Source of the DNA: Ruminococcus sp.
GTDB lineage: Bacteria > Bacillota > Clostridia > Oscillospirales > Acutalibacteraceae
DNA length: 34,424 nucleotides
Reading direction: 5' to 3'
NCBI GenBank assembly: GCA_017481885.1
Contig: JAFUOM010000106.1
Location: forward strand, 1-34,424
The notes below the pieces were generated by a model. That model had not been told where the DNA came from. It saw only the letters and a program-made list of their open reading frames with translations, and made no database searches. Of the stretch, positions 1 through 34,424 are shown one piece after another; positions within the stretch are counted from its first letter, which is position 1; every line of letters begins with the position of its first letter. Both the position numbers and the translations under genes were made by a program.

Positions 1-1
1 G

Positions 2-1048
2 GTACTGCTTGCAAAACTCTTGCTTGAAAAGCCTGATATTTTGCTTTTGGACGAGCCTACAAACTATCTTGACGAAGAGCACATCGTCTGGCTTAAGCGT
101 TATCTGATTGATTACGAAAACGCTTTTGTCCTCATTTCACACGATATACCGTTCTTAAACGAGGTTGTTAACCTCATCTATCATATGGAAAATCAGGAGC
201 TTAACCGTTACGTTGGCGACTACAACCATTTCCAGGAAGTTTACGCAATGAAAAAATCTCAGCTTGAAGCGGCTTACAAGCGTCAGCAACAGGAGATTTC
301 TGAGCTTAAAGACTTTGTTGCTCGTAACAAAGCGAGAGTATCAACACGAAATATGGCTATGTCACGCCAGAAGCTTCTTGACAAAATGGACGTTATCGAG
401 CTTGCTCAGGAAAAGCCAAAGCCTGAGTTTAACTTCAAAGTCGGCAGAACACCGAGCAAGTTCATTTTTGAAACAAAGGATTTGGTAATCGGCTACGATG
501 AACCGCTGTCAAAACCGCTCGATTTAGTATTTGAGCGTGGTAAAAAGATTGCTTTAGTCGGTGCTAACGGTATCGGTAAAACAACACTTTTAAAGAGTAT
601 CTTAGGTCTTATTCCACCGCTTTCAGGTAAGGTTGACCAGGGCGACAATCTGCTGATTGGCTATTTTGAACAGGAAAGCTCACCTAACAACACTACTACC
701 TGTATCGACGAGCTGTGGCAGGATTTTCCGTCATTCAACCAGTTCGAAGTGCGTGCGGCTTTAGCTAAATGCGGACTTACAACAAAGCACATCGAAAGTC
801 AGGTGCGAGTTCTTTCAGGTGGCGAGCAGGCAAAAGTAAGACTTTGTAAGCTAATAAACAAGGAAACAAACATCTTGCTTTTGGACGAGCCTACAAACCA
901 CCTTGACGTAGATGCTAAAGATGAATTAAAGCGAGCATTAAAAGAGTATAAAGGTTCAATTCTTCTCATTTGCCACGAACCTGAGTTTTATCTCGATGTG
1001 GTAGACGAGGTATGGGACTGCACACAATGGACTACAAAGATTTTTTAA
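2..1048 (+). CDS. ABC-F family ATPase, 5' truncated by the window edge
   Basis: This is a cytosolic ABC-F protein with two ATPase domains and no membrane part; the family acts on ribosomes or in translation-linked antibiotic protection. The reading frame is open to the first base, so the true start lies left of the window; a TTG at 20 is an internal Leu. The visible part begins at the Walker B of the first domain (LLLDEPTNYLD), followed by a charged helical linker. The second domain has Walker A GANGIGKTT near 560, signature LSGGEQ near 811, Walker B LLLDEPTNHLD near 870 and the H-loop His in ICHEP. The C-terminus (EVWDCTQWTTKIF) resembles the usual family ending, so the 3' end looks intact. 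The subgroup could be YkpA/YbiT-like, but I cannot settle that. The next gene starts 36 bp downstream on the same strand. Confidence 0.93.
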   Translation, partial: VLLAKLLLEKPDILLLDEPTNYLDEEHIVWLKRYLIDYENAFVLISHDIPFLNEVVNLIYHMENQELNRYVGDYNHFQEVYAMKKSQLEAAYKRQQQEISELKDFVARNKARVSTRNMAMSRQKLLDKMDVIELAQEKPKPEFNFKVGRTPSKFIFETKDLVIGYDEPLSKPLDLVFERGKKIALVGANGIGKTTLLKSILGLIPPLSGKVDQGDNLLIGYFEQESSPNNTTTCIDELWQDFPSFNQFEVRAALAKCGLTTKHIESQVRVLSGGEQAKVRLCKLINKETNILLLDEPTNHLDVDAKDELKRALKEYKGSILLICHEPEFYLDVVDEVWDCTQWTTKIF

Positions 1049-1084
1049 TCTTTTAGTATATAGTTTTAAAAAAGGAGAGGTATT

Positions 1085-1768
1085 ATGAAAAAATCAAAAA
1101 GTATTTTATGGGGTTTAGTTTTGGTTTTAGCTGGTATTTTACTTGCGGCTAATTCTTTTGACCTTATCGACATCAACATTTTCTTTGACGGTTGGTGGAC
1201 ACTCATTATCATCATCCCTTGCTTTATCGGAATTTTCACCGATAGCGACAAAATGGGCAATATCATCGGTTTTTGTATTGGTGTGTTCCTGCTGTTATGT
1301 TGTCAGAACCTCCTCAGCTTCGACTTGCTGTTAAAATTACTGTTCCCGATAATCATTGTTATTGTCGGTTGTAAGCTGATTTTCGGCTCATTCAAAAGCA
1401 GTAAGAGCCAGAAAGTAATGGAACAGGTTGTTTCAAGTGGCGGTCAGGTAAGAAATGCTACTGCAACATTCTCGGGTCAGGATGTTATCTATGGCCTTGG
1501 CGAAGAATTCACAGGTGCAGAGCTTACTGCTGTTTTTGGCGGAGTTAAGTGCGACCTCAGAAATGCTACTATTAACAGAGATTGTGTGATTAAGTGCAGT
1601 GCAATTTTTGGCGGTATCGACATTTTTGTGCCACAGAATGTTAACGTTAAAGTCAACACAACCTCAATCTTCGGTGGTACATCAAACAAAGCTAACAACA
1701 GCTCAGCAAACACTGTTACAATCTACATCGAAGGTTCTTGCTTGTTCGGAGGAGTTGATATCAAATGA
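1085..1768 (+). CDS. LiaF-like membrane protein (cell-wall stress response type)
   Basis: A 227-residue protein with an N-terminal half of about four hydrophobic segments (roughly residues 5-95), matching the LiaI/LiaF transmembrane region. The soluble C-terminal half contains repeated Phe-Gly-Gly turns (AVFGGVKCDLR, AIFGGIDIFVP, SIFGGTSN, CLFGGVDIK), typical of the cell wall-active antibiotic response domain (LiaF C-terminal). LiaF proteins inhibit the LiaRS envelope-stress two-component system in Bacillus; no LiaRS genes are visible here, so that role is family knowledge only. The start is supported by an AAAGGAGAGG site just upstream of ATG. The stop overlaps the start of the next gene by 4 bp (ATGA), indicating translational coupling. 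Confidence 0.85.
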   Translation: MKKSKSILWGLVLVLAGILLAANSFDLIDINIFFDGWWTLIIIIPCFIGIFTDSDKMGNIIGFCIGVFLLLCCQNLLSFDLLLKLLFPIIIVIVGCKLIFGSFKSSKSQKVMEQVVSSGGQVRNATATFSGQDVIYGLGEEFTGAELTAVFGGVKCDLRNATINRDCVIKCSAIFGGIDIFVPQNVNVKVNTTSIFGGTSNKANNSSANTVTIYIEGSCLFGGVDIK

Positions 1769-2580
1769 CAGAAACTCAGAAGATAATCAAGTATTTTGCC
1801 CTCGTACTGGCGATTTTCCTTATAGTTGCGATTTTCGGCGGAATTCTGACCTGCTTGTCATTCATCTCTGTTGTGTTCACAGACAAAGACACAGTTAAAG
1901 TAACCGAGATTTCCGATTACACAGTCACTGATGTTGACAGACTCTACATAGATTTACAAGCCGCTGACCTCGAGATTAATAGCGGCGATAGCTTTAAACT
2001 GCAGAGTAATCACGAGTATATAAAAATTGAGGAATCCTCAGATTCTCTCAGTATTAAAGAAACAAAGCGTCCGTGGAAATTAAACGACAGAGGCTACAAA
2101 GTAGTGCTCACAATCCCAAATAACAAAGTTTTTGATAGCGTTACAATCTCAACAGGAGCGGGTCAGCTCAATCTCAGCGATATTAACGCAGAAGCGTTAA
2201 AACTCAGCCTTGGTGCCGGAGAGGTTACTTTGAGAAATGTTACTACAACCGACAAAACTGAGTTCGACGGTGGAGCAGGGGAGATAACTATCACTGACTG
2301 TTCTTTTGTTGACCTTGATATGGATATCGGTGTAGGTGAGTGCGATTTCACAGCATTCGTGCTTGGTGACAGCGATTTCGACTGTGGTGTCGGCGAGGTT
2401 AATTTCAACTTTATCCGCTCAGCTGGTTGCGACTATACCTTGTCAATTGATAAAGGCTTAGGCGAAGTTAAAGTTGACGATAAAGCTGTAAAAGACGGCG
2501 AAACCATTGGCTTTGGCGAAAACGAAATTGACATCCACTGCGGTGTTGGCGAAGTTGACGTCGAGTTTATTGACAGATAA
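1765..2580 (+). CDS. DUF4097-like membrane-anchored repeat protein (putative adhesin / beta-solenoid)
   Basis: A 271-residue protein with one N-terminal transmembrane segment (about residues 10-37) and an extracytoplasmic domain resembling the DUF4097 putative adhesin family. The visible hallmark is a G-x-G-E/Q turn repeated eight times, at about residues 131, 150, 170, 189, 208, 231, 249 and 260, mostly 18-23 residues apart, with alternating hydrophobic residues after each turn. This pattern suggests a right-handed beta-solenoid. It is translationally coupled to the LiaF-like gene, and such pairs are usually part of envelope stress modules. Function is unknown beyond that. Transcription probably ends at the strong hairpin at 2602-2634. 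Confidence 0.8.
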   Translation: MTETQKIIKYFALVLAIFLIVAIFGGILTCLSFISVVFTDKDTVKVTEISDYTVTDVDRLYIDLQAADLEINSGDSFKLQSNHEYIKIEESSDSLSIKETKRPWKLNDRGYKVVLTIPNNKVFDSVTISTGAGQLNLSDINAEALKLSLGAGEVTLRNVTTTDKTEFDGGAGEITITDCSFVDLDMDIGVGECDFTAFVLGDSDFDCGVGEVNFNFIRSAGCDYTLSIDKGLGEVKVDDKAVKDGETIGFGENEIDIHCGVGEVDVEFIDR

Positions 2581-2601
2581 AACTTAATATCTTAGCTAAT
2601 C

Positions 2602-2634
2602 AAAGGGGATGTCTCGTATCGAGACATCCCCTTT
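2602..2634. terminator. Bidirectional hairpin between convergent genes (part of repeat element copy 1)
   Basis: A perfect 15-bp stem (AAAGGGGATGTCTCG against its complement) with a 3-nt loop lies between the + strand DUF4097-like gene and the - strand membrane protein. The A/T ends give short U-tracts in both directions. It is also the first hairpin of the dispersed element described at 2602-2710. Confidence 0.65.
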
Positions 2635-2710
2635 GTGCTAAATTATAGTTTAGGTGAGCAATCCAACGTAAATAAACCACAAATTGTAGGGGCAATTCAC
2701 GAATTGCCCG
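2602..2710 (+). repeat. Dispersed intergenic element, copy 1 (hairpin + AT box + second hairpin)
   Basis: Three parts are visible: a GGGG-stem hairpin (2602-2634), a box CTAAATTATAGTTTAG starting at 2638, and a second hairpin GGGCAATTC-AC-GAATTGCCC at 2690-2709 preceded by AAATTGTAG. Related parts recur at 4631-4729, 6966-6996 and, inverted, at 25425-25517. All copies lie between genes. Confidence 0.7.
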
Positions 2711-2726
2711 AAACGTTGCGAAAAAC

Positions 2727-3110
2727 CTATGTTTTATCTGTGTAACACTTGATAACAACCAGCTCAATCACCATCAACAAAGTTATCAGTACACTTAATA
2801 ACGTTATGTAAAACAAAGAGTGCCAAACAGAAAGAATTACCGCAATGAAAAGTAACACTTTCACTATTATCAGCAGTACCCAAGTTTCCCAAAAGCAGTA
2901 GATTAATAGTACTATAAATATCGCACAGCATAAAACAGCGGTAATCAATGGCGAAAACATTGCGTAAAAATACGGCAGTGTGTCAAAATACGAGGTATAT
3001 CGGGTTATAGTGCCCTCAGCAGTGGCGAAATTCATTTTAACACCAAACGGCAAAGCTTCCAGTATCAGCGTAATTATGGGCGCAATCAGCAACAACACTC
3101 GCTTTTTCAT
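2727..3110 (-). CDS. Small integral membrane protein, unknown function
   Basis: I do not recognise a family. From the start chosen here it has 127 residues with about four hydrophobic segments (near residues 4-20, 45-70, 75-95 and 100-120) and a short charged tail, so it is almost certainly an inner-membrane protein. I chose ATG at 3110 (MKKRVLLL) rather than the TTG at 3125 because a GAGG lies 8 nt upstream and the upstream anti-sigma-like gene stops one base before it (TAA-T-ATG). That spacing means it is the third gene of the sigma factor operon, probably translationally coupled. It may be an accessory or target of that stress response, which is inference from position. Confidence 0.7.
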   Translation of the reverse strand: MKKRVLLLIAPIITLILEALPFGVKMNFATAEGTITRYTSYFDTLPYFYAMFSPLITAVLCCAIFIVLLIYCFWETWVLLIIVKVLLFIAVILSVWHSLFYITLLSVLITLLMVIELVVIKCYTDKT

Positions 3111-3111
3111 A

Positions 3112-3987
3112 TTAATCATCCTCAAATTCTATTTGTTTGAAAAGGTCATATATCTTGTAACTTTCGTCCTCTCTCACTTCAACAAGCTCAGCGTTACCGA
3201 TGATATAGCCTTTTTCTTCATCTTTTGGAACTCTTATGAAGCTCTCAACTTTTTTGCCGTTTTCGTCATAATAAACCGCCATTTTTGAGCTCACCCAGTC
3301 TGTGTTTGAAACAAAATCTTTGCTTGTGTTGATGTATCTGTTTTCGGATAAATCATACGCATCAAATGCCAGAGCGTCACTTTTTTCAATATCAGTCATT
3401 TCATTTCGGACAAAGTTGAGGTTTTTGTAACTGATGTCAGCACCAGTCTGCGACATATTCTCAGAGGAAACCAGCAGAGCATTTTCGCCATATTCATCAA
3501 TCTGAATCAATGTTGTGCTGTCGCCCTGATTAAATGAAGGTAGACCCATTTTTTTAAGGCTGTAGCTCGATTCAATGTAGTCATAATCATATTTGTAAAA
3601 CTCAAAAATTCCGTCTTGAGTTGTGAATATTACCCTCATTTCATTTGCGTGGCGAATTTCAATCGGATTTGCACCGAGGTTATTACTCAAAGAATTTGGA
3701 TTAATCCCGACGTCTGAGTTAAGCTCTACATCAAAGCTTGACCTGCATAGCGACGAAAGCTCCAGTATATTAAATTCGTATTCCAATGACAGTCCGCTTG
3801 ACCCTGCGTACATAAACCTGCCAAATAAACTCATACCGCCAAACAATGCCGCAGGGATAAGCGTAATTATCAGCACCGCTGCAATAATGCTCTTATAAGC
3901 AGAGGTTCGTGGTTTTGTATTTTTCGCTTTAAATATCAATTCATCGTCAATCAATCCGATAGCGTCAATTAACTTATCTTTATTCAC
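3112..3987 (-). CDS. Probable membrane-bound anti-sigma factor
   Basis: A 291-residue protein with a short cytoplasmic N-terminus (about 30 residues), one transmembrane segment (about residues 33-52) and a large, mostly polar extracytoplasmic domain. This is the layout of regulators that hold an ECF sigma factor at the membrane. It overlaps the end of the upstream sigma gene by 8 bp. The sequence has no zinc-binding anti-sigma His-Cys-Cys motif that I can see, and the outer domain is not one I recognise. The anti-sigma role therefore rests on topology and genetic coupling. An alternative is a sensor lipoprotein-like protein of unknown role. Confidence 0.65.
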   Translation of the reverse strand: MNKDKLIDAIGLIDDELIFKAKNTKPRTSAYKSIIAAVLIITLIPAALFGGMSLFGRFMYAGSSGLSLEYEFNILELSSLCRSSFDVELNSDVGINPNSLSNNLGANPIEIRHANEMRVIFTTQDGIFEFYKYDYDYIESSYSLKKMGLPSFNQGDSTTLIQIDEYGENALLVSSENMSQTGADISYKNLNFVRNEMTDIEKSDALAFDAYDLSENRYINTSKDFVSNTDWVSSKMAVYYDENGKKVESFIRVPKDEEKGYIIGNAELVEVREDESYKIYDLFKQIEFEDD

Positions 3988-4540
3988 TGAACACGCCCTC
4001 CTTTACAAGATGTTGTTTTAACTCTTTTCGACTGCGGTGCAGGGTAGTTTTTACTTTGCTTTCTGAAAACTTGAATTGCTTGCTGATATCTTTGATTGAG
4101 TCGCCGTAAAAATAACGGCAGATAAATATGTTTCTTTCATCATTTGAGCGTTTTTTCAGAAACTTTTCAATAATATTCTTTAGCTCTTCAACTTCAATTG
4201 AGTCGTACACTTCGCTTTTGTCGCTGATACATTCGCTCAATTCATCAAAGCAAACACTGTCATTACTCAAACGCTTTTTTGCGGTGTTGTTTCTCAGCTT
4301 GTTGATGCTCAATCGCCTTGTGATTTTTGCAAGAAAAGCCGAAAAGATATTCGGTCTGTGTGGAGGAATAGCGTTCCACGTTTCAATGTATGTATCGTTT
4401 TCACATTCGCTTGAGTCTTCAAAGCTCCTGAGAATGTTAAAAGCGATTTTGTAGCAGTATTTTCCGTACTTTTGCTTAGTGTACATAACAGCGTCCTGAT
4501 TACGCTCAAAGTACATATCAATGATTTTTCTGTCGTCCAT
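3980..4540 (-). CDS. RNA polymerase sigma factor, ECF (sigma-70 family)
   Basis: A 186-residue protein of the usual ECF size. Region 2 occupies about residues 10-80 (NQDAVMYTKQKYGKYCYKIA through TRRLSINKLRN) and region 4 about residues 110-175, with a helix-turn-helix ending in DISKQFKFSESKVKTTLHRS. It directs RNA polymerase to stress-type promoters. The start ATG at 4540 has a GAGGGGC site just upstream. The next gene overlaps and is membrane-anchored, a typical sigma/anti-sigma pair. A sequence resembling ECF promoters (TGTAAC-N17-CGAC) lies upstream at 4591-4617, consistent with autoregulation. The regulon is unknown. Confidence 0.88.
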   Translation of the reverse strand: MDDRKIIDMYFERNQDAVMYTKQKYGKYCYKIAFNILRSFEDSSECENDTYIETWNAIPPHRPNIFSAFLAKITRRLSINKLRNNTAKKRLSNDSVCFDELSECISDKSEVYDSIEVEELKNIIEKFLKKRSNDERNIFICRYFYGDSIKDISKQFKFSESKVKTTLHRSRKELKQHLVKEGVFSE

Positions 4541-4590
4541 ATTGCCCCTCGTAAATCTATATGTTTATGTATTTAGCTTACACTATATAT

Positions 4591-4617
4591 GTCGCAAAAT
4601 AATTCCGAAAAGTTACA
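4591..4617 (-). promoter_or_regulatory. Candidate ECF-type autoregulatory promoter
   Basis: On the - strand TGTAAC (4617-4612) is followed after 17 bp by CGAC (4594-4591), about 50 bp before the sigma factor start. This resembles TGAAAC/CGTC promoters used by Bacillus ECF sigma factors. The match is by eye and based on a single site. Confidence 0.4.
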
Positions 4618-4630
4618 TAAAATGAAAAAA

Positions 4631-4729
4631 GGTTGTCTTACTAATATAAGAATAGTAAGACAACCCATTGTGCGGTAAATTATAGTATAGTTGAGTACAT
4701 CGATTCGTAGGGGATGGAGTCCCATTCCA
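4631..4729 (+). repeat. Dispersed intergenic element, copy 2
   Basis: It contains a 13-bp stem (GGTTGTCTTACTA, 4631-4643, with its complement at 4653-4665), then GGTAAATTATAGTATAGTTGAG-type sequence starting near 4674, then GTAGGGGATGGAGTCCC at 4707. The order of parts matches copy 1 at 2602-2710, though the hairpin stem sequence differs. The hairpin could also terminate transcription of the - strand lipoprotein gene, since a T-run follows on that strand (4625-4630 reads as U). Confidence 0.65.
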
Positions 4730-4761
4730 ATACATTACTAAAGATGTACTTTTTTACCTTA

Positions 4762-5850
4762 TCATGTAAGTGCTATATTGTCTGAAAACTCATACGGATT
4801 ATCTAAGATATATAAATCATATTTCAACTGGCAGGAGAAGCTATAATCATCTTTATACCAAATTGATACAGTGTTGAATGTTGCGCTTTCTTGTGAATTA
4901 TTTTTATTATCAAAGTACCAATAAATTGAATTCGAATTTTCATCAACATCACCAGTGGAGATAGAAGTGCCCGGATATGATGAGTAATACATGTAAGGTA
5001 TTGTATCAGATATTGCTTTAAACTCATTGCCTGACGTATTACCTGACGCATTTGATGGAACAGGATAAAAACTTATTAATTGTTCATCACTATTATCGTT
5101 TATGGTGTTATGGGATATTTTAAAACCATTAATATCATCTTTTTTAGAGATTATTTTTGCTTCTGTATATAATCCCCACTTTTGATTATTTTCAACGTGA
5201 AACAAATCATTATATACCGTCAGATAAAAATCTTTATAATTATAAACATCTAATACCTTACCAAAAATATCCTCCGTAGAGTAAAACTCAGCATAATTAT
5301 TGAATTCGTATTCACTGCGAAAATTCTCCATTGCTGACAAGAGAATGTTAGCTTCATCATCATTAAATGCATCATTATTATCAGAGAAATATCTCAAAAA
5401 AGTATAATGATTGCTAATGTTGTCAAAAGCTATTGCTTTTATCATCTTATTATCATCAGAACATATCTTATCCATTTGTAAATATAGTCCATTATCTATA
5501 GATTTAATGTGATTTACAATTTGTTTGTATTGAAAACTTCCATAAAAAACGATAGTCTTTTTTGATATAATTTTTGTTAGTAACTCATTAACTTTGTTTT
5601 GCTCGTCCTCTAATAAATTTTTATAATAATCAAAGCTAATCAGAATACTATCAATAGATTCGTCTGTTGATTGTTTTTCTAGGTCAGTGATATTATCACA
5701 TTTAGAAAAATTTATCTCAGTGTTTTTTGAAATTTCACTTGTATCATCAAAACATTGTTTATGAGTATCTTGATAAATCAACACTTCATCACTACAAGAA
5801 GCGAGAAATACTATCATTAACAATAGATAACCTATAAGTAGCTTTTTCAT
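4762..5850 (-). CDS. Predicted lipoprotein, unknown function
   Basis: A 362-residue protein with a clear lipoprotein signal: basic start MKKLL, hydrophobic core and lipobox LASC with Cys19. The mature protein is rich in Asp, Asn and Ser, has no further membrane segments and shows no family motif I recognise. It should be anchored to the outer face of the membrane. ATG at 5850 is supported by an AAAGGAG site. A promoter-like pair lies just upstream at 5880-5907. It lies downstream of the XRE regulator gene, 65 bp away on the same strand, so the two may form a unit, but the local promoter suggests separate expression too. The gene looks AT-richer than the V-ATPase genes nearby. Confidence 0.75.
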   Translation of the reverse strand: MKKLLIGYLLLMIVFLASCSDEVLIYQDTHKQCFDDTSEISKNTEINFSKCDNITDLEKQSTDESIDSILISFDYYKNLLEDEQNKVNELLTKIISKKTIVFYGSFQYKQIVNHIKSIDNGLYLQMDKICSDDNKMIKAIAFDNISNHYTFLRYFSDNNDAFNDDEANILLSAMENFRSEYEFNNYAEFYSTEDIFGKVLDVYNYKDFYLTVYNDLFHVENNQKWGLYTEAKIISKKDDINGFKISHNTINDNSDEQLISFYPVPSNASGNTSGNEFKAISDTIPYMYYSSYPGTSISTGDVDENSNSIYWYFDNKNNSQESATFNTVSIWYKDDYSFSCQLKYDLYILDNPYEFSDNIALT

Positions 5851-5879
5851 AACTATCTCCTTTTATAACACTATAATTT

Positions 5880-5907
5880 ATTATAAAAATGATTTCTCTA
5901 TTAGCAA
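5880..5907 (-). promoter_or_regulatory. Candidate sigma-A promoter for the lipoprotein gene
   Basis: TTGCTA (5907-5902) and TATAAT (5885-5880) are spaced by 16 bp on the - strand, about 30 bp before the lipoprotein start codon. Confidence 0.5.
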
Positions 5908-5915
5908 AAGTTAGT

Positions 5916-6833
5916 TCAGTTTAATGTTAGCTGTTTGCTTTTTTTGAGGAGCTTAATATATTCAACTATTAGAATTAGGTAGATGATAATGCTTAATCCT
6001 AAAGCGTATGTAAAGTACGGAAACCCAAACCCAGACGATACGCTGCTTTGATTTGCCATAGTTTGCAAACCAATAGTAACAGTGTATGGTCCATTATGAA
6101 AATATTGATAATAAAAATATTTGAAAAATACAACAACTGCTATGAATAGCAAGGTGAAAATAATAAACAGAAGCATGAACAATTTTGATGTTTTATTGTT
6201 AGTAGAAACGCCGTGCTCTTTGAGTTTGCGTTTTTGTAATGTAAGAGCAACCTTGTATGCAACCGCTAACGCTAGAACCAAGAATATATCATATTTGACA
6301 TCTGCTATGTAGAGTAACGGTATGATAGAAAGGATAGCGATTCCGCTGAAAACAATGTCGTTTCTCAAGTATAGCGGATTGTAGATTTTACTATCTCTGT
6401 ATGCTATGTTGTACGAAATTTCAACAAACGTTAATATTCCCAAGCCGATGATTAACAAAACCATTCCTGCTGTGTTAAGCGGTTTTTCAGAGTTGTTGTT
6501 GAATATGCATCCGAGCAGCACAACGAATACAGAAAGTAACATTGAGAGTTTATAGCTAAGACTAAGCCATAGTTTTTCTGTTGGGTATTTTTCTGTGTTA
6601 GCGGTGTTGTCGCTAGTGTCATCACTCTTGTCTTCATATATTCCGTATAGCTCGTTGAGTGACATCTGCAAGCATTGTGCTATTTCGGGTATCAAGATTG
6701 CATCAGGCATCTGGTTACTACTTTCCCAACGTGAAACCGTCTTGTCTGATATTGACAGCATATCCGCAAGCTCTTTTTGAGTAAGTCCGAGTTCTTTACG
6801 TCTGAGTTTTATGCGTTCGTTTAGTGTACTCAT
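5916..6833 (-). CDS. XRE-family transcriptional regulator with C-terminal membrane domain
   Basis: A 305-residue protein. The N-terminal helix-turn-helix (about residues 5-62; LTQKELADMLSISDKTVSRWE) is a classic Xre/Cro DNA-binding domain. Residues about 90-300 contain several hydrophobic segments (five or six), so the regulator is anchored in the membrane. Such fusions are common in gut Firmicutes and may sense envelope or membrane conditions; the ligand is unknown. I chose ATG at 6833 over the upstream in-frame ATG at 6869 because AAAGGAG sits at the right distance and the promoter at 6861-6889 would overlap the longer version. The downstream neighbour is the lipoprotein gene. Confidence 0.82.
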   Translation of the reverse strand: MSTLNERIKLRRKELGLTQKELADMLSISDKTVSRWESSNQMPDAILIPEIAQCLQMSLNELYGIYEDKSDDTSDNTANTEKYPTEKLWLSLSYKLSMLLSVFVVLLGCIFNNNSEKPLNTAGMVLLIIGLGILTFVEISYNIAYRDSKIYNPLYLRNDIVFSGIAILSIIPLLYIADVKYDIFLVLALAVAYKVALTLQKRKLKEHGVSTNNKTSKLFMLLFIIFTLLFIAVVVFFKYFYYQYFHNGPYTVTIGLQTMANQSSVSSGFGFPYFTYALGLSIIIYLILIVEYIKLLKKSKQLTLN

Positions 6834-6860
6834 ATTTTTCTCCTTTGGTTTTCTGTATAT

Positions 6861-6889
6861 ATAATACAATCAGACACCCAAAAAGTAAA
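6861..6889 (-). promoter_or_regulatory. Candidate sigma-A promoter for the XRE regulator
   Basis: TTTACT (6889-6884), a 17-bp spacer and TATTAT (6866-6861) on the - strand, ending about 28 bp before the chosen ATG. The longer ORF start at 6869 would lie inside this promoter, which supports the start at 6833. Confidence 0.5.
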
Positions 6890-6965
6890 CATCGAGCTCG
6901 TTGAATGTATTCTCGAAAAGTGAGAATTGGCTTAAATACTTATTTTTGTTACGCAAAACGTAGAT

Positions 6966-6996
6966 GCTAAATTGTAGGGGCGACCATTGGTCGTCC
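6966..6996 (+). repeat. Dispersed intergenic element, partial copy 3 (second hairpin only)
   Basis: CTAAATTGTAGGGG is followed by a near-perfect inverted repeat, GGGCGACCA (6978-6986) and TGGTCGTCC (6988-6996). The AAATTGTAGGGGC start matches the second hairpin of copy 1 at 2682-2693. No GGGG-stem first hairpin is present here. Apart from this element and the hairpin at 7065, the stretch 6890-7149 shows nothing else I can name. Confidence 0.55.
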
Positions 6997-7064
6997 GCTG
7001 TGCGAAGTATAAAACATACCCGCAAATCAAAAATTTACACATTAATAAAAATATTTTATGCAGA

Positions 7065-7088
7065 AAATTGCATATAAGTATGCAATTT
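7065..7088 (+). promoter_or_regulatory. Inverted repeat upstream of the orphan winged-helix gene
   Basis: AAATTGCATA (7065-7074) and TATGCAATTT (7079-7088) form a 10-bp perfect dyad with a 4-nt centre, about 60 bp before the ATG at 7150. A short T-run follows. It may be an operator for the gene product or a leader hairpin; the sequence alone does not decide. Confidence 0.4.
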
Positions 7089-7149
7089 TTACGCCTTTTT
7101 TCGGTATAGGTGAGAGGGTGCTCTCAAGTTACAGAAAAGAGGGAACTAT

Positions 7150-7641
7150 ATGAGAAATAGCGGATTCATCAAATTGGATAGAAGGATTGCCGATAGTCGC
7201 TGGTTTAAGAACATCAATACGTGCCACTTGTTTATATATTTGCTTTTAAGAGCAAATTATGAAGAGGGCGTGTTTGAGATGCACAACATAAAACGAGGAC
7301 AGCTTGTAACAAGTTTAAAACAGCTGAGTGATGACACGGGTTTATCTTTTCAACAAGTACGCACAGCTCTGAAACACCTGAAATCAACACACGACATAAC
7401 AAGCGAAACAACCACGAAATATACGATTATTACAGTAAAAGACTACGAAAAGTACGCAGCGTCAACACACACTTTAACAAACAAGCAACATGCACATAAC
7501 AAGGTAGCAACAAACAATCAACAACAATATAATAAGAATAATAAGAAAAAGAAGAATAATAAGGGAATAAATAATTATCCTTATGAAACTGATGAGGAAT
7601 ATTTTACTGTGTTTAATAGTAAGTCCAAATTTAAAGACTGA
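7150..7641 (+). CDS. Winged-helix replication-initiator-like protein (phage/plasmid type), lone gene
   Basis: A 163-residue protein. Residues 1-100 resemble the N-terminal winged helix of phage or plasmid replisome organisers (WFKNINTCHLFIYLLLRANY; LKQLSDDTGLSFQQVRTALKHL; YTIITVKDYEKY). The remainder is a low-complexity Asn/Lys-rich linker and a short acidic tail. Full-length relatives usually continue into a DnaD-like or other C-terminal domain, which is missing here, so it may be a truncated remnant. ATG has a GAGGGAAC site upstream. No integrase or other mobile-element gene lies nearby, but it sits beside a tRNA cluster, a common integration site. The function in this genome is unknown. 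Confidence 0.7.
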   Translation: MRNSGFIKLDRRIADSRWFKNINTCHLFIYLLLRANYEEGVFEMHNIKRGQLVTSLKQLSDDTGLSFQQVRTALKHLKSTHDITSETTTKYTIITVKDYEKYAASTHTLTNKQHAHNKVATNNQQQYNKNNKKKKNNKGINNYPYETDEEYFTVFNSKSKFKD

Positions 7642-7658
7642 TAGATAGAGGATAGGTT

Positions 7659-7699
7659 TTTTTGCAAAACAAAAACCGCTCGGATTACTCCAAGCGGTT
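7659..7699 (-). terminator. Rho-independent terminator of the tRNA operon
   Basis: On the - strand AACCGCTTGGA, a 4-nt loop and TCCGAGCGGTT form an 11-bp stem (7699-7674, one G-T pair), followed by a U-rich tract (TTTGTTTTGC) just downstream of tRNA-Lys. Confidence 0.8.
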
Positions 7700-7701
7700 A
7701 A

Positions 7702-7777
7702 TGGTGACTCATCGGAGATTCGAACTCCGGACACCTTGATTAAAAGTCAAGTGCTCTGCCAACTGAGCTAATGAATC
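7702..7777 (-). tRNA. tRNA-Lys (anticodon TTT)
   Basis: A 76-nt cloverleaf read on the - strand: acceptor GATTCAT pairs with ATGAGTC, the anticodon arm is CTTGA-CTTTTAA-TCAAG with anticodon TTT, the T-loop is GTTCGAATC, and CCA is encoded at 7704-7702. It is the last tRNA of the operon, directly before its terminator. Confidence 0.95.
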
Positions 7778-7780
7778 GAG

Positions 7781-7858
7781 TGGGGTGGATAATCGGATTC
7801 GAACCGATGGTCTCCAGTGCCACAAACTGGCGCTTTAACCAACTAAGCTATACCCACC
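7781..7858 (-). tRNA. tRNA-His (anticodon GTG)
   Basis: A - strand cloverleaf: acceptor GTGGGTA with TATCCAC, anticodon arm CCAGT-TTGTGGC-ACTGG with anticodon GTG, and encoded CCA. The extra 5' G (7858) opposite C73 (7784) is the identity element specific to tRNA-His, which confirms the call. It is separated from tRNA-Lys by 3 bp. Confidence 0.96.
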
Positions 7859-7861
7859 ATA

Positions 7862-7938
7862 TGGCGCGCTGAAAGGGACTCGAACCCCTGACCTACTGCT
7901 TAGAAGGCAGTTGCTCTATCCAGCTGAGCTATCAGCGC
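7862..7938 (-). tRNA. tRNA-Arg (anticodon TCT)
   Basis: A - strand cloverleaf of 77 nt: perfect acceptor GCGCTGA with TCAGCGC, anticodon arm ACTGC-CTTCTAA-GCAGT with anticodon TCT, T-loop GTTCGAGTC, discriminator G and encoded CCA. It is the first tRNA of the Arg-His-Lys operon, 3 bp from tRNA-His. Confidence 0.95.
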
Positions 7939-7975
7939 AAATCTGACGAAACATATTATTTTCATCAGCCTTAAT

Positions 7976-8004
7976 ATTATATAAAATCCAACGTAGTTTG
8001 TCAA
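7976..8004 (-). promoter_or_regulatory. Consensus sigma-A promoter of the tRNA operon
   Basis: Perfect TTGACA (8004-7999), a 17-bp spacer and perfect TATAAT (7981-7976) on the - strand, placing the start about 30 bp before tRNA-Arg. A stable-RNA promoter of this strength fits. It lies downstream of the V-ATPase D gene stop at 8049, so the tRNAs need not depend on read-through. Confidence 0.85.
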
Positions 8005-8048
8005 TAGTAAATTTGCTATTTATATGCATTTTTTTGACAAATTTAAGA

Positions 8049-8657
8049 TTATTTTTGCTGTTTGATGACTTTAAGACGTGAAAACTCTTCTCGTTCCTTT
8101 TCATCAAGGGCGTCTGTGATAGTTTTAACAGCATTTTCGAATTTTGGAATCATAATATTTTTTAAAGCGTTTGCACGTTTTTGAGTCTTTTTGATTGAAT
8201 CGGCGAGTCTGTAAACGCTGTTTTCAATTTCGGCAAGCTCAACGGTGAGCCCCTTAACGTGCATAAACTTCATCTGAGCTTCATCAAGTGCTGAGTTAGA
8301 GGAGGCAAGACCGTAGTGCAATTCGTTTTTCTCACTTTTGTCAACGCTTAAAATAGGAATCTCAACACCCATAACACTACGGTAGTCAAGCATTAAGCTG
8401 TCGTCAATTGGAGTTGACAGCGAAACTTCCTCGCAAAAACCAAGCGTAATGTTGGCTTTTTGCAACGCAAGGTAAGCGTCGTTGAACGCAGAGTCGATAT
8501 TGCCCTGAATCTCGTTTGCTCTGTCAATCAGCATCATCATCTCACGGATGAGTATATTACGCTTTCTGTCCAAAAGCTCATAGCCGACTTTTGACAGCTG
8601 TAGCGATTTTTTGGTACTAATCAGGTTACCTTTGGTAGGTGCAACGTTCAAAGCCAT
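8049..8657 (-). CDS. atpD: V-type ATP synthase subunit D
   Basis: A 202-residue central-stalk subunit D of the V/A-type rotary ATPase, the coiled-coil rotor shaft that turns inside the A3B3 hexamer. It starts with the family pattern MALNVAPTKGNLISTKKSL and has long N- and C-terminal helices (about residues 10-75 and 130-195), as expected. The length matches the usual 200-215. ATG is preceded by AAAGGAGAG. It is the last gene of the operon, 17 bp after subunit B. A Lys/Gln-rich tail follows the C-terminal helix. Confidence 0.95.
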   Translation of the reverse strand: MALNVAPTKGNLISTKKSLQLSKVGYELLDRKRNILIREMMMLIDRANEIQGNIDSAFNDAYLALQKANITLGFCEEVSLSTPIDDSLMLDYRSVMGVEIPILSVDKSEKNELHYGLASSNSALDEAQMKFMHVKGLTVELAEIENSVYRLADSIKKTQKRANALKNIMIPKFENAVKTITDALDEKEREEFSRLKVIKQQK

Positions 8658-8674
8658 AATATACTCTCCTTTCT

Positions 8675-10054
8675 TTAGATGTTTTCAACGTAGTATTTGT
8701 CGAGCAACTTGTCGTCAACTCGGTCAAGCTCTGATTTTGGCAGGTTAGACAGAAGTCTCCAGCCTAAGTCAAGGCTCTGCTCAATAGTTCTGTTTTCAGT
8801 ATTTCCCTGATTTACAAACATACTCTCAAATTGTTTACCAAACTCGATGTATTTTTTGTCAATAGGGGAAAGTTCTTCTTCACCGATAACAGACGCAAGG
8901 CTTCTAGCGTCGATAACTTTAGCGTATGATGCGAAAAGCTGGTTAGCAAGTCCTTGGTGGTCTTCTCGTGTGTAGCCTTCACCGATGCCGTCCTTCATAA
9001 GACGGGAAAGAGAAGGAAGAACGTTAACAGGTGGGTAAATGCCCTGACTCTGTAAAGTTCTGTCAAGTACAATCTGACCTTCGGTGATATATCCTGTAAT
9101 GTCAGGAACAGGGTGAGTGATGTCATCGTTAGGCATTGTAAGAATTGGAATCTGGGTAACAGAACCTTTACTGCCTTTAATCATACCAGCTCTTTCGTAC
9201 ATAGACGCAATGTCAGAGTAAAGATAACCAGGGTAGCCCTTACGACCAGGAATTTCGCCCTTTGATGAGCTGAATTCTCTGAGTGCTTCAGCGTATGATG
9301 TCATATCTGTCATAATAACAAGAATGTGCATATCAAGCTCAAAAGCGAGATACTCAGCAACAGTTAACGCACATTTTGGTGTGAGCATACGCTCAATGAT
9401 AGGGTCGTTAGAAAGGTTTAAGAGCATAACAACTCTGCTCATAACGCCGCTTTCTTCAAAGCTCTTTTTGAAGTACTGAGCAACGTCGTTTTGCACACCC
9501 ATTGCGGCAAAAACAACACCGAAGTTGGAAGAGTCAGCACCGCTGATTTTAGCCTGACGTACAATCTGTACAGCAAGCTCGTTGTGCTTCATACCTGAGC
9601 CGGAGAAGATTGGGAGTTTCTGACCACGGATAAGTGTCATCAGTGTATCGATACTTGAGATGCCGGTGTTGATGTAGTTTCTAGGGTAGATACGTGAAGT
9701 AGGGTTAATTGGTGTGCCGTTGATATTCTTTCTTTTCTCAGGGAAAATATCACCTAAACCATCAATCGGCTTGCCTGCACCGTTTAAAACTCTGCCCATA
9801 ATCTCAGGAGAGAGCGGCATTTCCATTGGTCTGCCTGTAAGTCTTGTTTTTGTGTTCTGAAGACTTAATGCACGAGAGCCCTCAAAAACCTGAACGACGA
9901 TTCTGTCGCCCTCAATCTGAACAACTCGACCCTGACGTTTTGTGCCGTCTTCGAGTTCTATATCAACAATTTCTTCAAAGGAAACGCCCTTAACGCCGTC
10001 GATAACAACCAGCGAGCCGTTAATTTCTTTTACGCCAACGTAATCAATAACCAT
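8675..10054 (-). CDS. atpB: V-type ATP synthase subunit B (non-catalytic)
   Basis: A 459-residue regulatory subunit that alternates with A in the head of the V/A-type ATPase. It keeps the beta-barrel N-terminus and the P-loop-like position, here SGSGMKHN (residues 151-158) instead of a GKT Walker A, as is normal for B. The conserved [19 protein letters not shown] segment supplies the arginine that completes the catalytic site at the A-B interface. Full family length. AAGGAGGAAATGCT precedes ATG, 12 bp after the A gene. Present with all other V1 and Vo parts, so a complete enzyme is expected. Confidence 0.97.
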
Positions 10055-10066
10055 AGCATTTCCTCC

Positions 10067-11821
10067 TTACTTAGTGATAGAATCGATTTTTTCATCGATA
10101 TCTTTAATGTATTCGTCGAACATTTCAAGCCTGTCGTTTGGAATGTCGTACTTCATCTTTGTCAGCTTATCAAACAGGCCGAGCTCAGTAACTCTTGAAA
10201 TAGGGATAGCCATATTGACTATGTGCTTTGCACGCTTGTGCAGATGTAAAACAGCTTTCATCATCAGCTTCTGCTTTTCTAAAGATACGAAAGTATCGTC
10301 CTTGTGGAAAGCGTTCTGCTGTAAGAAACCAACGCGGATAACTCTTGCTGTTTCGATAACAAGCTTTTGGTCATCAGGGAGCACGTCAGCACCGATGAGC
10401 TTAACGATTTCCATTAATCTGCTTTCTTCAGCTAAAAGTGCAGAAATAGCGTTTCTGTATTCAATGAACTCAGTGCCGAGGTTTTCTTCAAACCAAGGGT
10501 CAAGGTCAGTGAAGTATTCGCTGTAGCTGTCCATCCAGTTGATAGCAGGATAGTGTCTTGCGTAAGCAAGCGCCTTATCAAGTGCCCAGAAGCAACGGGT
10601 AAATCTCTTTGTATTCTGTGTTACAGGCTCAGAGAAGTCAGAACCCTGTGGAGATACAGCGCCGATGATTGTAACTGATCCCTCACTGCCACAGAGCACG
10701 TTTGCTCTGCAACCACGCTCGTAAAACTCAGAAAGACGTGATGGAAGATATGCAGGGAAGCCTTCTTCGGCAGGCATTTCCTCAAGACGGCCCGAAATTT
10801 CTCTTAATGCCTCAGCCCAACGTGATGTTGAGTCAGCCATAATTGCAACGTTGTAGCCCATATCGCGGTAGTACTCAGCAAGAGTAATACCTGTGTATAT
10901 TGAAGCTTCTCTGGCTGCAACAGGCATATTTGAAGTGTTAGCAATAAGGGTTGTACGGTAGGTCATAGGGCAGTTGTTCTTAGGGTCAATAAGCTCTGAG
11001 AACTCCTGCAAAACCTGACTCATCTCGTTACCACGCTCACCGCAACCGACGTAAACGATAATGTCAGCGTCACACCATTTTGCAAGCTGGTGCTGAGTCA
11101 TAGTTTTACCTGTACCAAAACCGCCAGGGATAGCCGCTGTGCCACCCTTAGAAATAGGGAAGAGCGTGTCAATGATACGCTGACCTGTAATAAGCGGAAC
11201 AGACGCAGTGAGTCTTTCTTTTACAGGACGTGGAGTACGGATAGGCCATTTCTGGCAAAGTGAAAGCTCGTGGATATTGCCTTTGTTGTCTTTGATTTTA
11301 ACAACAGTATCAAATAACTTGTACTGGCCGTTATTAGCTGTAAACACAACTTCACCGTTAAGTGTAGGTGGTACCATACATTTATGTGTGATGATGTCAG
11401 TTTCAGGGAGTGTTGCATAAATTTCGCCACCGTTTAAGTGATCGCCGACTTTTGCTGTGATGGTAACATCCCAAAGCTTTTCTGTGTCAAGCGGTGAAAC
11501 AGAAGAGCCACGGCTTATGAATGCACCCTCGGTCTTTTCAATTTCAGAAAGAGGACGCTCAATGCCGTCAAAGATGTTGTTAAGGATACCAGGTCCCAAA
11601 AGCACGTTCATAGGCGCTTTTGTGCCAACGATAGGGTCACCCGGTTTAAGACCTGTTGTTTCCTCGTAAACCTGAACAGTGGTGTAGTCTGAGTTGATGC
11701 CGATAATTTCGCCGACGAGCTTTTCTTCTCCTACGTAAACCATTTCCATCATAGAAAAATCAGTGGCACCTTTAACGGTTACAACAGGACCATTAATACC
11801 GTAAATGCAGTTTTCTGTCAT
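10067..11821 (-). CDS. atpA: V-type ATP synthase subunit A (catalytic)
   Basis: A 584-residue catalytic subunit that hydrolyses or makes ATP coupled to H+ or Na+ movement. Visible parts are the N-terminal barrel, the non-homologous insert that distinguishes A from F-type beta (about residues 110-190), Walker A GGFGTGKT (residues 233-240), the GERGNEM segment with the catalytic Glu, and the ADSTSRWAEALREISGRLEEMP segment with Walker B nearby. Length is normal. Its ATG comes 2 bp after the stop of subunit E, and its AGGTGGT site lies inside the E gene, so translation is coupled. Confidence 0.98.
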   Translation of the reverse strand: MTENCIYGINGPVVTVKGATDFSMMEMVYVGEEKLVGEIIGINSDYTTVQVYEETTGLKPGDPIVGTKAPMNVLLGPGILNNIFDGIERPLSEIEKTEGAFISRGSSVSPLDTEKLWDVTITAKVGDHLNGGEIYATLPETDIITHKCMVPPTLNGEVVFTANNGQYKLFDTVVKIKDNKGNIHELSLCQKWPIRTPRPVKERLTASVPLITGQRIIDTLFPISKGGTAAIPGGFGTGKTMTQHQLAKWCDADIIVYVGCGERGNEMSQVLQEFSELIDPKNNCPMTYRTTLIANTSNMPVAAREASIYTGITLAEYYRDMGYNVAIMADSTSRWAEALREISGRLEEMPAEEGFPAYLPSRLSEFYERGCRANVLCGSEGSVTIIGAVSPQGSDFSEPVTQNTKRFTRCFWALDKALAYARHYPAINWMDSYSEYFTDLDPWFEENLGTEFIEYRNAISALLAEESRLMEIVKLIGADVLPDDQKLVIETARVIRVGFLQQNAFHKDDTFVSLEKQKLMMKAVLHLHKRAKHIVNMAIPISRVTELGLFDKLTKMKYDIPNDRLEMFDEYIKDIDEKIDSITK

Positions 11822-11823
11822 TG

Positions 11824-12414
11824 TTACACCACCTTAAGTCCTGAATTTTCTGCGAACCATACACGCTGGTCACTAAGCTTTGTGTCGAGCGTGTCGTCAG
11901 CCATAATGCTTAAAGCTTCGCAGTAAGCTTTGATGCCTCCAAGCTCAATTGAGCTGTCAGCACAGATTTCGCAGTTGTTTATGATACCTTTGATAAGGTC
12001 AGCTTTGTTTAAATCGCTTTCTTTTAAGTACACAACACAGCTGTTGTTATTGAAAAGCTGTGCGATTTCTTTTGCACTTTTTTCTAAACAAGAAATATAG
12101 TCGTCGCTCTGAGCAAATTCCTGCAGTTTAGCTTTAGCGTCAGCAAAGACATTTTCAACGATTTCGTTACGCTTAATAAAAAGCTGTTTTCTGCTTTCCT
12201 GTTCGCGCTTAGCAACATCGCTGACAATCTGAGCTTTTTTTACTGCAATTTCTTTCTGAATGAGAGTGTAAGCATCGTTCAAGCCTTCTTTTGTAGCTTT
12301 TTCGATTTCCTGCTTTCGAAACTCCTCAGCCTCTAATCTGATAGCATCGCTTTGCTCTTTAGCGTATTTATTTATAGCTCTTAAAAAGTTGCTGGTTTTC
12401 TGTGATTCGTTCAT
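11824..12414 (-). CDS. atpE: V-type ATP synthase subunit E (peripheral stalk)
   Basis: A 196-residue protein with a long charged N-terminal helix (about residues 5-95, rich in Glu, Lys, Ala and Gln) and a globular C-terminal domain, the layout of stator subunit E. It pairs with the small coiled-coil subunit H/G to hold the head against rotation. The short linker sequences are too variable for motif proof, so the call rests on architecture and operon position between F and A. GAAGG precedes ATG. A 50-bp gap separates it from F, the longest inside the operon, with no clear hairpin in it. Confidence 0.88.
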   Translation of the reverse strand: MNESQKTSNFLRAINKYAKEQSDAIRLEAEEFRKQEIEKATKEGLNDAYTLIQKEIAVKKAQIVSDVAKREQESRKQLFIKRNEIVENVFADAKAKLQEFAQSDDYISCLEKSAKEIAQLFNNNSCVVYLKESDLNKADLIKGIINNCEICADSSIELGGIKAYCEALSIMADDTLDTKLSDQRVWFAENSGLKVV

Positions 12415-12464
12415 AAATTAGCCTTCTTACTTATTCTGTATTTAATAAAAATAAGCCGATAAAA

Positions 12465-12773
12465 TTACATTTTAACACCGATAGCTTCCTGAACATATTT
12501 TGTGATACTGTCCTTGGTACGGCCGTTGCCGTGTCTGTCAGGAATTTCGATGATGAGCGGTTGTCTGTTGTTTAATTTGATGTCGTAAACCTTGTCGTGA
12601 CAAAGTTTTGTGAGTGTTTCTGTCATCAAAATAACAGCGATATCTTTCATTTTCATAGCGTCGTCAAGCGCTTTTTCAACGTGATGCTTTTTGTGCACAA
12701 CAACACCGTCAACACCCGCAAGTCGCATACCCATCAGTGTATCAACGTTATCGCTGATAAGATACATTTTCAT
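12465..12773 (-). CDS. atpF: V-type ATP synthase subunit F
   Basis: A 102-residue rotor protein that binds the D shaft. It has the Rossmann-like start MKMYLISDNVDTLMGMRLAGVDG and the ILMTE turn followed by a PLIIEIPD strand, all typical of subunit F. Size matches the family (about 100-110). AAGGGCG precedes ATG. The order K-F-E differs from the K-E-C-G(F) order of Enterococcus hirae. Confidence 0.92.
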   Translation of the reverse strand: MKMYLISDNVDTLMGMRLAGVDGVVVHKKHHVEKALDDAMKMKDIAVILMTETLTKLCHDKVYDIKLNNRQPLIIEIPDRHGNGRTKDSITKYVQEAIGVKM

Positions 12774-12788
12774 TGTAATCGCCCTTAA

Positions 12789-13214
12789 TTAAAGACTTGA
12801 GATAATCATGATAGAGATGAGCATACCGTAAAGAGCACAGCCTTCACCTAACGCTACGAAGATGATTGACTTACCGAAGTTTTTAGGGTCTTCACTAGTA
12901 GCACCGATAGCAGCAGGAGCAGAACCACCAACAGCGATACCACCGCCGATACATGAAAGTCCTGTTGAAATACCTGCAGCAATGTAACCAAGACCTGCTG
13001 AGTTTGAAGCAGCAGCCTGTGTAGCAGTAGCTACGTCAGCAGCGTTAGCAACGATAGGGCAAACCATACAAAGTGCAAATACTGCACAGAAAGAGCAAAT
13101 CTGTGTTAATACAGTTGTTTTAGCACTCTTTCCTTTTTCGAAAGCCTTGATTGAAATAAGAACAGAAATTACTAAAAAAGCAGCAGGGATGAATAACAGT
13201 AAATAATCTAACAT
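12789..13214 (-). CDS. atpK: V-type ATP synthase subunit K (membrane rotor ring proteolipid)
   Basis: A 141-residue, very hydrophobic protein with four segments. The C-terminal hairpin (about residues 74-105 and 116-140) is the c-like part: Gly/Ala-rich first helix, a polar SEDPKNFGK loop, and ALGEGCALYG, where Glu124 is the expected ion-binding carboxylate. The N-terminal pair (residues 4-24 and 36-58) is not c-like and has no acidic residue, so each subunit supplies one ion site rather than two. I cannot tell from sequence alone whether the ring is H+ or Na+ specific. CTGGAGGT precedes ATG. Confidence 0.94.
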   Translation of the reverse strand: MLDYLLLFIPAAFLVISVLISIKAFEKGKSAKTTVLTQICSFCAVFALCMVCPIVANAADVATATQAAASNSAGLGYIAAGISTGLSCIGGGIAVGGSAPAAIGATSEDPKNFGKSIIFVALGEGCALYGMLISIMIISSL

Positions 13215-13244
13215 AATAGTTACCTCCAGATAATATCAAAATAA

Positions 13245-15179
13245 TCAGTCATTTTTAACTTTAACAGGTGTGTAAGGTCTGCCGTCGCCCATATAGAAAC
13301 GAGAGAACATTTCATAGTATTCAAGACGCAGTACCTGAATTCCAACGAGCAGTGCCTCAAGAGCGGCAACGATAAGGTTACCTACAATAACCGTGATAAC
13401 GTAGCCTGTAGAGCCGAACATACTAGCAAGCACGAATACAACCTGCATCATACCGGCGTGAACCAAAACGAAAGCTCCGACTCTTAAAAAGCTCATTGTG
13501 TTTGTAACGTAGCTTAAACAAACTTCGAAAAGCTCGAAGAAGTTGTCAACAAAGAATTCGCCCATTTTTTCAGGCATCCAGTCCTTTTTGCCTTCAACAA
13601 GCTCTGAAAGTGGCTCTCGCAAAAATACCAGTATCAGCGGTATTATAATGAGGAAGATGATGTAAGCTACATTCATAATCTTAATGCCGAGTACCATTTG
13701 GCACACAAGGCCTACTACAAGCGAAGCGTAGAACGTTAGTCCGCAGATTCCGTTTACACCGAAAATCGCTCCTCCGATGTCTTTACGCTTGAAACACGAG
13801 TAAATGTTAAGTCCCATTGCGACCATAACAAGTACCATACCGATTCCTACAGCTGAGTAGATAATGGTCATTGTCCAGTGCGACTCCATAACTTCAATCG
13901 GCTTTTCTTCAAGACCGAAAAGCTTGTTATACATCGGGTCGAGCACGTGCTCAAAGCCGAACACACTGCCGAATATAAAGCCGAATATTGTCGATGAAAT
14001 CGAGCAAGGAATAAGCAGTCTGCCAAGCTCCATACCCATAAACTTGTACATAACTATCGCGGCAATTAAAAGCACAATTCCGTGACCAACGTCACCAAAC
14101 ATTATACCAAACAGCAACGAATAGGTGAAAGCGATGAACGCTGACGGGTCAATTTCGCCGTAATTCGGAGTGCCGTACATCTGGGTGTATAGCTCAAACG
14201 GCTTTGCAAAGAAATTGTTCTTTAGTTTTACAGGTGGTTTGTGCTTGATTTCGTCCTTTGCATCAGAAACGCCAACCTCAATGCTCTCGATGCTCTCCAA
14301 AGCTTTGACGATAGCTTTTTCGTTTTCAGTAGGAATCCAGCCTGCAAGGATAAAGTTATCGTGATAAGAGTAAGCGTAGGATTTGATGGAGTATATAGCA
14401 TTTAACTCGCACAGCTTTGTGTAGATTTTGAGTATCTCGTCACTGTTTTCTTTAAGATACTCTTTAGCTTTTTCGTCGAGCTCAGTGATTTTGTTCTGTA
14501 AATCCTCGATTTTAGCTTTTTGGTTTGAGATGAACTCGGTTGGGGTGCTGTTGAATTCATCGACCTCAACGTGTTCAAAGTATAGTGCCGAGAAAATACT
14601 GTCGATTTCGTCAGCCTGGTCAAGTGGAGCGGTGTAAATACCCCAGTAGTATTTGTCGTCACTTGACACAGGGAAGAACTGCACAAACTCGTTGTCCTCG
14701 AATTCCTTGAGCTTTTCAAAGCTTTCTTTCGGTAGTCTGCCAAAATCAGTAGCGATGAACTCACATTCCTTGATTTCTTCCATCTGAAGATTAAGACCGA
14801 CAAAGTGCGAGCTGTCTTCAATCATTCGCTGACATTTTTGAATTTCAAGCTGAGCGTTTTCTTTTTCACTGAGAGTTTCGCCAAGCTCATCCTCGATGTT
14901 GTCAACGATTTTGCTCATTTGCTCAATGCTAAGGTTGAAGCCGTTAATATCAACTATTTTGCTTTTGATATCAGCCTGAGCCATAAGGGCTTTGAGCTTA
15001 CTAAGTGTTGCGGATGACTCGTTTTTAGATGTTACGGGCAAAAATCTCTCGGTTTCAGAGAAAAATTCGGTAGCATCGTCAGGGTGGAAAACCTCTGAAT
15101 GACCTAACATCGAAACAGTTTCGTCAAGAAAGCTGTTCATACCGATGATGGTAACGAGCTTCATTTTGGATAATGCCAA
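13245..15179 (-). CDS. atpI: V-type ATP synthase subunit I (a subunit)
   Basis: A 644-residue membrane stator that forms the ion half-channels next to the K ring. The N-terminal half (to about residue 320) is cytosolic and coiled-coil rich. The C-terminal half has seven or eight membrane segments, starting near AFIAFTYSLLFGIMFGDVGHG, a strongly conserved family motif. I placed the start at TTG 15179 (MALSKMKLVTIIG), with AGAGG 8 nt upstream; family members start the same way. The in-frame ATG at 15185 is only 2 nt from that site and the GTG at 15188 overlaps it. Confidence 0.95.
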   Translation of the reverse strand: MALSKMKLVTIIGMNSFLDETVSMLGHSEVFHPDDATEFFSETERFLPVTSKNESSATLSKLKALMAQADIKSKIVDINGFNLSIEQMSKIVDNIEDELGETLSEKENAQLEIQKCQRMIEDSSHFVGLNLQMEEIKECEFIATDFGRLPKESFEKLKEFEDNEFVQFFPVSSDDKYYWGIYTAPLDQADEIDSIFSALYFEHVEVDEFNSTPTEFISNQKAKIEDLQNKITELDEKAKEYLKENSDEILKIYTKLCELNAIYSIKSYAYSYHDNFILAGWIPTENEKAIVKALESIESIEVGVSDAKDEIKHKPPVKLKNNFFAKPFELYTQMYGTPNYGEIDPSAFIAFTYSLLFGIMFGDVGHGIVLLIAAIVMYKFMGMELGRLLIPCSISSTIFGFIFGSVFGFEHVLDPMYNKLFGLEEKPIEVMESHWTMTIIYSAVGIGMVLVMVAMGLNIYSCFKRKDIGGAIFGVNGICGLTFYASLVVGLVCQMVLGIKIMNVAYIIFLIIIPLILVFLREPLSELVEGKKDWMPEKMGEFFVDNFFELFEVCLSYVTNTMSFLRVGAFVLVHAGMMQVVFVLASMFGSTGYVITVIVGNLIVAALEALLVGIQVLRLEYYEMFSRFYMGDGRPYTPVKVKND

Positions 15180-15195
15180 ATACATCACCTCTTTG
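15177..15195 (-). promoter_or_regulatory. Ribosome binding site deciding a TTG start for subunit I
   Basis: On the - strand AAAGAGGTG is followed by ATG TAT TTG GCA. Only the TTG has normal spacing (8 nt) and yields the family-typical N-terminus, so the ATG is likely not the start. A TTG start could lower the yield of this subunit, which is needed at one copy per complex. Confidence 0.6.
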
Positions 15196-15219
15196 TAATG
15201 ATAAATGTTTGTATGAATA

Positions 15220-16254
15220 TTAAAAAATCAAAAGCGATTCAATTTGTGATTCACCTAAATTGTATCGCACACCTTCAATGATTGTGATGATGTTTTTCAG
15301 TTCAGCCTCGCTGACGTACATATACGATAAAAGAACAACAGCGGGATCAGTGGAGTAGTACAGCATACGCCTGCACATATTGTGTCTGCTGACAAAAGAC
15401 AACTGTTCTTCTTTTTCGATGCTCATAATCTTCATACGCTTGCCGACTCTTGTGGTAGATGCAATCTCAAATACTTTTTCAATGTCCTGAGCTTTGCACA
15501 TTTCGTTTAACGAGCGGTCTTTGATACTGCCGTATGGAAGCAGGTGAGATTTGATTGTCTGAGCATCCATTGAATAGTACTTTTTAAGTCTTAAAATTCT
15601 TGAGATGTTGCAGAAGTCGTTGACATGGTCGCACAACGCTTTCAGGTTTTCTCTCTGCTTTTTGCTTTTGCGTTTTGAGATTGCAGTGTATAATTCCTTT
15701 TGAGAAAAATTATTCAAAGCATCCTCAGCGCCAGCTATGTCAATGATACCTCTTTTGTCAGGTCTGAAGTTTTTGAGTATTTCCTGATATTCGCCTTTAC
15801 CCAAGGTTTCAACAAACGAATCAAAGTCCTTGCACGATGATAGCTTGTACAAGTCGATATCCGTGTGATTGTTGAAGTAGGAAGGCAGAGTAAAGATGTA
15901 CTGCTGTTGTTTGTTGCACGACAGCAGTCTTAAAAAGTGAACAAGCTGTTCGATTTCGTATTTTCTGATGATAAACTCAGAGAAAGGGGAGCCTTCGCTC
16001 ATTTCGTATCTGCAAAGTGAGTCAAAGTCGTAGAACACCTTTTGCTTTAACAAAACTTCAAGCTGACCGCGGTGAACCTCATTTTCGTTTAATTTAGAAA
16101 GCACATCAGCGTACTTTGTGTGAGATTTAAGGTAAGACACAACAGCGGTAACGTTGTTGCATTTGAGCAGTGCCTTGTAGTCCTTTTGAGTCAGTCGCTT
16201 ACCGTATTTAGCTCTCGCTTTTGTAATAACAGCACTTGATGCATCAATTAACAT
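15220..16254 (-). CDS. atpC: V-type ATP synthase subunit C (central stalk-to-membrane rotor adaptor)
   Basis: A 344-residue, helix-rich soluble protein of the V-ATPase C (eukaryotic d) family, which joins the D/F shaft to the K ring. The start MLIDASSAVITKARAKYGKR and repeated leucine-rich helices fit the family, as does the length (about 330-350). GGAGGTG is 8 nt before ATG. It lies second in the operon, before I, whereas in Enterococcus hirae it follows E, so the order is rearranged. Confidence 0.9.
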   Translation of the reverse strand: MLIDASSAVITKARAKYGKRLTQKDYKALLKCNNVTAVVSYLKSHTKYADVLSKLNENEVHRGQLEVLLKQKVFYDFDSLCRYEMSEGSPFSEFIIRKYEIEQLVHFLRLLSCNKQQQYIFTLPSYFNNHTDIDLYKLSSCKDFDSFVETLGKGEYQEILKNFRPDKRGIIDIAGAEDALNNFSQKELYTAISKRKSKKQRENLKALCDHVNDFCNISRILRLKKYYSMDAQTIKSHLLPYGSIKDRSLNEMCKAQDIEKVFEIASTTRVGKRMKIMSIEKEEQLSFVSRHNMCRRMLYYSTDPAVVLLSYMYVSEAELKNIITIIEGVRYNLGESQIESLLIF

Positions 16255-16287
16255 CGAGATTCACCTCCAATCGTAATAATTCATAAA

Positions 16288-16599
16288 TCAATTGTTAATT
16301 ACTCTTTCTACAATCTGATTAACCCACAAATCGTGGTTTTCACTGTACATTGTGTCAAGGTTTGACAGTATTTCTTGATGCTTAGCCTGAGCTTTTTCCC
16401 ATTCTTTTTCAGCGTTAGCTCTGTCAACCTCAAGGTTTTTACGCACTCTGTCCTTGGCACGGTCAATGTAATCCTCGTAGATTTTCTTTTTTGTTTCTAT
16501 AATTTCCTGTTCAGTAGCGGCTTTTTCTTTAATTGCTTGTTCTTTCACAAGACGGGCTTGTTCGTCCATCTCAATGATTTTTTTCAGCATATCCTGCAC
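16288..16599 (-). CDS. V-type ATP synthase subunit H/G (peripheral stalk coiled coil)
   Basis: A 103-residue, highly charged protein predicted to be one long helix (residues 1-85, many Glu, Lys and Ala), like archaeal AhaH and bacterial NtpF, the partner of subunit E in the stator stalk. Sequence identity in such proteins is low, so the call relies on shape, size and its place as first gene of the operon. The start is GTG at 16599, with AGGAGG 7 nt upstream; the ATG three codons later is too far from it. The UPF0210 gene ends 34 bp upstream. Confidence 0.8.
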   Translation of the reverse strand: MQDMLKKIIEMDEQARLVKEQAIKEKAATEQEIIETKKKIYEDYIDRAKDRVRKNLEVDRANAEKEWEKAQAKHQEILSNLDTMYSENHDLWVNQIVERVINN

Positions 16600-16633
16600 A
16601 GTCTCGCCTCCTGTGTTTGTATATTAAAATTAA

Positions 16634-17992
16634 TTAGTTCTTCAATGACTGAAGTGGGGCAGGGATTCTGCCGCCTCTGTGAATAAACTTTGAAGGGTCG
16701 CCGTATCTTACAGGCATAACAGGGCCGTAACCGAGCAGACCGCCAAAGTTAAGCTCATCGCCGGCTTTCAAGCCGATAGCAGGGATAATTCTGACAGCGG
16801 TTGTCTTTGTGTTAACCATACCGATAGCGGCTTCGTCAGCAATAATAGCTGAGATAGTCTCAGGAGTGATGTCGCCAGGGACCATAATCATATCAAGACC
16901 AACTGAGCAAACAGCAGTCATAGCTTCAAGCTTAGTGATATCAAGTGCACCAATCTGTGCCGCATGAATCATACCTGCATCTTCGCTGACAGGGATGAAA
17001 GCACCGCTTAAACCGCCAACGTGGGATGAAGCCATAACGCCACCTTTTTTAACAGCGTCGTTAAGCAGGGCGAGAGCCGCAGTTGTGCCGTGACATCCGC
17101 AAACCTCAAGACCCATTTCTTCCAAAATGTAAGCAACTGAGTCGCCAACAGCAGGAGTAGGAGCAAGGGAGAGGTCAACAATACCAAATGGTACAGACAA
17201 TCTCTTTGATGCCTGCTGAGCAACAAGCTGACCCATTCTTGTGATTTTGAACGCAGTTTTCTTAACAAGGTCAGCAACGCCTGTGATGTCGCAATCCTGA
17301 GCCTTAGCTAAAGCCGCTCTTACAACACCAGGACCTGAAACACCAACGTTAATAACGCAGTCAGCTTCACCAACACCATGGAAAGCACCTGCCATAAACG
17401 GATTGTCCTGAACAGCGTTACAGAATACAACGAGCTTTGCGGCACCAATGCACTGTCTGTCTTTAGTAAGCTCAGCGCTTTCTTTTACTATTTTACCCAT
17501 CATTTTAACAGCATCCATATTGATACCTGCTTTTGTAGAGCCGATGTTAACAGATGAGCAAACCTTGTTTGTGATTGATAATGCCTCAGGGATGCTCTCG
17601 ATAAGAGCGTAGTCACCTGACGCAAAGCCTTTTTCAACTAAAGCAGAGTAACCGCCTATAAAGTCAACGCCGAGTTCTTCAGCGGCTTTGTCGAGCACCT
17701 TTGCAAACTTTGTGATTTTCTGAGTCTGACAAACTGATGCAAGCATAGATATAGGTGTAACGGCGATTCTCTTGTTGATAATCGGAATACCGTATTCCTT
17801 TGAAATGTCCTCTGCAGTTTTAACAAGGTCTTTTGCATAGCGGCAGATTTTGTCGTAAACCTTGTCGCAAGCCTTGTCAATGTCAGAGTCAATGCAGTCT
17901 AAAAGCGAAATACCCATTGTGACAGTACGCACATCAAGGTGTTCGTTTTCAATCATATTTATGGTTTCAAGTATATTTTTTGTCTCAATCAT
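16634..17992 (-). CDS. UPF0210 / PFL family protein (DUF711)
   Basis: A 452-residue cytosolic protein of the UPF0210 family, of uncertain function, distantly related to pyruvate formate-lyase-like folds and named PFL for that reason. It shows the family start ([21 protein letters not shown]) and conserved segments such as [15 protein letters not shown] and the Gly-rich [22 protein letters not shown]. Length is normal. It lies 20 bp after the small ACT protein; this pairing is widely conserved in bacteria and archaea. The gap to the V-ATPase operon is 34 bp without a terminator, so co-transcription is possible. Confidence 0.93.
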
Positions 17993-18012
17993 ATTTGTAA
18001 AACTCCAAGTAA

Positions 18013-18282
18013 TCAGATTTTATGCATGCTGTTGAAAATGTCCTCGTGCATAACGTGAACCTTAACGCCCATTTCTTCGCCAACTTTGTTGAGCTTCTTT
18101 GACAAATCATCAACAGTAACGCTTGAATCTTTGATGTCAGCAAGCATAATCATAGCAAAAAGGTCCTGCATAATATTCTGTGTAACTTCAATGATGTTTA
18201 CACCTTCTTCTGCACAAGCGGCAGATACCTTTGCAAGGATACCAACGGTGTCTTTACCAAGTACAGTAATTACAGTTTTCAT
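18013..18282 (-). CDS. ACT domain protein (UPF0237 family)
   Basis: An 89-residue protein consisting of one ACT domain: [30 protein letters not shown] followed by a second strand pair and helix. ACT domains bind small ligands, often amino acids, and regulate enzymes. UPF0237 members almost always precede UPF0210 genes, as here, so this is likely its regulatory partner. I chose ATG at 18282 because AGGAGG is 9 nt upstream; the TTG two codons earlier is too close. A plausible promoter lies at 18325-18353. Confidence 0.93.
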
Positions 18283-18324
18283 AAACAAATTCCTCCTGAA
18301 CTTATATATAAGTATACATCAGTA

Positions 18325-18353
18325 ATTATACTCTTATAAATTTAAAAAGTAAA
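18325..18353 (-). promoter_or_regulatory. Candidate sigma-A promoter for the ACT-UPF0210 (and possibly V-ATPase) operon
   Basis: TTTACT (18353-18348), a 17-bp spacer and TATAAT (18330-18325) on the - strand, about 45 bp before the ACT gene. I see no comparably strong promoter in the 34 bp before the V-ATPase genes. Confidence 0.5.
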
Positions 18354-18422
18354 GTTAACAATGCACAAACAAATATCAATATTTTGCATATTTTTTGATA
18401 ATAATTTAACGATAATTCTCTC

Positions 18423-18455
18423 AAAAAAATAAGCGACCCGAAAGCCGAGTCGCTT
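18423..18455 (-). terminator. Rho-independent terminator of galU
   Basis: On the - strand AAGCGACTCG, a 5-nt loop and CGGGTCGCTT form a 10-bp stem (one G-T pair), followed by ATTTTTTT. It lies 30 bp after the galU stop. Confidence 0.82.
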
Positions 18456-18484
18456 GTTTCCTAAAAAGAATTATGTGTTATCGA

Positions 18485-19357
18485 TTACAGTGTTTTTGCA
18501 ATCTCTTTTATGTATTCTCTGAGTCCGTCTTTAACTTCGTCGTGTTCAAGACCAACGTCGATGGAAGCCTTTAAAATACCGAGCTTGTTGCCCATATCGT
18601 AGCGGGTTCCTGAGTATTCAACAGCAGTCATTCCGACAGTTGTTGCAAGCTCTCTCATAGCATCAGTAAGCTGAATTTCACCGCCAGCACCAGGTGTTGT
18701 GTTCTCAAGAATGTCAAAAATCTCAGGAGGCAGGATGCATCTGCCAAGCACTGCAAACAGTGACATAACCTCTTCTTTTGTCTGTGGTTTTTCAACCATA
18801 TCTGTGCAGTTGTAAATGTTGTCGCGTAAATGCTCAACTTTTAAAGAACCGTACTTGTGAATTTCGTTTTCAGGCACGCTTTTTACACCTAAAACACCCT
18901 TGCCGTATTCTTCGTAAGCGTCGATAAGCTCTTTTGTAGCAGGGGTATCGCCGATAATTACATCGTCGCCATACATAACTACAAACGGCTCGTTGCCTAC
19001 AAAATTCTTAGCACGGGATACAGCGTGACCCAAACCTTTTGTTTCAATCTGTCTGATGTACGAAATGTTAGCAAGTTTGTGAATGTTTTCGATACTCTTG
19101 TAAAGCTCTGTTTTGTTGCCATTAAGGAGAGCATCTTCAAGAATAGGTGTGCGGTCGAAATGGTCCTCGATGATTCCTTTGCCACGGTTTGTGATAATAA
19201 GAATATCTGTGATTCCCGACTTTACAGCTTCTTCTACAATGTATTGTATAGAAGGTTTGTCAACGATAGGGAGCATTTCCTTTGGCATTGCCTTTGTTGC
19301 CGGCAAAACTCTTGTGCCAAGTCCCGCAGCAGGGATAACAGCTTTTGTGATTTTCAT
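18485..19357 (-). CDS. galU: UTP-glucose-1-phosphate uridylyltransferase
   Basis: A 290-residue enzyme that makes UDP-glucose from UTP and glucose 1-phosphate for glycolipids, exopolysaccharide and galactose use. The N-terminal nucleotide-binding motif VIPAAGLGTRVLPATKAMPK (residues 6-25) and the VVMYGDDVI metal-binding strand are diagnostic. Length matches bacterial GalU (about 290). I chose ATG at 19357, 8 nt or less from AGGAGG, rather than upstream in-frame codons that would run into the neighbouring gene. It follows the RING/zinc-ribbon gene by 23 bp and ends at a strong hairpin, so the two form an operon. Confidence 0.96.
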   Translation of the reverse strand: MKITKAVIPAAGLGTRVLPATKAMPKEMLPIVDKPSIQYIVEEAVKSGITDILIITNRGKGIIEDHFDRTPILEDALLNGNKTELYKSIENIHKLANISYIRQIETKGLGHAVSRAKNFVGNEPFVVMYGDDVIIGDTPATKELIDAYEEYGKGVLGVKSVPENEIHKYGSLKVEHLRDNIYNCTDMVEKPQTKEEVMSLFAVLGRCILPPEIFDILENTTPGAGGEIQLTDAMRELATTVGMTAVEYSGTRYDMGNKLGILKASIDVGLEHDEVKDGLREYIKEIAKTL

Positions 19358-19380
19358 GGGGTCCTCCTGACCTAAAAAGG

Positions 19381-20397
19381 TCAACTGAAAAATTGGGGTA
19401 GATAAGAAATAATAATATATGTGAACCACAACGATAAAGCAAGCGGTATGTTTACACCGCCTTTTTTAACGAGTGTTTCGCTGACTTTTGAAGGTTCTTT
19501 TGTTTCGGTTTTAATTTTTGTGATTTCTTTTATGCAGTGCTTGTAATACATCCTGTTAGCACAAAAGCCTATTGCGATATCCAAAACTAAGGTCGCAAAA
19601 GAAATAAACACAAACAGCAAAATGAAATACAAATCTTTTTGTGGAAGCTCGGCATAATGATGTAAAAATGCGTTGTAATCATTGTTTGCCGTGGCTTCGA
19701 AAAGCTTGTCATAAGCATTGTTTGAAGCGATGTAGTAGTTAAGATAAAGGTACGCAATCGTCAAAGCTGTTTGTATAGCAGTGATTATAGCACCGATTTT
19801 GTACATCTTTCTGTAAAGCAGATAACCGCCACCGAAAAGCATCGCACTGAAATTGAACCTTGACCTTGCAAATTTCTTGATGTTATTGAACACCAAAATG
19901 AAGTAAGGTGTATTTTGCTTAACGAATTTTGCAACTTCACCAGCAGTAACCGAGTCACCCATATCAGTGTTCGGGTTCACTCCTGCAAGCGGGTCGAACA
20001 TAACAACATTCGGTCCAAATGGGGAAGTGTCAAATGGTTGTCCCTGCTGATTTTGCCCATTTTGAGGGTTTTGTTGATACTGCGGGTTCTGGTTTTGCTG
20101 TTCGGTTTTGACTTCAAAAAGAGCATTTCCGCACTTGTTGCAGAAGAAAGCGTCGCTGTCGTTTTTGAATCCGCATTTTTTACATTCGATAAAATTTGAA
20201 TTATTGTCAGAGGACTCGTTTACAACATCCTGCTGATAATCGTAACCATCCTTGTGTTTGTCTGCGTTTGCACATCTGCCCAAATTCTGGTAACACTCTC
20301 TGTGGTGAGGGGTACCACATTCAGGGCAAACAACCACATCGTCGCCTACGTGAAAGTACTTATCGCAGACGGGACATTTATATCCGATATAGTCCAT
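19381..20397 (-). CDS. RING-like/zinc-ribbon membrane protein with DUF2628-like C-terminus
   Basis: A 338-residue protein with three parts. Residues 8-42 form a prokaryotic RING-like finger (C8, C11, C24, C27, H31/H32, C35, C42). Residues 72-89 form a zinc ribbon (CxxC at 72/75 and 86/89). A Gln/Asn-rich linker (about 98-122) leads to a membrane domain with about three or four hydrophobic segments from residue 180 on (FNFSAMLFGGGYLLYRKMY), matching DUF2628-type proteins. The function is unknown; it could recruit proteins to the membrane. AGGAG precedes ATG, and a promoter lies at 20427-20455. The galU gene follows. Confidence 0.82.
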   Translation of the reverse strand: MDYIGYKCPVCDKYFHVGDDVVVCPECGTPHHRECYQNLGRCANADKHKDGYDYQQDVVNESSDNNSNFIECKKCGFKNDSDAFFCNKCGNALFEVKTEQQNQNPQYQQNPQNGQNQQGQPFDTSPFGPNVVMFDPLAGVNPNTDMGDSVTAGEVAKFVKQNTPYFILVFNNIKKFARSRFNFSAMLFGGGYLLYRKMYKIGAIITAIQTALTIAYLYLNYYIASNNAYDKLFEATANNDYNAFLHHYAELPQKDLYFILLFVFISFATLVLDIAIGFCANRMYYKHCIKEITKIKTETKEPSKVSETLVKKGGVNIPLALSLWFTYIIISYLPQFFS

Positions 20398-20426
20398 ATA
20401 CTACTCCTAGTCTATTATTCGTTAAC

Positions 20427-20455
20427 ATTATATCAAAGATTTCTGAAAACTGCAA
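20427..20455 (-). promoter_or_regulatory. Candidate sigma-A promoter for the RING/zinc-ribbon-galU operon
   Basis: TTGCAG (20455-20450), a 17-bp spacer and TATAAT (20432-20427) on the - strand, 30 bp before the ATG. It is back to back with the prfB promoter. Confidence 0.6.
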
Positions 20456-20475
20456 CATATTTATTATATACTAAC

Positions 20476-20504
20476 TTTACAATTGCTAAACTTTAGGTTA
20501 TAAT
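20476..20504 (+). promoter_or_regulatory. Sigma-A promoter of prfB
   Basis: TTTACA (20476-20481), a 17-bp spacer and perfect TATAAT (20499-20504), about 34 bp before the prfB ATG. Confidence 0.7.
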
Positions 20505-20537
20505 TAACCTGAAATAATAGGCAAAGAGGTATTAATT

Positions 20538-21656
20538 ATGCTCCAATTTGAAGAATTAAGACTTGCTCTTGAGGCACTTCGTCCTGAAATTGACGATTTA
20601 AGCTCAGCTTTGGGACTTAACTCTATGAGAAGCGAAATTGAACAGCTCGAAAACCGTGCAGCTGAGCCTGGTTTTTGGGACGATATGGAAAACTCACAGA
20701 AAATACTACAGCGTACAAGCAATTTAAAAGCAAAGGTTGAAAAGTACGAAAAGCTTGATATGAGATACGAGGACACATTGGCACTCATTGAGCTTGGTAA
20801 CGAGGAAGAGGACCTTTCTTTACTTGAAGAAGCACAAGCTGAATTTGACGCTATCAAAGCAGACCTTGATAGTCAGCGTCTTTCAACTTTACTTACAGGC
20901 GAGTACGACGCAAATAACGCTATTTTGACATTCCACGCAGGTTCAGGCGGTACTGAGGCTCAGGACTGGGCTGAAATGCTTTACAGAATGTATTCACGCT
21001 GGGCAGCAGCTCACGGCTTTAATGTTAAAGAAATCGACTATCTCGATGGTGACGAAGCAGGACTTAAAAGTGCTGTGCTTTTAATCGAGGGCGAAAACGC
21101 TTACGGCTACTTAAAGAGTGAAGCAGGCGTTCACCGTTTGGTGCGTGTATCTCCGTTTGACTCAGCAGGCAGAAGACACACAAGCTTTAGTTCACTTGAA
21201 GTTATGCCTGAAATTAACGATGATATCAAGGTTGAAATTCCGCCTGAAGAAATCAAAATGGACGTTTACCGTGCATCAGGTGCAGGTGGTCAGAAGGTCA
21301 ACAAAACATCATCTGCTGTTCGTCTTACACATATTCCGACAGGTATCGTTGTTGCGTCCCAGGTTGAGCGTTCACAGTACCAGAACCGTGACGTTGCTAT
21401 GAAGATGCTCATTTCAAAGCTTGTTGAAATCAAAGAGCGTGAGCACCTTGAAAAAATCGAGGATATCAAAGGTGTGCAGAAGGAAATCACCTGGGGTAGC
21501 CAGATTCGTTCATACGTATTTATGCCTTACACTCTTGTTAAGGACCACCGTACATCATTTGAAACAGGTAACATCAACGCTGTAATGGACGGCGACCTTG
21601 ACGGTTTTATAAACGCATATCTCAAGAGCCTCAGTTTAGGCGAGCTTGAGGGTTAA
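20538..21656 (+). CDS. prfB: Peptide chain release factor 2 (no programmed frameshift)
   Basis: A 372-residue RF2 that ends translation at UGA and UAA. The stop-codon tripeptide SPF (residues 205-207) separates it from RF1, and GGQ (residues 250-252) is the catalytic motif that triggers peptide release. Most bacteria carry a CTT TGA C programmed +1 frameshift at about codon 25-27; here the frame is continuous, with CTT AAC at codons 27-28 (20616-20621). Autoregulation by frameshifting is therefore absent. AAAGAGG lies 8 nt before ATG. The phosphoglycerate mutase gene follows after 43 bp. Confidence 0.97.
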   Translation: MLQFEELRLALEALRPEIDDLSSALGLNSMRSEIEQLENRAAEPGFWDDMENSQKILQRTSNLKAKVEKYEKLDMRYEDTLALIELGNEEEDLSLLEEAQAEFDAIKADLDSQRLSTLLTGEYDANNAILTFHAGSGGTEAQDWAEMLYRMYSRWAAAHGFNVKEIDYLDGDEAGLKSAVLLIEGENAYGYLKSEAGVHRLVRVSPFDSAGRRHTSFSSLEVMPEINDDIKVEIPPEEIKMDVYRASGAGGQKVNKTSSAVRLTHIPTGIVVASQVERSQYQNRDVAMKMLISKLVEIKEREHLEKIEDIKGVQKEITWGSQIRSYVFMPYTLVKDHRTSFETGNINAVMDGDLDGFINAYLKSLSLGELEG

Positions 21657-21699
21657 AGCTTAAAAATTAACTCTAATCTGTAGTTAAGGGGAGGTCACT

Positions 21700-22908
21700 A
21701 TGAAATATTTAGTAATGCTGTGCGACGGTATGGCTGACTTGCCATTTGCCGCACTTAACGATAAAACACCGATGGAAGTAGCTCACAAACCTTGTATGGA
21801 TGCTCTTGCAAAGAAAGGTGAAATCGGTCTTGTTAAAACAGTTCAGGACGGAATGAAGCCTGGCAGTGACGTTGCTAACCTTGCAGTACTCGGTTACGAC
21901 GCAAAAAAATATTACTCAGGTCGTTCACCGCTCGAAGCCGCAAGCATCGGCATTGATTTGAAAAGCACTGACGTAACATTCCGTTGCAATCTCGTTACAC
22001 TCTCAGACGAAGCTGAGTATTCAGACAAAACAATGGTTGATTACTGTGCTGACGATATCTCATCAGCTGAGGCTAAAATCCTTATCGAGTATATTGAGGA
22101 AAAGCTCGGCAACGACACTTTCTCGTTCTACCCTGGTGTTTCATACAGACATTGTTTAGTATGGGATAACGGCGTTGTAGAGGGTCACAACCTCACACCA
22201 CCACACGATATCACAGACAGACCAATCAAAGAGTACATCCCACAGGGTGATAATGTAGCTCAGCTTTACGATATGATGAAGAAGAGCTACGAACTTTTAA
22301 AAGACCATCCTGTAAACATTGAGCGTATCAAGCGTGGTAAGCGTCCTGCTAACTCAATCTGGCTGTGGGGCGAGGGCACAAAGCCTGCACTTGACAGCTT
22401 TGAGGAGAAATTCAACAAAAAAGGCAGTATGATTTCTGCCGTTGACCTTTTAAAAGGTATCGCTATCTGTGCAAAGATGAACTCAGTTGACGTTGACGGT
22501 GCAACAGGTTATATTGACACAAACTTTGAGGGCAAGTGCAAAGCCGCAATTGAAGAGTTCAAAAACGGTCAGGACTTAGTTTACATCCACGTTGAAGCAC
22601 CGGACGAGTGCGGACACAGAGGAGAGGCTGAAAACAAAGTAAAGTCACTCGAAATTATAGACGAAAAGATTTTGACCCCTGTTGTTGAATTCTTGCGTAC
22701 ATACGATGATTTTGCGGTCTTAGTTTGCCCTGACCATCCAACACCGCTGTGCATCAAAACTCATTCTTCTGACCCTGTACCATACCTTATTTACAGCAGT
22801 AAGAACGAAATCGACGGTGCTGACACATTCACAGAAGCTAGTTGTAAAGCAACTGGTAACTATATCGCTGAGGGTTACACAATGATGGAGTATTTCCTCA
22901 CAAAGTAA
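21700..22908 (+). CDS. apgM: Cofactor-independent phosphoglycerate mutase, ApgM type
   Basis: A 402-residue cytosolic enzyme of the alkaline phosphatase superfamily, expected to interconvert 3- and 2-phosphoglycerate in glycolysis. The start MKYLVMLCDGMADLP carries the first metal-binding Asp, and KPGSDVANLAVLGYD holds the active-site Ser of the archaeal-type (ApgM) group. C-terminal VCPDHPTP and KTHSSDPVP supply further metal ligands. Length fits ApgM (about 400) rather than GpmI (about 510). Some relatives were once proposed to be homoserine kinases, so that remains an alternative. AAGGGGAGG precedes ATG. Confidence 0.9.
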   Translation: MKYLVMLCDGMADLPFAALNDKTPMEVAHKPCMDALAKKGEIGLVKTVQDGMKPGSDVANLAVLGYDAKKYYSGRSPLEAASIGIDLKSTDVTFRCNLVTLSDEAEYSDKTMVDYCADDISSAEAKILIEYIEEKLGNDTFSFYPGVSYRHCLVWDNGVVEGHNLTPPHDITDRPIKEYIPQGDNVAQLYDMMKKSYELLKDHPVNIERIKRGKRPANSIWLWGEGTKPALDSFEEKFNKKGSMISAVDLLKGIAICAKMNSVDVDGATGYIDTNFEGKCKAAIEEFKNGQDLVYIHVEAPDECGHRGEAENKVKSLEIIDEKILTPVVEFLRTYDDFAVLVCPDHPTPLCIKTHSSDPVPYLIYSSKNEIDGADTFTEASCKATGNYIAEGYTMMEYFLTK

Positions 22909-22930
22909 TTTTATAATTCGCTAAAAGAAA

Positions 22931-22963
22931 AAACCGCTTGCGTTACTCTGACACAAGCGGTTT
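22931..22963. terminator. Bidirectional terminator between apgM and the TSCPD gene
   Basis: AAACCGCTTG (22931-22940) and CAAGCGGTTT (22954-22963) form a 10-bp stem between convergent genes. On the - strand the stem is followed by TTTTTTCTTTT, a strong U-tract; on the + strand the tract is weaker (TTTGCTGTTTCTT). Confidence 0.78.
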
Positions 22964-22990
22964 GCTGTTTCTTAGTGCTATTTGAGTTAA

Positions 22991-23242
22991 TTACATCAGC
23001 TCCAAAGCTTCTTCCAAAGCGTTGGCGAGCTGGTCAGGACAAGATGTGCCTCTGCCACCACAGTCGATGCCTTTGAGTCTTTCGATAGCATCGTTTGCGT
23101 CCATTCCGAGGACGAGCTTACTTACACCCTGAGTGTTGCCTGAGCATCCGCCCATAAAGCGACAAGAAGTTATAATATCGTCCTCAATTTCAACCTCTAT
23201 CATACGTGAACAAACGCCACGTGGAATATATGTATGTTTCAT
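22991..23242 (-). CDS. TSCPD domain protein (TIGR03905 family)
   Basis: An 83-residue protein with conserved cysteines and the motif CGGRGTSCPDQLANAL that gives the domain its name. The same domain occurs at the C-terminus of some ribonucleotide reductases and may bind metal. As a stand-alone protein its role is unknown. The full sequence from MKHTYIPRGVCSRMIEVE to the C-terminal helix fits the family. AAAGGAGG lies upstream of ATG, and a good promoter is at 23267-23295. Confidence 0.9.
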   Translation of the reverse strand: MKHTYIPRGVCSRMIEVEIEDDIITSCRFMGGCSGNTQGVSKLVLGMDANDAIERLKGIDCGGRGTSCPDQLANALEEALELM

Positions 23243-23266
23243 TTTACAACCTCCTTTTGCGTGATT

Positions 23267-23295
23267 ATTATATTATCAAATGTGAGCACAGTCAA
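23267..23295 (-). promoter_or_regulatory. Sigma-A promoter of the TSCPD gene
   Basis: TTGACT (23295-23290), a 17-bp spacer and TATAAT (23272-23267) on the - strand, about 25 bp before the ATG. Confidence 0.7.
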
Positions 23296-23394
23296 GATTG
23301 AGCAAATATTTTAAAAATACTATGGCACAAAGTTACATAATATGATAAAATAATAAAATAGATTTAAAAATACATCATTTTGAAAGTTGGAATT

Positions 23395-24396
23395 ATGAGT
23401 TATAAAATTAATTTAGGAGCGTGGGGAAGCGTGTTTGCTGTACCTACAGCTTTGGTTGATTCACATATAAAGCTTGCATCTAGTGCACAGCTCAAAGTGC
23501 TTTTGTACATACTCAGACACAGCGAACACGACAACGGCGTAGAAAGTATAGCAAACGCTGTATCTGTGCATCCTGACGAGGTGAAAAACGCAGTCGAATT
23601 CTGGGTTGAACGTGGGTTGATTGCCACTGACCGCAGTACACTCAGCGTGCCAAAAGCTGAAAATAATAACACTCAGGCAAAGACAGAAGAACCTGTCACA
23701 CCTGTTGTTGAGCCAAAAGTTAAGCCAAGGGCAATTTCCCGTTCACAGCGACCTGACCCTACATTTGTAGCTAGAAGACTCGCCGAAAACACCGAGCTTT
23801 CCCAGCTTATGGACGAAGCTCAGATTGCACTGTCAAAACCGCTCTCAAGTGGTGACACAGCAACTCTTGTTATGCTCCACGATACAGACGGACTGCCTTG
23901 CGATGTTTTGGTGCTTTTAATTAACTACTGCGTTTCTATCGGCAAGGGCAATATGCGTGCAATTGAGCGAATGGGAACCCAGTGGGGAGCAGAGGGCGTT
24001 TACTCGCTGGAGCTTGCCGAAAAGAAGATTATCAGCCTTTCAAGGTCTAACAACGCCTGGTCAAAGGTTTCAAAGGTATTCGGCATCAAAAACATCGGTT
24101 CACCAACGAAAACACAGCTTGAGTACGCCGATTGCTGGGTTAACGACTGGAAGTTCTCGGATGATATGTTACTCGAAGCATACGAGCGTTGTGTTAACCA
24201 AAAGGGCGAGTTCAATATTAAATACATCAACGGCATACTTTCAAAGTGGAATGCTCAATCGATTTTTAACCTTGACGACTTGAAAAAAGCTGACGAAGCA
24301 GGAGCGAAGTCGAAGAAGAAAAAGTCTGACGAAAAAGAGCGAGAGGCTTCTTACGATATTGCTGCCTTTGAAAGCAAAAGCCTTTTCAACGACTAA
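23395..24396 (+). CDS. DnaD domain protein (replication initiation / helicase loading)
   Basis: A 333-residue protein of the DnaB/DnaD family. The N-terminal part (residues 1-90) is a winged helix (AQLKVLLYILRHSEHDNGVESIANAVSVHPDEV). A Pro/Lys-rich linker follows (about 95-125), and the C-terminal half is a DnaD-like helical domain ending in FNIKYINGILSKWNAQ, its characteristic signature. In Firmicutes such proteins help load the replicative helicase at oriC or restart sites. I chose ATG at 23395 (MSYKINLGAWG), which is typical of the family; a TTG at 23380 is in frame but lacks support. The ribosome site is weak. The partner gene dnaI-like follows 29 bp later. Confidence 0.88.
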   Translation: MSYKINLGAWGSVFAVPTALVDSHIKLASSAQLKVLLYILRHSEHDNGVESIANAVSVHPDEVKNAVEFWVERGLIATDRSTLSVPKAENNNTQAKTEEPVTPVVEPKVKPRAISRSQRPDPTFVARRLAENTELSQLMDEAQIALSKPLSSGDTATLVMLHDTDGLPCDVLVLLINYCVSIGKGNMRAIERMGTQWGAEGVYSLELAEKKIISLSRSNNAWSKVSKVFGIKNIGSPTKTQLEYADCWVNDWKFSDDMLLEAYERCVNQKGEFNIKYINGILSKWNAQSIFNLDDLKKADEAGAKSKKKKSDEKEREASYDIAAFESKSLFND

Positions 24397-24425
24397 TTTA
24401 GGATTATTTTATAAAGAGTGATTTT

Positions 24426-25412
24426 ATGGCATACAGTAAAAAAATATACGATACAGCAAAAGAAAAGCTCAGCGCTCGTCGAGTTAACGCTCTGAACATT
24501 GCCGATTACAGAAAAGAGCAAGTGTTTATTGAGATTCCTCGACTTTCTGACATCGAGCGTGACCTCACTTCAATCGGTATCAATACAGCTCGTGCTGTGC
24601 TCAGTGGTAAAGATGCCGTGGCGGAGCTTTCTTCTTTAAAAGAAAAAAGCTTGACTTTACAAAACGAATACAAATCTCTTTTAGTGTCCCACGGCTATGA
24701 CGATGACTACCTCGAACCTCATTTCGTTTGTACAAAGTGTAATGACACAGGTTACGTTGAGCTTAACAACAAAACCATCACCTGCGATTGTTTCAAAAAA
24801 CTTTTAAGTGCTACAGCTTGTGAGGAACTCAACAAGATTTCACCGCTGTCACTTTCAACTTTTGACAGCTTTAAACTTGACTATTACAGCGAAAGAACCG
24901 ACAAAAACGGCAATGTTCCGTACAAGCGTATGAGCAAAATCTACGATTTCTGTCTTGATTACGCAAAGAGCTTTAAAGCTAACTCGAAGGGAATACTGAT
25001 GAGAGGTTCAACGGGACTTGGCAAAACCCATTTAAGCCTTGCTATTGCAAACGAGGTTATTAACAAAGGCTATTCTGTTGTCTACGTTTCTGCACCTGAC
25101 ATTCTTTCGAAACTTGAGCGTGAGCATTTTTCCTACAACTATTCAAGCGAAGAACAGCTGATGCAGTCGCTGCTTGACTGTGATTTGCTCATTTTAGACG
25201 ATTTGGGCACTGAGTTTACAACTCAGTTTAGCTCAACAGCGATTTACAACCTGTTCAACTCTCGCATCAATCTAGGAAAACCAATTATAATCAGTACAAA
25301 CTTAGATGCTAAAGAACTCGAAAAAGCATATTCTCAGCGTTTTATCTCACGAGTAATGGCAACCTGTGCGATACTCGACTTTATCGGAACAGATATCCGC
25401 TCTATGATTTAA
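24426..25412 (+). CDS. DnaC/DnaI-like helicase loader ATPase
   Basis: A 328-residue AAA+ protein. The N-terminal region is helical, then a cysteine cluster (C102, C105, C120, C122) likely binds zinc, as in DnaI. The ATPase core has Walker A GSTGLGKT (residues 194-201), Walker B LLILDDLGTE and an arginine finger region in YSQRFISRV. It should load the replicative DNA helicase together with the DnaD protein encoded just upstream. IstB proteins of insertion sequences are related, but the N-terminal zinc region and the dnaD partner favour DnaI. AAAGAGTG precedes ATG. Confidence 0.9.
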   Translation: MAYSKKIYDTAKEKLSARRVNALNIADYRKEQVFIEIPRLSDIERDLTSIGINTARAVLSGKDAVAELSSLKEKSLTLQNEYKSLLVSHGYDDDYLEPHFVCTKCNDTGYVELNNKTITCDCFKKLLSATACEELNKISPLSLSTFDSFKLDYYSERTDKNGNVPYKRMSKIYDFCLDYAKSFKANSKGILMRGSTGLGKTHLSLAIANEVINKGYSVVYVSAPDILSKLEREHFSYNYSSEEQLMQSLLDCDLLILDDLGTEFTTQFSSTAIYNLFNSRINLGKPIIISTNLDAKELEKAYSQRFISRVMATCAILDFIGTDIRSMI

Positions 25413-25424
25413 TATTTGCATAAA

Positions 25425-25517
25425 AAAGGGGCGTCTCGCTAGGTGAGATGCCCCTTTAACTAAACTATAATTTACCGAAAACCAAAAGGGGCATCTCAAT
25501 ATGAGATAGCCCCTTTT
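25425..25517 (-). repeat. Dispersed intergenic element, copy 4 (two hairpins around an inverted AT box)
   Basis: Two terminator-like hairpins, 25425-25457 (AAAGGGGCGTCTCGC stem) and 25484-25517 (AAAAGGGGC stem with one bulge), flank CTAAACTATAATTTACC (25460-25476). That box is the reverse complement of GGTAAATTATAGTTTAG, the box in copies 1 and 2. The element lies between convergent genes and probably terminates transcription from both sides. Confidence 0.7.
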
Positions 25518-25527
25518 AGTTATAAAT

Positions 25528-27138
25528 TTATCCAAGTGAGTCTTTTTTATTTGTAACAACAGTTGCGTTGTAGCAATCAAACTTAGCTTCAATATTTCTA
25601 GGCAGTGTTTTCTTAGTTAATAAGCTCACGATTGGAACAAGGATAAGTCCGCCTACCATAGCAAAGACACCCGAGTAAAGTGAGTTTTTGAACACAAAGC
25701 CTAAGATACCGCCGTCAAGTGTAATAAAGCCTACTCCGATGCAAAGCTGAACGATTTCCAATCCTGTACCAAAGATAAAGCTTGCGATTACAGCGGCTTT
25801 TGTAGTCTTTTTCCAGTACAGACCGTAGAGGAAAGGAGCCAAGAAAGCACCTGCTAAAGCACCCCATGACACACCCATCATTTGAGCAATGAACACTGAA
25901 TCTTTCCAGATGGAGTCTTTAAGAATAGCGATAACAGCAGAAATAGCGATGAAGAATACGATGAAGATTCTCATAATAAGAACACTCTTTTTGTCATCAA
26001 TCTTCTTTTTCTTGCCGATAGCAGGCTTAACAACATCGAGAGTAAGAGTTGAAGCAGATGTTAAAACAAGGGAAGATAGAGTTGACATTGAAGCGGCAAG
26101 TACCAGTACAACAATGAGTGCTACGATAACAGGAGCAAGGTCAGACAGCATTGTCGGGATAACCTTGTCAAACATAACAGCACCGCTTTCTGATATGTAA
26201 CCGGCATTAGTCATTTCTTCAGCATAAAGCTTGCCAAAACCACCCAAGAAGTAGCAACCGCCTGCAACGATGATAGCGAAAAGTGTTGATATGATTGTAC
26301 CCTTTTTGATAGAATCCTCGTTTTTGATTGAGTAGAACTTTCCAACCATTTGTGGAAGACCCCAAGTGCCAAGGGATGTGAGCATTATAACAAAGAAAAG
26401 AAATACAGGGTCAGGTCCGAACATAGATGTGAACTCTGGACCTGCTTCAACTTCAAGAGCTTTAACAGCAGCGTTGAAACCGCCGTTTTGCTGTAAAACA
26501 GAAAGGATAACAGCAACGATACCAATAAGCATAATGATACCCTGAATAAAGTCGTTGATAGCAGTAGCCATATATCCGCCAAAGATTACGTAAACACCTG
26601 TAAGCACAGCCATAATAACAACTACAGCCCAGTAAGGAACAGAAAAAACGTTGTTAAAAAGGGAAGACAAACCGTTGTAAAGTGAAGCTGTATACGGAAT
26701 GAGGAACACAAACACGATAAACGAAGCGATAACCTTTAACTTGCTTGAGTCGTATCTTTTCTCAAAAAAGTCAGGCATAGTTTTTGAATTTAAGTGTTGA
26801 GTCATAACTCTTGTTCTTCTGCCAAGCACTACCCACGCAAGCAGTGAGCCGATAAAAGCGTTTCCAAGACCAATCCAGGTGGAAGCAAGACCGAAGTTCC
26901 AGCCGAACTGACCTGCATAACCAACGAAAATAACAGCCGAGAAGTACGAAGTACCAAAGGCAAAAGCAGTAAGCCATGGACCTACTGTACGACCACCAAG
27001 CACAAAAGAGTTAACATCGGTAGCGTGTTTTCTACAGGCAAAACCAACGCCTATCATAAGTGCAAAGAAACACAAAAGCATCGGAAGTGCAATCCATATT
27101 GTGGTTGGGTTTGGTTGAGCGACGGATAGATTTTGCAT
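25528..27138 (-). CDS. Sodium:solute symporter (SSS family), substrate unknown
   Basis: A 536-residue membrane protein with about 13 hydrophobic segments in the PutP-like layout. Typical segments include FVLGGRTVGPWLTAFAFGTSYFSAVIFVGYAG near the N-terminus and LAASMSTLSSLVLTSASTLTLD in the middle, which contains conserved Ser/Thr for Na+ binding in the family. It should import an organic solute with Na+. It diverges from the CoA ligase-iorAB operon, and its promoter shares an operator-like motif with those operons, so an aryl acid such as phenylacetate is a reasonable guess; proline or another substrate is possible. The ribosome site before ATG is weak (AAAGCTGG). Confidence 0.88.
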   Translation of the reverse strand: MQNLSVAQPNPTTIWIALPMLLCFFALMIGVGFACRKHATDVNSFVLGGRTVGPWLTAFAFGTSYFSAVIFVGYAGQFGWNFGLASTWIGLGNAFIGSLLAWVVLGRRTRVMTQHLNSKTMPDFFEKRYDSSKLKVIASFIVFVFLIPYTASLYNGLSSLFNNVFSVPYWAVVVIMAVLTGVYVIFGGYMATAINDFIQGIIMLIGIVAVILSVLQQNGGFNAAVKALEVEAGPEFTSMFGPDPVFLFFVIMLTSLGTWGLPQMVGKFYSIKNEDSIKKGTIISTLFAIIVAGGCYFLGGFGKLYAEEMTNAGYISESGAVMFDKVIPTMLSDLAPVIVALIVVLVLAASMSTLSSLVLTSASTLTLDVVKPAIGKKKKIDDKKSVLIMRIFIVFFIAISAVIAILKDSIWKDSVFIAQMMGVSWGALAGAFLAPFLYGLYWKKTTKAAVIASFIFGTGLEIVQLCIGVGFITLDGGILGFVFKNSLYSGVFAMVGGLILVPIVSLLTKKTLPRNIEAKFDCYNATVVTNKKDSLG

Positions 27139-27159
27139 AAATAAACCAGCTTTCTTTAG

Positions 27160-27201
27160 CGATTTAAAGTTGTGATACTTTAACTTGTTAAATACTTTAA
27201 C
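27160..27201. promoter_or_regulatory. Repeats in the symporter leader
   Basis: Two direct copies of ATACTTTAAC (27175-27184 and 27192-27201) lie 17 bp apart, and CGATTTAAAGTT at 27160-27171 is close to the C-NN-TTTAAA-NN-G motif of the nearby promoters. They fall around and just after the symporter transcription start and may be auxiliary regulator sites. Confidence 0.35.
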
Positions 27202-27222
27202 GCTTTAAAGCGAATTTGTCAA
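27194..27222 (-). promoter_or_regulatory. Symporter promoter with embedded palindrome
   Basis: TTGACA (27222-27217), a 17-bp spacer and TAAAGT (27199-27194) on the - strand. The spacer holds the perfect 12-bp palindrome CGCTTTAAAGCG (27201-27212), a likely operator for a repressor or activator. The same position in two other promoters of this locus carries a related 12-mer. Confidence 0.65.
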
Positions 27223-27270
27223 TAGAAAATTGTAATTTCCTGAAATATTTTTTAAATATGATAATAACTG

Positions 27271-27299
27271 TTGACTTTGACGCTTTAAAATGTTAAAAT
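27271..27299 (+). promoter_or_regulatory. CoA ligase-iorAB promoter with embedded operator-like site
   Basis: TTGACT (27271-27276), a 17-bp spacer and TAAAAT (27294-27299). The spacer contains CGCTTTAAAATG (27281-27292), matching the symporter palindrome at 9 of 12 leading positions and lying at exactly the same place in the spacer. Confidence 0.65.
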
Positions 27300-27331
27300 G
27301 TTAATAATTTTTATAAAGAGGTTTTTATGTT

Positions 27332-28969
27332 ATGACAATTGTACATTTACTGGAAAGAAACGCTAAAGAATTCCCACAGGATATAGCTTTGGTTGAAATC
27401 AACCCTGAACAGCCCGAAACACGACGACTCACATGGAACGAGTACGAGCTTGTTGAACCTACTCACCGTGTTCCGCATTATCGCCGTGAAATCACTTGGG
27501 AGGTTTTCAACGAAAAAGCTAACCGTTGTGCGAATATGCTCAAACACAACGGTATCGGCAAGGGCAAAAAGGTCGCTATCCTTCTGATGAACAGCCTTAT
27601 GTGGCTTCCTATTTATTTTGGTATTTTAAAGACAGGTGCACTGGCTGTACCGCTTAATTTCAGATATTCACCAGACGAAATCGACTACTGTCTTGATTTA
27701 GCTGAGGCTGATGTGCTGATTTTCGGACCTGAGTTTATCGGTCGAGTTGAGCGTATCGCTAACAAGGTTTCTAAAAAATGCACTCTTATTTACTACGGTG
27801 GCGGTTGCCCTGCATTTGCTGAGGATTACCGTGACCTCGTATCTGAGCATTCCGGCAACTTCCCTGAGTGTGAACTCGAAGAATCTGACGATGCCGCAAT
27901 TTACTTCTCATCAGGTACAACCGGCTTTCCAAAAGCTATTTTACATAACCACGAAAGCTTAATTCACTCTTGCAGAGTTGAGCAAAAACACCACAGCCAG
28001 TCTAAAGACGACTGTTTCTTGTGCATCCCACCGCTTTACCACACAGGTGCAAAAATGCACTGGTTCGGAAGTTTGCTCACTGGTTCAAAGGCTGTTATCT
28101 TAAAGGGTACTCAGGCTAAGAACATTTTAGAAGCTGCAAGCTCTGAAAAATGTACAATCGTATGGCTTTTAGTTCCTTGGGCACAGGATATTTTAAACGC
28201 TTTAGATAGAGGCGAAGTAAACCTCAGCGATTACGACCTTTCTAACTGGAGACTGATGCACATCGGTGCTCAGCCTGTTCCACAGAGCCTTATCAAGCGT
28301 TGGCTTGAGTATTTCCCAGAGCATCAGTACGATACAAACTACGGTCTGTCCGAGTCAATCGGTCCTGGTGCAGTTCACTTAGGTGTAGAAAATGTCCGCA
28401 AAGTTGGTGCAATCGGTGTCCCTGGTTACGGCTGGGAAGTTAAGATTGTTGACCCTGAGGGCGTTGAAGTTAAACAGGGCGATGTTGGCGAGCTTTGCTT
28501 AAAAGGACCTGGCGTAATGACCTGCTACTATCGTGACGAAGAAGCTACAAAAGCTACTTTAAAAGACGGCTGGCTCTATTCAGGCGATATGGCTATGCAG
28601 GATGATGAAGGCTTTATCTATCTTGTTGACCGTAAAAAGGACGTTATCATCACAGGCGGCGAGAACCTCTATCCTGTACAGATTGAAAACTTCCTTGCGG
28701 CTCATAGTAAAATAAAGGACGTTGCAGTAATAGGTCTTCCTGATGCACGATTGGGAGAAATCGCAACAGCTATCATCGAAATCAAACAGGATATGACCTG
28801 TACAGAAGAAGAAATCAACGAGTTCTGTCTTGATTTACCACGTTACAAGCGTCCACGTCGCATTATCTTTGCCGATGTACCTCGTAACCCAACAGGTAAA
28901 ATCGAAAAGCCGAAGCTCAGAAAAATCTACGGCGGCGAGGGTCTTGTTGACTCACAGAACAAGTCTTAA
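27332..28969 (+). CDS. AMP-forming acyl-CoA ligase
   Basis: A 545-residue enzyme of the ANL superfamily that joins a carboxylic acid to CoA using ATP. The phosphate-binding loop is YFSSGTTGFPKA (residues 191-202). The hinge and adenylate-binding motifs are YSGDMAMQDDEGFIYLVDRKKD, and the C-terminal catalytic Lys lies in PTGKIEKPKLRK. A stretch of about 20 residues near the N-terminus (around 36-55, YELVEPTHRVPHYRR) is longer than in many relatives. It heads the operon with iorA and iorB, so an aryl or branched acid is a likely substrate; fatty acids cannot be excluded. AAAGAGG lies 10 nt before ATG. Confidence 0.9.
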   Translation: MTIVHLLERNAKEFPQDIALVEINPEQPETRRLTWNEYELVEPTHRVPHYRREITWEVFNEKANRCANMLKHNGIGKGKKVAILLMNSLMWLPIYFGILKTGALAVPLNFRYSPDEIDYCLDLAEADVLIFGPEFIGRVERIANKVSKKCTLIYYGGGCPAFAEDYRDLVSEHSGNFPECELEESDDAAIYFSSGTTGFPKAILHNHESLIHSCRVEQKHHSQSKDDCFLCIPPLYHTGAKMHWFGSLLTGSKAVILKGTQAKNILEAASSEKCTIVWLLVPWAQDILNALDRGEVNLSDYDLSNWRLMHIGAQPVPQSLIKRWLEYFPEHQYDTNYGLSESIGPGAVHLGVENVRKVGAIGVPGYGWEVKIVDPEGVEVKQGDVGELCLKGPGVMTCYYRDEEATKATLKDGWLYSGDMAMQDDEGFIYLVDRKKDVIITGGENLYPVQIENFLAAHSKIKDVAVIGLPDARLGEIATAIIEIKQDMTCTEEEINEFCLDLPRYKRPRRIIFADVPRNPTGKIEKPKLRKIYGGEGLVDSQNKS

Positions 28970-29010
28970 TATAATAGTAATAATCGCTTATATTGAAAGG
29001 GTTTTATGAT

Positions 29011-30735
29011 ATGAAGAAATTATTGATTGGTAACCAGGCTGTAGCCTGCGGTTTACACGATGGCGGTTTAGGTGTAGTTTCCAGCTACCCTGGCACACCA
29101 TCAACTGAAATTACAGAATTCTTATCCAAGTACGATGACATCCACTCAGAGTGGGCACCTAACGAAAAGGTAGCCTGCGAGGTTGCTTTCGGTGCATCTT
29201 TAGCCGGTGCACGTTCAGCTTGTGCAATGAAGCACGTTGGTTTGAACGTAGCTGCTGACCCACTTTTCACACTTTCATACACAGGTGTTAACGGTGGTAT
29301 GGTTATCTGCGTTGCTGACGACCCTGCTATGTATAGTTCACAGAACGAGCAGGATTCACGTCATTACGCTATCGCTTCAAAGGTTCCTATGCTCGAGCCT
29401 GCTGATTCACAGGAAGCATACACATTTGCAAAGTCAGCTTTCGAGCTTTCAGAAAAGTACGACACTCCTGTACTTTTAAGAATGTGCACACGTATTGCTC
29501 ACAGCCAGTCTATCGTTGAGTTCTCAGAGAAAATCGAAGCTAAGCTCAAAGATTACGAAAAGACTCCTGCAAAATACATTATGATGCCTGGCAACGCTAT
29601 CAAGCGTCATCCTTTCGTTGAAGAAAGAACTCAGAAACTCACTGACCTTGCTGAAAACTGTATGTACAACACAGTTGAGTATAACTCTGACGAAATCGGT
29701 ATCATCACATCTGGTTGTTCATATCTTTACGTTAAAGAGGTAATGGGTGACAAGGCGTCTATCCTTAAAATCGGTATGCCAAACCCACTTCCTGTTGAAA
29801 CTATCAAGGATTTTGCATCTAAAGTTAAGAAGCTCTACGTTATTGAAGAGCTCGACCCAATTATCGAAAACCACGTAAAATCACTCGGTATCGACGTTGT
29901 TGGCAAAGAGAAGTTCTCTATCTTAGGCGAGTTCTCACAGCAGACAATCGCCAAGGCTTTCGATATGGACGACAAGTGCGGTGTTAGTGCTGACTCTGCT
30001 ATTCCAATGCGTCCGCCAATGATGTGTGCAGGTTGCCCACACAGAGGTATGTTCTACACACTTTCTAAAAATAAAATCACAGTTCACGGTGACATTGGTT
30101 GCTACACACTTGGTGCAGTAGCTCCTCTTAACGCACTTGACTCAACTCTTTGTATGGGTGCTTCAATCTCAGGCTTACACGGCTACAATGCTGCTCGTGG
30201 TGAAGAAGCTGAGAAGAAGTCAGTCGCTGTTATCGGCGACTCAACATTTATGCACTCTGGTATGACAGGTTTAGTTAACGTTGCATATAACGCTACAAAC
30301 TCAACAGTTATCATCCTTGACAACTCAATTACAGGTATGACAGGTCACCAGCAGAACCCAACAACCGGTTATAACATCAAGGGTGAAGTAGCGGCTAAAG
30401 TTGACCTCGAAGCACTTTGTAAAGCTCTTGGCATCAACCGTGTAAGAGTTGTTGACCCTTATGACTTAAAAGCTTGCGAAACAGCAGTAAAAGAAGAACT
30501 CGCAGTTTCAGAGCCATCAGTTATTATTTCACGTCGTCCTTGCGTACTCTTAAAGTCAGTAAAAGCACAGCCATCATTAAACGTAGATGCAGACAAGTGT
30601 AAGTCTTGCAAGCGTTGTATGGGTCTTGGCTGTCCAGCTATCAGTATGAAAGACGGCAAAGCTAAAATCGACAACACATTGTGCGTAGGCTGTGGCGTAT
30701 GTAAACAGCTTTGTGCATTCGATGCTATCGTATAA
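29011..30735 (+). CDS. iorA: Indolepyruvate:ferredoxin oxidoreductase, alpha subunit
   Basis: A 574-residue subunit that binds thiamine diphosphate and two 4Fe-4S clusters. With IorB it interconverts arylpyruvates and aryl-acetyl-CoA plus CO2 and reduced ferredoxin. Visible are SSYPGTPSTEI near residue 24, the CPHRG motif (342-346), the thiamine diphosphate region GDIGCYTLG (360-368) to GDSTFMHSGMTG (409-420), and the ferredoxin cysteines C530/533/536/541 and C558/561/564/568. Length is normal for IorA. ATG at 29011 has AAAGGG 9 nt upstream, better than TTG 28993. The neighbouring CoA ligases and the Phe T-box suggest it runs in the reductive carboxylation direction here. Confidence 0.95.
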   Translation: MKKLLIGNQAVACGLHDGGLGVVSSYPGTPSTEITEFLSKYDDIHSEWAPNEKVACEVAFGASLAGARSACAMKHVGLNVAADPLFTLSYTGVNGGMVICVADDPAMYSSQNEQDSRHYAIASKVPMLEPADSQEAYTFAKSAFELSEKYDTPVLLRMCTRIAHSQSIVEFSEKIEAKLKDYEKTPAKYIMMPGNAIKRHPFVEERTQKLTDLAENCMYNTVEYNSDEIGIITSGCSYLYVKEVMGDKASILKIGMPNPLPVETIKDFASKVKKLYVIEELDPIIENHVKSLGIDVVGKEKFSILGEFSQQTIAKAFDMDDKCGVSADSAIPMRPPMMCAGCPHRGMFYTLSKNKITVHGDIGCYTLGAVAPLNALDSTLCMGASISGLHGYNAARGEEAEKKSVAVIGDSTFMHSGMTGLVNVAYNATNSTVIILDNSITGMTGHQQNPTTGYNIKGEVAAKVDLEALCKALGINRVRVVDPYDLKACETAVKEELAVSEPSVIISRRPCVLLKSVKAQPSLNVDADKCKSCKRCMGLGCPAISMKDGKAKIDNTLCVGCGVCKQLCAFDAIV

Positions 30736-30747
30736 GGAGGAGTAAAA

Positions 30748-31320
30748 ATGGAAACTAAAAGTATTATGATAGTTGGTGTTGGCGGACAGGGAAGTCTGCT
30801 TGCATCAAAACTCTTGGGTAGACTCCTCATGGACGAAGGCTACGACGTAAAAGTATCAGAAGTTCACGGAATGAGCCAGCGTGGCGGTTCTGTTGTTACA
30901 TATGTAAGATTTGGCGATAAGGTTTACTCACCAATCATCACTGAGGGTGAAGCTGACATTATCATTTCATTTGAAAAGTTAGAAGCAGCACGCTACGCAA
31001 AGTTCCTCAAAAAAGACGGTCTTATCGTTGTTAACACACAGCAGATTGACCCAATGCCTGTAATTATTGGTGCGGCTACATATCCTGAAGATGTTCTCAC
31101 TGAGCTCACAGACAAAGGCTTAGCGATTGAAGCTATGGATGCATTGTCACTTGCAATTGAAGCTGGTTCACCAAAGGCAGTTAACATCGTGCTTATGGGC
31201 AGAGCTGCAAAGCAGTTTGACATCCCATACGAACGTTGGATTAAGGCTATCGAGAACACAGTAGCAGAGCGTTTTGTTGAGATGAACAAAAAGGCTTTTG
31301 ACTTGGGATATAATTATTAA
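30748..31320 (+). CDS. iorB: Indolepyruvate:ferredoxin oxidoreductase, beta subunit
   Basis: A 190-residue partner of IorA, of the gamma-domain type of 2-oxoacid oxidoreductases, which helps form the CoA site. The start KSIMIVGVGGQGSLLASKLLG and the EVHGMSQRGGSVVTYVRFG segment are characteristic. Length is normal (about 190-200). It starts 12 bp after iorA with AAGGAGGAG before ATG, so the two subunits are made together. No terminator hairpin is evident right after it, and the next transcription unit has its own promoter at 31357. Confidence 0.95.
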   Translation: METKSIMIVGVGGQGSLLASKLLGRLLMDEGYDVKVSEVHGMSQRGGSVVTYVRFGDKVYSPIITEGEADIIISFEKLEAARYAKFLKKDGLIVVNTQQIDPMPVIIGAATYPEDVLTELTDKGLAIEAMDALSLAIEAGSPKAVNIVLMGRAAKQFDIPYERWIKAIENTVAERFVEMNKKAFDLGYNY

Positions 31321-31356
31321 TTGCATAATTTATTACCAAAAATTGCGAAAAATCTA

Positions 31357-31385
31357 TTGACTATCACAATTTAAAGTGATAAAAT
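31357..31385 (+). promoter_or_regulatory. paaK operon promoter with embedded dyad
   Basis: TTGACT (31357-31362), a 17-bp spacer and TAAAAT (31380-31385). The spacer contains CAATTTAAAGTG (31367-31378), a near-palindrome, placed exactly as the operator-like sites of the two divergent promoters at 27194-27299. A wider inverted repeat TATCAC...GTGATA surrounds it. Confidence 0.65.
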
Positions 31386-31720
31386 ACTAAACAACAAAGA
31401 CGTTTGAACGGAAATTAGTACCCGAAAATATCATTTCAGAGAGCTGCGGCTGGTGTGATGCAGTAATGTAAAGTCGGTGAATTCATTCCGTGAGTTGTTG
31501 GCTGAAGGTAAAGTGAGCAAAACAATCCATTAAAAATCTGATTTGGATATACTTATTCACTCTAGGCTGTGTAGGTCAAACGGGTTCGACCGTTATATCG
31601 ACAAGGGTGTGTTTGCACTCGGAGGCTGTTGTCGCGAGATAACAGTAAATAGAGGTGGTACCACGGGATTTTTCTCGTCCTCTGTATTCCGAACGGATGC
31701 AGAGGACGTTTTTGTTTTTT
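31386..31720 (+). ncRNA. T-box leader (riboswitch), specifier UUC, phenylalanine
   Basis: A tRNA-sensing leader that lets transcription continue when tRNA-Phe is uncharged. Stem I base: CAACAA (31392-31397) pairs with TTGTTG (31495-31500). GGAA...AGTA (31410-31420) faces GAA-TTC-A-TTCC (31479-31489), which places the specifier TTC at 31482-31484. The apical AGAGAG and CTGCGGCTGGTGTGATGCAG (from 31438) are typical. The T-box AGGTGGTACCACGG (31653-31666) carries UGGU, complementary to a tRNA 3' ACCA with discriminator A, as in tRNA-Phe. The antiterminator forms from AGAGG and CCTCT. Confidence 0.9.
31677..31720 (+). terminator. Conditional terminator of the T-box leader
   Basis: GTCCTCTG (31677-31684) pairs with CAGAGGAC (31700-31707), with an inner TCCG/CGGA extension, followed by GTTTTTGTTTTTT. 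The 5' arm is also part of the antiterminator, as expected for T-box control. Confidence 0.88.
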
Positions 31721-31774
31721 CTGCAATCCTAAACCACTTATACTTTTAGCAAAATTGCAGAAAGGACGATAACA

Positions 31775-33082
31775 ATGCAGAATTATTATCAAAAAGAAAT
31801 TGAAACAATGCCTGTTGAAGAAATGAAAAAGCTTCAATCCGAAAAGCTCGTTAAACAGGTGAAGCACGTGTATGAGAATGTTCCTTACTACCGTGATTTA
31901 ATGGACAAGAAAGGCGTTACTCCTGACGATATTAAGGGTATCGAGGATTTACACAAGCTTCCGTTTTTAACAAAGGCAGATTTAAGAGACGCTTATCCAT
32001 ACGGACTTTTAGCAAAGCCACTCTCTGAGTGTGTTCGTATCCAGTCAACATCAGGTACAACAGGCAGACGTGTTGTAGCTTTTTATACACAGAACGACGT
32101 TGATTTGTGGGAAGACTGCTGTGCAAGAGCTATTGTTGCCGCTGGTGGTACAAACGAAGACGTTTGTCAGGTAGCATACGGCTACGGTCTTTTCACAGGT
32201 GGCCCTGGTCTTAATGGCGGTTCGCACAAGGTTGGTTGTCTTACACTTCCAATGTCATCAGGTAACACCGAGCGTCAGATTCAGTTTATGACTGATTTAA
32301 GTGCCACAATTCTTTGTTGTACACCATCATATGCCGCTTATATCGGCGAAACTTTACAGGAAAAGGGCTTAGGTCCTGACGATATTCCACTCAAAGCAGG
32401 TATCTTCGGTGCTGAACCTTGGACAGAAGAGATGCGTCGTGGTATCGAGAAAACTCTCGGCATCAAGGCTTACGACATCTATGGTCTTACAGAAACATCA
32501 GGTCCTGGCGTAGCGTTTGAATGTTCTGAGCAGACAGGTATGCACATCAACGAAGACCACTTCCTTGCAGAAATCATCGACCCTGACACAGGCGTAGTTC
32601 TCCCGGAAGGTAGCAAGGGTGAGCTTGTGTTCACATCTCTTGACAAAGAAGCATTCCCACTGCTACGTTACCGTACACGTGACATCTGTGTGCTTTCTAG
32701 AAAGAAGTGCTCATGCGGACGTACACTCATCAAAATGGCTAAGCCAATGGGCAGAAGCGACGATATGATGATTATCCGTGGCGTAAACGTATTCCCAAGT
32801 CAGATTGAAACAGTTCTCTTAAACGAAGGCTATCAGCCAAACTACCAGATTGTTGTTGACCGTAAGGGCAACACAGATACATTCGATGTTAATGTTGAGA
32901 TGAACGCTGACCAGTTCACAGATACAGTAAGTGGCGTTACAGTTAAGGAAAAAGCTCTTGCTAACGCAATGAAAACAATGCTCGGCATTAACCCAACCGT
33001 ACACTTGGTAGCTCCAAAGTCAATTGTCCGCAGCGAGGGCAAGGCTGTTCGAGTTATCGACAAGCGTAAGTTACACGATTAA
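31775..33082 (+). CDS. paaK: Phenylacetate-CoA ligase
   Basis: A 435-residue cytosolic enzyme that converts phenylacetate, ATP and CoA to phenylacetyl-CoA. The family layout is clear: KHVYENVPYYRDLMD near residue 30, P-loop STSGTTGRR (residues 91-99), the AEPWTEEMRRGIE and YDIYGLTETSGPG segments, and the C-terminal GRSDDMMIIRGVNVFPSQIE motif. Length is typical (about 430). AAAGGA precedes ATG. It lies behind a phenylalanine T-box and next to iorAB and is followed by an ACT protein, which points to phenylalanine synthesis from phenylacetate rather than degradation; no ring-oxidation genes are present in the window. Related aryl acids may also be used. Confidence 0.95.
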   Translation: MQNYYQKEIETMPVEEMKKLQSEKLVKQVKHVYENVPYYRDLMDKKGVTPDDIKGIEDLHKLPFLTKADLRDAYPYGLLAKPLSECVRIQSTSGTTGRRVVAFYTQNDVDLWEDCCARAIVAAGGTNEDVCQVAYGYGLFTGGPGLNGGSHKVGCLTLPMSSGNTERQIQFMTDLSATILCCTPSYAAYIGETLQEKGLGPDDIPLKAGIFGAEPWTEEMRRGIEKTLGIKAYDIYGLTETSGPGVAFECSEQTGMHINEDHFLAEIIDPDTGVVLPEGSKGELVFTSLDKEAFPLLRYRTRDICVLSRKKCSCGRTLIKMAKPMGRSDDMMIIRGVNVFPSQIETVLLNEGYQPNYQIVVDRKGNTDTFDVNVEMNADQFTDTVSGVTVKEKALANAMKTMLGINPTVHLVAPKSIVRSEGKAVRVIDKRKLHD

Positions 33083-33098
33083 GAAAGGGGAAATAAAA

Positions 33099-33530
33099 AT
33101 GTCATTAAAACAGCTTAACGTTTTTGTAGAAAACAAAAAGGGTGCTCTTGTAGAAATCACTGAAACTTTAGCATCACACGACATCAATATGCGAGCTCTT
33201 TCAATCGCAGACACAGAAGAGTTTGGTATTCTCCGCCTTATCGTTAATGACAACGAAACAGCAGCTCAGATGCTCGCTGACAAAGGCTATCTTATCAAGA
33301 CAACAGAGGTTGTCGGTGTTAAAATCGGCGATGCTCCTGGTAAGCTTTCAACAGCTTTAGCAGTTCTTGACAAAGAGGATATAAACGTTGAGTATCTCTA
33401 CGCATTTATGGCTCGTACCGAAAAGCATGCTTACGTAGTATTAAGAGTTGCTGACAACGCCCAAGCTGAAAAAGCACTCGAAGATGCAGGTTATCATATG
33501 ATTACCGACGCTGATATCAACAAGCTTTAA
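33099..33530 (+). CDS. Tandem ACT domain protein
   Basis: A 143-residue protein made of two ACT domains: residues 1-66 (QLNVFVENKKGALVEITETL) and 70-140 (GVKIGDAPGKLSTALAVLDK). ACT domains bind amino acids, so this may sense phenylalanine or another aromatic product and regulate PaaK or IorAB. Such proteins often accompany paaK in anaerobes. I chose ATG at 33099, with AAAGGGG upstream and 16 bp after paaK; the longer frame from 33024 would overlap paaK by 59 bp. The operon ends at a strong hairpin. Confidence 0.9.
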   Translation: MSLKQLNVFVENKKGALVEITETLASHDINMRALSIADTEEFGILRLIVNDNETAAQMLADKGYLIKTTEVVGVKIGDAPGKLSTALAVLDKEDINVEYLYAFMARTEKHAYVVLRVADNAQAEKALEDAGYHMITDADINKL

Positions 33531-33570
33531 TCGAGCTCGCTGATTGATAAAATAATAGTTGATATAACAA

Positions 33571-33605
33571 AACACCTTGTGACCAATTTCGGAACACAAG
33601 GTGTT
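33571..33605. terminator. Bidirectional terminator between the ACT gene and the nucleotidyltransferase-like gene
   Basis: AACACCTTGTG (33571-33581) and CACAAGGTGTT (33595-33605) form an 11-bp stem with U-tracts on the + side (TTTTTTG); the - side has TTGTTATATC, weaker. It separates convergent genes. Confidence 0.8.
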
Positions 33606-33613
33606 TTTTGTAT

Positions 33614-34423
33614 TTACATTTTAATTTTTGCTATTTCAAATATCTTTTTGTACTCGTCAACTTTATCAGCAGATAATGATTTTTGAGCGTTTATCGCATC
33701 ACTCAGAACCTTTCTTTTGTGTATAAGTCCGTAGAAAAACCTGTGAATAAAGCTGAAAGGGTAGAGGATAGGCAGTTTTTTGAGTATAGGGTATCGTTTT
33801 TTCATAGCATGAAACCCTATGCCGTAATTCATTTTTAAACGCTGAGCTTTTGTCAGGTGTTGAGTGCCAGTATTGATTTTACGCAAGTGCTGGTTGTTAT
33901 AGACCGTGCCGAAAATACCACTGTCGAAAACAAATTCAACAACTTTTCTTAAGTCATCACTCGGTGTCTCACCTTCAAAAAGTACTTTGCCAATTTCATC
34001 GACTACAACTGCAAAACCATCAATGTCAAGCTCTTTTAATATCGGATTTACATAATCAAAGTCAATGCCAGCGTTTTTCTTAATGAGATAAACATCAAGG
34101 AACATCCTCACACCAACACCAGAATTAACAAAATGCTTGTATAAATGAAACAGTGTGTAGATGTAATTGTCGCTGTCAGTAAGCTCATATCGTTCACCGC
34201 TGACTTTGTTAGCGTTATCAGCAAAGTTTAGGAGTATCTCCTTTTGCTTTTTAGAAAATCCCTCAAAATTAGTGTGTAGCTCAACGTAATATCTCGGCTC
34301 TTTTTTTAAGCCGTATTCACCCTTGTTATTGTCTTCACTTTTTACAGTAAAGCCTTCGCTCAGCATCGCTGTAATGGCGTCTTTTATCTGGAGCTTATCA
34401 ACGTAAATGTCAATGTCGTTTGA
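33614..34423 (-). CDS. Nucleotidyltransferase-like protein, 5' end beyond the window
   Basis: The frame is open to the right edge; the ATG at 34366 is internal. The extra N-terminal codons read SNDIDIYVDKLQIKDAITAM, in which DID matches the Asp-x-Asp metal-binding pair of the uncharacterised nucleotidyltransferase family (NTP_transf_5 type). The part that is visible (about 270 residues) is soluble, with a central YIYTLFHLYKHFVNSGVGVRMFLDVYLI segment conserved in that family. Its acceptor substrate is unknown; such genes often sit in polysaccharide loci. The 3' end is complete. Confidence 0.7.
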   Translation of the reverse strand, partial: SNDIDIYVDKLQIKDAITAMLSEGFTVKSEDNNKGEYGLKKEPRYYVELHTNFEGFSKKQKEILLNFADNANKVSGERYELTDSDNYIYTLFHLYKHFVNSGVGVRMFLDVYLIKKNAGIDFDYVNPILKELDIDGFAVVVDEIGKVLFEGETPSDDLRKVVEFVFDSGIFGTVYNNQHLRKINTGTQHLTKAQRLKMNYGIGFHAMKKRYPILKKLPILYPFSFIHRFFYGLIHKRKVLSDAINAQKSLSADKVDEYKKIFEIAKIKM

Positions 34424-34424
34424 C

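Follow-up and report, generated by a model that had tools for sequence, protein, structure and literature searches.

Introduction

The closest described counterpart of the leader reported here is the T-box of the tRNA-Phe class, as found on pheST, which has the same architecture, specifier codon (UUC), bulge (UGGU) and transcription terminator, and a T-box of this class is also present on pheS in the same genome (L003). With regard to metabolism, the closest counterpart is the route to aromatic amino acids by indolepyruvate ferredoxin oxidoreductase (IOR) and an arylacetate-CoA ligase, which is known from methanogenic archaea and suggested for Bacteroides (PMC13285125, accessible part) and which shares with the present locus the placement of iorAB beside an AMP-forming ligase. 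In the accessible part of that study, a biosynthetic role is argued to be possible for the Bacteroides IOR located next to an arylacetate-CoA ligase. The same gene trio, iorAB-paaK, is included for Geobacter in a table that lists nucleotide sequences conserved 5' of biosynthetic operons, but it is assigned there to tryptophan and not to phenylalanine, and the footnotes available name a T-box only for leuA (PMC2700814). The formation of phenylalanine from phenylacetate in rumen cultures is credited to Allison 1965 in the accessible text of PMC7356843. The biochemistry leading from phenylacetate to phenylalanine is, hence, old, whereas the control of paaK by tRNA-Phe is without an earlier report in the literature searched: no report of T-box or tRNA-Phe control of paaK was found there, with most subscription papers lying outside the search. 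In uncultured gut clostridia, the genes for this conversion and their control have so far rested on similarity.

Here, we describe a T-box in a 34,424-nt stretch of DNA from a Ruminococcus sp. assembly, which was analysed as a whole and is referred to as the window. It differs from the pheST class in controlling an arylacetate-CoA ligase instead of a synthetase, a transporter or a shikimate enzyme, and also in having one extra P1 pair and an apical insert in stem II. Compared with the IOR route of methanogens and Bacteroides, as far as the source describes it, the window adds a tRNA-Phe T-box, an ACT-pair protein and a second ligase. We consider it highly probable that a transcriptional tRNA-Phe T-box controls paaK and the ACT gene for the synthesis of phenylalanine from phenylacetate. 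A tRNA-Phe switch on paaK represents regulatory evidence that this role is anabolic, and the finding points to genes for a conversion that rumen microbes have long been known to carry out.

Results and Discussion

A full-length T-box leader upstream of paaK

The Rfam covariance model RF00230, which had been proposed as a check of the sequence-only reading, matched a complete T-box at 31394..31685 on the forward strand, between iorB (end 31320) and the paaK start at 31775, with 89 nt from the match to paaK. The score was 102.6 bits against a gathering score of 93, with an E value of 2.3e-22 to 8.9e-22, and the match covered model positions 1-219, that is, the full length of the model. The claim of a full T-box layout was thus borne out, with both the antiterminator and the terminator being present. 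Stem I exhibited the AGUA/GAA loop-E pair, the specifier loop GAA-UUC-A and the distal AGAGA...GGUG. The 5' strand of P1 (ACGGAA, 31408..31413), which lies between the K-turn and the specifier loop, pairs with 31486-31491, and the leader alignment and P1 pairing place its 3' strand UUCCGU, together with the GAG of the K-turn, at 31486..31494. The specifier codon UUC (Phe) is located at 31482..31484 and followed by A31485. Rfam and the leader alignment agreed on a stem III hairpin (ACGG GUUCGA CCGU) at 31580..31593. The antiterminator (31651..31683) carries the T-box bulge UGGUACC, in which UGGU at 31656-31659 would pair with the 3' ACCA of the tRNA, and an intrinsic terminator hairpin at 31676-31708 with the U tract after it (31676..31720 in all) was supported by the fold and the alignment. 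All these elements are on the forward strand. The terminator overlaps the antiterminator, the 5' strand of the terminator being common to both, so that the two folds are mutually exclusive. The segment 31659-31715, which contains the terminator, folded at -24 kcal/mol (z -4.6, with 0/200 shuffles as good); the antiterminator folded at -10.7 kcal/mol (z -1.6, with 11/200 shuffles as good), which is not striking alone. The covariance score, the codon-anticodon match, the UGGN bulge and the exclusive antiterminator and terminator all identify the leader as a T-box.

Conservation and spread of the leader

We compared paaK leaders among relatives, also as had been proposed with the sequence-only reading, using an alignment of 27 leaders that comprised that of the window, 24 located directly upstream of paaK and 2 located upstream of iorA; 25 of them (the window and 24 relatives) were chosen without regard to the codon. 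As a result, both UUC and UGGU were found to be invariant (27/27). The P1 helix was paired in 97.5% of cells, with 3 pairs changed on both sides, and the terminator in 98.6% of cells, likewise with 3 doubly changed pairs. Among the loci of the best 80 nearest PaaK relatives, the T-box motif was present 111-170 nt before paaK in 24, and although the motif did not constrain the last base of UGGN, this base was U in 24/24. All of the 12 motif-bearing paaK leaders tested among these 24 were confirmed by Rfam. At the gathering score, Rfam reported a T-box in 16 of the 17 sources tested; the motif at L062, located before iorA, was without an Rfam report at this score. No such motif was found directly before paaK in the other 56 of the best 80 loci, one of which (L058) has only 13 nt upstream. 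Six of these 56, including the Ruminococcus flavefaciens records L072 and L081, were scanned with Rfam at E <= 0.01, and none of them showed a T-box on the fetched stretch. T-box control is therefore confined to part of the group.

The bulge UGGU had been said to suit discriminator base A73 of tRNA-Phe, and A73 was indeed found in 7/7 copies of tRNA-Phe of congeners, which came from 6 of the 15 genus genomes searched by pattern for tRNA-Phe(GAA); the same pattern search found no tRNA-Phe in the window's own, incomplete assembly. The regulatory argument had, however, been presented as strong and direct, and, while its conclusion is supported, this part of its evidence is weaker than stated, because A73 is common to several tRNAs of this genome. 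Furthermore, UGGU also occurs in T-boxes before trpB (L172) and trpE (L201), although tRNA-Trp of the window's genome has G73, and TBDB permits wobble at the discriminator (PMC7778990, accessible part). The discriminator match is, hence, taken as supporting but not decisive.

Gene context and probable direction of the pathway

The regulated gene, paaK (31775..33082, forward strand), encodes a PaaK-like arylacetate-CoA ligase of the AMP-binding family. Its score of 520.4 bits against TIGR02155 is under the curated cut-off of 646.3, so that the product is PaaK-like but not filed as an equivalog; the nearest solved structures are the phenylacetate-CoA ligases 2y27, 2y4o and 4r1l. From these relatives and the T-box, we infer that its substrate is phenylacetate. 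It is followed by a gene (33099..33530, forward strand) for an ACT-domain pair protein (ACT_8; PF19571, 83.2 bits), a candidate amino-acid sensor, which is located after paaK in 74 of the best 80 loci. This protein may act on the route as a feedback element or a regulatory partner. Upstream on the same strand are iorA (28993..30735; TIGR03336, 715.3 bits, cut-off 650.9) and iorB (30748..31320; NF005325, 279.6 bits, cut-off 230), which encode the alpha and beta subunits of IOR, both above the family cut-offs. On the fetched stretch, iorB was found upstream of paaK in 43 of the best 80 loci, some of the contigs being short.

Further upstream is a second AMP-forming acyl-CoA ligase gene (27332..28969, forward strand), here named ligA. 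Neither a Tyr T-box nor any other T-box was found before ligA within the window. Its orthologues (63-67% identical) are behind GAA-UAC T-boxes in L168, L169 and L197, which were selected on Rfam score irrespective of the codon, and the L287 orthologue follows a Phe T-box. In L169, the standard distance makes the Tyr reading clear; L168 and L197 have a 7-nt distance with ACA (Thr) as the alternative frame, against which the Thr tRNAs here have U73 facing a bulge of UGGU. The gene beyond, on the reverse strand (25528..27138), encodes a sodium:solute symporter (SSF; PF00474), which is a candidate arylacetate importer; its relative in L022/L026 (46% identical over 327 aa) is directly behind a UAC (Tyr) T-box. 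The gene order of symporter, second ligase, iorAB, paaK and ACT fits arylacetate assimilation. It was also observed that, in L022/L026, the UAC T-box and the SSF symporter gene are located ~2.1 kb upstream of paaK and are followed by a UUC T-box and paaK, so that two tRNA switches (Tyr and Phe) are together in one cluster.

For the operation of this locus, we infer the following scheme with respect to tRNA binding, substrates, direction of flux and the role of the ACT protein. Uncharged tRNA-Phe, read by UUC and UGGU, would stabilise the antiterminator and allow paaK and the ACT-pair gene to be transcribed, and the terminator would form when phenylalanine is plentiful. Phenylacetate, which the adjacent symporter perhaps imports, would be converted to phenylacetyl-CoA by PaaK, and reductive carboxylation by IorAB would yield phenylpyruvate, from which an aminotransferase would form phenylalanine; the ACT protein may add feedback. 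Thus, PaaK and IOR probably make phenylpyruvate from phenylacetate when phenylalanine is short, and the position of the switch suggests that a cell in such a shortage replenishes its phenylalanine from phenylacetate. The earlier proposal that phenylacetate is a phenylalanine precursor here is strengthened by iorAB, by the Tyr and Phe T-boxes of the ligA orthologues, by the Tyr T-box of the symporter relative and by the T-boxes for Ile and Val found with two further ligases of this genome, described below. Phenylacetate would be an additional source of phenylalanine and not the only one, since a prephenate dehydratase gene is present on contig C38 of this genome; no T-box was found on C38.

The ligase and IOR might instead salvage another arylacetate (indoleacetate or 4-hydroxyphenylacetate), with the Phe T-box reporting general aromatic starvation. 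Such an assignment would be in line with the position of PaaK under the phenylacetate equivalog cut-off, with the activity of IOR on phenyl-, hydroxyphenyl- and indolepyruvate given in the accessible part of PMC13285125, and with the listing of Geobacter iorAB-paaK under tryptophan in the table of PMC2700814. However, we regard it as unlikely: the nearest solved structures are phenylacetate-CoA ligases, and Trp (UGG) T-boxes, which do exist in the genome and the family, were found on none of paaK, ior, ligA and the symporter in the leaders examined, in which the codons are those of Phe and Tyr.

It is very unlikely that a genuine Phe T-box controls an oxidative removal of aromatic amino acids of the Stickland type, in which PaaK and IOR would convert phenylpyruvate via phenylacetyl-CoA to phenylacetate. 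An oxidative branch is described in the accessible part of PMC13285125, where the IOR of Bacteroides thetaiotaomicron is cited as also taking part in the formation of phenylacetate from phenylalanine. However, a T-box switches genes on when charged tRNA-Phe is scarce, which would be senseless for phenylalanine breakdown. According to the same part of that source, moreover, AMP-forming ligases typically favour acyl-CoA synthesis, and many related oxidoreductases adjoin ADP-forming ligases or a phosphate acyltransferase with a kinase. The Tyr, Ile and Val T-boxes on parallel ligases or the symporter also argue against oxidation and for phenylalanine synthesis from phenylacetate. For gut metagenomes, the tRNA-Phe switch on paaK is a warning that paaK together with ior should not automatically be taken as aromatic breakdown.

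Frame of the specifier codon

The sequence-only reading had derived UUC from the pattern GAA-NNN-A-stem-GAG. The codon was supported, although the pattern alone also allows UCA (Ser), leaving an ambiguity of one base. In the specifier loop of the window, GAAUUCAUUCCGUGAG, the frame UUC-A is separated from GAG by 6 nt of stem and the frame UCA-U by 5 nt, so that UUC ends 7 nt before GAG and UCA would end 6 nt before. For calibration, we used 80 T-boxes from family relatives, which came from the higher-scoring part of a list ordered by score and not from a random draw, and the amino acid of the downstream gene was named by sequence motifs or by eye for 55 of them. The reading rule (GAA, a spacer of 0-2, a codon of the named amino acid and GAG 5-8 nt on) gave unique readings for 44 of the 55, none for 7 and several for 4. 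In all of these 44 siblings, the codon ended 6 nt before GAG, a spacing rule that, applied to the window, would give UCA. Directly after the codon, 29 of the siblings had A, 10 had C and 5 had G, whereas none had U.

The P1 helix of the window consists of six continuous pairs, the innermost of which (A-U) is present in 27/27 leaders, so that the specifier loop ends with UUC-A; the priority rule of TBDB, which takes positions 2-4 counted from the bulge end as the specifier (PMC7778990, accessible part), hence reads UUC. Counting against the Phe reading, UUC is followed by C in 12 of the 27 leaders and by A in the other 15, while a purine is the usual rule (PMC7583486, accessible part). Shorter stems were found in L288 and L289, located before ior-paaK-ACT operons, in which GAA-UUC-C-UUCCU-GAG places UUC at the standard 6-nt distance. 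In L287, where the T-box precedes ligA-iorA, both readings (UUC and UUU) are Phe. The 10-nt layout of the window, with UUC and the 7-nt spacing, was also found in L286, before an operon for a TrpX-like ABC transporter (NF041285, 203.7 bits against a cut-off of 390), and one of the two possible readings of a pheS T-box (L160) has the 7-nt spacing as well. Furthermore, UUC with the standard spacing was found in front of the DAHP synthase genes of L291-L293, of which L291 was assigned by TIGR00034 (261.8 bits, cut-off 173.2) and L292 and L293 by the same sequence start. As L286-L289 and L291-L293 were found by a pattern demanding GAAUUY, their evidence lies in the downstream gene and the spacing, not in the codon. 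On these comparisons of sequence, the frame is decided for Phe by the 6-bp P1, the base after the codon and the orthologous operons with a shorter stem, and the earlier assignment of UUC, which is kept in all the aligned leaders, stands.

That the T-box reads tRNA-Ser via UCA (GAA-U-UCA-U with a 5-bp P1), and that paaK, hence, answers to serine, was rejected as most improbable: although the codon would then end 6 nt before GAG after a 1-nt spacer, the commonest sibling layout (36 of the 44 uniquely read), although the A or C after UUC would give UCA or UCC, both Ser, and although the discriminator wobble permitted by TBDB and the UGGU before trpB and trpE weaken the bulge as a criterion, this frame requires after the codon a U that none of the 44 calibrators has, leaves open a P1 A-U that is complementary in every aligned leader, sets a UGGU bulge against the G73 of the tRNA-Ser found in the genome (n=3), disagrees with UUC at the standard distance in L288/L289 and with UUC or UUU in L287, and would act on paaK and an ACT gene, which are not serine genes. 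No serS T-box for comparison was found by motif in 30 serS loci of the 148 genomes searched.

The T-box pattern search that yielded the shorter-stem operons matched at least 138 of 394 genomes, mostly by chance, and a reversed control also matched often; 11 matches were picked by eye (L286-L296). Rfam confirmed L286-L289, and the other six genuine-looking picks were judged by motif only. L296 was rejected as no T-box, and the leader of L290 was the same as that of L018. The TrpX-like transporter of L286 may, given its leader, import phenylalanine.

Other T-boxes of the genome

The genome of the window (1.94 Mb, 88% complete) gave 11 T-box matches at E <= 0.001. Codons were readable in 10 of them, by the 6-nt spacing rule and, for paaK, by the separate argument above: pheS UUC, cysE/cysS UGC, alaS GCU, thrS ACC, ilvA AUC, trpB UGG, an isopropylmalate-synthase-like gene CUC, and, for two AMP-forming ligases that carry HTH and cupin domains at the N-terminus, AUC and GUA. 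The remaining T-box, on aspS (L011), gave no readable codon. Among the 10 readable T-boxes, those of pheS and paaK were the only Phe-type ones seen.

The two HTH-cupin-AMP-ligase genes are in tandem on contig C16 (L297), behind Ile (AUC) and Val (GUA) T-boxes (L005, L007). The first matched MbcS best (433.7 bits, under the cut-off of 850), and the second is truncated where the contig ends; they are candidates for the activation of 2-methylbutyrate and isobutyrate towards Ile and Val. In L174, a 2-oxoacid:ferredoxin oxidoreductase gamma gene is behind a T-box with a codon read by eye as AUC (Ile).

The chances appear even that T-boxes in this gut-clostridia family mark a set of reductive-carboxylation pathways, by which amino acids would be rebuilt from the fermentation acids of the community with the ACT-pair protein as a feedback part. 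It is an equally balanced question whether its members would be the T-boxes of the Phe and Tyr type on arylacetate ligases, IOR and the symporter together with those of the Ile and Val type on MbcS-like ligases and the 2-oxoacid:ferredoxin oxidoreductase. The logic is one: acids would be converted to CoA thioesters and, by carboxylation, to 2-oxoacids, with control exerted by the tRNA for the amino acid that is formed. The specifier codon is a cheap predictor of substrates for acyl-CoA ligases and transporters and, if the set is real, would name the substrate of each unassigned ligase.

The apical insert in stem II of the window's leader (31510..31564, forward strand, ends approximate) is ~53 nt long and missing from 26/26 aligned relatives; the insert in stem II at L034 is shorter than, and different from, that of the window. 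An imperfect copy, 84% identical, is located at C72:15279-15333 in the same genome, and the insert looks like a dispersed repeat inside the riboswitch.
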